From: Oehlia diaphana
Taxonomy: Eukaryota; Glomeromycota; Glomeromycetes; Glomerales; Glomeraceae
DNA: 64,000 nucleotides
NCBI GenBank assembly: GCA_003833135.1
Contig: QZLH01000101.1
Coordinates: 83,420 to 147,419 of the forward strand
Direction: 5' to 3'
In this document: positions 1-64,000 of the stretch, piece after piece
Numbering within the stretch: the stretch's first letter is position 1
Layout of the letters: each line of letters starts with the position of its first letter
Translations under genes and position numbers: made by a program
The notes under the pieces: generated by a model
Seen by the model: only the letters and a program-made list of their open reading frames with translations
Told to the model about the DNA's origin: nothing
Databases searched by the model: none

Positions 1-180
1 TATGTTTTAATAAAATTCAAAAACTTTAAATTTTAATAAAATTTGAAAAACTTTAATTAAATTCGAAAACTTTAAAATTAATTAAATTTTAAAACAATAA
101 AATTTTAAACTTTAAGTAAAGTCAGAAAGTTTAACTTTTAGTAAAACTGCAAATTGTGATTGGTTGATTGATTATTTTTT
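1..180. other. AT-rich non-coding DNA
   Basis: Irregular AAAACTTTAAA / AAATTTTAA runs with no reading frame of note. I see nothing coding here. Confidence 0.6.
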
Positions 181-350
181 TGTAAAGTTTCTTCAGGATT
201 CTGCAATTTCGCAGATTACCGCAGAATTTTTTTTAATAAATCTGCAGAAACATGCAAAATTGCAAAATTTTGCAGAATTTTTTTAATAAATCTTCAGAAA
301 CCTGTAAAATTGCAGAATTTCGCAAATTTTGTGAAAAAATTCTGCAGTAA

Positions 351-472
351 TCTGTGAAATTGCAAAATTTGCAGAATTTTGCAGAATTGCGTCAAAAAAG
401 TGCAAAAAAAAATATGAGAACTGCAAATTTTACAGTTTTCCGCAATTCTGCACCCTAAAAAATTCCCTGATG
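351..472 (+). repeat. CTGCA-rich dispersed repeat, copy 1
   Basis: A stretch dominated by TGCAAAATTTGCAG-type palindromic words that ends in CCCTGATG. It aligns by eye over about 120 bases, same orientation, with 1464-1586, which ends in TCCTGATG. The surrounding 185-350 holds more of the same CTGCAGAAA / TTGCAGAAT words, so the full repeat probably starts near 185. No coding capacity is visible. Confidence 0.6.
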
Positions 473-659
473 TTTTGAAGGATACCTTCAAAATTCTGTC
501 CAGGAGGAGTCCAGAATGCCATATCCTACAAAATACAAAACAAAATGTTAAAAAGCATTTCATTAAATAAAAAAAAAACAAAAAAAGAATTTCGAAGTTT
601 ACCTTCAAAATTCGTCTAGAAATAACCGTCAAAAAAATTCGATAAAAAAAAAATTAAAA

Positions 660-1215
660 AAATTGGAACATTAATAAACATTCTGATAAAGAATTAAGAA
701 AATTGAAACATTTTTTAACGTTTTGATAAAAAAAAGTAAAAATTCAAAACGTTAAAAAATGTTTCGATATAAAGAAAAATTAAATCAAAACGTTAAAAAA
801 TATTTCGATAAATATATCAAAAAATTGGAATATTAATAAACGTTCTGATAAATTTTTTAAAATAAAATTTGAAGCATTAATAAACGTTTCGATATAAAAT
901 TTAAAAAATAAAAATAATCAAAACATTATTTAACATTTTGATAAAAAAATTTGTTAAAATCAAAACGTTTTTTAACGTTTTGATAAAAAATTAAAATAAA
1001 AAAAATGGAACGTTAAAAAACGTTCTGTTTAAAAGTTAAAATAAAATTGAAACGTTTATTAACATTTCGTTTAAAAATAAATTATGAAACATTAAAAAAT
1101 GTTTCGTTAAGAAATTAAGAATAATATATTGAAATGTTAACAAACGTTTTGATAAAAAATTAAAAATAAAAAAATGAAACGTTAAAAAACATTCTGTTTA
1201 AGTTAAAAAAAAAAG
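660..1215. repeat. Palindromic CGTT satellite array, about 13 units
   Basis: About thirteen degenerate units of roughly 36-49 bases. Each is built on an inverted repeat, consensus GAAACGTTAAAAAACGTTTC, followed by GATAAAAAATTAAAATAAAA-like filler. Units begin near 664, 703, 742, 785, 824, 868, 917, 958, 1003, 1044, 1080, 1127 and 1170. Every unit could fold as a short hairpin. Several units have CGTT changed to CATT or TGTT, that is CpG to TpG/CpA changes. The array sits between the two CTGCA-rich repeat copies. Confidence 0.75.
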
Positions 1216-1463
1216 TAAAATTTCAAAAAAAGAATTTTGAAATAATGTCTAAATTCGGCTAGTGACTGATCATCAGTGCAGTTCTTTTTTTCAATATACA
1301 GTATACCAAATTACCGAATTGCGAAGAACTGCTTCATAAAAAATTTTGCAATACTGCTATTTTGCAGAACTTCGCAAGTCTGCCATATTTTAAATTTCAA
1401 ATTTAATGAAATTCTGCAAAATTGCAGAATTTCACTGATTATATAAATAAAAATATTCAATTA

Positions 1464-1586
1464 TCTGTGAAGTTGCAAAATTTGTAAAACTTTACAGAAA
1501 TGCACAAAAAAATTACAAAAAAAAAAGCAAAAATCTGCTAATTTTACAGATCTCTGCAGTTCTGCATCCCAAAAACTTTCCTGATG
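1464..1586 (+). repeat. CTGCA-rich dispersed repeat, copy 2
   Basis: Second copy of the repeat at 351-472: same order of words (TCTGTGAAR, TGCAAAATTTG, CTGC..ATTTTACAG, TTCTGCA, CCTGATG) and same orientation. The upstream part (1310-1460) has more CTGCA words. It abuts the 3' end of the helicase-like pseudogene. Confidence 0.6.
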
Positions 1587-1590
1587 AGGT

Positions 1591-2640
1591 CTACGTCTTT
1601 CCATATTCTTCTACATGGCTAAAGTCATGCGTCTTTTTCACTGGATCAGATTTATCATGATATTTTTTAATTCGCAATTCTGGAAAATCGGTCTTAAGGG
1701 TGCGAATCACTCTTTGTATATCCTTTCTAAAATGGCAGATAAGTAATGCACTTTTCTGACTCTCAAAAAGCAATAAAGACATCTGTTTGGTCTAATCCCA
1801 AAGTTCGACTAATACTATTTCTTTATTAGGGGCTAAGCAGAATGTCTTACCTTTCTGGGGTCAGAAAGTGTTGTGAATAATAAAGAATAGTTTATCCTTA
1901 CAAAAGCTTTAATCCATTCAATATTAAGATCAGTGAGATCATTATCTATGATAATAATGCGTCTTACATCTTGAACTAATTTATATAACTTTTCTATCGA
2001 TTGTCCAACCTTACTTATCCATTGCTTTGCTTTTGGCAGCCAAATTACTCTACACCTGAGCAATTATAGATACTATTTCATCAAGCCATAAATCGTATTA
2101 GCTCAAATGACATTTATATTTTTTATTATATTTACAATTATTAGTAATACGATGTAAGCTCTCTATCTGACAAACTACTCTCTTATAATCAGGTGGATTT
2201 ATATTACCATCAATATTGCAATATGACTTAAAATTAAGTCTCGTAGTAACAGCGTTCAAATAAAAATGACACGTGGATAATACTAGCAAATTTACATCAT
2301 TAGGAATAGACAAATTTTCAAGAATATATATTTTTTCCGTTTCTCAAGATGACCTTATATAAATGTCGCCTTCATTGGGTATATATCTCTCCTCATATAT
2401 TTCTGTTGCTGTAAGAAGCTCATTATATTTGATCCAAGATGGGATTTTTACAAAGGCTTTAAGAAAACCTGGGTCTTTTACCTTGCAAGATATGGATGAT
2501 AAATTTTTATTTTCTTACTGGATTTTTTCTACGATAAATGGGTTACATTCAAAAACTTTTTTAGGTTCATCATTATTTTACTGGAAATATTTTACAATAA
2601 ATGTTCCACTGGTAACATATACACAGCCGAACCACTACTG
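1591..2640 (-). pseudogene. Broken helicase-like ORF (origin-binding-protein type)
   Basis: Read from 2640 down to 1591, protein-like sequence continues across at least three frames with stops between them. Blocks visible: FLKAFVKIPSWIKYNELLTA and YEERYIPNEGD (about 2500-2365); NDVNLLVLSTCHFYLNAVTT (2310-2240); WLDEIVSIIAQ, a DE-containing Walker B-like box (about 2090-2050); VRRIIIIDNDLTDLNIEWIK (about 1960-1915); SALLICHFRKDIQ and FPELRIKKYHDKSDPV (1760-1640). The order resembles the large herpes origin-binding-protein-like helicase ORFs that recur in Glomeromycotina genomes; this is recognition from memory, not a search. Stops and frameshifts make it non-functional. It lies downstream of primase-like fragments on the same strand, so both may derive from one element. 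It could instead be another transposon-encoded helicase. Confidence 0.5.
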
Positions 2641-2919
2641 ATCCTTAGCATGTATATATTTACATAGTGGATACTCTAGTGGGGCTTTCTGATTAAAATA
2701 TACACAGTTTTCTGAGTCCTTTTCTTCAATAGTCCAATCCCTAAAATAGTTAGAATGCTTTTGCAAAGCTAGATCCACGCAATTTTTGTAATACACCTTG
2801 ATTCACGATTATTCTTAGTGGATTGTTATTTTTTTCTGTGCTAAGTAATCAGAGTCTTACTTCAAACCTTAAGCTAGTAGGTGGGTAGTTGAACTCTAAT
2901 ATGATTGAGGCCATTTTAC

Positions 2920-3035
2920 CCATTATCTAGTGAGAATTGAAGAATGCGCTTCACATAACCTTTTTTTGCTGAACTGATAAGACAGAGGTTAAAATTCTGA
3001 CCAGGTAATTCTCAATCAATATACCGTATATAGCG
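2920..3035 (-). pseudogene. Primase-like fragment, downstream half
   Basis: Minus-strand frame with YIDxELPGQNFNL followed by SSAKKGYVKRILQFSLDNG; x is an internal TGA. The sequence stops looking coding just upstream, near 3035, where a block of repeat DNA begins. The matching upstream part appears at 4545-4850 on the same strand, so an ORF was probably split by inserted DNA. It resembles the primase region of the origin-binding-protein-like ORFs mentioned for 1591-2640. The family call is from memory and moderate. Confidence 0.4.
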
Positions 3036-3079
3036 GACCACAGTATCCCAGGTATCTTGTAAAATCAGGAGTTTGACCC

Positions 3080-3320
3080 TGTACTTTCGGGTACTAAACA
3101 AAGCCTAAAAATTCCGGCTTTTGCAAATATTTCACGATCTACCAGTCCAATTTGAACAATCTTTTTTTATTTTGAAGAGCTCAATGAAAGCTATCAAACA
3201 AAAAAAGATGGCTCATATCTGATCACTGGATCACAAGATAATTGTAAAATATCCCCTGGGGTACTATACAATTTTATGAAATTTTTCAAGGGAGGTACTA
3301 TACATAGGGGGGTACTATAG
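3080..3320. mobile_element. MITE-like hairpin element
   Basis: Core of inverted arms: GATCTACCAGTCCAATTTG at 3135 onward pairs imperfectly with the reverse complement of CTGATCACTGGATCACAAG near 3219-3238, separated by two oppositely placed poly-T/poly-A runs. The same core, diverged, is in the 29516-29786 element. GGTACTATA is repeated at about 3258, 3295 and 3311, but I cannot fix exact ends or a target duplication. Confidence 0.45.
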
Positions 3321-3619
3321 CCCGTAATATATAGTACTTACCAAATTTCTCCTTGATTAAGGTACAAACTTTAACAAAAAGAATGGCGGTCAGTTTTTTT
3401 GATATCACAAATACAATTTATAGTAAAATGTGAAATATTTTTTATTTTCTGAAAGAGAAGCAGAAAATACATATATTTCATAATTTAACCAATATTTGAT
3501 ATGATCATTTTCTGTATCAATAAATGCTTCAATTTAGTATTGTGTACTATTTACACTCTTAATAGCGTTCTTGTATTATATTATTTTAATATTCTTTACT
3601 AAAAATGGTCAATTTTTTG

Positions 3620-3925
3620 AAATGATTTTGTAATAATTTTAACATACTACAAAAATACATTTAATACATCAAAATGGTTTTGTTATACTTTTGTTATTAT
3701 TTTGTAATTATATTGTATCTAGATTTATAAAAATAACTCAAAATAATATCACAATAATTTTTTAATGTATTTGCTATTATTTTATTATTACAATATAATT
3801 AACTTTGATATTATTTTAATATATTAATCTTAAAAATACTTTAAAAATATATTGATATATTTTAAAAATTTTACAAAATAATTGCACAATTGTTTTGAAA
3901 GCCATTGTATCTAGGTCTATAAAAA
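3620..3925 (+). repeat. Dispersed AT-rich repeat, copy A
   Basis: Contains ATTGTATCTAGATTTATAAA near 3711 and CATTGTATCTAGGTCTATAA near 3904. Nearly the whole stretch reappears in inverse orientation at 62385-62650, sharing TTACAAAATAATTGCACAA and TAATACATT blocks. It falls inside the region separating the two primase-like fragments. Confidence 0.65.
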
Positions 3926-4544
3926 TATTTCAAAAAATTGGCTATTTTTAGTAAAGTTCTTCGCTATTCAGAGGTCAAATTGAGACAAAATTACTACCAT
4001 TGAATTCCTCTTGAATTTGTGATTCGAATGGTGGTCTTAAAATTCCTGTGTGGTATCTGTATAATGTGATAGTTCAAGTATAATAGTGAGTATGATGAAT
4101 TATTATGTTACATAAAGATAATCATTTTCCAAAAGTAATATAAAAGCTCAATAATATAATAATAGACCATTATTTAAATCTCATAATTAAAAGGAATCTC
4201 ATAATTGTAATTTTATTTCAATACAAGCTTTGGTTGATGAGAAAATGAAATTTAAACTTTTTATTGCAAACTTTCATATTAAATTCAATTTTAATGTAAA
4301 AATTATCAGTAGTATTCCTCTGTGATAATGTAATATAACAAAATGTAATTATAATATTAGACAGTTAAAAGTAAGTAGTTTTTTTTTAAAAAAAAAATTG
4401 GAATTTATTATTATATAAGATTTTGTGCATTTTAAAAAAATTCATAGCAAATTATTATTCTTTGATTTCTATTAAATTTATAACTTCTTTATTTTTTAGA
4501 AGGTAAAATAGGTGTAAAAATAATAATAAAATTTTCAATTTTTT

Positions 4545-4850
4545 TTATTGCTTTTTAAAATAGTATTCTAAAAATCCATTGGGCATTACAAGTTTTAATT
4601 TAAATAGGAAAATTCTGATTTCATATCCAAAATAACAAATGATATTTGCACCGCTATTCTTTTCATCAGGAACTGTATATATTAATTTTGTGAATGCTTT
4701 AAGTTTATTATGATCAATAAGTAGAACTGGTGCATATAAAATATGATAACTACATTTACAAGAATCTGAAGACGTAGCAATTACTAATTCTTTAAGAATA
4801 TCTTTCCAACTGCAGTCACAAATTCGATACAAGGCTCTTATAAAAGAGTA
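4545..4850 (-). pseudogene. Primase-like (AEP, SxH motif) fragment
   Basis: An open minus-strand segment reads LYRICDCSWKDILKEL, then CKCSYHILYAPVLLIDHNKL and KAFTKLIYTVPDEK, then a less convincing tail to a stop at 4545-4547. CSYHILYAP with the following LLIDH resembles the SxH and neighbouring hD motifs of archaeo-eukaryotic primases, as in herpes/pox-type primases. The 5' part, including the DxD motif, is not visible, and the expected continuation is found at 2920-3035 rather than here. I read it as the upstream half of a disrupted primase-helicase ORF. A short unrelated ORF cannot be excluded. Confidence 0.4.
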
Positions 4851-6195
4851 ACAGATTTGAATAAATACTTTCTGTCCCTTAACACTACAATTTATGATTA
4901 GGGTTAAATTTTAGTTAGACTTCATTTTCCCAGATTTTTTCATATAGCAAAAAAAACTTTAAAATATATTTAGTTGCCTTTCTATTAAAAACTTTTGGTT
5001 AGAATATGAATAGCTTAAATCATTAAATGAATCTCTTCTAGAGTATTATAAAAATAGTATGCTACAATGGATTGCTGAATTATGGCATCAGCATTATAAA
5101 CATTTCATATCTTTTATGTCTTTGGCACTTATAAAGGTAATTTGATATAGTATAAAATCATAATATCTTAGAAAGGATTTATATGCGATAATAAAGCTTA
5201 GGAATATATGATCTTAATTTTATTTGCAATACTTAGCCATTCATGATCAGAACGGCTACCTGTTCTTAGTAATAATGAGAAAAATGCCTAATAAAAGTCT
5301 TAAAATATATAGAATCTTTAATAAAACTAATTTTTTTGCAAAAATTTTTAATAGCTTTATTAAATTTTAAGTAAAGATTTAAGTATTCTTTATTTTATTA
5401 AATTTATAAAGAATCCTATATATTTATAAAAAGTTGCAGTTTTAGATAGCCAAAATAAATACAAAAGATATAAAACTAAACAAATAATATAAATAAAATA
5501 AATAAAAATTTTATTTAGCTGTTTAAGTATATTTATGATTGCTCTGGCATACATTATGGTGATTTTGACCAGAATTATAATTACTTTAGCCAGAATTAAA
5601 TTTAAAAATGGTTGTTTAATTTTGAAATGATATAGTATTTAAATTGCTAAAAATGAAATTTTATTTTTTAAAAAATTAAAATTCATTTAATAGTTATATA
5701 TAAAAGTTTATATGTATAAAGGTTATTCAATAGTTTATTTTATTAGAATACATAATAAGATATTGTGTACTACTTTTAATACTATAAAATATTATTATGT
5801 AATTATTATAGTATATAATATAATTAAGAATAATAATGTATTAGGTAATAAATAAATTATTATTGGCTATTACTATTTTTTTATTAAACAATTTAATTTA
5901 ATATTTAAATTTAGTTAAATAAAATCCAAATTTTTTAGTAAAAATTTAATTACAAAGAAAATCTAATGATTTTTGATTTAATTTCTTTAATTTATTGATC
6001 AAATAACTTAAAATGACATTTAATAATATAAAATGATAATCTGTTTACGGTGGTTAAAAAAACTTGGATAGCCAGAACAATATTATTACTATATGATGGA
6101 TGGGAAGTTGGGAACCTAAATGTTAGACTTAATGTACCATTAAAAGTGGTTTATTGATTTCTTTATACGTAAAAAAAGCAAATGATTACGTAGGT
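4850..6195. other. AT-rich intergenic DNA with one inverted repeat
   Basis: No convincing gene. A plus-strand stretch at about 5022-5125 can be read as EYYKNSMLQWIAELWHQHYK, protein-like but isolated. The only structured part is the inverted repeat at 5303-5432. Confidence 0.5.
5303..5432. repeat. Inverted-repeat element, about 130 bp
   Basis: The left arm AATATATAGAATCTTTAATA and the reverse complement of the right arm AATATATAGGATTCTTTATA match with few differences. MITE-like size, ends approximate, no target duplication recognised. Confidence 0.4.
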
Positions 6196-6197
6196 AT

Positions 6198-6506
6198 CAG
6201 AAGATAGTAATTCCGTATGGTCCTACTGGAAAAATGGTGACCCCTCCAGGCTTCCGACCAATTTTTAAATATCATTGTGCGGAACATCATGTCGCTTCTC
6301 TGGACCTTCCACCCATTCGTGATGTTAACAGACGAAGAGAAAATCACGTATCTTTTGAAAAGTCAGAAACAGCTAGCGAAGATGATGAAACCGATGAAAT
6401 CTCGAACTGTGAATCTAACGTGGACATACTCTTAAGAAAAAGAGAAGATAATGAGGCATATGATCGGTATCTCCATCTGTTGCAGAGTATCACAAACATG
6501 GGATAG
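6198..6506 (+). CDS. Possible coding exon, unknown product
   Basis: Base composition is clearly less AT-rich than the surroundings. A frame runs from a possible acceptor (TATCAG, 6192-6197) through IPYGPTGKMVTPPGFRPIFK, an acidic stretch SETASEDDETDEI and a run of charged residues ending ..LLQSITNMG before a TAG at 6504-6506. The same frame continues beyond the stop (KKQRHLGNKIECGNNADIAM) to a TGA at about 6652-6654. This suggests either a pseudogene or an intron I cannot place. The antisense strand of 6344-6847 is also open for 167 codons, so strand is uncertain. I recognise no family. Confidence 0.25.
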   Translation, partial: QKIVIPYGPTGKMVTPPGFRPIFKYHCAEHHVASLDLPPIRDVNRRRENHVSFEKSETASEDDETDEISNCESNVDILLRKREDNEAYDRYLHLLQSITNMG

Positions 6507-6899
6507 AATAAGAAGCAACGGCATCTTGGCAACAAAATTGAGTGTGGAAACAATGCAGATATTGCAATGGGCTTCGGAAATTGCTCTAACTCCAGAACAA
6601 TCCATAAATTGCAAGCATCCTTTGGGGAATTGTGCAGAATCGGTACCATGTGAGCATCATGTGGTCGAGCACCTGTCATCTTGTTCACGTGCACCCTTGC
6701 CCGACGAACAATAAATAAGTTTGCATGGTTTGTAGAGAATGACGGAGTTTTATATGAGATACGTATAAAAATATTATGGCAATTATGTGCATTTGCTATT
6801 AATTTACTTAATTTTGCACTTATTTTATTCCAGATGTATGACACCAAAGAAACAAGCCTGAAGGAATAATAAAACCAGCGAAATAATAATTAATATGAT

Positions 6900-8316
6900 A
6901 AAAGTAAAACTTGTGAATTTTCGTTATACTGCAAAAGCGATCAGCGTTACAACGTGATTACCTTGCAAGTTTCCATTTTTTATACAGCTTAATTCAAATT
7001 ATAAAAGTAAAAAAATGATGATGAAAAAGAATTCAATAAATTTTAATAGTAAGTTATTGTTGATTAAAGCAAGTATTGATGCAGGAATAAAAATGATTAC
7101 CCCAAAAATGCAACATTTAGACTTTACGAAGAATAAAGGCTTCTAAGATTGAACCGAATAAAAGATCTTTTTTTCATTAAAATAAAAATAAAAAGTATAT
7201 ATCATACTTTTTCGATCTATTTCGTCAAATAACGCAATTTCAACAAAATAAACAAGATTATAACGAATCATTTATTATCACGTTACCAAATTTATTATTA
7301 ATCACTAAATTCGTTATCAATGGCGGGCAGGAAAGTGTACTCGTTGATTTTCTCCAACATTCTTAAAATCAATCGATTTTTCTTATAAAATGCACTTGGC
7401 TGTGCTCTTCTTTTCCTTCCACTTGTTGTCGTTTTTATATTTAATTTTAAAACCTCGATGGCGCAGATACTGCGCATCTTAAGAAATGAATTCTTACGCT
7501 CAAATTTAGATTAGTACCAAACAAACGAACGAATAAAATCACATTAAATCTTACTTGATTAATCTAAAAATAAATAATGGTTTCATTTTAAATAAAGAAA
7601 AAAAAATTTTATTTCTAAAAATAAACACGAAAAAAGTGCAAAAAGGGCGAAATCACAAGTCACAACATTCAAATTGATCAAAGGCTGAATAAATTACCTT
7701 AAACTATAATCGATTTTTTTATTTCAAGGTAAAATTCGCGTGAAACAGATGGAAAACTTTATCGAAAAAATGAGCAACATAGGACCCTCAATATAGACAA
7801 TTTAGGTAATATGGTTTAGCGCGTCATCAAACTTTACAACAATCGCGTTTCAATAATATTATCTAGATGATTGCGTTATTGCGTTATTTAAACGCCGAGA
7901 TAAAATCTCTCTTAAAACAGAACTTACAATAAAAAGTTAATTTTGGAAATTTGCAAAATTGGATCAACAAATAATTTTTAACGGTGAGTTTCTTTTTTTA
8001 GCTTAATTTTCCCGAATTCTTAAACCGCTTTGAAGGACTATTTTAACTATTTTTCACGTGTAGTGTGCGAAAATTAAGAAACCTTCCACACTTTTCGATA
8101 AAAAAAAATTCGTATATATATATATTAGCTTATTTAACTAAAACTATAAATTATAAAAAAAACATTTTTATTTTCCTATTCACATATTTTAATTCTTAAT
8201 TCTCAAGAAAATTCTCAAGAAAAATTTTTTCTTTTGTAAAATATTTTCTTTTTTATAAAAAAAAATATTTTATATATATATAAAATTCAAAGATTGGAAG
8301 TTGATTAATATTTAAA
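6900..8316. other. Intergenic DNA, nothing recognised
   Basis: Mixed AT-rich sequence downstream of the first F-box gene. Some less AT-rich patches (7300-7500) have no sustained frame. Confidence 0.5.
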
Positions 8317-9147
8317 TTAACAATTCCTCTGTTTCTTATACATTTCATTCCATTGCTTTTGATCCTCGAAATAATATTGAGATACTTCTGCCATATATTT
8401 TTTGTGTTGTTCTTTTTTCTTCAATAACCAGTTCTTACGATCTTTTCCTTTCAATAAAGAGTATTCTTTGGTTGTTGATTTTATGTTATCAATCCAATAA
8501 TATCGATGAACAGGAACTGCAAAGGCACCTCCCCTAATCCAAACGCATGGTAATGTATCTATTACATCAACAGGTATTCCCGCAGATTTTTCGAGGTCCT
8601 CATGACTAATAACAATTGATATATTATTATTTTAATCATTTTTGTTTAAAACATAACAATTCCGTGTAAAAGAAAAAAAAACCACTTACGTTTTTGTTCT
8701 CTTGAGCAAACACTTATCGCAACAACGAACTCTAAATTCCCAATATAATCTTGAAGACCCCGGATCACTATTTCCACAAAATTCACAGCTTTTATCATAA
8801 ATTAATATTTTTATATAATTTTTTTCGTCCATTCCTTGAGGTGGGGGTAATTGTGGGTAAGTTAAAAATTTCATTCTTGAGGTACGCCAAATGTTTTGAT
8901 ATGTAGTTGATGAAGGTGTACACAAAAAATTTCGATATTGTTTACAAACTCTTGATAATTTGAAAATATCGATTGGTGTTAAATATTCGCATATTTTGGA
9001 AAAAATCTCCGGTGATGAAGTAACAAATGACATGGTTGAAGAAGATGATGGTGATTTTTGTTGATTATTTGATGGTGATGTCGGTAACAAAGTTCCAATT
9101 GATTTTGTTGGAAGAATGATTGCTGGATTTGTCATAGTAAGACTCAT
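8317..9147 (-). CDS. F-box protein with Cys pairs (248 aa)
   Basis: Two exons, 9147-8690 and 8605-8317, with an 84-bp intron (donor GTAAGT, acceptor TTATTAG); 747 coding bases, in frame. Start ATG at 9147 (MSLTMTNPA). After a Ser-rich leader (to about residue 40), residues about 43-80 form an F-box: SSPEIFSKICEYLTPIDIFK, then LSRVCKQYRNFLC. Next come IWRTSRMKFLTYPQLPPPQ, a GMDEKNYI motif, and two Cys pairs, CEFCG and CCDKC, which may bind metal. The C-terminal exon is charged (LLKGKDRKNWLLKKKEQHKK). F-box proteins recruit substrates to SCF ubiquitin ligases through Skp1; the substrate is unknown. The gene at 18448-19512 is a paralogue with the same F-box/GMDE/Cys layout and intron site, but an unrelated-looking longer second exon. 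F-box assignment is good; function beyond that is inference. Confidence 0.85.
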
Positions 9148-9149
9148 AT

Positions 9150-10301
9150 TCAATTAAAGTTCGTTAAAAGATTTTTTTTATTTTTTATTTTTTTATTTTT
9201 CCTTTGAACGAAGTGACTAAGATGAATTTTTTTTTTTTTATGTCTTAAAGAAAAAAAAGGAATTAAAGGAATTATCTAAAAGGAATTATCGGGTTTTACA
9301 AGATCTGAATATATGTTATATAATATATTTTCTTAAAGAAAGGTTAGATTCTTTTTCCTTTCAAGAGAATTCAAGAAAAATTAATTCTAGAGAGATTTGA
9401 GATTTTTTCACAAGATCAAGAAAAAAATTGAATATCAAAAAAATTAAAATTGTATATATTTTTCTTAAAAATTTTTTTTTTAGATGAGGAGAATATTGTG
9501 TTATAAAGATGAAGTCATTTATGCAAGGATGAGGGAAATATTTTCAAACATCAAAACAAAGTTTACCAATACCAAGTACTAAAATATTAAAAAATTTTTA
9601 CGCAAGTAGGAGTTTTCCTTAGTCGATCCAGAAAAAAAAAAAGGTTCCAGCCAAGATATTTATATTTTTAAATTCTGCAAGGAGGCTTTTCTTTTTTAAA
9701 AATAAAAAAAGTAAAATAAAAATAAGTGGGAGAAATTTTAATGTTATTGATAAGGAAATGATTTGAGGAAAAGATATATATATCTTTTTTTTTTTTGGAA
9801 ACAATCAATTTCTTTTTTAATTTCTCTGTTAAAAGAAGAAGAAAAAAAAAGATATGGCTTAATGGCTTGACCCTTATTTAGTGATGGAGGATTTGCTGAT
9901 TTTGGCTTTTTTTTTTGTGGGCGTTTTACAGTAAGCAAAAAAAACTTGTATCTTTTTAATTATTTTATGATATTACATAATTCATCGCGACATGTACTTC
10001 TGATCATGCAGGTTTAACTATTTGAAAAAATAACCTTGTTCGATTACAGGATGCCGATAACGAACACATGTAATAGCTATTGGTTTAAGTGATTCTTTTG
10101 CATAACTTACCGTTAAATAATAACGTTACAAGTTTTGAGGCTAACCGAATTAATAGGAAGTAACTTTTTAATTCTTTCTGGTATATTTAATATTTTCTTT
10201 TTTTTTTAAAAAAAAAAAATAATAATTTTTTCTAAAAATGAATGATAAAAATTCCGATACTTTAAATAATTTTTAATTAATTAATTTCTTTTTTTTTTTA
10301 G

Positions 10302-10334
<33 letters not shown>

Positions 10335-10347
10335 TTTTTTATGTTTA

Positions 10348-10389
<42 letters not shown>

Positions 10390-10460
10390 TTTTTTTTAAA
10401 AATGAATGATAAAAATTCCGATACTTTAAATAATTTTTAATTAATTAATTTTTTTTTTTT

Positions 10461-10492
<32 letters not shown>

Positions 10493-10494
10493 GA
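9150..10494. other. Intergenic DNA upstream of F-box gene, homopolymer-rich
   Basis: Poly-T/poly-A runs grow denser toward the gap. No gene is seen. The promoter of the minus-strand F-box gene should lie at about 9150-9300, but no specific box stands out. Confidence 0.5.
10225..10470 (+). repeat. Tandem duplication beside assembly gap
   Basis: The segment AATGAATGATAAAAATTCCG with its flank (about 10236-10300) is repeated almost exactly at about 10402-10462, each copy followed by poly-T, immediately before the N run. It may be real or an artefact of homopolymer-rich assembly. Confidence 0.6.
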
Positions 10495-10794
10495 NNNNNN
10501 NNNNNNNNNNNNNNNNNNNNNNNNNNNNNNNNNNNNNNNNNNNNNNNNNNNNNNNNNNNNNNNNNNNNNNNNNNNNNNNNNNNNNNNNNNNNNNNNNNNN
10601 NNNNNNNNNNNNNNNNNNNNNNNNNNNNNNNNNNNNNNNNNNNNNNNNNNNNNNNNNNNNNNNNNNNNNNNNNNNNNNNNNNNNNNNNNNNNNNNNNNNN
10701 NNNNNNNNNNNNNNNNNNNNNNNNNNNNNNNNNNNNNNNNNNNNNNNNNNNNNNNNNNNNNNNNNNNNNNNNNNNNNNNNNNNNNNNNNNNNNN
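10495..10794. other. Assembly gap (300 N)
   Basis: Unsequenced bases. The predicted open frame across it is meaningless. Confidence 1.
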
Positions 10795-13700
10795 ATAAAT
10801 TACGTCACGCGAAAACCATATTTAACCTATTTAACCTATTAAACTTATTTAACTTATTTATTAAATCATGTCTACAATTTTTTTTTTTTTTTTTTTTTTT
10901 GACAAATTTTTCAGGGTAAATATATTTTTTTTTCTCTGTATTTACGGTGAACAATGATGATGATGCATCGGGGTTGAATGATTATGAAGCCCCCGTCAAT
11001 AAGAAACAGTTTATAAAAATAAACTGAAAATTCTTGAATTTTTTGTTTACCTATTGACCCAAACAAATCAACAATAAACAAAAAGAAATAAAACATGTAA
11101 GAAAAGAAACACAAATGCAATCGGTATCTTATTTTGAAACTGAAAATGTTATCAAACCACTAAAGTAAATTGATAACAAAGGAACTAAAGGTACATACTT
11201 TGTGATCTTTCTTTAGTTTAACATATATTGTCAAATAATTTCATGATCATCATTCATTATTTTAAATGTCATCATATAACGTGTAACGAACTACAAATGG
11301 CTCAATTTTAATTAGTTCGATATCTATGAGGAGAGTCATTAATGAATATTCATGCTGAAACTTGGCGTTCTCACAGGTCTCTTAACGTTTCTAAAAGGCC
11401 TAATAATCTAGTGTTGGTTTATTCCAGGTATAGTCTAATGAATTTACGCTCGAGTGTTTGTGCATTTGACAAGAAGGGAATCAAGGAGGTCCCGTAGTAA
11501 ACAATCCTGCATGTGAAGTTTGTCAATTTAATGCGTTTAAATATTGGAAACGATTAGTTACTCCGTTCAGTATAACCAAACATTTTCCTTTTGTAGATTA
11601 CCTTTCCGGTTATTTATCTTGAATTAAACTTCATACTTTACCCACGATGGCACGAGAACGACGAGTGGCATAAAAATACAAGTTAAAAAACTGGTTGTTT
11701 TTATGAATTTATTGTACGACAAAGACAAAAATTTTTTTATTCGGGTATCGTGTAACTAATATTTTTCCAATATTACTTTGAAAAAAAAAGAAACGATAGA
11801 CGAAATCGATGCATTCGTGGCGAATAAAATTGCACATATTGTATTTTGCATAATTTATTCATAATCAACTTATTGCATGCAGGGACAAAACTTTAACAAT
11901 TTGTCATGTTATTTTATCAATCTAGTCTTCATTTGCCTAAAATAGGTTCAATGAGTTCCAAAGGTATTTTTTTTAGTCATCTTGCATTATCTCAAATAAC
12001 TTTTCATTCTACTGGTGCAATAGCAAATGATATCTGATATATCTGATATATTCTGATATCCAATTATTATTAATTATTATTATGTATTTAATTACAAAAT
12101 TTATAAAATATATTTTTTTTTTACTAAAACAAATTTCTCCCGTGGCTTATTTTATTATTATAATCGTGAAACAATCAGCACATATTTATAACACGACATG
12201 TACTGATCTACATGAGAACGCACAGCCGAGAAAAGAAAACGTCAAGCGTATCCTTTGTATTGTATGTATATCATCGTCATCTCGTCCGCATTTTACTCTT
12301 TTTTTATTCATTCAGACATTCAAAACCCCAAATGCGGAAAGTTATTTATACTATATTTTTAGTTTCAAAAGTTTCAAAAAAAATTTTTTCATCTTTTTTT
12401 ATTTCTTTTTTTTTTTTAGAAGAATTATAAATAAAATTTGGAAATATTCCGAACGAATTTGTACAAAAAATTCGGAAATAAATCCCGTCGAACAGATATG
12501 TAGATATGTATCATTTTTTTTGATGTAATACATATTTTAATTTTTAATATTAAATTTGTTGTAATCATTGTATCTTCAAATTTATCTATATATAGTATGT
12601 TATATAGTATATTCGTTATAATCCTTAATATTAATTAATATTAATTAAATTATTTTTTTTTTTTGGAAAATTTTGCAGATCCGGAATGAAGATTCTCTTC
12701 CTCGAACCACTTTGTACCCAACTACACATGAAATTTACAGTCGCACAGAAATTTTTACTTCTTATTTTACAATTGTATCAAAGGTTTTTTCTTTTTATGA
12801 AACAAAAAAAAAAAACAAATAATAAATATTTTTTTATTGTTTTTTTTTCTTCTTTCCTGCATAAATTTATGCCCGTTACTTCGTATCACGAATTCCAAAA
12901 AACTTAAACTGATTGTTAGATAATTATAACCATATGACTTCTAAACATTCTTAATTTTAACCCAATAGAAATTAATTTTTTATTAGAGAGAAAAAAAAGA
13001 ATGGAAAAATCTATTTTACGGTAACATCATGTTTATTATTATTATTATTATTTAAGATGATCAATCCATAATGTTTAAGTTTTGATTGGTTCGAATTAAT
13101 TTCAAAGGACAGGCGCAGTACGTCTTTTTAAGAAAAAAAACTCGTGAATTATGAAAAGACAATTGTAAATATTTATTATTATTTATATTAGTTGAAAGTT
13201 TAAATACGTTTACAGTTTAGGTTTTTCTTGGCAAATAATATTTGGATATTTGGATATTATTTCAGTGGTACTATCTCAAAACATACGATAACAAAAAAAA
13301 AAATTGTTTCACAAAATAAGATTTATTATTCAGTGAGTAATCGATTAACTTTTCGGAGTTATATATCTCCTAGAACGAAAATTCCATTGAAATAAGTTTA
13401 AAAAAAATTTAATACATCAAATATTTCAAATATGATCCAAGCAGGTTTATTTTATTAAATGAAAAAAAGATCAAACGATTTAACTGGTCGAAAAACACAT
13501 TATTAATAATGGTAATAATTATCTTATTATTATTTATAATAATTATTTTTTTTTTCTTTTAATTTAGTTAAGGACAAAAATATATATGTATATATCAAGA
13601 AGAAAAAAAAAAGTCGTTAAAAAATCGGAAAATTTTAACTTCAGGTAAGAATATCTGATTACAACGCATGAATAGAATTGTAATTAAACGTGTATTAAGC

Positions 13701-14640
13701 TTGTTTTTTTGTTTTTGTTTTTTATTATTTTTAATAATAGATTGATAAACAATAAACAATTTATGTGAACCATGCGTTGGTCATTTCACCAATAATCAAT
13801 GGAAAGGATCAATAAAGAACCATGTGGTCGATATAGAAATAATATTATTAGTTCGATCATTATAATACACTAATACGGTTAATGTACCTGCATCCAATAT
13901 TGAAAATTTATTGGTGATATCGAGCCCTAATCGATCGAACAGATTTACAGAATTACTGTATTAGTAGCGTAATCGGGATTCTTTGGTTCACACAAAAAAT
14001 AAAATTAATAATTTATGCATGTAAAGGCCAGGCCAAGTTACATTTCTTGTTTGGTCAAAAGAAGAAGTAGTTCGATAAAAACAACATTGATCTTATTGGT
14101 CTGGCCTTTTAATCAATCAATCACGTGATAATATAATATTTTTCTCGATCACATGAAGTTCTAAAAATAATGAGAATTGGATTCATCTTTTTTTCTGCCT
14201 AGGTAGAAAATTAGTTCTGGTAGGCAAAATTATAACTTTGCTATGACATCCTTTTTTTTAAGGTCTTTTTACTAGACGTTTTAGGTTGCAAGTTTATTTT
14301 CACTTTCGTTCCTTCATTTTTGTTTATATAATGAAAGTTTTTAATTTCTTCATAATTATTAGGTATAATGGAACAATGGCCTTGTAAGGACGGACTTTTT
14401 TTAAAAAAGGGAGGACAATGATTGACACGACGACGAATCAAGATGATATTTTTCAATTAATTTAAATTTTATTATTTTTTAATTTTAGGAGCTACCTTTG
14501 ATGATGTCTTTTTACATACGAAACAGACGAAGAGTTAAGTAATTTTATTCGTGAATGAAATTTGTGTAAGATTATAGGTGAAGGGAATAAAAAAATTTTA
14601 ATATTTAATATTAATATAATAATAATCTAATCTTATTTCC
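10795..14640. other. Intergenic DNA, no gene recognised
   Basis: Several short frames (12082-12528, 12686-12907, 14241-14456) are rich in Phe/Lys homopolymer translation and have no domain. Short microsatellite ATT repeats occur near 13030. No tRNA-like cloverleaf was found by eye. A hairpin at 14023-14109 is listed separately. Confidence 0.5.
14023..14109. repeat. Inverted repeat, GGCC-rich arms
   Basis: AAAGGCCAGGCCAA (14023-14036) pairs with TTGGTCTGGCCTTT (14096-14109), 13 of 14 positions, across a 59-base loop. This is GC-rich for the region and lies about 540 bases past the transporter stop. Purpose unknown. Confidence 0.55.
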
Positions 14641-14644
14641 TTTA

Positions 14645-17250
14645 TCATGATGTATCATGATGTATACTAAAAACATTCGTTCCTAGTGCCAATAAAATTA
14701 AATCATAAATTATAATACCACCCACTAACATGATAGAAATTGCACTACATCCAATAGCAATTTTCATGCCACTAATTTCCGAGGTCCACGGGAATGCCTT
14801 AAAATTATAATTATTTAAATCACTTTTCTGAGAATTATCACAAGTATTATCGCTGGATATAATCGAAGGATGATGATGACAAAATCTTTGACGAAAATGA
14901 GTATCAAGTGGATCAACATTTGAATCCAATTGACTATTATTCAAAGTGATTATGGGCGTGATAACATGCCTATGTGGAGATCTTCTTCGTTTTAAACTAT
15001 TACGTGAAATTAAAGAAGGAGGAGCTGATAAATGCTGCTTTTCAGAAGAATTATGATGTATGTTATAATCAGCGGTCATTGTTGAATGTGATCGAATTCT
15101 AACAGGTGTTGAACAAGGAGAATGATCTCCACTTAAAATAAGTTGAGGTATTGGTATATCAAGATAATTCGCTGTAGTTATCTGATGATGAGTTTTCTCT
15201 GATTCAATTTCATGTTGCGTTGTGGTTGCTGTTGCTGCATTTGACGTATTTATTACAACTAAATCGAAATAATTTCCTCCCGGATGATTTTCTGATATAA
15301 TTATTGGACTGACTTTTGGACTGATTTTTGGACTTGAACGATAAGTTCGTATAGACAAAGAAGATTTTGTAGTTTGAATGGATTCATGTGATTTCTTACG
15401 TATAGGATTATTTTCTAATAATTGAGAATGGGAGATAGGAGGTAAAAGATGTTTCTCATTTGGAGAAGGTGGACTTACAACAATAGGTAAAGAAGGCCAT
15501 TTGTTCATCTCATTATTATTATCATCATCATTAATGAGAGTCGAAATGTCTTGCCCATTGAGTGTTAATAAAATACTTTTAATCGATATTGTATCTGATA
15601 TACCAGATTTCTTTTTTTCAATTTCTATAGCAGGCTTTTCACCTCCTGTTTCTATTTTAACAATATCATCTTTTAGATGAGGTTTCTTTATAGTTATATA
15701 ATACAAATAAAATGGTAGGATAAAATTACATGAACTACTAAATATCAAACTTGCCCAATTTATAAATGCATTTAACCAAAATCCTGTTTGGAAAGGAATG
15801 ATTATAATCCAAGGCAATGCACAAGATAACAAATTCGCCGTAACTAAAAAAAAAAAAAATTTAAAAATTCGTTGAATTTAAATTATTTTATTTTTTAAAG
15901 AAAAGAAAGAAAATATATTATACCTTTTCCGCAATAACCAGTCCTTAATAAATTATATCGAATTATGATCGTGTAGACTGGAATACTTGTAGTTAATGCA
16001 GCCAGTGGAAATAGATAAGTTGTAATGATGCTAATAATAGATTTTTCGGGTGATTCATTGACAGTAGAAATGATGTTTGATACTGGTCCCATCTTATAAG
16101 CCATTCCTCCCATAATTCCTAATAAGAGATAAACTATCGTTGAAGTAATCACAGAAAACCAAACCGCTTTTCGAATAGGAACTGATGGGTTCACATCGTT
16201 AACCCAACTCGGAATTGTTATAATAAACGCGTAATTAAATAAAACAGTTCCTATAACTTGACTTTTATCATATCCAATCATAGGAACAAGTCCTGCATCA
16301 AGTCCATGAATAACAAACGTAACTAACCACGTGAGAACGATAAATGTTAACGTCATCAATGATATAATTTGTACTTTAATATTTTCTACGAGATCCATAA
16401 TCCCCATAGGAACTGTTATACACAAAGCAATCTATAAATATGTATAAAGAAAATAAGATTTTGATTTTCGTTTTTTTTCAAAAAGTTTACAAACGAATAT
16501 ATTTTTTTTTTTACCAGATAACCGGCAGTTAATAGCATATAACGTTCTTCGAATGGACTTCCTTCTGCTTTTTGTCTATTTACACAAAAGAATCCAGCAT
16601 CAGGATGAATTCCAATGCCACAAGTTTTTCCAATAATTGAAATTACTAATGAATCCATTGTTTGTGCTGATAATATGATTGATGCTATATTGAATGATTG
16701 CATTGAAATGAATAATCCTGTTTGGATAAGACTTTTATAATATTTATTCGTCACGAGTATAGAAGAAAGTTGAGAGAATTCAACTTGTTTCTAAAGTATA
16801 CACCCATTAGATTTAAATGAGGAAAGTCAATAAGGATCTTAATTTTTATCTTAGATAATTGAATGAAAAATGTAACATTGACAATCTTACTTGAAATTTA
16901 TTATTGCCGGATACTGAGCTTAAAGCTTCGCATAAAAATAATGATGCTGCGCCACTTAGTACGGTAGCCACAATAAACGTAATAACTGGACTATATAACG
17001 TAATAAGGATATTAATTTTTTTTTTTGTATAACTGCGGCGGATTAAATCTTACTTACATTAACCAACCTGCCGTCTGAAAAAGTAATGGTACTTTTAACG
17101 TATAAAAATGTTGGTAAAAATAACGTATAATAAATGACAAAAAAAAGGATAACAAAATTTTTACTTACTAGTGACAAGGCCAGGACCTGTCATAGATGAT
17201 ATTAATAATGCCACGCTACCAAAAAATGAAATACCACTACTCTTTGTCAT
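14645..17250 (-). CDS. AAAP-family amino acid transporter (732 aa)
   Basis: Six exons: 17250-17169, 17091-17058 (34 bp), 16990-16891, 16790-16515, 16431-15924, 15843-14645; 2199 coding bases, all joins in frame with GT-AG introns. Start MTKSSGISFFGSVALLISSM followed by TGPGLVTIPLLFQTAGW, the typical first-helix segment of the Aa_trans (PF01490; SLC32/36/38-like) fold. Many hydrophobic segments follow to about residue 395. The C-terminal exon adds roughly 300 hydrophilic residues rich in Ser, His and Pro and then one more hydrophobic helix (about 697-722, GMKIAIGCSAISIMLVGGI). Family members move amino acids with H+ or Na+; substrate, direction and membrane (plasma membrane or vacuole) cannot be told from sequence. 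The long tail before a final helix is unusual for yeast Avt proteins and may be a regulatory loop. F-box paralogues flank the gene on the same strand. Family assignment is strong, substrate unknown. Confidence 0.88.
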
Positions 17251-18447
17251 ATTTTTTTTTAATATATATCTGGTAATTTTTAATTTATGTAATTTACGTC
17301 AAAAAAAAAAAAAATTAAAATAAAATCTAAATCTTTATCGGGAAAAAAACAGAACTTTGGTTTTTTCTGTTGAGATTTTCTACGGAGAAAAAGTTCAAAA
17401 AAAAACAATATATATATATATACATTATTTATTTTAAATTTAAATTCAAACGTGTGAATAGATAAGTGGTAGGAGTGAAAAAAATTTTATCGATCAAAAT
17501 AGATGAATAAAAATGTTTTAAGATGAGTAATAATTATATATATATTTTTTAAGATTAAAAATGATTTGCGGCAACTTTAAATAAAAAAAAAATTTTGCAA
17601 AGCAATCAATTTCTAAAAATGATGCGGAATTATTGTCAATTGAAAATAAATGAATAATGAATTTTTTTTTCCTCTTTTTTTTTCATATGTAAATTCAACG
17701 AAAAAATATCTTCATTTTTTTTTCTATTTTCAAGCCATGATTTATTTGATTTGGCTTTTTTTGGTAATAAATAAATAAACTGTGCCTAAATTTCACTAAA
17801 ATATATACACATATATATTTTTACATAGCCGTCTTTGTTCTATGATCATAAATAGAACGTGGTTAATAAAGTACGCGAAACTTTCGATTATTCTTTATAA
17901 TTTTAGGGGAGTATAATTGATTCATCGAATTTTACATATTTGATCTGAATTACAAGGTATAAAAATATTACATGATCGGATTGGTCTTGAATCCTATCGC
18001 TAGTCGGATTATATTACATATTATAAGAGTGATAATTTCCTCATTATTCTTGATGCTACTATAGAAGAAAAGAATCTAAGAATAAGATCATAATAATCAA
18101 AGAGATCTTTTGAAAAATATAATGACATAATGATGAAATATGCATTTCCAAAAGAGATTAAGCTTTTACTGCGCGGTGGCACAAGTTTATGCGCAACTCA
18201 TACGGGCATACGGCGTTGTGCCGTTGCGTGTAAACAATAATTTACCGTGCCACACAATCAAAGGATTTTATTGTATACTAGTCTAGTATTTACTTGGATA
18301 AAAAAAAAAAATTAAATAATACATAAAAAAATTATAACTATAAATTAATATTAATTATATGTGGATATTAATATGTAAAATGCGTGTAATATATATACAA
18401 ATTTTCAAATACTCCCCCCTACCTCCTCTACCCCTAAAAAGTATTAA
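17251..18447. other. Intergenic DNA between transporter and second F-box gene
   Basis: AT-rich, poly-T/poly-A broken. It should include the transporter promoter (17251-17450, poly-A/T and TATATATATA near 17410). One GC-rich hairpin lies at 18165-18234. No gene seen. Confidence 0.5.
18165..18234. repeat. GC-rich hairpin
   Basis: TTTACTGCGCGGTGGCAC (18165-18182) pairs imperfectly with GTGCCGTTGCGTGTAAA (18218-18234). It stands out by GC content between two minus-strand genes. It could be a MITE remnant. Confidence 0.45.
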
Positions 18448-19512
18448 TCAATATATTATACTGGCTCTAGAAAATCTATTATACCATTTATTATGAGATT
18501 TTCTTAAAATTTTTTTACTTTCAGCTTCAATCTCTTTTCTCCAATCATTCCAATCATCCTCATTTAAATTTCTAATATTATTACTATTCATAGGGTACCA
18601 ATAAATTCCCCAATCTCTCAATTTTTCAGGATCTAATTTCATATCAGAAGCAATTTCTTCTGCCATACAACTTGAACGTAATTTTACTTCTTGTAAAGAT
18701 AATGTATTATGATATGACCATTTCGTCATTTCATTTCTAAATTCCCATTCATGATTTTCTATTGTGTTCATGTAACGTTCTAATTTTGTTTTTTGTTGGA
18801 TCATCCAAACTGAAAGTAAATCGGATTCTATTGCTAATGAATAATCTGATTGTACTATTGGTATATGATCTTTCCAATATATTTTATAATCACAAGGTGA
18901 TACATATGGAAGTCCACATAACGCTTCTTTTGGCATTCTATAATTATTTAATAATCTATATTCACTATTTTTTTTTTTAAAAAAAATAAAAATATAAATA
19001 TTAATATTTTAAATAAAAATATAGAGTGTTTATATATTATATTACCTAATAGTTCGGTGAAGAAAACAATCATCACAACTTCGAATTTGAAATGCCCAAT
19101 AAATATGTGATTGTTTTTTACGATCATGACAAAATTGACACCTTATAGCTATATTTGTAATCATTATATAAGTTCTTTCATCCATTCCATCAGGACTAAT
19201 TGTACCATGAGGTGGAGAAGAAGGAGGTGGTAAAGTAGGATAAGATAAAAACGTTAACCTTGACATTCTCCATATAGATTGTGTAGCTGATGAATTTGGT
19301 GAACATAATAAATCTCTAAAGTAACGAGAAACTTGTGATAATGAAAATAAATCGTCAGGTGTAAGCGGTTCACATATTTTAATAAATAATTCAGGTGGTA
19401 TTATTGAAGTTGCTGGTGGTCTTGAAGGTTGTGTTGGATCTATTGGTTGTGATGGAGTTTCAGGTTTATGTCGTTGAGGTGGTGGTGGTATACCTAATAC
19501 TTTTCCTCCCAT
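18448..19512 (-). CDS. F-box protein with Cys pairs (327 aa)
   Basis: Two exons, 19512-19046 and 18964-18448, with an 81-bp intron (donor GTAATA, acceptor AATAG); 984 coding bases, in frame. Start ATG 19512 (MGGKVLGIPPPPQRHKPET). The Pro-rich leader is followed by an F-box at about residues 36-75 (IPPELFIKICEPLTPDDLF, then LSQVSRYFRDLLC), then IWRMSRLTFLSYPTLPPP, GMDERTYI and Cys pairs CQFCHD and CDDC. The second exon (155 residues past the Cys pairs) carries PKEALCGLPYVSPCDYKIYW, predicted helical charged segments and many Trp residues, and is not alike in sequence to the second exon of the 8317-9147 paralogue. It is probably an SCF substrate adaptor. Both genes share the intron position just after the second Cys pair, so they descend from one ancestor with later C-terminal divergence. 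Confidence 0.85.
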
Positions 19513-21103
19513 TATTGAAAGTGTTTAAGAAAAAATTAAATCGATAATAAAAATTTTGACAATCGAAATAAAAATTACGAGTTATAACTATATATATATC
19601 TATTTTAAACAATATAAATTCATGCAATGACCTATTGAGTAACCCGAGAAATCATGACCAAAAAAGATAGACAAATAAATAACCACTCAATCACAGCCTC
19701 TTTAATTAATATTTAAATTAACCCATTTGTTATCAAAAATTGGATGACAAACAAGTTGATATACGACATATAAAAATAGATATTTTTTCAGTATGAAATA
19801 ATAATTATATATATATATATATATAAAATTGACAATCATTTAGTATATAATTTAGTATATTATAAAATCATTTTAATATGTATTAATATAAATTATAAAA
19901 CCTATTTTTTACAGTTCAATACTCGTTCAAATGATGTTTTATATAATATTTCTAATCTTTTAATCGCTAAAGATTCAATGAGAGTGGACAAGCATGTAAT
20001 GAGTACAGGGTGCTCGATAATCATAACGTGCTTGTTGTTCATAAAACCCGAGAATTGGTTTTCTCCGCAGCATAATTTCCTGAATATTAAACCCTTTACC
20101 CTTGAACATTATTGTTTATACATTTTACGTCAAAGCATCCATTAATATAATGTTTCACCTAACATATATGATATTCCTGTTTGTCATACATTGCCAAAGT
20201 TGGTTAGTGAATTAACGAAGAGTCACGCTACTCATTTATACGATTTCTCAACCCCCATGGTAGGCCTCTCTTAAATTTTTTGATTTAATCTCTTTAATCT
20301 ACGTCATGTAACGAAACATAAAATCTGTATATTCCATTCATTATTTATTATATATGCAGTACATTTTTATTAAATCATGGAAATTCATTTATTAATGCGG
20401 TAAAAAATTTTAGACAAAATTATTCGTTCAAATCAAGATGTATGATTTCATTAATCATTACAGAACGTACATTGGTAATTATTACTAGAGGTAAATTTTG
20501 CTAAGTAAAATGTGTGCAAGGTGACAAATAATGCATTAGTTACACTTTAATTATTTTTGTAATACCTACTAAAAGTAAACTTTTTGGAATTGATTCTCAA
20601 ATTAGTACTTAAAGATTTAAGGTAGTAAGCTTCTCCTTCTTTTATCAAACCCTCAAAATGAACAATATTATAAAATGTATAATTTATTAATAAATATAAA
20701 TACTAACTACGTTATTATTAAGCAACCATATAACTACTGCATCTTTGATATATTTCATTATTATAATAAAATTTTTGTAATACAAAAGATATTTTTAAAA
20801 ATCTATTTGTAAAATAACTTCATTATATTTATATTTAAAGTTATATAATGATATTAGTTATGTAAAATTAATACTTTAATATTATATTTACTCAAAACTG
20901 CTTTTAATATTAATCAGATCAGTTTTTTATTGTTTTTTTTGATTTTGCTAGTAAAGTGCTTAATGTTTAAAACACGTTTAAAACATGTTTTAAAACGCCA
21001 ATCAGTCCAATCATTTTCTGTATCACCGTCTTATCGTTTATTACTCCCTTTTCAAATTCGTTACCTTTTTTTCGTTCGTGTCTAGGCACAAAAATCAATT
21101 GCT
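19513..21103. other. Intergenic DNA upstream of the Crinkler-type gene
   Basis: Promoter region for two divergent genes; an AT dinucleotide run lies near 19805-19826. No gene recognised. Confidence 0.5.
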
Positions 21104-22441
21104 ATGGTTGACATTTCTCTTAACTGTCTTCACGTTCAAGGTGATGGAAATTATGAATTTACTATTATTACCAACCCGGAAAATTCTGTCGAAAAATTTC
21201 AAAAGGATATTAAAGAGAAAATTACAGAAAGTACAGGGGCAGAGGAGGATATTTTCAACGATATTGAGGCCGATCAGTTAACGCTTTGGCAGGTACGGGT
21301 TGACTATAGTGATGAAAAAGAATTTTCGAGCTTTACCTCAGATAGAAAGAATTTAAAAAAGCTTGAAGGAATTATTGGTGATTACTGGACGGAGCAACCT
21401 CCTAAAGAGTTTATTCATGTCATTGTCTACATTCCATATTTAACCATTTTAAGAATGCTGGATAGTTTAACGATATTGAGTCAAGGTAGATCTAGCTGAC
21501 CGCTTTTTAATCATATAGTTGTAATTCAAGCGAGATATATTATAAAGCTTAATAAAATCATTATTTCTGTAGCTGTAGCTTTTAAAGATTACAAAAACAT
21601 ATCTCTACAACAACTTTATAACGAACAATATATCAAACAAGGAAATATATTGTTTTACAATAGAACCTACAAAGATGTAGAATTTACACACAAATGCAAG
21701 GTTTGCATTATTTACCACTCTTATTATAAAACGTTATAACAAGTTTTTTTTAGATTTGGCTGAACATAATTTTTTTGGATCAGATTAATGATATATACAG
21801 TATTAGGAAACTCTCGGTCATTTTTACTTTTGCCAACAATAAGGAAATGTTAATGTCATTTGATAGTTTAACTGAGCTCGAACTGTATATTCTCAAATCG
21901 AATGATCGTTTTAAAAACATCAAACGGACTACTGGAAGTGCCTATGATTGGTTTTTCATCATAGATAAGGATGTGAATAAAGGAAGCATTGCTGAATTAA
22001 GAAAACAATATGTTAAAAACGAAATAAATTCGACAGGTTAGTACGTTAGAATATTTGAAATATTAACGAATCAGAATTATCTTCTAACATATTGTAATAA
22101 ATATAGAAAAAGAAGAAAAAGAGGAAGCGGAAAACAAAAAAGAGATAAATATGGATCCGGAAATGCTTGGTGAACGTGATATTCTCCCAATCAGAGACTC
22201 TATTCGATTTAAATTGCTTAATAAGGCTAAAAAAGAGTTTCTGAAGAGATATGATAAGAAAATTCCATCTTCTTGTGTAATTGAAGGATTAGTAGATAAT
22301 AAGGAAGTTCTTGTTGCCTTCATGGATCAACCAGAAGGGACACCTGTCCACTTACCATCTGAATTTGAAAGTTTTCCTGTGTTGATTTCATATGAAGCTC
22401 TTGAATTATACCATCGTTCATATACCTTATACCTGGCATAA
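21104..22441 (+). CDS. Crinkler-type protein, truncated by frameshift (375 aa)
   Basis: Four exons: 21104-21485, 21573-21700, 21754-22036, 22107-22441; 1128 bases to a stop at 22439-22441. The first 110 residues (MVDISLNCLHVQGDGNYEFT and later LTLWQVRVD) match the ubiquitin-like header of Crinkler (CRN) proteins, a family of host-directed effectors in oomycetes, also found in arbuscular fungi. No classical secretion signal is evident, as is usual for fungal CRNs. The middle is unrecognised: VEFTHKCK ends exon 2, and a low-complexity Glu/Lys segment (EKEEKEEAENKKEI) precedes ERDILPIRDSIRF. The stop follows immediately after a one-base frame slip near 22430, because the next frame (22432 on) starts with PGISIG and continues the protein into a protease-like region. 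All earlier joins are clean, so the damage is confined to the C-terminal part. Whether this is a real allele or a sequencing error cannot be told here. Confidence 0.7.
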
Positions 22442-23385
22442 GTATCGGTAAACAAGATGAATCATTAAATGCAATTACACTTGGTCCTTTATTTCAAAAT
22501 ACTGCAGTATCCAATAAAACATTTATATTAACTGCAAAAGCATGGCGTGGGAAAGGAGGATGAAAAAGTGGTTCAACCGGGAACACTCGATGAGGATTGA
22601 TATGTTGTGATTTTTTTACTATTAATATTTTTTGTTGACAGTAAGGTTAACGCAAGCACATGTGCTAAGGTCACAAGGTACAATTTTATTGGAGCTGATT
22701 CGGATTGTCATTATCTTGATTATGCTTTTTGTGAAACGAAGGACCAAAATTACCAAACGAATCATTAAATAGTAGTGTATTTAATTTTATCGGTACAGGA
22801 CCGAATGATTGGATGAAATGAGCGACGTAGTGGCCATTTTCACCAATCAATGAACGTTCCATTTGGACAACATATTCAAATTCGTAGTATCTTACTATCA
22901 TAATGAAATTATTTTCTTAAGTTTTTTAAATAATAATAAATATTTGTATCTATCAAGACCTCTGTAAGTAATAGTGATGAATTTGTATATGTTAAGGAAT
23001 CACTTTCCCAGAGAAGGATTAATGTAAGATATGTGGATGCCTTTTTATCCTCCTATTGTCAAAAGGAAAGGTAAAAAAAAACCTAAAGTAAGAAGTCAAA
23101 GGTTTGCATTGCTAGTTTTTGGTATTAATAAACAAGCATTTTGTAAGTTGACGGATTTCATATTAGCATTCTATTTTGTTTTCCTTATTCATATTTTAAT
23201 CTATTTACAGCTGAACGTGGGGACTCCGGTGCACAGTATTTGATGATGATGGTAAATTATGGGGATCATTATTGCGGGAATGCGTAGGGTATCTTATGTA
23301 ATCCTGATTCATTTAATTTTGGATAATGTTAAAGAAAAATTTAATGTGATATTCACTTTAAAAAATGAACCGGGGGGGGGGAAAA
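22432..23385 (+). pseudogene. Decayed trypsin-like serine protease region of the Crinkler-type gene
   Basis: Protein-like blocks in shifting frames follow the broken CDS: PGISIGKQDE and TFILTAKAWR (22432-22560, then TGA), QPGTLDED (about 22577), HYLDYAFCET (about 22708), SDEFVYVKESLSQRR (about 22973), and after a probable intron (donor near 23140, acceptor TTTACAG about 23210) ERGDSGA, a GDSG serine-nucleophile motif of trypsin-like proteases. VFDDDGKLWG and MGIIIAGMRR then follow in two other frames. At least four frame breaks or stops are present. The order ILTAK.., LDYAF.., GDSG fits a trypsin fold, with LDYAF near the Asp position, but the catalytic His is not visible (AKAW where AxH would be expected). 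I describe it as broken and make no reconstruction. Confidence 0.6.
22900..23240 (+). other. Residual exon and intron signals inside the protease relic
   Basis: TTTGTAAGTTG near 23138 and TTTACAGCTG near 23210 look like a retained donor and acceptor just before the GDSG motif. This shows the relic was once a normally spliced gene, not a processed copy. Confidence 0.45.
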
Positions 23386-23489
23386 GAACTGAATTGATGT
23401 TCTCAAAAGACAAAGCTTTTATTTTAATTTTAATACTTTGATTTTTATATAGTTTTTGCAAATTTTTTACTATAGTTTATTTTCAAAAT

Positions 23490-23670
23490 TAAAATTCACG
23501 GTAGATAGCAAGTAAGTAACGGAAATTGGCTAAGTAAGTAACGCAAAATTACTATTTTAGGTCAATTTACGTTACTCCCCTTATATAAGGCACGAAACGT
23601 AAAGTCAATTATATTTACTTTACGATTACTCCCCTTATATAAGGTACTAAACATCATCTGGTTTTTTTTC
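23490..23670. repeat. Duplicated palindromic CCTTATATAAGG sites
   Basis: TTACTCCCCTTATATAAGG occurs twice (about 23572 and 23626), each followed by YACKAAAC. Between them lie CGTAAAGT and ACTTTACG as an exact 8-bp inverted pair, and AAGTAAGTAACG is duplicated just upstream (about 23512 and 23532). The 12-bp palindrome could be a MADS-like binding site or a remnant of a duplicated element. Confidence 0.5.
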
Positions 23671-23984
23671 AAATATGTCACATGATGTACTATATATAAA
23701 GTAAATTTATTAATCGGATTTTTTCAACTTAGCCAATTTTGATCGGTTAAACTTAAAATTTTATTGCGAAGATATTTTAAAAAATTTTTTTGTTGACATA
23801 TTTACAAAATAATCTTATTTAATGAAATTTTATTAAAATTTAAGTTCCACATTTTCGATTTTAAAGAAAAAATCACTGTAATTATCTTTAATGAAGTGAT
23901 ACAAATAAAAATAATAACAATAAATAAAAAAGATAAGTAAATTACAATGATCAAGGAGAAAGATGCTAATAAAAAAAATGAAAC

Positions 23985-24440
23985 AACAATGGAGTAATGG
24001 AAAGTAATAGAAGAAGAAAGGAAGTAAAAAAGAGTAATGAGAAGTGATAGGAAACAAAAAGGAGAAATAGGACATGATGGATGATGAAAAAGAGTGATGG
24101 GAGACGAAAAGAAGTGATGAGGAGTGTGGGAGATGAAGAGGAGTGATGGGAGACGAAGAGAAGTGATGGGAGACGAAAAGAAAGTGATGGTAGATGAAAA
24201 GGAGTAATGGGAGATGAAAGAAGTGATGGGAGATGAAGAGGAGTGATTAGAGACAAAAAGGAGTGATGGGAAACAAAAAGAAGTGATGAGAGACAAAAAA
24301 GAAGCGATGAAAGACAAAAAAGAAATAATGGGAAGTAAACAGGAGAGAAAAAGAAATAATGAAAAATGAAAAGATGTGATAGAAAATAATGTAAGACAAA
24401 TAATAAGAAGTAATATGAGGTGAAAAATAATAAGAGACAA
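23985..24440 (+). repeat. Purine-strand minisatellite, about 21-bp unit
   Basis: About twenty degenerate copies of AGTGATGGGAGACGAAAAGA and variants (GATGAAGAGG, GACAAAAAGG). The plus strand is almost all purine apart from the T of GATG. The long open minus-strand frames here (Ser/Phe/Leu-rich) are products of the repeat, not genes. The array is most regular at 24095-24300 and fades on both sides. Confidence 0.85.
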
Positions 24441-24489
24441 AAAATAAAAAAATGATCATTATAAGAGATTAGGCAATGATAGGAAACCA

Positions 24490-26610
24490 AGTAAAAAAAA
24501 TAAAAAGCATAAAGTAAAAAAAAATAAAGTTAATAAAAAACGAAATATAAAATTAAGTATCTCTAAAATAAAATAATCATTATTAAAATACTTAAAAATA
24601 TCTATTAAAATATAAAATCAAATGTAAAATACAATATAAAAAATATAGATTAAGCTAGAAATGATATATGTAAAAAGTTAGTTAATATTATACCAATTTG
24701 TATAATGATATTATTAAAATTAATGGAAATTGTATAAAATGGTAAATTGTTTGTTTATTAAAATTTTTGTATATTTAAATTGTTTTTAGAATCTTTATTA
24801 TACAATTAAAAAAATTTTAATAATAATTAAAAGAAATGCATTGTATGTTTAACTAAGATTAATAAATATTTTTTAAGTATTTATAAAATAAAATAGTCAT
24901 AAAATAAATTGCTTGGAGTATAAAAAATTTTATATTAAATATAAATTTGTTTAGTAATATTAAAAATAATTGCTTATTAATTTAGTAAATTTTGAAATTT
25001 TTATTTGATTTATTTATATATATATTTTTAAGATTTAATCTGAATAATCAAATATTTTGAATTAACTTTAGCAATTTTACTAATTTTAGAAAATAAAAAT
25101 TTTCTAAAATAGTTTTATTAAATTTAATTATTTATACTTGCTTTACTAATTAAATTTTCAAAAAAATGTAAAAAAAAAATGTAAAATATTTATATAAAAA
25201 TTATAAACATTTTTAAAAAATATAATAATTTTAATATAATTTAGATTGATTTTATTTATTAAATATTATTTTAAGAAAATAAATACTAATATTAATGCAA
25301 TTTTAAGTATTTTTTTTTTCAGCCAATTTTAAAATAACTTGTTTAAATTTCTTCAAAATTTTATACTAAATTTTACTATAATTTTATTATAATTTTGGCA
25401 AAATTTTAGTTAATTTAATATTTATAATAAATTCATTTTTTTTTAGAGTTTTACTAATTTTTTAATAAAACTATTTTAGCATTTTGTTAACTTGCTAAAA
25501 CTCTTGAGTTTTTTTAGTAATTTTAGTTAATTTTTATATATTTATTTAAAATTATGAATTTTTATTAACTATTTGTTATTTATATAATAAATTAAAAATT
25601 CAAAATATTATAGTTAAATACAGATCATATTAAACAAAAAATTATTTATATTATAATTTAATAAATATTAAAAATACTATTAGATACCTTTTAATAATAA
25701 AATAAACTCAATTATATAAATAAATTTTATTAAATTTAAATTATTAATTTGCTAAAAAATAGAAATATATAATTTAAAATTTTAATTTTATATAATTAAA
25801 TAAACTTTATAACTTATATATAGATTATTTAAAATTCTATTTAAATTTAAAAAATAAAAGTAATAAAGCAATTTATTTTCTTTTTATAATTTTTAAGATA
25901 AATTTATAATTTATTTATTTTTACTTATTTAAAATTAAAACTAAAATCTTTAATATATAAAAAAATAAATATTTTATAAATTAAATATAATTAAAACAAT
26001 TTTTTAAAAAATTTATATTTTGTACCAATTACTTTTATAAAAAAAAATCCTATAAAAACTTTACTTTGAATATTTTAAAATATTAAATATATTTATTTAT
26101 AAATATAATATATTTTTCTTTAAATATTTTATAATTAAATTAATCTAATTTACCTATAAATTTTATTAATTAATTAGTAATATTTTTTGAAATAATATAT
26201 TAAATTATAATAAATTTTATAGCTTTTATAAGTAAAAAAATTCTTATTAATTAATAATTTTTTTAAAAGAATAAAAATTATAATTAGAAAAAATATATAC
26301 TATAGGATTACATATTATCATTTGATCTTATGATTTATTATATTTATATAATTATTACATTGATTTATAAACTTTTCCTGCAAAATTTTTTTTTAACTCT
26401 TTTCTTTCTTTTAAATTATAATGAAACCTTCTTTTGAAAGTTTTAATAATATAATCATATCTGAAACATATTTGTTTAACAATATATCAAATTATTAATC
26501 AATTACAATGAGTTTACCATTAAATAATATATAATCACCTTTTAATTAAGTGGCTTTTTTATATGAGTATCCTACTTTTATTACTAATAAAGATTAATTC
26601 ATTTTTTATA
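24490..26610. other. Extreme AT desert
   Basis: Long stretches are nearly devoid of G and C. No frame of any length, no recognisable motif. It lies immediately upstream of a decayed transposase and is probably decayed transposon DNA. Confidence 0.6.
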
Positions 26611-27014
26611 TTTTTTATATACAGCTTCTTGATATTGAAGGTACTAATTTAATTCAGTATGGTGAAGTTATTTCATATCTTCAATTATGTTCTACCTTAG
26701 CTAAAAGAATGAATTTTTCAAATTTTAAAATAGCTATTCATTATTGTATTGAATTTGAATGGTTTAATAGATTTTTTATTAAAAAAAAAAGGTCAAAAAA
26801 AATAATAATAGCAGTATTAAATCAAGTGTATTAATTGTAAATATTTAGGTAAAATTAGAAATATTAAAGAAAATAAAATTCTTTTAGTATATTAACCTTT
26901 TTCAGCCTTTAAATGTTAATAAGATTATAAAATTTATTAATACATATAATTATGAATTATTTCCTGATAATACTTTATTTGCTTTTCAATTTTGTAGTCT
27001 TTTAGAAGATATTA

Positions 27015-27190
27015 CTGTATTTTTCCAAAATTAGTCATCCCAAAATTAAGCACCTCTACCAATTTTTCGAACTTTGATAAAAAGATTTTTATATAAAAAA
27101 TTATTAAAAAAACTTCCAAAATTAAGCATCTCTCCAAGTTTTTAACCAAAATCCTTGTAAAAAAGGGTAACTAATTTTGGAAAAATATGG
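27015..27190. mobile_element. Nested MITE 1 in the MULE, TA target site
   Basis: Terminal inverted repeats CTGTATTTTTCCAAAATTAG at the left and, at the right, CTAATTTTGGAAAAATATGG (the reverse complement of a near-identical arm). TA flanks both ends (27013-27014 and 27191-27192). Removing the element with one TA rejoins the transposase frame exactly across the site. 176 bp; no coding capacity. Tc1/mariner-like by target site. Confidence 0.75.
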
Positions 27191-27236
27191 TAAGTCTGAT
27201 ATTGAATACTATATTAAATGTGGTATTAGATTTACC

Positions 27237-27522
27237 AGGACCCCAAATATTACTAAAACAACTCAGATTCCATATAACTAAAATTTTAAAATGCAATATC
27301 TCAGTCAATATTATACCTAAAAAGATGAAATATATATTAAAATGTTCGTCTCATTGAGAAGAATTTAACAAGCCAAAGATCATTAAAATCTAATCACTAA
27401 ATCCCGAGATAGCAAAATTTGAGTTTAAAATCTACATATAACTTTATACATTTGGAATAGAAATTAATTATAAAGTTTATACAAATTCAGATCTGAGTTT
27501 TTTTTAGTAATTTTAGGGTTCT
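27237..27522. mobile_element. Nested MITE 2 in the MULE, 8-bp target duplication
   Basis: GATTTACC lies on both sides (27229-27236 and 27523-27530). Imperfect terminal inverted repeats of about 33 bases: left AGGACCCCAAATATTACTAA, right arm reverse complement CAGAACCCTAAAATTACTAA, continuing into ACTCAGAT on both. The interior contains ATCCCGAGATA (27401-27411), shared with the 29516-29786 element. An 8-bp duplication is hAT-like. Confidence 0.75.
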
Positions 27523-29515
27523 GATTTACCTACTATTAGATTATTATTAAAATCAAAATTTTCTAATCAATTTATATTGTCATAAGATTTATTAAATTAT
27601 ATTTAAAAAATTAAGAGAAAATTTGGTAATTCAAAAAATGATAGGCTATACTTTTAAACAAATTATTATAATGCAAAAAGATGATCCTTCATTTATAATA
27701 ATACCTCAAGTTGATCCTTTTATATCTCATTTAAATGGAATTTTCTGGATAACTTCTGATCAACAAATGCTTTATAATTGATATAATGATGTTATTTTAC
27801 ATAATAATACTGACAGCACCTATAAATCACTATAAATGGCTATTATCTTCATTTATTATTGTAAACTGTAATAATAAACACGACTGATTATACAAGTATT
27901 TATATAAGATGAATTCTTAGAGATATATCTTTAGATTTTATAATACTTAAAACAAACTATTATTGAATCAAATGTAAAAATTACTGATACAGATTCAGCG
28001 ATAATTAATGCTATTCAGCAAGAATTACCAAACACCCATCATATATATTGTATATTTTATATTATTAAAATTTACTTTATAAATTAAAAGGTGTATTAGG
28101 AAAAGATTATTTAAAGTTTGTTAGTAAATTTTATAAAATATAGAATTCTTTATCTGAAAAAATATTTGAAATTAATTAATAATTTAAAGAATACTTACTT
28201 TTAAAAACTATTTTTAAAATACTTTTTATAAATATAAAGAATCTTGGATATTTTGTTATACTCTTAAATTTTTTATAACAGGTATATAATCTACTTAATG
28301 TATAAAAGGTCTTAATAGAATATTACATAAAGAAATAGAAACTAACATATCTCTTACAAATATATTTCATAAAACAATTAAAAGGCTTAAAATCAAAATA
28401 TGAATAAAAGGTAGGTAAAAATGTATAGTTAATTTGATATATATTGTTTAATTTTAATATTATAATTTTAATATTATTTATTTAGATTTTTAATATTTAA
28501 ATATTCAAAAACATATTATTTTCAACTTCTAATAGTTATAAATGTTTTTTGTGAAATTAATACACTATTAAATGAATAATTATTCTTTTTTTTTATGTAT
28601 AGAATATCAAAAACAAATTTGTGAAGCCTCAATTTATCATGTAAAGCTAATTGGGTACAATAATATTTATGAATTATTACATTATCAAGAAGAATTGGAT
28701 TTAGAGAATCAAATTAATCCAGAATTAATTAATAATAGAAATAATTAATAATTGCTATATTTATTGAAGATAAATATAAAGATAAAAAGATCTTTCTTAA
28801 AAACCTTTTACAAGAATATAATATTGATATATGAAATTTGGAAAGTTGAATCATTATTGGCTCATTTACCAACTTCTTATCAATATATAGTAATTTTAAA
28901 AAATAGCTGGCATATATATATCTGTTTATTATTAACTAATAGTAAAGTAATTTTCTGCTATTATTTTAAAGTAATAATAGAATCTAATTTTGTAAAATTT
29001 CATATTAATATAATTTTAAAAAGAAGGTATAAGAAACATTTAAAATCAAATTTCGAAACTTTAATAAAAAACGTTAAATATTAACATTTTTTTTTTTATT
29101 TTTATTAATTTGATAAAAATTAATAATTTACCAATTATTATTCTTAATAATAAACATAATAATGTGCATAATGTTAATAATTTTGAAAGAAATCAGTTAA
29201 TTGAATTTTTAAATAAATTTATTGAAAAAAGAAAAAAAAAATTATTATAAGATACAAAAATTAAATAGAAGATTGAGAACAATTAATAATGTAACAAATA
29301 AAAATATAAGAAATATAGAAATTAATGGTAAAATTATTTTTGAAGTTAATAAAAGAATATATGCAATAAATGAAATTAATGAACTATTAGAACATATTGC
29401 AAAAGATCATTTTAACAAAACTACAAAAGATTAAAATTAGTATAGAAATCTTTGGAAAAGGCAGTGATAATATTCTAGATAAAGAAAATGCTAATAAAAA
29501 GGAATATGTATGTTA

Positions 29516-29786
29516 GTGTTCCGCACGAATCGATTCGTGACATGGTGCCCTGATTGCTCCCGAGTAATAAAAACGTATTTTGCGAATAACTTTTGATCTA
29601 GCGGTCTGATTTCGACAATCTATTTTTTTATTTTGATCAGGGAAACGAAACCTATCGATTAAAAAAAAGATCATCAAATTTGGATCACTAGATCCCGAGA
29701 TAATAATTTTTGGAAGTCAAATCGAGTCCGAATCGAGTCCGAATCGAATCGAATTTCAAAGAAGAAATTTGATTCGTGCGGAACAC
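29516..29786. mobile_element. Nested MITE 3 in the MULE, TA target site
   Basis: Perfect 16-base terminal inverted repeats GTGTTCCGCACGAATC and GATTCGTGCGGAACAC, flanked by TA (29514-29515, 29787-29788). The interior is a long imperfect hairpin: GATCTAGCGGTCTGATTT (29595) pairs with the complement of AAATTTGGATCACTAGATC (about 29676-29694). It contains ATCCCGAGATA (29692-29702). Much less AT-rich than its host DNA, so probably younger. It interrupts the C-terminal zinc-knuckle region of the MULE. 271 bp. Confidence 0.85.
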
Positions 29787-29859
29787 TAAATTGTATGTAG
29801 TAAATGTAAAGAAATAGAATATAATGCAAAAATATGTAAGAAGTAAATGGAAGATTTAT

Positions 29860-30740
29860 ATATTCTTATATGCTAAAATTTAAAGTAATTTAATAGTTAT
29901 ATTAAGTAATAATTACAGTATGTTGAATATGAGACTTAGTGTTAATTTAGGGTTAGAAGGTTAGGATCTATAGTAATTTAATATATATTTGCAATAACAA
30001 AGCAATAAAAAACCTATCAAATTTTTAAAGTTGTTTAATAATTGCATTTGGTGTAAGACTTAGGATTAGTTTAAAGTTAATTTAGGGTTAAGTGGTTATA
30101 CATCATGGATATGAAAATTAAATAAATATATTTAATCATATAATTATTATGTGATATAAACAAGGGCAGTGAAATAATGGGAGGTGTGATAAATAAAATT
30201 TTCCTTATTATATTTTAAAAAAATTTATTAATCTTAAAAATATAATTGCTACTATTAAATTTACATTGATAAAAGGAATCTAATAAACTATTTTTTTATG
30301 ATTATTAGATGTTGAATATTTTAAAAAACCAAAATTTTTTAAAATTAATTTTATCTTTACAGTTTAAGAGATATGTATATGAATGTATTTGAAATATAAA
30401 TTTAGCAAGCCAGAAAAAGTCAATATCTTTTACCTGTACTATGGAAAAAGAATTTATTGTTATAATATCTTTTTTTTAATGGAACTGTTATATTATTTAT
30501 TTGATCAAGCTTCTACAAATTGCATTGTTTTACCAACTTTTCATCTAAACTAGAAATCTTTCTATATCAGATATTTTTTAACTATCTCATGTTCCTGCTT
30601 TTCAAAAAGAAGAAAAGACAATTTCAAGAGCAATAACAATTAATTCAGTCCAAAACAATGTTAAGAAAGGGAACTATAACTACAAGCTCAGCAAGCTGTG
30701 GTCATGCTAACTGGATAGATTCCAATTTTTTTAAGCACTA
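29860..30740. other. Intergenic DNA, nothing recognised
   Basis: AT-rich. Two similar 40-base stretches with GACTTAG..TTAATTTAGGGTTA occur at about 29932 and 30056. No gene seen. Confidence 0.45.
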
Positions 30741-30754
30741 TTGTTTAGGATCAT

Positions 30755-30918
30755 TATGGGACGTATAATTTCTATGATAGTAACAGAAGTTAACTTCTAT
30801 GCTACTATAGTAGGAAGTGACTGGTTAAAAAAAGCAAAAGCTATAACTGATTATGAAACGGATGAATTGACCTTTAAATTGGAAAGGAAAAATCTTACTA
30901 CAAGTACCAGCTATTGAC
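30755..30918 (+). pseudogene. Retroelement aspartic protease fragment
   Basis: A plus-strand frame reads RIISMIVTEVNFYATIVGSD, then WLKKAKAITDYETDELTFKL and ends at a TGA near 30916. The pattern (hydrophobic V/I stretch, Y.(A/V)IVG.DWL.K, then DY.T.EL) resembles the C-terminal half of retropepsin-like domains in Ty3/gypsy-type polyproteins, although the catalytic DSG is not visible. No adjacent reverse transcriptase is found, so it is a fragment at most. Family call is tentative. Confidence 0.35.
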
Positions 30919-30929
30919 TTTCTCTTTTT

Positions 30930-32635
30930 TCTTTTCAGTTCCATTTTACTATTTCGTGAATGAAAATGGTCATGGAATTCTAAAGCATTATTGTCTTTCC
31001 GACCAAAATTAATATAATAGACAAAGCTTACCATCAAGAATTTCCCCATCCCAATTTCTAAGGCTATTTTCCAAAATTTTTTATCTAAAACAAAGCTCTC
31101 TGTTTTGTTTTACGTTTGACAGGAGAGAGAATCTCTTTAACATGATCTTGACGTGAAGGTAATACACATTCAAACCCCTTTTTCCCTAAATCTCCAGCAT
31201 TGATTTGATATTTCAGAAAGAATTTTTTACAAACCCAAAATACGTTCATTCTCGGCTACTAATGTTGCCCTCTTCAAAAAGGAAACGTTAGTAAAGGACT
31301 TGCTAACGTTCCATAACCCCAATCCCACCTTCCGTCCAGAATTCCAAGGCCGGAATCCGCGTCAGAAGGTCATTTTCCAGTTCATGTTTGCATTTCCTCA
31401 AAAACGTGCTCATGAACAATTTCACGCAACACTTTAAAATATTTAATAAAATTTAGCATAAATTATTACAACTAGACGTTAGAGATTCATTATACCAAAT
31501 TATACTTACATATAATACGTGGAAGGACGACCGAACACCGAACAATAAATACGATTTTCTACCCAAATTTTATTAAAAATTTGTTTATAGCTTCAACTTT
31601 TTAATGGTATTTAACGTGCCACATTTAACAAAAAAAATTAGAATTCTTTTTGGCAAGCATCCACGCCATATTAGTTTTGAGTTGCACGAAATTCCTTGTG
31701 ACTCCATAATGAACATTATAAAGAAAAGACGCAACTTTCGCAATAATATTTACATAATCCTTCATATCTAAAAGTGATACCAAAAATCTGTGTACCGAAT
31801 GATATGAATCATATGATTATTGTCGCACTCCTTGTAACACCGAAAAATCCGCAACAATTTTCTATCTGCACTTTAACAACGTATTCGTTTTACATGTGAA
31901 GTTGTTATTAAAAACTAGAGTGTACAGGATTGTGTATAATCAAAGCGCCTAATCTTAAAAAAAAAACATTCCATAAATGATTGAGAAATCTTTTCTCGAT
32001 CTTAAACAATTTTTAATTAATAGTTCGGAATCAAAAAACTATAGAGATAACTTACTGTTGTGCAGCATTCTCGCTTGTTGAATAAATTCATACTATAATC
32101 CGATAGTCTTTATTTTTAATAATAAAAGACCCGATAAAATGACAACTCGGATCTTTTTTGCAAGAGAAACGTTGATCATATCATCATAAAGCTAAAAACG
32201 TAATAGTTGAATACCGATTTCGTAGATAAAATAAAAGCTTGGCGTTTTTGACAAACGATTTATCGATTATTACTTCAACCTCAATATTACTAAAAAAAGT
32301 AATAACAGATAATTATGAATTATCGGGAAATCTAAGAATTCCGCAAATCTGCATGAAATCAAAACCTGTTAATTATATATTATCAGTTATTGGATGAGTA
32401 AACTAAATAATAGTCTCACTAGAACTTATATAGTTTAAATCATCCAATAATAATATTATCGTTCATGCATAATTTTATTATATTTTTAATATTATATTAA
32501 CTCCTCGATTGTTATTCCGCGGATCAAATGACAAAAAGCAAATTTGATTTATTATATATATATTACTGATTGATTATAAATAACTCCTATTTTTTCATAA
32601 CTTTGTTTTTTTAAAAAAAATAAAAATCTTTTGAT
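30930..32635. other. Intergenic DNA, exchanger upstream region
   Basis: Near 31090-31210 the minus strand can be read as DLGKKGFECVLPSRQDHVKE and ILSPVKRKTKQRAL, protein-like but isolated and followed by stops. 31250-31430 is less AT-rich without a frame. The last 200 bases before 32636 hold poly-A/T and TTATATATATA near 32552, likely promoter sequence. I see no complete gene. Confidence 0.45.
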
Positions 32636-34161
32636 ATGGCAGAGAGACAACCACTGGCCTTAAACTATTCAGATTATGGTTCATTACCAAATGAGGGAGC
32701 ATACAATTTAAATAATGCATCAACTCCTGCGGTTTTAAATGATTCGCCACCCACACCAAAAATACGCAATTCTCTTAAAATTATACTTACTTGTTCATGG
32801 ATAAATTGTTTATTAATATTTATACCATTTGGATATTTAGCTCATATATTTAAATGGAGCGATACTTGGATTTTCACTTTAAATTTTTTAGCTATACTTC
32901 CATTATCCAAATTATACGATTTTGCAACGGTGGATGTTAGTTTAAGAGTTGGTCAATCAATTGGTTGTTTGTTAAATGCTACATTTGGTAATGCAGTAGA
33001 ATTAATCGTTTCAATAATAGCATTATCAAAAGGAGAGATACGCGTTGTTCAAACATCATTACTTGGTGCAATTATTTCAAATTTATTATTAATATTAGGA
33101 ATGAGTTTTGTTGTAGGAGGTTTTATTTATCACCAACAAGTATTTAATCAGATTATCGCACAAACTTCTTCTGGTTTAATGACTTTAGCGTGTATTAGTT
33201 TAATAATCCCTGCTGCTTTTAATTTTGCTGTCAACGATAATACTTTTAATGATAATGGAGGAAATTCTAGACAACTTGTAGACTTGTCTCATGGAACAGC
33301 AATAGTTTTATTAATAATTTATATTCTTTATATTTTTTTTCAAGTAATTATCCCAATCTTTCGGTGCAGTGTATTTATTATGTGAAATTTAACTCCTTAT
33401 TTTTGATTTATTAGTTGAAAACCCATTCGAATTTATATCAAATAGAAGAAGAAGAAGAACAACCTCAATTATCTCTTAGTACTGTATTAGCTTTATTCGT
33501 TATTGTGACTTTTATTGCAGCTTTATCTGCCGAATATTTAGTTGATTCAATTAAAGGAATGGCTGAATCTTCTGGATTAAGTAAAACCTTTATCGGTTTG
33601 ATTTTATTGCCTATCATTGGTAACGCTGCTGAGGTATATCGCGATTTTATCGAGACTCGAAAATTTTTCTTAAAAAACATTAATATGTGATTCTATCTTA
33701 TCTAGTTTACAACCGCTATTAATGCTTCAGCAAGGAATAAAATGAGCTTTGCTATCACTATTGCTGCTGGTAGCTCTATGGTAAGTGATCTAACAATTAT
33801 GCAATGTATATTTTTACTGTGCCAACATTTTTTTTTTTTTTCAATTTTTCTTTAGCAAATCGCACTTTTTCTTACGCCATTCCTTGTTATACTCGGATGG
33901 ATAATAGGACAAGATTTAACTTTGTATTTTCAGCCGTTTGAAACTGCAGTATTATTCATTTCAGTTATTATTACAAATTATCTTATTCTGGTATTTAATT
34001 TACGCATTCTTTTTTTTGTTTAAACGGTTCTATTTAATTAAAATTCTTAGTAATGGTTTTTTTTTTAGGATGGTAAATCAAATTGGTTTGAAGGTGCGAT
34101 GTTGCTAGCTACATATACCATTATATCTTTAGCTTTCTTCTTATATCCAATGAAATTGTAA
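32636..34161 (+). CDS. VCX1: Vacuolar-type Ca2+/H+ exchanger (409 aa)
   Basis: Five exons: 32636-33343, 33415-33633, 33706-33780, 33856-33990, 34069-34161; 1230 coding bases, every intron in phase 0. The length matches fungal Vcx1/CAX proteins. It has a hydrophilic N terminus (about 45 residues) and about eleven hydrophobic helices in two halves. The two CaCA alpha repeats are clear: [18 protein letters not shown] (residues 118-135) and [18 protein letters not shown] starting at 305, ending in [13 protein letters not shown]. The halves are separated by an acidic loop with EEEEEQPQ (about 247). The protein should exchange cytosolic Ca2+ for vacuolar H+, lowering cytosolic Ca2+ after signalling. 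In the second repeat Phe follows GNAAE where His is usual (GNAAEH); this residue falls at the exon 2/3 join, so it depends on the acceptor at 33705. Aminopeptidase gene follows on the same strand after 540 bp. Confidence 0.9.
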
Positions 34162-34701
34162 AATAGCCACTTTAGTTAGAATGATATGAGACGACGATTT
34201 TCCCTAATTTATATGACGCATTTTATACAAAACTTTAATTTTCATATGCAATGATGTTTAACAATGCGATAATTATTTTTAATTTCGTTGGGATAAATTG
34301 TATTTTTTTATAAATTGAACCAATAAAAAGTTGATTTGTTGATTGTGTAAATCATTACCAGATCAGTAACAGTAACACCGCTGATAAAAAAAAGCGAAAA
34401 ATCAAAAAGGCAGCTATTTTTTTTAGTTCGTCTTTTATTATTTTAAATAAACTACGAAAATTTATACTCAATTAATATGGTAAGTTATTTATTAAAGTTT
34501 TTAAAAAGAGAAAGAAAAAAAGAACATATATGGTAGGTTAATAGGTTAATATAAATTTTATTCATAAAACAAAATTTAAATAAACCTTGATAAAAAAAAT
34601 AAACTCTTATGCAATAGTTAATTGTTTGTCCAAGATCAAAATGGATAATTTCATTTCCAATTTGTATTACAAGCTTATACCATTTTCAAAATTATCCAAT
34701 C
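34162..34701. promoter_or_regulatory. Spacer between exchanger and aminopeptidase genes
   Basis: It should contain the 3' end of the exchanger transcript (TTCAATAAAAAG-like signal: AACCAATAAAAAG at about 34318-34330) and the aminopeptidase promoter. ATGGTAAGT at 34477-34485 is a strong donor after an ATG, so a spliced leader exon for the downstream gene is possible. Confidence 0.4.
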
Positions 34702-36971
34702 ATGAAATATCATAATTCAACTCAGGGTAACAATTCAACACCTGCCGCCGATTTTATTAAGTTTGTGAATAATTCTCCATCGCCATTTCATGCAGTTGAA
34801 GAGGCAAGAAAACTTTTAAATGATGCAGAATATAAGGAACTTAAAGAATGTGATAATTGGAAAACATTAGAGAAGAATGGAAAATACTATTTTACTAGAA
34901 ATAGAAGTACTATTGTTGCTTTTGCTATAGGTGGTAAATATGAACCTGGAAATGGATTTTCTATGGCTGGGGCTCATACCGATTCCCCTTGTTTAAAGGT
35001 AAATTAATTCACAATAGAAATAAAATTTTATCTTTTTTTTTATTTAATTAAACTTTCATTTAGGTTAAACCTATTTCTAAAAAAGTAAAAGAAGGATATT
35101 TACAAGTAGGGGTTGAACCTTATGGAGGTGGTCTTTGGTAAGAATAAGAAGTTAATTTAAATTTATTTTAGAATTTTATAAGTTTGATTTTTTTTTCTTT
35201 TAATTAGGCATACTTGGTTTGATCGTGATCTAAGCGTTGCGGGGAGAGTGATGGTCGAGACAGAAAAAAACAAGTTTGAACATAAGTTAGTAAAGGTCAA
35301 AAGGTAATCTTTTTTAAAAATTATGTATGTGTATTTGTATCTCAACTTATTCTAAATGAAATATAGGCCAATTCTTCGTATTCCTACATTAGCTATTCAT
35401 TTGGATAGAGATGTACGTGAAGGATTTAAATTCAATAATGAAGTTCATTTAACTCCATTAATCGCAACCGTTTCAAATAAGTGAGTTATTAAATTTAGTC
35501 TATATATGTATGAATTCAATTTATTTGATAAATATTTCTTCAAAAAGATTGGCAAAAAATAATGAAAATGAAGAGAAGAAGCATCATCCTGTACTGCTCG
35601 ATATTCTTGTTCAAGAACTTGGATGCAAAGGTAATATATCTTTAAACGAAAGTAAATAAATTATATATATTATTAATTTTCCAATTCTACACAATTTGTA
35701 GGAGTAAATGAGGTCCATGATTTTGAATTGTGTCTTTATGACACACAACCTTCAACTATTGGGGGCGCTAACGACGAATTCATTTTCTCTGCCCGTTTAG
35801 ATAATTTGATGATGTCGTACGCATTATTGATTGTAAGTTATTATATGGATTCGGTATATTATTAATATATACTAAACCAGAAAAAAATATTTTATTTTAT
35901 AGGGATTGATTAATAGCACAAAAAATACTTCTGATTCTTTATGTGATGATCCAAATATTCGTTTAATTACTTTATTTGATAACGAAGAAATTGGAAGTAC
36001 AACTGCTCATGGAGCTAATTCTCTTCTTTTAGAAACAACCTTGAGACGTATATGTAGCGCTTTTGCTAAATCTAGTAATAATGTTCGTATTTATTCAAAA
36101 ATCTTATTTTTTTCTATTATAAACATAAACTAAATTTCCACATTACAACTTTAATAGACTATATTTGAAGAAACAATTCATAAGAGTTTTATGATTAGTG
36201 CTGACATGGCTCATGGTACAATATATTGTTGAATGTGTTTTATTAGATTATCTTACTAAGCTTATTAATATTTTTCTTTTCTTCCTTATAGCGGTTCATC
36301 CAAACTATTGGTATGATAAGATAAATATTTAAAATACTTATTTTGTATTAATTATTTCCATAAATTATATAAATTATTTAGTGAGAAACATGAAGAGAAT
36401 CATCGTCCACAGATGAACCAGGGAGTAGTTATTAAGACTAATGCTAATCAGGCGAGTGATTTAATACAATATCACGTCTTTTGTGGCTTCTCATATAAAT
36501 GTGTTTATATCTTCCTTTGTTTAATATTAGAGATATGCAACTACATCTGTAACTTCTTTGATATTAAAGCAAGTCGCAAAAAAATACAATGTACCATTAC
36601 AAGATTTTGTTGTTAGGAATGATTCTCCATGTGGTTCAACTATTGGTCCTATGGTTAGTGCCAATCTTGGGTTGAGGACATTGGGTATGTAAATCAATAA
36701 ATGAGGATTTTATTGTTCAGCTAAAAAATAATTCAATTCATTTTTTTATTAAATAGATATCGGAAATCCTCAATTGAGTATGCATTCCATTAGAGAAACT
36801 GCTGGAACGAATGACGTTGATCATGCTATCAAGTTAATCAAAGTAATAATCATCATTTAAAATAATTGTTTTAGTTTCAATTTCAAATTAATTAATTTAA
36901 TTTACGCTTTTATAATATAGGCATTTTTTGAAGATTTTGCAGAGATTGATCGGAATATTACTGTTGATTAA
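34702..36971 (+). CDS. APE4: M18 aspartyl aminopeptidase (470 aa)
   Basis: Thirteen exons: 34702-34998, 35064-35137, 35208-35303, 35367-35480, 35548-35630, 35702-35832, 35903-36082, 36158-36215, 36292-36310 (19 bp), 36382-36451, 36531-36684, 36757-36842, 36921-36971; 1413 bases, in frame throughout. Length equals DNPEP/Ape4. Start at 34702 puts [17 protein letters not shown] at residues 16-32, the usual N-terminal block. Zinc-ligand and catalytic blocks are intact: AGAHTDSP (His92, Asp94), [47 protein letters not shown], and [15 protein letters not shown] near the end. The enzyme removes N-terminal Asp/Glu from peptides as a large oligomer in the cytosol or vacuole. Two introns are odd: exon 7 ends at a GTTCGT donor, and exon 10 at CAG/GCGAGT, a GC-AG intron. 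Both are required by the conserved protein. The 3' end faces the membrane-protein gene's 3' end. Confidence 0.92.
36452..36530 (+). other. GC-AG intron in aminopeptidase gene
   Basis: The donor is CAG/GCGAGT and the acceptor TTAATATTAG. Splicing here joins NANQ to [10 protein letters not shown], the order expected in M18 enzymes; no GT donor nearby does so in frame. Confidence 0.8.
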
Positions 36972-37408
36972 TATAAATTAGATGTGAATCATTTAATTTT
37001 CTTCACTTTATTCTCTCGAAAATTTTTCATTCTTATTTTTTGTCTTCATATTTGTCTCATAATCAACAGTTAACATTATCAACCGATTTTTGAATCAATC
37101 CATCAAATATATGAAAATTCATATGAAATAAATATTTATTAGTCAAAAATAATTTAACGTGTAAAGATAAAGAAAAATTGATCAAAGAAAAGAAATATTG
37201 TATATATTATATCCGGTATTAAAGTTATATACAAAAAAAAGAAGTTAAATTAATGTTTAATTAAACTATCGCAAGTTTTTTTATAAAAGAAATTTTAACT
37301 ATTTGTTTAACCACAGATTACTAAATATTATTATTATAAGGAATCATCCTCTGTTCTATTGACTATATGTTCCCTGTCAGTATTTGATATCATATTATTT
37401 GGAATCGA
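36972..37408. other. Convergent 3' intergenic region
   Basis: It lies between the stop codons of the aminopeptidase (plus) and membrane-protein (minus) genes. AT-rich, with AAATAAATATT near 37126. No gene seen. Confidence 0.5.
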
Positions 37409-40400
37409 TCATTTATCATTTTTTTCTTTTTCTTCTTCTACAATTTGCTGTTTAACTTCTTCATCTCCTTCTGTTCCTTCACCTTGAATAATAGTTTGAG
37501 TTTCAGAGCCTCCATCTTTATGAATGATACGTTGAGAATCTTTCAAGCCTCCGCGTTGAGAACTTGTTGTTGTCATGCCTCCGTGTTGAGAAGTTGATGC
37601 GCCTCCGTGTTGAGGACTTATCGTTATTTTTTCGTGTGGAGTTTCTCTTGTTGTTTTTGATAATTCTCCTATTACATGTCCTGAACTATCAACTATAATA
37701 GTAGTAGCAGTATGTTTTTTACGAAATAATTTGGATAATCTACCAAGTCCGAGCTTATCAAGCAATGAACCTGGTTTACTAATTATATTCTTCCACCAAC
37801 TCGAACGGGATGAACTGGGCGATTCTCTTAATAAATCATCACTTGAAACTCTACTTAACTTAAGTCTCCTCTCCCTCCTTCTCCTGATACACCATACACA
37901 TAATCTCCATATAATTACATAAACTATTAAAATTATTAATGAAACTAAGGCAAAAAAGGGAACAATTCCGTAATCTAAAGCCATTATATAATATAAAACC
38001 TACATTATATATTAAGCATAATATTATATAATTTATATAATTATGCATTTTAATAGAAGAAAAAAAATAAGTATTTAAACACTTACAAGAACCGCTAATT
38101 GGGGTAAATCTTTTAAGAAAAATCCAACATATTCGATATCATCAATCTGCTTATTTGCTCTTTCTGATAAAGGAGCATTAAGTGATTCTTCCATTTTTGA
38201 ACTCAATACCGTTATTGCATCTAAATCTACACCTGATAAAAATGTAAAAAAGTATGTGATCATCCTATGTTCTTCTAACCAATCATGAAACGCAGTATTT
38301 ATTTTCGATTCTCGACTTATTATAAATAACCCCAAACTTAATTTTATAACAAATGGAAGAATTAAAAGTAATACACTAATTAAAAATACAAAAAAAAATT
38401 AGTGGTTTCGTATATCATTAATACAATGCGAAAAAATGATATAAAATTACCTTGCTAAAGCAAGTCTTTCTACATCTTTGGCATCTTCATAAGTATGAAT
38501 AGTGTAGAATACGAACGCAATAAGTGCGAGAATAAATTTTAAAACGACACCAATATTTGCCTATAACATAAAAATTTTAATATATTATAAAAATTAATAA
38601 ATATCTAATATAATTAATATTTTTTTTACCTGTCTATTTAAGCAGTAGATCATTGAGATTAATAAAAACACAACAATGAGGTAGACGGCAAATAGAATGA
38701 TCTGAGTTCTATTATCTCGGAATATGTCACCTATAATGTTTCTATAATTTTTTAAAATGATTTCAAAATGTAAAAATACGAATAAATAAATCAACCTACG
38801 TTTTCTAACAAATCCATAACTATTATCTAAATTTTTAGTATGTTCCAATTTAGATACTAAAGTTAATCCACCATGGCTTATCAAAGCTTGCAAATCATTC
38901 ATTATGCCTTCAGGACTTTCACCAATTGCAGTAATATTAGTAGTATTGTTATTAATCGGCCCAATTTTATATGCTAACAATATCCTCTTTTCTTTTGTTT
39001 TTTGATCTATTTGGTACCGATTTAATGGTACTATACGATTTTCTTCAATTGGAACTATAAATGCTAATTCTTTGCCTAAATTATTCATAAAATTAAGCTT
39101 TCCTTTCTCATCAAGGGAATTGAATTTTTCTGTGCCCTCTGGAGATAATCGAACGAACCCTACCACTGATCCTAAAATAAAAAAAAAGTTTTTATATTTA
39201 CCTTTATTTACAAAGAAAATATACACGTAATAATGGCAAACTTACCTCCTACTATGATAGGACCAATTGTCCTATTCCCTAAATTAGGAATGCAAGATAT
39301 GTTAATTAATAAAGAAATATAATGAATAGTTTTAATTCATAGACATACCAGTTGTGGTATTCCAAACGTTGTCTTGAATTCCTAATATAGGTTCACCATT
39401 ATTCATAAGCCTTACTGCATCATTTTCGACTATAATATGATAACTCGAATTAGGTTTATTAAAAGTACTGTCAAATGCACCAATTGTAAGAGTTTTATTA
39501 TCACTGCTCAGTTTCGTAAATCCTGCGGAAGCAGGATATGTTTGACGTAATAAATGAAAGCCTGTTGCACTAAAATATTGATAAATCGAAATATTTTGTG
39601 AAGAAATAGCAATAGGTTCAGAGTAAGTAATATTTAGTTTGGTTGCCCTTAGTGGAATTGTACCGTTAAGAGAAGGATAGGTTGAAATAATTAAAGGATT
39701 AAAATATCCAACATCTAATTAAGAGAAAAAAATTTTTAAGTATTCTCTTTTTAAAAGAAGGTATAATTATAATAAGAACATTTACCGCCTTCGATCAAAG
39801 ATTTAGGGAATTCAGATGTCATGACTGTAAAGTTGTTATTATCGTATTTTGTTACTGCTACGATTGTATCATTAAAAAGGATATCAAAGGCTTGACCTCT
39901 TGCTGTAGTACTGATTGGTTGTGGTAAAGGCCTGGAATTTAAAGGTATGAAATTTAATTTAAGAACGCGAATTTATAACAAAATACTGATTTACTGCTGC
40001 GCTTACCAATTTCCTTGGATATATCCTGTTGCGTTAAGAACATATCCGTATACTGATTGCTTATCTCTTTCATTATAACGCACAGAAAATAAATACCTGA
40101 AAAAGAAAAATGATTGAGAAAGATTGATTTCTATGCTACAAAGAATTATATATAATTTACCCTCCAGAGGCTAATGACTTAAGATTCAATTCAGGTGTTC
40201 CCGTAACCCCCAATGCGGGCACTTCTTTAACCATTGCAGTAGCTCTGTAAAAATTAAAATGATTTTATTTGATTTGTATTATAAAGAAATGAATCACGTG
40301 CACGAAGAATATTTACCCATTAGATCTAAACTTAATTCTTACTCCAAATAAAATTCCAAAAGATTCTCTTACAGAAAGATAAAATAAACAAGAATTTCCG

Positions 40401-41505
40401 TGACCTTTATAATCTATTCCACAAGTTACTGCTGCAACATTTAGATTTTGTACAGGACTTTGATAAATAACATTTGGTACTGGTTCTTTAATGTTATTTG
40501 CATTTATAAAGTATGCATCAATACGTAAATTAATATTTGCTAGATCGAATGAAGCTACATCCGGATGATCATATGATCTTGCTAAAATTAAATAAAATCC
40601 ATTCGTAAATTGTGAAAATCCAAAAAATTTAACATATTTTGCTTTTTCTCCTTTAATTACTCCTTTGCGTAAAAGTCGAATTGATTGTTTACTTTGGATT
40701 GTACTATTATTAAAAAAAAATCCGATAAAAAAAATTTTTTTTTTTTAATCTATTAGAGGGGGAAAAAAAGGTTTTTATCTTACAAAAAAAAAATAATGAA
40801 ATAACTTACGGAAGAGCATAATGACTCCAAATAATATCATTCGTGTTCTGTTTTCTTACGTACAAGAATCCATTATTTTTATTACCTTTGGAATAATACA
40901 AAGGACCTGGCGGAAAAACTATCCCATTTAAATTAATGGTAGCTTTATCTATGAATGAATTACTAATAATTCCGCAAAAATATATATATAAATTTATTTA
41001 ATTATAAAAAGAAAAAAAAAAGGTTTAAATGATATGTGTATAATATAAATTTACCGGTTTACCTCAAAATTTTACCGTTCCAATTAATTAAAAGACCATA
41101 AACAGACGCATCTATACCACTTGAATTAAGATAAGTAACATAAATAAAATTTGGTTCAAAAGGCCAAACTTTAATATTAGGTTGATATATGATATCATTT
41201 ATCACTTTACAATAATTAAATCTAGGAATTTGTTTCGCTGGTATATTCAAAGAATTAACCGTTCCATTTGGATAAATTAAACGAAAATATAATTCGGGTT
41301 TATAACAATTTGCGATATTTCCACTTATCATATGTAATAATACAGTTCCATCATTATATGATTTTGTATCATGAATTTGATACATAGGTGAAGATTCAAG
41401 AAATTCATGAGTTTCATATCCATTTGATAATGTGAAAAAATAAATTAAAAGTGTTAAAAGTGTTAAAAAAAATATCGACCGTGTCCTCCATTGTGCAAAA
41501 TTCAT
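37409..41505 (-). CDS. Secretory-pathway multi-pass membrane protein (1054 aa), unknown function
   Basis: Thirteen exons: 41505-41063, 40962-40810, 40703-40317, 40244-40161, 40096-40007, 39931-39786, 39714-39349, 39278-39246 (33 bp), 39171-38800, 38730-38630, 38560-38451, 38375-38087, 37999-37409; 3165 bases. The exon 9/10 join has an equally framed alternative (donor GTTGAT, acceptor at 38742). A signal peptide (RSIFFLTLLTLLIYFFTLS, about residues 9-27) leads into a large predicted lumenal or external part with many N-glycosylation sequons. Residues about 435-555 (PLRATKLNITYSEPIAISSQ) look like a bacterial-type Ig-like/SbsA fold. Four hydrophobic helices lie at about 698-720, 726-745, 762-783 and 866-890. 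Between the last two is DLDAITVLSSKMEESLNAPL and FFLKDLPQLAVLV. The cytosolic tail carries imperfect QHGG/QRGG repeats and an acidic end. I know of no assigned function; a surface sensor is only a guess. Confidence 0.8.
37540..37625 (-). repeat. QHGG/QRGG repeat in membrane-protein tail
   Basis: Three imperfect copies of a roughly 12-15-residue unit, SPQHGGAST, SQHGGMTTT and SQRGGLKDS, visible as repeated CTCCGYGTTGAGAA in the plus strand at about 37549, 37579 and 37603. A small coding minisatellite. Confidence 0.65.
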
Positions 41506-42365
41506 GATGAATATTATGCAAATGGAAATTTTGATTTTTTTTTTGTTTAAAAGAAAAACAAAAAAAAAGATTAAAAACAAAATATTTATTAAATACTTAC
41601 AAACTATATATAATTGCACATTTTATTTCTTAAATTCGAGAGAATTTTCGTATTAACGTGTAAATAAGCGATTGCTTTTCTCATATTTTCATTTATTTAT
41701 TTAACATAATCCAGTTACTTGCTTGTTTAATTTGAAGTTAAGTGACTATATGATCAATGTAAGGGGCCAATATTCCGTTAATTTTATCTTAATACATAAA
41801 TAATATGTTGGTCGAAACCATTTGATACTTTTCTAAAGCCTCACGATAACAAGTCTTGCGCCTCATAATCATTTAAAACACTAAAAAAGGTCATATTAAT
41901 TATAATTATCAGAAGTTGTCACAAATATCTAGTTTTTTAAATGGCTGAGACATATAAGCCTCAGTGAGGCTTTTGGTGACAACAAACTGGTAGGTATATA
42001 CATATTTATATATTATTGGATAGAAATAGGAATTATTAAAAGAATGACACGATTCAGTGTATTGAATAGTAACATGTTTTTAATTAATTTGTGAAAAAAA
42101 AAGGATGGCTTATCCAACTATGCCGCACTTAATTTACCACTTATATGGCTGAACGCTTCAAAAAATTTGAATATTTTTTAATGGTCGATTGGGTCGATTG
42201 AATATGTTTGTATTAAAGTAAATTAATTAATAATCGATGTCCAATTAATCCTAATTTTGCAATTTATAAATACAAACTGCGCATATGTTAATAGCAATCG
42301 CGATTTTATTTAATTTATAAAATCGGTGAAAATGTAATTTCTTTAAAATTTGTTATTTACTTCAA

Positions 42366-42483
42366 ATCACCGGGGGCCGATCATCACCGTTGGCCAGAAT
42401 TATCAATTTTTACCGGCACTATATTTTTTAATGCTGGTCGTTCGTCATAATTTCAGCCACCGGTGATCATCACCCCCGGTGAT
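42366..42483. mobile_element. GC-rich palindromic MITE-like element, 118 bp
   Basis: The left end ATCACCGGGGGCCGATCATC and the reverse complement of the right end, ATCACCGGGGGTGATGATCA, are near-identical. The interior has a second weaker inverted match (CACCG/CGGTG). No target duplication recognised. It is the most GC-rich stretch of the intergenic region. Confidence 0.6.
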
Positions 42484-42606
42484 AGTTAGAAAAATTCTTT
42501 CTTTAAAATAATAATCGTTTAAAGAAAGTTTAGAAAATTTCTTGAAGTATATAAATTTAATGAGGAAACCTGAAAAGAAACTCTCTCAAATTAAAATCAT
42601 GAATTA

Positions 42607-42774
42607 GGGATTGGAATCGATTATCGAAGATTTTTTTCAACCTGACGTTAAATCAGTTTCTGATTTTAGCAAAATGATCGGCGCTTAGGGCAAAAAATCT
42701 ACATGTAAAAATTGTTGAGGATCGATAACTTAAGAATCGATTTTAATTATTTAGTTATAATCGATTCCAATCTC
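42607..42774. mobile_element. MITE with ATCGATT arms, TA target site
   Basis: GATTGGAATCGATTAT (42609-42624) is exactly inverted as ATAATCGATTCCAATC (42757-42772), and TA flanks both ends (42605-42606, 42775-42776). 168 bp, non-coding, with ATCGAT words in the interior. Tc1/mariner-type size and target site. Confidence 0.7.
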
Positions 42775-43081
42775 TAGGACTCACAGACAGACAGACATGA
42801 ATGAATTTTGAGAGTTATTAGTACAATTTTTTTTTAAGATAAATAAATAAAAGATGAATAATGATAAAAATCATGCTTGATATCGGATATTAGTTATGAT
42901 AATTCGCGGTCATGACCACCTCAAGGATAGTGATCGTTATTTACCTCAAATTTTTATCTTATTTGTATTAGACCATAATAAAAATTGTTTCATAATGGTA
43001 ATTTTATTTACTCTTAACTAAAGTGTAAACAGAACAACTTATAATTGTATTTTAAAAAATATACTATGATGCTAAGTAAAT

Positions 43082-46000
43082 TTATCGAATAAAAAGAATG
43101 CTGTAACTAAGGACAACTAAACTAACCCAAATCAGAAATTTCCTTAAATTATTATATCTTTCGGTCCATACCGATCCTTCCTTTCTTTTCACAAACCAAT
43201 CAAACCTTTTCCCAATATATCCCCATTCGTTTCTTTCGATCATTCCCATCAATCTACCGAATTCACTCATTGTACGAATAAGTGAAGATTCGACCATGGC
43301 TAAGATATAACGATAGCCACCAACTGTGGATGTATGCTTGTAAGGTTGTTCAGTTAAGTGTAAATACATATCAGCAATAATGCTTGAGACAATTACAAGT
43401 GGAATGGATAGAAATGTCAAAATTGTAAAGGTATTAATAATTGGTGTGTTATAAAATACAGCAAAGAATAAAGAAATTATCATAGAAACAAGAAAGAGTA
43501 ATATTGTTCCAAATAACAATTCTATGCTGTTTGGTACAATGTCATTGTACGTTAATTCTGGATACATTTTAACCAAGGCACCATCTCCTGTCGCCCATTT
43601 ATAAAATCTCCAGTAATCTCTATTGCCATTATTCCACCAAGGATGAGTTGCCATAACATTTGGTGCTGCTTGAAATCCTTTTCCATTTTTTGCGTTTTTA
43701 ATAAAAAAATTTCTTTGTTTCAAACAAAAATCAATGTCTTCTCCTCCACCAGTCTTAGGAAATATTGGATCATAAAGTATGTTCTCATTAAATCGTCTAA
43801 TGAGTAAATTGGCAGTTACTCCCCAAGGTACATCGTCATCCCAGATTTCTGAAATTCCCCAAAAAAATGTGAGTCCTGATAAAGCCAATGCACTTGTATA
43901 AATGCTTCCATCTGCTGGTGGGAATTTTGTGTTCCCAATAAACCCACATGCATTAGGATGCTTTTTGATAATTTTTTCACATTCAAACAGGATATTTTTT
44001 TCCGGAACTACATCATCATCAAAAAATAGAACATAATCAGCACTGGATTCGCGTAATCCACGATTTCGTGACAAACTTGCTCCCAAGTTTGTTTTGTTTA
44101 CTCGAATTCTAATGAATGGATCTTTTTCATATAATTTTTTTAAAGTAATAATATTTGATGAATTCGGATCATCTACTATTATAATGGTCGTTGTAGACAT
44201 TGTAACAGGTTTTTTTAGGTTAATCATTGGATCAAGATATTTTAAATTAACTCTATAACTTGGTACAATAACATCAAGTGTGAGCAATTTTGGTATAGGA
44301 TTTTTACAATTTTTTTTCAACCATTCTTCAACTCTATTAACTGAGTTATTTAAGATATCAAAGTTCCAATTTGGATGATGGGTCCTTTCATATCTTGGAT
44401 CTAAACTTCCACCTACAACATTTTGAATTTCAACATCTTTTAACATCATCGAACATCCCCATCGTCTATAAGTTTGAAACAGGTAGGGATCTCCATCTTG
44501 GTTTTTAAATGTTTTTCGTGGCAGAACATCTCCATTAAATATATCCAAATGTACACGACCAATTACGGGAAACGTTGGAAAACCATGAAATGATGTATCA
44601 GTAAAAGTGACACATCCGAAACCACGCGGAACTTTTTTTTGAATTGAAATTTTACGATAAGCTTCATGGAATTTATTCATCCATCCATTAGTTTCGATAA
44701 TTACGTCATCACCGAATAAAACAAAATAATCACAATTATCGTCATATGCCTTACGAGCCAATTCTATCCAGATTTCACATATAGAACCGGGAGGAAAATC
44801 GAATTCCATTGTATGAATATCCGTAAATCCATGTTCATTAAGTATTCTTTCTGCGGGATTATTTTTTATCGGATGAAAAAGAGAATCATCATTATCTATT
44901 CCGACATAAATTTTAATTTGGTATCTTGTTTCACCAAATCTATCTTGAATATCTTCTTGGGAAGTCTCATAAAGACTTTTTGCAAAGTTTGAAAGATTTT
45001 CGAGGCAATCCTCAGGTTTAGTTAGCCCTCGAGAAGTTATTGGTAAAAGAACACCAAAGGTTATAGTTTCATTGTTATAATTTAATACGTCTACTTTACT
45101 TTCAAGATAGGTCCTTACTAATTCGTTCCATGAATCATCTTTATATTGATGACGTTGTTTCTCGAGTTCTTGTTGGATCCACAAAGACGTTTTTTTCATA
45201 CCTTCACGAGTAGTATGTTTTGGATACCAACCAAGATATTTGCTGACCAACGTATTATCAGAATTTCTATTATTTACACCAGTAGGTTTACTTTCATCAA
45301 ATTTCAAAGTTACTTCATCACGGGTAACGCCAACCGTTTCAAACGCGACATAAGCTAGTTCATCAATTCTAATTGATTCATCTGAACCAATATTTAATGT
45401 TAAATCAAGATTACTTTCCATAAATTTAATAATAGCATCAACACAATCTGCTATATACAAAAAACTACGTCTTTGTTTTCCGTTACCCCAAATTTCAATT
45501 ACATTTTCTTTTGTATATTTACTAGCACAAATAGCTTTTCTTAATAAAGCGGCCGGAGCTTTTTCTCTTCCATCATACCATGTACCACCTTCTCCATAAA
45601 CATTATGAAATCTTGCAATTTTGAATTGAGGGAATTTTGAAGTAGTTTTATTTTCTGATGAAGTGGAGAGTTCTTTTAAACTTGATATAAATATTTCAGT
45701 ATTCAATTTTTCTGCACCATAGGATTCTTGCGGTTTCGTATCTTTACTATTACAATTCCAAGTACTATCATCTTCTTTTAATTTTATATCCTCATTTAAA
45801 TTAATTTGTTTATTATAAGGATATACACAAGCAGATGATGCATAAAAGAATTTTTCAATATTAGATTGCATTGAAACTTGAAGAATATTTAAAGACATTA
45901 TATGATTTTCTTGATATATAACGAAATTATTTTTTGAATTAATAACACCGACACCTCCCATATTTGCTGCAAAATGAAATACCCATTTTACATCATTTTT

Positions 46001-46313
46001 ATTAAATAATTTACGACAAGTTTCAATAGAACGAATATCTCCTTCAATAAATTCTGAACAGAATTCAGAAGTATCTTTATAAAGACGAAATGTTGGATCA
46101 TCATGTAAGTCGATTACGCGTACGTAATGTCCTTGATCATGTAAACGTTTTGCTACATGACTTCCCTATAAATGATTAAATTTTCAAATATAAAAAAAAT
46201 ATAAAAAATGTATAGATTAAATTGATTTATTTATATTAAAGAAAGTGAGTAATATAACATACTATAAAGCCATTTCCACCAGTTATTAAAACAACGCGTT
46301 TTTCAGAAACCAT
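43082..46313 (-). CDS. GDP-mannose 3,5-epimerase-like / double glycosyltransferase fusion (1044 aa)
   Basis: Two exons, 46313-46263 and 46165-43082, with one 97-bp intron (donor GTATGT, acceptor TTTATAG) cutting the NAD-binding loop: TGGNGFI/GSHVAKRL. Residues 1-350 are an extended SDR closely resembling plant GDP-mannose 3,5-epimerase: FHFAANMGGVGVINS, FFYASSACVYP (Cys130), YGAEK (Tyr166, Lys170), RFHNVYG, DGREKAPAALLRKA (Lys219), NRNSDNTL. All four known catalytic positions of that enzyme are present. Residues about 383-630 look like a GT-A-type glycosyltransferase (FGVLLPITSRG, GIDNDDSLF, YFVLFGDDVII). Residues about 645-870 are a GT2-type domain (VIVPSY, FFDDDVVP, GGGEDIDFC, HPWWNNGNRDYW). 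Hydrophobic helices lie at about 900-921, 926-948 and 1025-1042. It may make GDP-L-galactose or GDP-L-gulose and pass it to the attached transferases at a membrane; that coupling is inference. Substrate and product are unknown. Confidence 0.88.
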
Positions 46314-48786
46314 TTTTTTTATTAATAATTTCCTTTCAAAATTTAACACATATACCCATTTATATATCTGAAAAAAAACTTTACGAATGCCCCTCATCTT
46401 TTTGGCGTAATGACCCTGCCTTATCAATTATTTAGTTATCCATCAACTCAAAAAAATATTCTAACATCATCTTCTTTTGTTTCCAAGTTTGGTAATTCTA
46501 TTTATAGAAATGATTTCTCTCTTTTACATCATAATTGTAGATCACTTATGAAATTTACGTTATATTTTCACATTTTACAAATTCAATTAACCAATTTCTC
46601 ACATAAACATTAGTACAAAATCAGAACGAGATAAATTTAAGGATTTGTAATGTGATGCAATGACGTTAAATCACTGGTATAACGCATAAGAATGACAAAA
46701 AATAATGTTTCTTCCATAGAGAAAAAAACAAATTCAAAAATTCCCATAATACAAAGGACAGAATCATTCACAGTTTTTACAATATTGTCTTTGAACCTAA
46801 TTCTACCTAAAATAACGCAGGCAATTAACAATAACAATTAATGAATCTTTGAATTCTTGAAAACAAAGTTTAATTTCACGAATATCACGTGATAATTTGC
46901 AATAACTAACGAATAACGACGCAAATATATCGTTCTTGACCTGTGTGACAGGACTAACTTGACTCGCGATAATATATTTTACAATAAGGTAAGATGATAG
47001 TCAAGTTCGATGCTTTATGCAGTAAATTTCATCTCACGTGACTTTTTGCCAGAGTTATGAGAAACTTGGAGTTATAGAAATTATCTTTTTACACTGAAAA
47101 TCAATGAACTAAATGATCACATAAATATGAGAATTTTTTTTAGCTAGTATCAATTATAAAATAATTACAATTGTTTACCAAAAATAAAATATCGTCAAAA
47201 AACTTATTAATTAGTTAATACCCTAAAAGTTTCGAATTCATAAAAAAGAAAGATTCTATCCGAGTTCCGACAGTCGATCTTTATGATTTTTAAATTTAGT
47301 ATGTGGGGATTCTCGAGAATTAAATCATTTTCGTAATACCTAAAAAGAATAATACATGCTATAAAACCAGTTTTTTTTTTAACAATTATGTATTAAATGA
47401 TTAATACACGTGTGTGAATATAAATTTTAAATGTCGATCTAAATCAACAAATTTTGATTTCCGGATAACCAATTTACAGCATATATATAGTAGTATTCCG
47501 TATTATTTATTCACCTTCATATTATAAATGATCATTTACTGTTTATGAAAAATATAATAATAAAAAATAACACCCTTTTGAATCTAGATCGAGATTTAAA
47601 ATTCCTAAATAAATATTCTGAATTATGGTATAACACAAGTAAATGATACACAGTGAAATTTGATATAATGGAACCATCCGTTCCATTAGTAGAATTTGTC
47701 AAATTTGTCAAAAATCCGTTATATCGAGAAATTCGGTATATCGAAGGTATTATTAATTATAGATTATGATAATCCGTTTAATCCGTTCCAGATCCCAATT
47801 CCGATATATCAAAACTTTTACTTATATTCCATTATATCAAGATTCCGGTATATCGAATTTCATTGTGTATAATTTTTAAATAAATATATAGATAAATAAA
47901 AGACGTTTATTTATTTATTAAATCTCGTTAAAATTTATTTATTTCACTTAAATAAACAAAAATTTTTGATGACTTTAGACCATTTATTAGGCCACAACTC
48001 TTAGGGTTTAAAAATAAAATTCTTATACCTTCAGTTTTTCGTATCATACTCAAAATTGTAAAGATTGTCATCTTAATTTAAATTGTGCATGAAAAAAGAT
48101 TAACATAACTTCATGATACAAAGCTTTTTAAAGTTATTTATATGCTGTATCTTATACTGTTTTGTTTAAAATACAAGTTTCTGAATTTACTTAAAACGTA
48201 TTAATTCATTAGTACACGACTACACGTGTGATCACTTTATTTTAATATGAAAGTTGTAAAATAAAAGAAATTTTTTAAAACGATACGTAAAATGGAAATT
48301 TGAAATCGATCTCCGAATAACTCATAATCATATTTGTATTTCCGCAAATAATAAAAAAAAAAAAAAGTATGACTTTTTGTTAATCATTCGTGAAAAATAT
48401 AATCCCGGAAAAATATTTTTTTATTTTTACTGCAATGTGCATGTCGGTGGTATATGAAAATTTGCAGATCTACTCAATTGCGTAAGATGGCGCGAGTATT
48501 ATACAACAAACCTATTAAAAAATGTAACCCTCCTGCGCAATTTCGAAACATAAATATTGTGCATTAAGGATTTCAATATACATATATAATAATATCATGA
48601 AACTTTAAATATATTATAGTTTGATTATCGGTTGAATATTAAGCAGAAACTTTATTTCGTCTACCGTAATTGCTAATATTACATTACATTTTTTTTTTTT
48701 TTTTTTTAATTATTTTAGTAAATAAATTATGAAAATGATATAAACGATAAATATTTCTTTATTTCGACTGAAACGTATAAATGACG
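46314..48786. other. Intergenic DNA upstream of the fusion gene
   Basis: It should hold the fusion-gene promoter (46314-46500) and includes CACGTG-like words (TCACGTGATAA about 46886, TCACGTGACTT about 47034). Apart from the MITE at 47649-47867 I see no gene. Confidence 0.5.
47649..47867. mobile_element. MITE with CACAGTGAAATT arms, TA target site
   Basis: The left arm CACAGTGAAATTTGATATAA and the reverse complement of the right end, CACAATGAAATTCGATATAC, differ at few positions. TA is on both sides (47647-47648, 47868-47869). The arms extend with TGGAA matches. 219 bp, repeated CGATATATC words inside, no ORF. Tc1/mariner-like non-autonomous element. Confidence 0.75.
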
Positions 48787-48923
48787 TTATTTCAATTGTG
48801 TTTGTGTCACTGTCTCAACTCCCTGGATTAGAGGATTGACTCCACTGTTGATATCATCCACGGTCAACTGATCCATAATTTCCAATTTCAAGTAAACGTA
48901 ACGAACGGTCAAAACTTGAGAAC
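48787..48923 (-). pseudogene. Orphan terminal exon of an unidentified gene
   Basis: From an acceptor (CAATACAG, just above 48923) the minus strand reads SQVLTVRYVYLKLEIMDQLT then VDDINSGVNPLIQGVETVTQ to a TAA at 48787-48789. Codon use is markedly less AT-biased than surrounding DNA. No matching upstream exon is visible in the next 1.5 kb, which is AT-rich with long poly-A tracts (49595-49679). It may be a 3' remnant of a deleted or misassembled gene, or a small gene starting at the internal ATG. I do not recognise the family. Confidence 0.45.
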
Positions 48924-49593
48924 CTGTATTGATGATAAAAGATATTGTACATAATTTATTAAATCTCTCTAAAACTATATTAGTAATATATCTTCTGATA
49001 CAAGATTAATGCTCATGATTATTTATTATTAATGATAAATAATCGATTAATAATCATTTATAATAACATTTTTTTTTTTTTTTTGAGTATGATTTTTATT
49101 TAATTTCTTTACAAGCTTACAAGTAATATTAATAAATAACATATAAAAATTCTATAATAACAATCAAAAGATAATATTTAAAATATAAAAAATAAGTTTT
49201 TTTAGTTTACATTTTATGGTTATATTTAAAATAATTTAATGCTGTCGATTTTGAATTTTCGAACTTATATGTTACAGTATATCGGTTGATTATTGATTCT
49301 CGAAAATTCAGACGAAATCATCTAAAAAAAAAAAAAAAAATTTTTATCTTAATATTTAAAATTGATAAGATAGATCTTCAGTTTCACATTGGAAATTCAG
49401 ATACGATATTGTTTATAATTCCGGAGTCGGAAAATCAATTTTAGGTACAATTCTGGATTCTAGAAAATATCAACTTTAAATCATTCGTATGTTAATGAAA
49501 AATTTTTATTATTTGTGATAAAAATTGAAATTGTTATCTGAATAAATCAAATTTTTTTTATTATTATTTTAAAAAAAAAAACTTCTATTTGAC

Positions 49594-49647
<54 letters not shown>

Positions 49648-49648
49648 A

Positions 49649-49681
<33 letters not shown>

Positions 49682-51538
49682 ACCCGTCCCAAAAAAAAAA
49701 ACCGGGGAATATCTACCTAATAAGGAAAAAACTTTTTTTTTGATGTAACAATAATAATTAGAACGGGGACTACTAAAACTGATCATCAACTTACACATAT
49801 TTATCTCTCCGAGATTGACAAACTTAAAAAATAAGGCCATAAAAGTTCTCACACAATACTCACAATACTATGGTACAACTGAATGATCACGAAAAGTAAA
49901 TTTAAAATAAAATCTTTTAACCGAACTTTTTTTTTTTTTTTTTAAACAAAGTATAATAAATTAATATCTATTAAAAAACCATAAAATTTTCCAAAATGAG
50001 AATATAATAATAATACTGTATTCACTCAACTTTGTTACGCAAAATTAATCATTGAATTCGTAATGTTACGCGTGGAGGAATGCATTTCAGATCTCCAATG
50101 AAAATTTTAAGATATTTTTAATCTGGAAGATACTATAATTAATATAACCTTTCTTTATTAATAATTATTAGCCAAATGACTTAATTTGAAAGTAAAATGA
50201 ATTTAGATGTCCGTTTAACGGATATACATATTTAAGGGTCAAGTGAGCAGAATGTGAAAATTATTTCAAATTTTATATATATCCGAGCCAATTATTTTAT
50301 ATAAAAATTTGTGAAAAAGATCCTGAGATGGTTGAGATAGCCAAAACCACAAATATTGATATTATTTAGTTAATTATTAAATTTTATTATATAAGCTTAT
50401 TTGATTTTTTATTTATTAAAAGTGATCAAAGTATCAGCATTACATAACAACTGTTAATATCGCGTGGTTATAACATAATTTATGATCACTAAGATTTTTG
50501 GTTTCTATGTATCATAAAATGAAACTTGGAGCGAACTCAAATGTTTTAATTAGCATACATTTATTTATTTACTTAGCAAACATTTACTTAGCATGCATAC
50601 TGGCTGGTCATAAAGGAAACATCTGAAGATGTTGAATAAATTTCAGATTCAGATTATTACCAGTTAATTACAGTATGTTCTAAATATTATCTAAGTAACA
50701 TTTAATAAATAAAAATAATTTTCCAAATAAAAAATATCAATTCGTATAATACTTTAAGATTGGACGTTGATTTGATGAGTCCCTATTGATGCACATCATT
50801 ATTTAATAGTAATCAATAAAAAGGACATGATTTACGAAGATCATTGTTAAAAAAACTTGTTTCTCCGTTGCATCTTCCGTATAAAGTAATGATATTATTA
50901 AGCATTTGTGGGCCCTCAATATCGAATAGAATTAAATATTTTTTTCTTGTGTAACAATTGTTTTACAATTAAAAAAAATTTACATTCGTTCATAAAGGAC
51001 AACAAGACGAGAAATAAAACTAATTGGGAAATGATTTAATTAACTGGAAAAATTAAAACCTGAATTTTAAAAAAAAATAAGGGACCAGATTTTTATACAT
51101 AACAGATACAGTACCGATACGGTTAGATTGTGGCATTTGTAATAAAGATTACCTTCTTTGTTGGCGTATGTAATACAATAGGGTAAATTGTGGCATTGCG
51201 TCTGTTTATGAAATACATATAACGGTTATGCACCTTTATTCTATTTAAAAGTATGTTTTTTGTCCACACACGGAATATTTGGATGTAACAGGATTTTTTG
51301 GTCCTAATTTCTCGATTCAAATGTATTAGGTAAAGTTTTAGGTAATTGACCATTGATGAACGACTTGCACAACCAGATGGCTTATTAATAAAGTAATGAT
51401 CATTAGTCATATCGGAGTTAACCACCGCTAATAGGATAAAGCTTATTCGTAATTTCGTAAAATGGAAAGAAAGTTATCATGAAATAAAAATTTGCTACTT
51501 CGTAGCAATTCATGCGCATAATTATAAAAATAAAAAAG

Positions 51539-51580
<42 letters not shown>

Positions 51581-51899
51581 CTGAGTAATATATTACTTAA
51601 GAATCTGTATCACATGATTCACATGATTTTACTTTTTTTTGACATGATAATCAATAGAGGATAGCATAGTGTAGGATAATTTATTAAAATAATTAAAATC
51701 GTCTCTTTCTTTGAACGTACTTACTATATTCATCAAGTAAGTTTTTTAATTGGTAAATAATTAGTAAATTAATTACACATATATATACTCATAATACATT
51801 ATAATTTCCCCCTTCGACATTATTTTATTTTTATTTCACTTCATTTTATTTTATTTTACTTTATTTTTTTTTTTTTTTTCTTAAACAATTTTATTAACA
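48924..51899. other. Intergenic DNA with long poly-A tracts
   Basis: Poly-A tracts at 49595-49646, 49651-49679 and 51540-51577 are long enough to mark assembly-difficult junctions. The minus-strand open frame at 51123-51425 has no recognisable domain. The promoter of the first methyltransferase gene is just upstream of 51900, in a run of TTTTATTTTA. Confidence 0.5.
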
Positions 51900-53102
51900 A
51901 TGGGAAATATATTTTCGAACAACAAAAAGAAAAGTTATTCGAGACGTGAAATAAAAAAAATGGAAAAAGAACCATTAAAATATTTTTTTCCAAATTTTGT
52001 AAAGGATACAGATATAATGGTCATTTTTCATTTTCTCGAGTGTTACCTTTTCCAAAATTTGTTTAGTTCACCAATTGAAAATAATTTGCTTAATGAATGT
52101 AAAGTTTTAGATGTTGGGTAATTAAATAAATTTTTTTTTTTTTTTTCTTTTTTTCTTTTTTACTTTTATTTCATTATTCTAATTTTATTATATAAAAGAT
52201 GCGGACCAGGAACTTGGTTACTTGATTTAGCAGCAACTTATAGTTCAGCAAGGTTCTTTGGGATCGACTTGTTTCCTATATTCCCAAGAGAAGTAAGTAA
52301 TGAATACTAAAAAAAAAAAAAAAAACAATTAGCAAAATTTGTGACACTAACATATAATTAATTAATCATTAGATTAAACCAAGTAATGTGGAATTTAGAC
52401 AAGGAGATGTTTTGAACACACTTCCTTATGATGATGATACGTTTGACTACGTTCATCAAGCGAATATGTTAAGTGTCTTTACAATAGAAGAATGGTTTTT
52501 TGTTATACAAGAATTAATTAGGTAAATTTTCTTAAATAATTTTCAAAGATTTTACTTCTTTTTTATTTACTTATTATTATTTTCGAAAATCAGAGTATGT
52601 AAACCAGGTGGTTATATAGAATTCTCAGAACCAGAATTAGCAGTAAAAACAGGGCCAGTACTTTCAAGGTTCTATGATGCATGTAAGTTAAAAAAAAAAA
52701 TAAAATAAAAGAATTTCTTAAAATATTTTAAATTTAATTAATTTATTTTGTTTTCTTTTTTTCCTACCTGTAGTGGTTACATTAAGTGATTCTCGTAATG
52801 TAAAAATTCGAATTTCTAATGAAATAATCAAAATTCTAGTATCATTATCAACAGTGAGAAATGTAGATTATAAAAAATCTACAGTAACGTTAGGCGCTAA
52901 AAAAGGAGGAAACGCAGGACAGGCGTATATGGATATACATGATGGATATTTTCTAAATGACCCTATGCCTGAAACTTTGTGTAAATTCATGGGGACTACA
53001 AAAGAAGGATATTTGAAATTATTTAAAGAAGCTAAAAAAGAAGTTAATGAAATTTTTGCGCCTGATTGTGAAATATATAGAATATGGTGTCAAAAGATAT
53101 GA
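51900..53102 (+). CDS. Class I SAM-dependent methyltransferase, copy 1 (292 aa)
   Basis: Five exons: 51900-52117, 52199-52292, 52373-52521, 52594-52682, 52774-53102; 879 bases, in frame. Start ATG 51900 gives MGNIFS, a good N-myristoylation pattern (Gly2, Ser6). SAM-binding motif I spans the exon 1/2 join as VLDVGCGPGTWLLDLA, followed by FFGIDLFPIFP (motif II), FRQGDVLNTLPYDDDTFDYV and VCKPGGYIEFSEPEL (post-I motifs). The C-terminal exon has GGNAGQAYMDIHDGYFLND and ends EIYRIWCQK. The layout resembles fungal LaeA/UMTA-like small methyltransferases; substrate unknown. It is tandem with the copy at 54002-55289, with identical intron positions. Myristoylation would place the enzyme at membranes; this is inference from the motif. 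Confidence 0.88.
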
Positions 53103-53137
53103 GATAAAAAAAAAGGTTCTCACGATTTTTTTTTTTA

Positions 53138-53255
53138 ATGATGATCTCGGTGTTTTATAATTTAAGAAAAAATTTTCGTTTTTTTGTAGATTAAAAAAAA
53201 AAATTCTAGAGCTAGATTCTTATTATAATTATATTATTACTTAAAAAAATTTTAA
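53138..53255 (+). repeat. 3' flank repeat, copy 1
   Basis: From ATGATGATCTCGGTGTTTTA onward about 117 bases match 55391-55507 with only a poly-A length difference. It lies 36 bases after the stop of methyltransferase copy 1. A poly-A tract follows at 53402-53452. Confidence 0.9.
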
Positions 53256-53400
53256 AATTTTAAAAATTCAATATTCCTGGTGACTGTAATTTTTTTAATT
53301 TTTTAATAAATTATATTATATATATAAATTATATTTATTATATTAAAATCAAATATTCAATATTTTGTACCGTCAATATTCGGCCAGTTATTTGATTCTC

Positions 53401-53454
<54 letters not shown>

Positions 53455-54001
53455 GAACCACAAATCCCGGATTTTCTTTCGATCAATAAGAATTAAATTT
53501 TATTCCCGAAATTTATATAAAGATAAGATTTTTTGATGAATAATTAATTCGTAATACAAACAAACGAACGGAACGTTTCACTACTTTTTTTGGTTGGGTA
53601 CATCGGAATAGCTTTTAACCAATAAAAAAAATTTTTTACTTATCGGATATTAGCGACAAAATTAGAAAAATTAGAATTTAAAATGAGGGGTATGACTATT
53701 ACATGACCATTTACATGATCATTTCGTAAAGAGTAACTCGTCGCACGGTCTTGATCAGTAATTGCTTAGCGACTTGGTACATCAATAAAAAAAATAAAAA
53801 CCTAGACCCGGTCAGATTTTCAAATATATAATCATACAGTATATTATTTATATGCATATCAGATATATATAATATATATATATATATAATTTATAAATAT
53901 AAATAAATATTTATTTATATATGTATGATATATGATCATACTCATATATATATGAAGATTTTTTTTTTAAAAAAAAATATAAGTAATCGACATAAAAAAC
54001 A
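53256..54001. promoter_or_regulatory. Spacer and promoter of methyltransferase copy 2
   Basis: Contains the long poly-A tract 53402-53452, GGTTGGGTACATCGGAATAG (53592) and a TATATATA-rich stretch at 53862-53955 shortly before the ATG at 54002. No gene. Confidence 0.45.
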
Positions 54002-55289
54002 ATGGGAAATAGTATCCTTTCAACATTAAATAAAACTCGCAAAATGAAGAGAGGTTCATCGTCAAAATCTTCCAAATCGTCAAAATCCAAGGAAAACAAC
54101 AATACTTGTCAAAATGAACAAAAACAACTCCAATATTATCTCCCAAATCATGTGAAAGATACCGATATAATGGTTATATTACATTTTCTTGCACGTTATC
54201 TTTTTCAAAGTATTTTCAGTGCACCAATTGAACATAATTTCTCCCAAGAAGATTATAAAGTCTTGGACGTTGGGTAAATATAATATAATAAAACTTAAAA
54301 AATTTTATTTTATAAAAAAATTTATTTTAATATTATAATTCTTTTTTTATTTTCATATCTATGATAGATGCGGTCCAGGCACTTGGTTATTGGAATTGGC
54401 GACAGTTCATAAATTTCCAAAATTCTTTGGACTTGATTTATTTCCCATATATCCGTCAGAAGTAAGTATATGAGAAACATTGTTAATGTAATGTAAACAA
54501 AAAGAAATTAACATTATATATTATATTTTTCATTAGATTAAACCTGATAATGTAGAATTTATACAAGGAGATATTTTGAAAGGACTTCCTTTCAGTGACA
54601 ACACTTTTGATTACGTTCATCAAGGGAATATGTTAAGTGTATTTACTTTTGAAGAATGGCATTCTGCTATACAAGAATTAATTAGGTAAATTTCCCCCCC
54701 CCCCAAAAAAATGGTTTGCGAAAATTTTATTTTCTTTTTACTTATTATATAAATTTATTGATTCTTTTTAGAGTATGTAAACCGGGTGGTTATATAGAAT
54801 TCACTGAACCTGAACTAGCAACAAATACAGGACCAATACTTACAAGATTTTATGACGCACGTAAGTTAAAGAAATTTATTTACTCGAATAATTATATATA
54901 TATATATATTTACTTAATTAAATTATTTATTTTATTTGTCCTTTTTTTCTCTTGTAGTAATCACATTAAGCGATTCTCGTAATGTAAAAATTCGAATTTC
55001 TAAAGAAATAATCAAAATTCTTGAATCATCACCAACAGTAAAAAATGTAGATTATAAGATTGCTACAGTATCATTAGGAACTAAAAAAGGAGGGAACGCT
55101 GGGCAAGCATATATGGAAGTACATGATGGATATTTTTTAAATGACCCTATGCCTGAAACTATGTGTAAATTTATGGATCTTTCACAAGAAGAATATTTAA
55201 AATTATTTAAAGATGCCAAAAATGAAGTTGAAACTGGTGTTGCACCTGATTGTGACCTATATAGAATATGGTGCCAAAAAGCACAATAA
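54002..55289 (+). CDS. Class I SAM-dependent methyltransferase, copy 2 (311 aa)
   Basis: Five exons: 54002-54273, 54368-54461, 54537-54685, 54772-54860, 54958-55289; 936 bases, in frame, each internal exon the same length as in copy 1. The N terminus (MGNSILSTLNKTRKMK) keeps MGN but lacks Ser at position 6, and adds a Ser/Lys-rich insert. Motif I is VLDVGCGPGTWLLELA, followed by FFGLDLFPIYP, FIQGDILKGLPFSDNTFDYV, VCKPGGYIEFTEPEL and GGNAGQAYMEVHDGYFLND. It encodes the same predicted enzyme type as copy 1, whose sequence it resembles throughout (about 80% or more by eye in the last exon), so it is a tandem duplicate. Differences cluster at the N terminus, suggesting altered localisation or regulation rather than loss of catalysis. 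Confidence 0.88.
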
Positions 55290-55390
55290 AACAAATAAAT
55301 ATGCTTAGAAATAATGGTTCGGTTATTAGGTTAGACATTTATTCAGCAAAAAAAAAAAAAAAAAAAAAAAATATTATTATTTTTTTTTTT

Positions 55391-55507
55391 ATGATGATCT
55401 CGGTGTTTTATAATTTAAGAAAAAATTTTCGTTTTTTTGTAGATTAAAAAAAAAATTCTAGAGCTAGATTCTTATTATAATTATATTATTACTTAAAAAA
55501 ATTTTAA
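55391..55507 (+). repeat. 3' flank repeat, copy 2, cut by gap
   Basis: Matches 53138-53255 and runs straight into the N run. The gap ends in poly-A (55840-55864), as the first flank does at 53402-53452, so the duplicated unit probably includes that tract. Confidence 0.9.
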
Positions 55508-55839
55508 NNNNNNNNNNNNNNNNNNNNNNNNNNNNNNNNNNNNNNNNNNNNNNNNNNNNNNNNNNNNNNNNNNNNNNNNNNNNNNNNNNNNNNNNNNNNN
55601 NNNNNNNNNNNNNNNNNNNNNNNNNNNNNNNNNNNNNNNNNNNNNNNNNNNNNNNNNNNNNNNNNNNNNNNNNNNNNNNNNNNNNNNNNNNNNNNNNNNN
55701 NNNNNNNNNNNNNNNNNNNNNNNNNNNNNNNNNNNNNNNNNNNNNNNNNNNNNNNNNNNNNNNNNNNNNNNNNNNNNNNNNNNNNNNNNNNNNNNNNNNN
55801 NNNNNNNNNNNNNNNNNNNNNNNNNNNNNNNNNNNNNNN
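55508..55839. other. Assembly gap (332 N)
   Basis: Unsequenced bases within the repeated 3' flank of methyltransferase copy 2. Confidence 1.
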
Positions 55840-55864
55840 AAAAAAAAAAAAAAAAAAAAAAAAA

Positions 55865-57770
55865 TATTAGTAATATTGTTTTCACACGATGAATAATTAT
55901 TATTTACCCTTGTTTACTTTTGTTTTTTATTGATTAAAAGACGATAATTACTGTAGTAAAAAATCTAAGATAGAAATTATAAATAATATATGCTAGACCT
56001 TGAAGGTTTATTACCAAATATAGTTTCACCTAATGAAAATTTGTAAAGTTGTTTTACATAATAAAACACAATTAACTTTTTTTAAATATAAGATAGTGCC
56101 TACATACGATAAAATCAATAACTTTTTGCCGAGAATCGCTAAAAATCGTCTATTGTATGACATAAACCTATTAACTATTAAAATCAACTTTTTGTTCACG
56201 TGGAAATAAAATTTATGCATGCAAGATGCATTATGCACTATTAATTAATTTATTCCATCAAATAAAAGAAATTTCAAACTCGTAAAAATAATTATACGCT
56301 TCTTTTTAATTTCCTTTTCCCTCTCTTTTATTATTATTACTAAAATTATTATTACTATTTTTTAAATTTTCTATATATTTATTTATTGAAGTTTAATGTA
56401 ATGGAAAATTCCCGAAGTTGTAATTTTTACACCAATGAAAAAATTACTAACCTTGTATTTTATCAATATTTTGCTGCTACAAAACATTATATTATAATAA
56501 ATAGGATAACAACCAAGGGAAAACAATGATCCCGTTAACTCTTAAATGTTCCACGGATGAAGTAAGAACCATCTGAAGATATCGTCTTGGTAATATAAAG
56601 TCGCCAATGGATATAACGAACCTGCCGTTTCAAGTGTTTTGGTTCGGTATATGGTGAATCCACTATATGATATTCATATTACATACCGAACTGTTCGGTA
56701 TAGCAGCATATAATATTTAAAGTTCGGATGATATCATAACACTATTTTTTTATTTGAAATTTATGTGCAGCTATTAAAATGAAAATAATTTTCCGATAAC
56801 GTCCATTCACTAATTAAAGTCACGTATACTAAATATGTAACTGATATATTAAAATGCGGTATATAACTATCATTATAAAAAAATCGGTTCTGTGAAACTT
56901 GGTTGTTTTCGGTACAAACAAGTTCGTTCGACTGTATATCAACCGATAATTTTATTGGTGGAACTGTTTTAATTGTTTTGTAATTCGATAATAACAGCTC
57001 ATTAAAAAAGGTTATGATTATTAATATATCATCTTGACCTTATTTTTGTCACTTCTTTTCATTCATATCTCTCAAAACTCGATCAGTAATATAGCACAAC
57101 AATCATTGTTCAAATAATCAAATAATCTGTCATGTGATATTTTAGTACATACATAATTTATATAATTCCGGCAAGCAGATAAAATTACGGACTGTGTTTC
57201 AGCCCACACTAGTATGACCATTTGGAGAATAACAACCCATACATATGGTACATATTAGAGTTGAATTGAGAAACGCTTCCAAAGGTGTCAGAACAAAGGT
57301 CTGAAAGAAATTGAAGTAGCTTATTCATTATTGTTAAATCTTTTTTTTTTTTTAACGTTGATAATGAATTCGCATCCATTTAGAGTAAAAAAATAAAAGA
57401 TGAGATGATAAGTGATAGGAGAAACATTTTGGAAATAACCACTAATTCTAATATTCACGTTGACTTATTTTTGATGAGTAAATAATGCGTAGGAAATTTT
57501 TTTGAAAGGTACAGTATTTTTTTTTTTCTATTCAAGATTTTAATAATTAAGTACTGCATCAAAAAGATTATAAAGTTTGGTGAAGGGTAAAATATTTGAC
57601 AATAGTCTTAGAAAGAGAATTTAAAAATTTTTTTCAACTGTTGTTAGAAATCACTATATTTACTATATTTATACTCATATACAATATATTAGAAGCTGCT
57701 GTTAAATAAACCGTAATCTTAATAAATATCATTTTCATTAAAATTGAATCATCTGCTATTATACATATAT
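55865..57770. other. Intergenic DNA, possible TTCGGTAT element
   Basis: Between about 56600 and 56960 several TTCGGTAT/ATACCGAA words and CAATGGATATAACGAACC near 56610 recall Tc1/pogo-type inverted-repeat ends, but I cannot fix boundaries. No gene elsewhere. Confidence 0.35.
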
Positions 57771-57789
57771 CATAGTATTATTTATAAAT

Positions 57790-58470
57790 TTTTTTAATAT
57801 GTAATTTGCAAGAGACCGGGCCTGAAGAAACCTGATTGGTTTTTGAAGCTTGAGATGTAGGTGGGAGCTTATCCTGGCATCTGGTATTTTTTTTTGGGAC
57901 AGACCCTCGACTTTTCTCAAGCGGGACTTTAGGTCTCACTTTTTCTATATTTTTGCATCCAGAATATGAATTGGGATTTTTTAATTCCATATTAGCATAG
58001 CCAGATCCACTGAAATAAATCCGGAATAATTTGGATTTGAGGCTTAGTAAACTTTGAAATAGAATCTATGCTATAACAGGTAAAACTTGATATTCTTAAT
58101 TCTATTTACTCCTATCTTTTTAAAATAGTTTATAAATCTTTATTGCTCTTTGAGTTCTTTTACATAAAGTTTCCAATGTTATTCCAGAAAGATGCTTTAT
58201 TATATCCTGAAATAAATTATTTCCTTGCCATCTGATCTGAAACATTATTTCTGCCAATAATTTCTTGAACACTTTCTTCAAACTTTTTCCTATATGAATG
58301 GTGACATGAAATCTCTTTTTATTTAATCTATATAATGTTTTTTCCCTTCAATACTCACTTTTAGAAATAAATGAGCAATCATAACTTCTATTATCATATC
58401 AGTTGTAAGCTTCTGATTTTTATTAATAACTTGGATATCATCTTCATCTATCAACTCTGAAGTCACTTTT
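57790..58470 (-). pseudogene. Relic of a repeated ORF, unknown family
   Basis: Read downward: LIDEDDIQVINKNQKLTTDM and IIEVMIAHLFLKV (about 58465-58365), a possible 32-bp intron or frame break, LYRLNKKRFHVTIHIGKSLK then FKKLLAEIMFQIRWQGNNLF and QDIIKHLSGITLETLCKRTQ (about 58330-58150). After a stop there is a Lys/Ser/Pro-rich piece, NPNSYSGCKNIEKVRPKVPL to SGPVSCKLHIKKI (57985-57785). The blocks read like an ordinary protein but are broken by stops. I do not recognise the family; repeat surroundings suggest a transposon-linked or multicopy gene. Confidence 0.4.
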
Positions 58471-58987
58471 TATATAAAAATCTTGGGCTATTAAATAATC
58501 AGGAAAAACTTTATTTTTCTGAATAATAATTGAAATAATACATTTGGTATCATTTTTCCTAATGATAGTAAACTGCTTATATTATTTAATTCTGCAGAAT
58601 TATTAGATTTTTTAGAAGTATAAAGGAAATATTTTAAGAAATTGAATGCTTACCCTGATCTTAGCTAAATATGGATATCAAAACTGAAACCTCCCAAAAC
58701 TCTTTAGATTTTAATATATTTGAAACATAGTTTCAGAAATGCATTTTTTTCAAATTCTAATTCCTAAATAAATTTATTAAACTCATCATTAATTTCAAAT
58801 TGTTTATTTACCACTAGATTATTTTTAAACACTAATTTCAAATCAAATACTTTTGAAATTTCTAGTAATTCTTGAAGTAGAATTTGCTTATCATTATCAG
58901 ATAAATATGTTCATAATCATTTCTTCCATTTGCTTTTCATTATATTTATCAATTTCATATTTTTTAATATAATGATAATATATATGC

Positions 58988-59282
58988 TGCTCAAATTATT
59001 TTGGAATATCATAATTATAATTTGGAATGCCTAATTCATTCAGTTTATATATAATTTACTATATAAAGTGCCAAAATAATTTGGAATGCTGTTAAAGATG
59101 TTAGGCCTTAATTATTTCTTAAAAAATTTTGAATTATGACTATAAGATTTTATAGTCTTAATTAATTACAGTATATAAAATTTTGTATTATAACATATTT
59201 TTGAATTACGGCTAATATTTTTAGATGCTATAATTGAATTTGGAATTTTACTATAATTATAGCAGCTAAAATAATTTGGGCA
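58988..59282. mobile_element. MITE-like element with AAATTATTTT arms
   Basis: TGCTCAAATTATTTT at the left and AAAATAATTTGGGCA at the right are inverted matches (14 of 15). The interior repeats CCAAAATAATTTGGAATG. ATATATAT adjoins both ends, so no diagnostic target duplication. About 295 bp. Confidence 0.5.
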
Positions 59283-59670
59283 ATATATATAGATAACGAG
59301 TATTATTTAAAGTGGCATAAATTTTATTAGTTATTCAATTTTTATTATAATTAGTTAATTTAGATTTATTGAATTATTATTAATAATGTAATATAAATGG
59401 ACTTTTGATATAGTCTCTTTTTTTCTTTTTTACTGATAATTATATCCTCTTATCTATCTACAAATTGATCAAATACACTCACAGTTAACTGTATAAGAAA
59501 CAATAAAAAATAGTTTTTTTGCAAGTAATTATATATAAAGGGATAAGTTTACATATTCTTTATTAGTTAAAAAGAATGTTTATTTGAAAATCATATAATA
59601 ATTTGTATGAAATAAAATTCACCAATTTGTGCCAAAAGAGTTTCTGCAAATTGCTTTTTGGAATGTTTAT

Positions 59671-60077
59671 ATGGTGGCTGTCATCTATAAACCACACTAA
59701 TATTATGTAACTTTAAACTTTTATAATTTATAAATGCAACATAAAAAAAATCTAAACTGAATAAATAATAAAGCAACATTAACTGCACATTTTTATTAGT
59801 TCATTTTATAAGATTTAATAATAATATTAAGTAATATTATAGATCAAAAGTTAATAATTTTAATAAGTGATAATAGTAAAAATAGAAAATTTCAGACTAG
59901 TTTGCATGAAATTTTTATGAATTCCACAAAAATTCTATGAAATATTAGCAAAAAAATTTTTGCCACTTACATGGTAAAAATTATATTTAAATAAAGTACT
60001 ATAAAAATAAATTACATAATATAAGAAATAGATTTTTAAATTTTCAAACTGTGTGATTTATAAGTGACAGCTATCAT
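59671..60077. mobile_element. MITE-like element with GCTGTCA arms
   Basis: The left end ATGGTGGCTGTCATCTATAA, continuing ACCACAC, matches the reverse complement of the right end, ATGATAGCTGTCACTTATAA, continuing ATCACAC. About 27-base imperfect arms, 407 bp. No target duplication assigned; no ORF. Confidence 0.55.
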
Positions 60078-60135
60078 ATTTTTTAAGATATCAGAAATTT
60101 TTAGCATTTATTATCAAATATATATAGTTACACTT

Positions 60136-60382
60136 AAGGTTGCTTGCTGAAACCTAGGGGTTTAGGCAAGATGGCGTTTTGCCAAAAAGCGAAATTCTGC
60201 CAAAACTACTGTATATTAAAGTTATATTAAAAAACTGGTAAAACTCTGGAAAAAAGCGAAACTGCCGAAACTTATTATAAATGCTGAAACTGCCGAAACT
60301 TTACCGAAACTATAATAAATCTATAGTAAAATTTTGATGAAACTAATCGTAGGATTTTGAAGAGGTTTAGACAAGCAACCTT
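60136..60382. mobile_element. MITE with 10-bp target duplication
   Basis: AGTTACACTT immediately precedes (60126-60135) and follows (60383-60392) the element. The ends are AAGGTTGCTTGCTGAAACCT and, inverted, AAGGTTGCTTGTCTAAACCT. The interior repeats GCCGAAACT words. The 9-11-bp duplication size points to a MULE-type transposase. 247 bp; fresh-looking duplication suggests fairly recent insertion. Confidence 0.85.
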
Positions 60383-61453
60383 AGTTACACTTTAAATTTT
60401 TCAATAATATACATCCTTTATATTAATACTTATTTATTAATAAAAATTAATTTTTTTAAAAAAATTTATATTATATATTATATCTAAAACTTTAAATAGT
60501 TCAGATTGGTCTAGATTGAAAAGTAATCTAAGACCAGAATTTACATTTTTATATCGATTTTATATAAAAAAAATTAGTTGTGGTATTGCAATTCACCTTT
60601 TTATATAATTTTAATATAAAAAAATGGATTGCAATATTTCAAAAAAAATTTTTGCATCATTTTTTTTGATATTTTAATAAAAATCCTGAAAATTTTCAGG
60701 TTTCAGATAACCTAATATAATCTGACCTGACCTGACCCATTCAGAACTCTAAAAGTTCCTATTTAAAATAAGTTTAAAATTGATCAATAGTTACAAATAT
60801 ATATATTATTTTTTAACTAGGAAAATGGTAAACCGTTACATAGTCTAGAGCTTATCAGTATATAGGTAGATAATCCCATGCTTAATTAATGATCAAGATA
60901 ATTTTGTGTAATATAAGAACTAATTAAATATTGACTTAAAAAATAAGCAGATAGACAATGGGATATTTTGTATTACTACAGCTAGAACATATAGAGTCTT
61001 TCGTTATGTTCCAAACTAATAAAAATAAATTTAAAAAAATCTTTAATTTATTCCATCTTTCACTTTCAACCATCCACCTTTTCCAGTCTTTACATTATTT
61101 TATAATTTTTTTTATTACATAAATATTTTTAAAAAGTTTATTTTTACAATATTTATTTTTTTAATTATGTAATAAAATTATAAAATTATATATATTTGTG
61201 TAATAAATTTTATGTATCTGTGTAATAAATTTTACATGTCTATATAATAAAATTTATGTGTTCATGTAATAAACTTATACTAAAAATAGTAATAAATTTT
61301 ACAAATTTGTATAATAAACTTGTATTAAAAATTGTATAATAAATTTTACATATTTGTGTAATGTATTCATATAATAAACTTTGTACTAAAAATAGTATAT
61401 AATAATAATAAATTTTACAAAACTATAAATTTTATCTTATTCCTTAAACAGTA

Positions 61454-62172
61454 AGACACTGCAGGCAAATTTACCTGCAATTTTACCAAAAATTCAGTTC
61501 ACATCTAATTTTATGAAAAACAAAGTTATTTTAATAAAATTTTTTTTTGCAAAGTGCTTAAATCATAATTTATGTGACAATAATTATTATTTATTAATTT
61601 TATATTATAAGATTATAGATTTACTATTGGTCAAAAGTTGTATTTTTTAAATGACAAAAAATTTTAAAAAATTTTGCATTTAACTTTATTGATTTTATTA
61701 GAATTTGATTATAGCTATAGTAAAGCTTAATAGAATATGTAGATTTTGCTATAGGAAATAATGTTTATTATTATGAATTTTAATATTTAAAAGTGGTAAT
61801 TTGATTTTACATAGAACTTTAAAAAAATGCATTAAGTTAAATTATATTATCTCTATTTTGTTCATTAGATTTTGAAGTTTCATAATAAAAATAAATAAGT
61901 ATATTAAAATGCTTTGTAATAAAGTAGAATATTATGGTAAAGAAAATTAATTTATTATATAAAAATTCTGATATTATTTTTTTTAAAGTTTAAAGTTAAT
62001 TCATGTCTAATTTTAGTGATTAGTCACATATTGAACTATACAATTGATGCTTTGAATATAGGTCAATATAACTGTAGAATTATAGAATAATCCAAATCAT
62101 ATTGACAAAATTTGTGTTTAGATATACAGTAATTTATTTTAAAAATTGCAGGCAAATTTGCCTGCATTACCA
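61454..62172. mobile_element. Possible element with palindromic GCAGGCAAATTTGCCTGC ends
   Basis: CTGCAGGCAAATTTACCTGC at the left and TGCAGGCAAATTTGCCTGCA at the right are each palindromes. The flanking AATTTTACC/GGTAAT also match in inverse order, giving about 30-base arms around a roughly 715-bp AT-rich interior without an ORF. Target duplication not found. Confidence 0.45.
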
Positions 62173-62384
62173 TTTAAAGGATAATTACAAGTTACATTTT
62201 AAAATCCTGTTTAACTTTATCATATACTTAATAATTACATAAAAAAAATTTATCACAGAATTACATTTACATTTTTTAATTTATAAAGAATTTTACCTTA
62301 CAAATTCAGCCAGTTTTTTTTGATTTTTCTATGTAATTTTTACCTTAGATTTGTAAATGACCTCTATTGGAAGTAAGCGGAATC

Positions 62385-62650
62385 CTACCTAGATACAATG
62401 ACTTTCAATTAATTGTGCAATTATTTTGTAAAATTTTTAAAATATATCAAAATATATTTAAGGCATTTTTAAAATAAAATATTAAAATAATATTAAAGTT
62501 AATTAAATATAATAATAAAATAATAATAAATGTATTAAAATATTATTGTAATATTATTTTGAGTTATTTTTATAGACTTAGATACAATATAATTACAAAA
62601 TAATAATAAAAGTATAATAAAAATATTTTAATGTATTAAATGTATTTTAT
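62385..62650 (-). repeat. Dispersed AT-rich repeat, copy B (inverse of 3620-3925)
   Basis: The reverse complement carries TTGTATCTAAGTCTATAAAA and CATTGTATCTAGGTAGGATT with the same spacing as copy A. Similarity stops right after CATTGTATCTAGGT in both copies, which probably marks a real element end. Confidence 0.65.
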
Positions 62651-64000
62651 CAATTGATTAATCATATTAGTATAATAGAATAATATTAATAAATTCAAAC
62701 TGTCATGTATGAAAATACAAACATATATAGGGCAATATTTTCTTTTGAATAAAAGTTGTTAACATCTGAGTAGATCTAACAGTGAGTTTAGATTGTGTTA
62801 TCTGAAGTATTATTGAATTGATTATTAGTTTTTTAATAAACTTTTTGTGTATTTTACTTGTTTTATTTTCATATTTTGTCATTATTTATTTAAAAGATTT
62901 TCATTTTTAAGAGATTCTTACATTCATTGATAATTTTCTATTGGCAATTATTAGTGATACTTTTATATATTTTGTTATAAACATATACTCTTACTGCTTG
63001 ATCTTTTATCACAACTGATTAACTTGACATTTTTGATGTTAATTATCACTCAAACTAAAACAGTGATAATTTGGTGTCTTAGGTTATTTTTAGTAAAGTA
63101 GTTATTAAATATACTATTTCTGCTATGCTTCTTAACAAAAACTAAAATTGCTTTTTATTTTATATATATAATAAATAAAGTATATTTTTAATTAACTTTC
63201 ATAAAGGATTTTATAATTTAGCTCATATATTAATAAAAAATTTTAAAATGCTTAGTTTTGTAAAATAAATAAAGATTGAACATTTTTGATAATAAAAAGT
63301 CATTTTTCTAATAATTAATTCTTATTATTTAGTATTAAAAGAAACATAATAAAGAATTTGAATTTATAAGTTTAATATATAATTATTAGATAATTAATAT
63401 AATCTATGAGATATATAATAGATTATATGATTTAATAATAAATTAAAATATCTCTTCATATTGGCATGTTAAAAAATCACTAAAAAAATGAAAGTATAAA
63501 AAATATTTAATAATATTTTGATACAAATTAACTTTTTATATAATATTTTTATTAAAATAAAAAATTATTCAATTAAATTTAGCAATATAAATGATTAAGA
63601 AAATATAATATAAAAATATTATTTAATTTAAATTTACTATGATATTAATTAATTAATTGCATTTTTTAGAATTTTCATTTTAATAATATAAAATATAAAA
63701 GATTAAAAATATTAAATAAATAATAATATACTAATAATTATTAAATAAAAAAATAAATGGTCAAAAAATAATTATTGTATTTAGATAAATAATTAAATAT
63801 TTATTATTATTATTATTTTTATATATATAACAAAATTACTTATAAATTTAATGCTTTTTTTTCAATTTATTATTATAGATATATATGAAATTATAGAATA
63901 TTTTTTTATAAATAAATTTTATAATTAAATATATATATTAACATATATATAAATAATTTAGAAAATAAATATATTTTATATATTTTATATTAAAAGAATT
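62651..64000. other. AT-rich DNA, nothing recognised
   Basis: No frame or motif of note. The last kilobase is almost wholly A and T. Confidence 0.5.

Follow-up and report, generated by a model that had tools for sequence, protein, structure and literature searches.

A fungal protein that joins a GDP-mannose 3,5-epimerase-type domain to two predicted glycosyltransferase domains: distribution and possible role

What would a fungus make with a GDP-mannose 3,5-epimerase (GME), an enzyme so far studied mainly in plants, that forms one polypeptide with two glycosyltransferase-like domains and predicted membrane segments? The question is raised by a gene in the window, the whole 64,000-nucleotide (64-kb) stretch of Oehlia diaphana DNA that was analysed here. 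Below, we examine whether the gene is real, what its parts are, which other organisms possess it, and which product it may serve.

Gene structure and integrity

The fusion gene occupies positions 43082 to 46313 of the window, with the minus strand as the coding strand, and encodes a protein of 1044 aa from an ATG at 46313 (Table 1). The exon junction was placed by consensus splice sites, by a gap-free alignment with the Rhizophagus irregularis protein P0001 (1074 aa), and by comparison with relatives. P0001 is 97.3% identical to the window protein over residues 1 to 1030, with 28 substitutions and no gaps, and the C-terminal ends of the two proteins diverge beyond residue 1030; the R. clarus counterpart (P0002) shows 84% identity. 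A preliminary description of this locus had proposed a single-intron open reading frame (ORF) of 1044 residues and a fusion that is not a prediction artefact. The exons and the intron were recovered on the minus strand, and the positions given there for C130, Y166/K170, K219, GDD (502 to 504), DDD (733 to 735), and GGGED (823 to 827) were all correct. Because exon 2 by itself carries residues 18 to 1044, the fusion is independent of splicing. A splicing artefact was ruled out on this ground and by the conserved order of the four parts among relatives (see below), and the fusion recurs in independent genomes. Judged by its scores against the Epimerase and Glycos_transf_2 families, plant GME, and P0001, the protein is far beyond a chance match.

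The genome (108.8 Mb in 1672 contigs) was searched for further copies, and one intact fusion copy was found by an exon-level search in which the best candidates were scored. A decayed second copy lies in C151:83500-90500 (L169, at about 2209 to 4907); most of its epimerase block is gone, the catalytic block included, and stops and frame shifts interrupt it along its length. The corresponding R. irregularis protein, P0011 (731 aa), is without GME and carries END in place of GDD. Elsewhere in the window, two F-box protein fragments (PF00646/PF12937) are located on the minus strand (8686 to 9153 and 19042 to 19524), and a fragment of the sodium/calcium exchanger family (PF01699, E = 1.4e-15) is located on the plus strand (32624 to 33385). 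The stretch from 24001 to 26000 has a very low G+C content (0.158) and a strong GC skew (0.45) and is adjoined by overlapping repetitive ORFs (23802 to 24529); runs of N, which are either gaps or stretches that were withheld, are present at 10495 to 10794 and 55508 to 55839.

Table 1. Features of the fusion gene and its product, in positions of the window
Feature	Position	Strand	Remarks
Exon 1	46263..46313	-	Residues 1-17; NAD-binding glycine motif GGNGFIG begins here; gap-free against P0001
Intron	46166..46262	-	97 nt, GT...AG (GTATGT...TAG)
Exon 2	43082..46165	-	Residues 18-1044 and stop; 1027 codons uninterrupted
GME domain, exon 2 part	45182..46165	-	Residues 18-345
Catalytic Cys130 (Arabidopsis C145)	45827..45829	-	Kept in 118 of the 120 sequences that cover this position
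Tyr166...Lys170 (Arabidopsis Y174/K178)	45707..45721	-	Each kept in 120 of 120
Catalytic Lys219 (Arabidopsis K217)	45560..45562	-	Kept in 117 of 121
Arg317 (Arabidopsis R306), acidifier of Cys	45266..45268	-	Kept in 117 of 119
Middle domain	44297..45079	-	Residues about 380-640; predicted GT-A fold; searches gave no match to a described family
GDD motif, middle domain	44705..44713	-	Residues 502-504; DxD-like
NQDGDP motif, middle domain	44486..44503	-	Residues 572-577; near-invariant
GT2 domain (PF00535)	43577..44296	-	Residues about 641-880
DDD motif, GT2 domain	44012..44020	-	Residues 733-735
GGGED motif, GT2 domain	43736..43750	-	Residues 823-827
C-terminal membrane region	43082..43576	-	Residues 881-1044; hydrophobic segments 900-918, 930-948, 1026-1044

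Four parts of the protein

The N-terminal part matched the Pfam Epimerase family at an E value of 6e-32. In a sequence search of the PDB, five plant GME sequences were retrieved at E values of 3.4e-62 to 1.8e-60, and the next protein followed at 5.5e-17; identity with the Arabidopsis enzyme is 42.3% across 291 aligned positions. The accessible text of a 2022 review (PMC8787198) names S143, Y174, K178, C145, K217, R306, R243, and N203 as key GME residues. According to that text, S143, Y174, and K178 of the Arabidopsis enzyme form the triad for C4 oxidation and reduction, C145 and K217 are the acid-base pair, R306 acidifies the Cys, and R243 is the diphosphate Arg. All eight are identical in the window protein (S128, Y166, K170, C130, K219, R317, R250, and N205), and each is kept in 113 to 120 of the 119 to 121 sequences that have a letter at the position in a set of 121. 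A key residue is missing in a few fusions (C130 in 2 of 120 and K219 in 4 of 121). These sequence data support the assignment of the N-terminal domain to the GME-type epimerases. Plant GMEs in the PDB (Arabidopsis 2c59; 8sg0), which share the eight catalytic and substrate-binding residues at 42% identity, are epimerase alone, in chains of 379 and 409 residues, whereas in the window protein the epimerase is the first part of a predicted membrane-bound fusion with two transferases.

The middle domain yielded an AlphaFold2 model with a pLDDT of 91.6 and a GT-A fold, and both Foldseek and VIA-align matched it to GT-A enzymes. No credible sequence match to this domain was found in Pfam, NCBIfam, or the PDB. 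A Pfam scan of seven middle-domain members matched three families, one member each, with a best E value of 0.16 and none over the cut-off; the one score given was 11.5 bits, where 27.1 would have been needed. Of the Asp residues in the GDD motif, D503 is kept in 117 of the 121 sequences and D504 in all of them. The model thus predicts a GT-A fold with confidence for a domain that matched no described family in these searches. The highest VIA-align Z score was obtained with WrtF (16.3 over 176 residues, 2.5 A), in a tie with several transferases of other donors. WrtF is a fucosyltransferase that uses GDP-L-fucose, that is, GDP-6-deoxy-L-galactose in the wording available from the review (PMC8787198), yet its identity with the middle domain is 8 to 9%. 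For the middle and GT2 domains alike, the best structural matches tie across enzymes of differing donors, and the donor is therefore not assigned by the fold.

As for the GT2 domain, PF00535 (Glycos_transf_2) scored 51.4 bits (cut-off, 23.3; E = 1.6e-13), and the DDD and GGGED motifs are near-invariant in the 121-sequence set. Residues 640 to 1044 were modelled with a pLDDT of 93.6. Hyaluronan synthases came out on top in Foldseek, and VIA-align gave TarP (19.8), TarS (19.7), K4CP (19.1), and hyaluronan synthase (18.4 over 312 residues). The hyaluronan synthases (Chlorella virus, Xenopus) resemble the window protein in having a GT2 catalytic domain and membrane helices, but they possess a single transferase domain and no epimerase. 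They also carry QxxRW, the motif of processive GT2 synthases of the hyaluronan, cellulose, and chitin type, which is absent from the GT2 domain of the window protein. The corresponding stretch reads RFYKW (residues 870 to 874), in which R870 and W874 are each kept in 120 of the 121 sequences. The chondroitin polymerase K4CP and heparosan synthase 2, which are bacterial enzymes without an epimerase, contain two GT-A domains per chain and alternate two sugars. Both match the middle and the last domain of the window protein in structure, at about 9 to 19% identity, a likeness of shared fold that implies nothing about function beyond that.

In the C-terminal region, a modelled helix (967 to 994) sits between the second and third hydrophobic segments. 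Hydropathy analysis of the window protein revealed no segment at the membrane threshold within residues 1 to 890, a pattern in favour of catalytic domains on the cytosolic side. Relatives give a more mixed picture of the topology, since a membrane-like hydrophobic window follows the GT2 domain in 120 of the 121 sequences and also occurs before the GT2 end in 43. Thus, the complete-looking epimerase with its expected residues, the GT-A-like middle domain with GDD, the GT2 domain with DDD and GGGED, and the terminal membrane helices of the preliminary description were all borne out, the last as predicted hydrophobic segments. Structure prediction of the middle segment, one of the two points at which that description had seen itself open to refutation, returned a GT-A fold.

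Distribution of the fusion and of its two-transferase module

A search with the full-length protein found 447 proteins at E values of 1e-5 or below. The set compared throughout consists of the window protein and the best 120 of these 447 homologues, picked for their likeness to the full-length query in sequence and in length, and it demonstrates recurrence of the fusion, not its frequency among fungi; more lineages may exist. The GME, middle, GT2, and membrane parts follow in that order in 120 of the 121 sequences, the exception being P0011, with a median gap of 38 residues between the GME match and the middle-domain match. Other Glomeromycotina, where a search for the same fusion had been suggested, do possess it; the matches listed include Rhizophagus, Funneliformis, Glomus, Acaulospora, Dentiscutata, and Gigaspora. 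Beyond this group, the matches listed extend to many Agaricomycetes and, within the Taphrinomycotina, to Neolecta irregularis; the basidiomycete Schizophyllum commune has the fusion as well (P0079). By this sequence comparison, the fusion architecture is not special to the Oehlia genome or to Mucoromycota.

A viral origin was considered, since metagenomic fusions resembled giant-virus genes, and was rejected: in a quick tree, the environmental single-ORF fusions nest among named Agaricomycetes. One viral scan for relatives gave no match to the patterns that it used. A second returned at least 80 loci, matched mainly through the epimerase part, and at one of them (L004) a separate GT2-like ORF lies about 3 kb further on. 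The third gave 103 pattern matches, with no confirmed middle-domain relative among the matches listed. In 160 viral and prokaryote loci, the middle-domain profile matched 0 of 8205 ORFs of at least 80 aa at E values of 1e-3 or below, and the GT2 and GME profiles matched 28 and 237 ORFs, respectively. All trees were built with quick methods from biased samples; one of them comprised 26 fungal, 2 plant, 79 prokaryote, and 25 of 80 viral sequences and was rooted arbitrarily.

The middle domain also occurs in proteins without GME. A search restricted to shorter proteins found 57, many of which are pieces of fungal fusions, and a search with apparently non-fungal middle-domain members found 140, of which the best 120 were used (7998 best candidates were scored). 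GME is present in 9 of the 107 proteins newly listed by the latter search. The GME-less proteins comprise the middle, GT2, and usually membrane parts, and many are 600 to 700 residues long. They are found in the algae Klebsormidium nitens (P0221) and Tribonema minus (P0256), in the brown algae Discosporangium (P0247) and Pylaiella, and in the diatoms Mayamaea, Thalassiosira (T. exigua, P0275), and Cylindrotheca, some of these gene models being partial. The Klebsormidium protein has the same two transferase domains as the window protein, at 39% identity, and no GME. The GDD-, NQxxDP-, DDD-, and ED-type motifs that algal two-transferase proteins have in common with the window protein are present in 59, 56, 61, and 55, respectively, of the 61 GME-less sequences of the tree set, at least two of which are fungal. 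A Met close to the middle domain opens 45 of these 61, as expected of real N-termini; some GME-less entries are probably truncated gene models, and P0220 starts near the GME end.

Out of 285 sequences, the module tree retained the 186 in which both transferase domains were sufficiently complete, and the rest were dropped. All 125 GME-bearing sequences were placed in one group of 131 members (FastTree support, 97), together with six that lack GME (P0220, P0239, P0227, P0011, P0229, and P0223); truncation or decay accounts for at least some of these. The GME label changes 6 times on this tree versus about 52 times in shuffles. The simplest reading is a single gain of GME in fungi onto an older eukaryotic two-transferase protein, and it is tentative because the tree contains long branches. 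Algae have the module without GME, so it was apparently in fungi that GME was joined to a more ancient enzyme, and the original donor of the module may have been something other than GDP-L-galactose.

Several relatives depart from these architectures. In P0230 and P0146, a sulfotransferase-like region takes the place of GME beside the two-transferase module; P0230 is over one Pfam cut-off, P0146 is just under, and P0184, P0185, and P0284 gave weak matches under the cut-off. Such sequences hint at sulfated glycans in some protists. P0218, with middle, GT2, and membrane parts, comes from a 4.4-kb contig attributed to a Verrucomicrobiota MAG; the protein is either truly bacterial or eukaryotic and placed in the wrong bin. 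P0130, a middle-domain fragment in the assembly of the liverwort Calypogeia fissa with 58% identity to the window protein, perhaps represents a mycorrhizal fungus contaminant.

Possible product and its meaning for fungal glycans

Gene continuity, the GME-type residues, the predicted GT-A fold, the GT2 domain, the predicted membrane segments, and the ordered conservation of four parts in the compared fungi are established. We think it rather probable that the protein is a membrane-bound, self-supplying fusion, in which GME makes GDP-L-galactose, possibly GDP-L-gulose, and the two attached transferases use it to form an L-galactose glycan or glycolipid. The N-terminal domain would convert cytosolic GDP-mannose to GDP-L-galactose, with GDP-L-gulose as another possible product, and the C-terminal helices would hold the GT-A and GT2 domains at the membrane. 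These adjacent domains would consume GDP-L-galactose, either together with a second nucleotide sugar or as the same donor for both, and one or both would add L-galactose to a growing glycan or glycolipid at the cytosolic membrane face. A two-sugar repeat may be possible, given the resemblance to K4CP and heparosan synthase in the pairing of GT-A domains. Such a protein would make and spend a rare GDP-sugar at one membrane, as had been proposed. Catalytic activity, product identity, donor use, hand-over from domain to domain, cytosolic site, and acceptor are what we infer, as are all steps past the GME-type active site.

Alternatively, an active GME may mainly release its product for use elsewhere in the cell, whether in an ascorbate-like analogue or by a different transferase. 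The transferases of the fusion would then draw on GDP-mannose, GDP-L-fucose, or UDP-sugars, and the fusion would serve location or regulation. The algal module without GME indicates that the transferases could do without GDP-L-galactose. GDP-L-fucose is another candidate donor, since its enzymes are encoded in the genome: a GDP-mannose 4,6-dehydratase exon (C126; PDB E = 4e-55) and a GDP-L-fucose synthase exon (C263; E = 2.7e-18) are separate from the fusion, which places the GDP-fucose route outside the fusion protein, and Oehlia diaphana probably makes this nucleotide sugar. A search of the genome for a GT10 fucosyltransferase gave no match, nor did its control, and it carries no weight either way. 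Sequences on C347, C1534, and C841 presumably represent relatives of UDP-xylose synthase, UDP-glucose epimerase, and 4,6-dehydratase, which they resemble by eye. Ascorbate analogues are made by fungi, according to the available portion of PMC4396506. However, a separate GME would serve a released product equally well, whereas the fusion and its order are kept in all but one of the compared sequences with a short gap between GME and middle domain, and exon-by-exon searches of the genome, with the best candidates scored (16 of 28 in one), found no second GME. We regard release of the product as unlikely.

It is quite improbable that the product put to use is GDP-L-gulose, or a mixture, and that the glycan carries L-gulose. 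GDP-L-gulose is a side product of GMEs and a transferase could draw off either product, but the accessible review text gives GDP-L-galactose as the main product (PMC8787198), and all eight compared residues match the Arabidopsis enzyme. There is very little to recommend a GDP-L-fucose synthase-like enzyme or a UDP-sugar epimerase in place of GME. Among 25 of 27 NCBIfam models listed there is no GME model, and the best score belongs to the GDP-L-fucose synthase model NF047922, but its 105 bits are far short of the curated cut-off of 500, and plant GME is ahead by about 150 bits in the PDB scores. GDP-fucose synthase has His and Lys at the sites of GME K217 and R306, as described in the review (PMC8787198, accessible text), whereas Lys219 and Arg317 of the window protein are the GME pair of base and acidifier. 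GDP-fucose synthase (GMER) identity was rejected on the basis of these residues, the NCBIfam score, and the separate synthase exon in the genome. Finally, that the fusion is a degraded, non-functional relic in the Oehlia lineage is scarcely credible: the second copy has decayed, but the window copy is open throughout, keeps all examined motifs, and remains 97% and 84% identical to its R. irregularis and R. clarus counterparts.

To a wider proposal we give somewhat less than an even chance: mushrooms and arbuscular mycorrhizal fungi would make an overlooked L-galactose or L-gulose wall polymer or glycolipid, with GME handing GDP-L-galactose straight to an undescribed GT-A family. Standard determinations of sugar composition would then have recorded the L sugar simply as galactose. 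A polysaccharide of Thelephora ganbajun, which has the fusion (P0045), contains 31 to 50 mol% galactose with no D/L form given in the accessible part of the report, and illustrates how L-galactose could be missed. In a polysaccharide of determined configuration from Penicillium, a genus that may or may not have the fusion, the sugar is D-galactose according to the accessible text. The sugars in a 491-genome survey of fungal nucleotide sugars include Ara, Fuc, Gal, GalA, and Galf, with no L-galactose and no GME pathway in its accessible portions, and the terms 'GME' and 'L-galactose' are absent from its main text (PMC8092308). A 2011 study contains two fungal sequences close to plant GME and, in the portion available, names no fusion (PMC3220709); the main text of the GME review has no word starting with 'fungi' or 'fungal' (PMC8787198). 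A literature search, with most subscription papers outside its coverage, found no paper recognisable as treating a fungal GME-transferase fusion and none that records L-galactose among the sugars of fungal glycans.

Taken together, the more interesting result is the broader pattern: fungi far apart from one another share a GME fusion, apparently built on a more ancient module of two transferases, one of whose domains is an undescribed GT-A domain. Its presence in fungi as different as root symbionts and mushrooms points to a glycan, so far not looked for, that many of them may make. Nucleotide-sugar surveys define which sugars the fungal wall can contain, and if the fusion is active, the sugar list of the 491-genome survey (PMC8092308, as far as accessible) would be incomplete for many mushrooms and mycorrhizal symbionts. 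The algal and fungal two-transferase family, whose first domain is without a described family, would gain a donor, and the fusion would be a natural case of the GME-transferase coupling that the review proposes, in its accessible text, for L-galactosides (PMC8787198). Plants could then encounter, on the surface of such fungi, a sugar that is familiar to them from their own walls.
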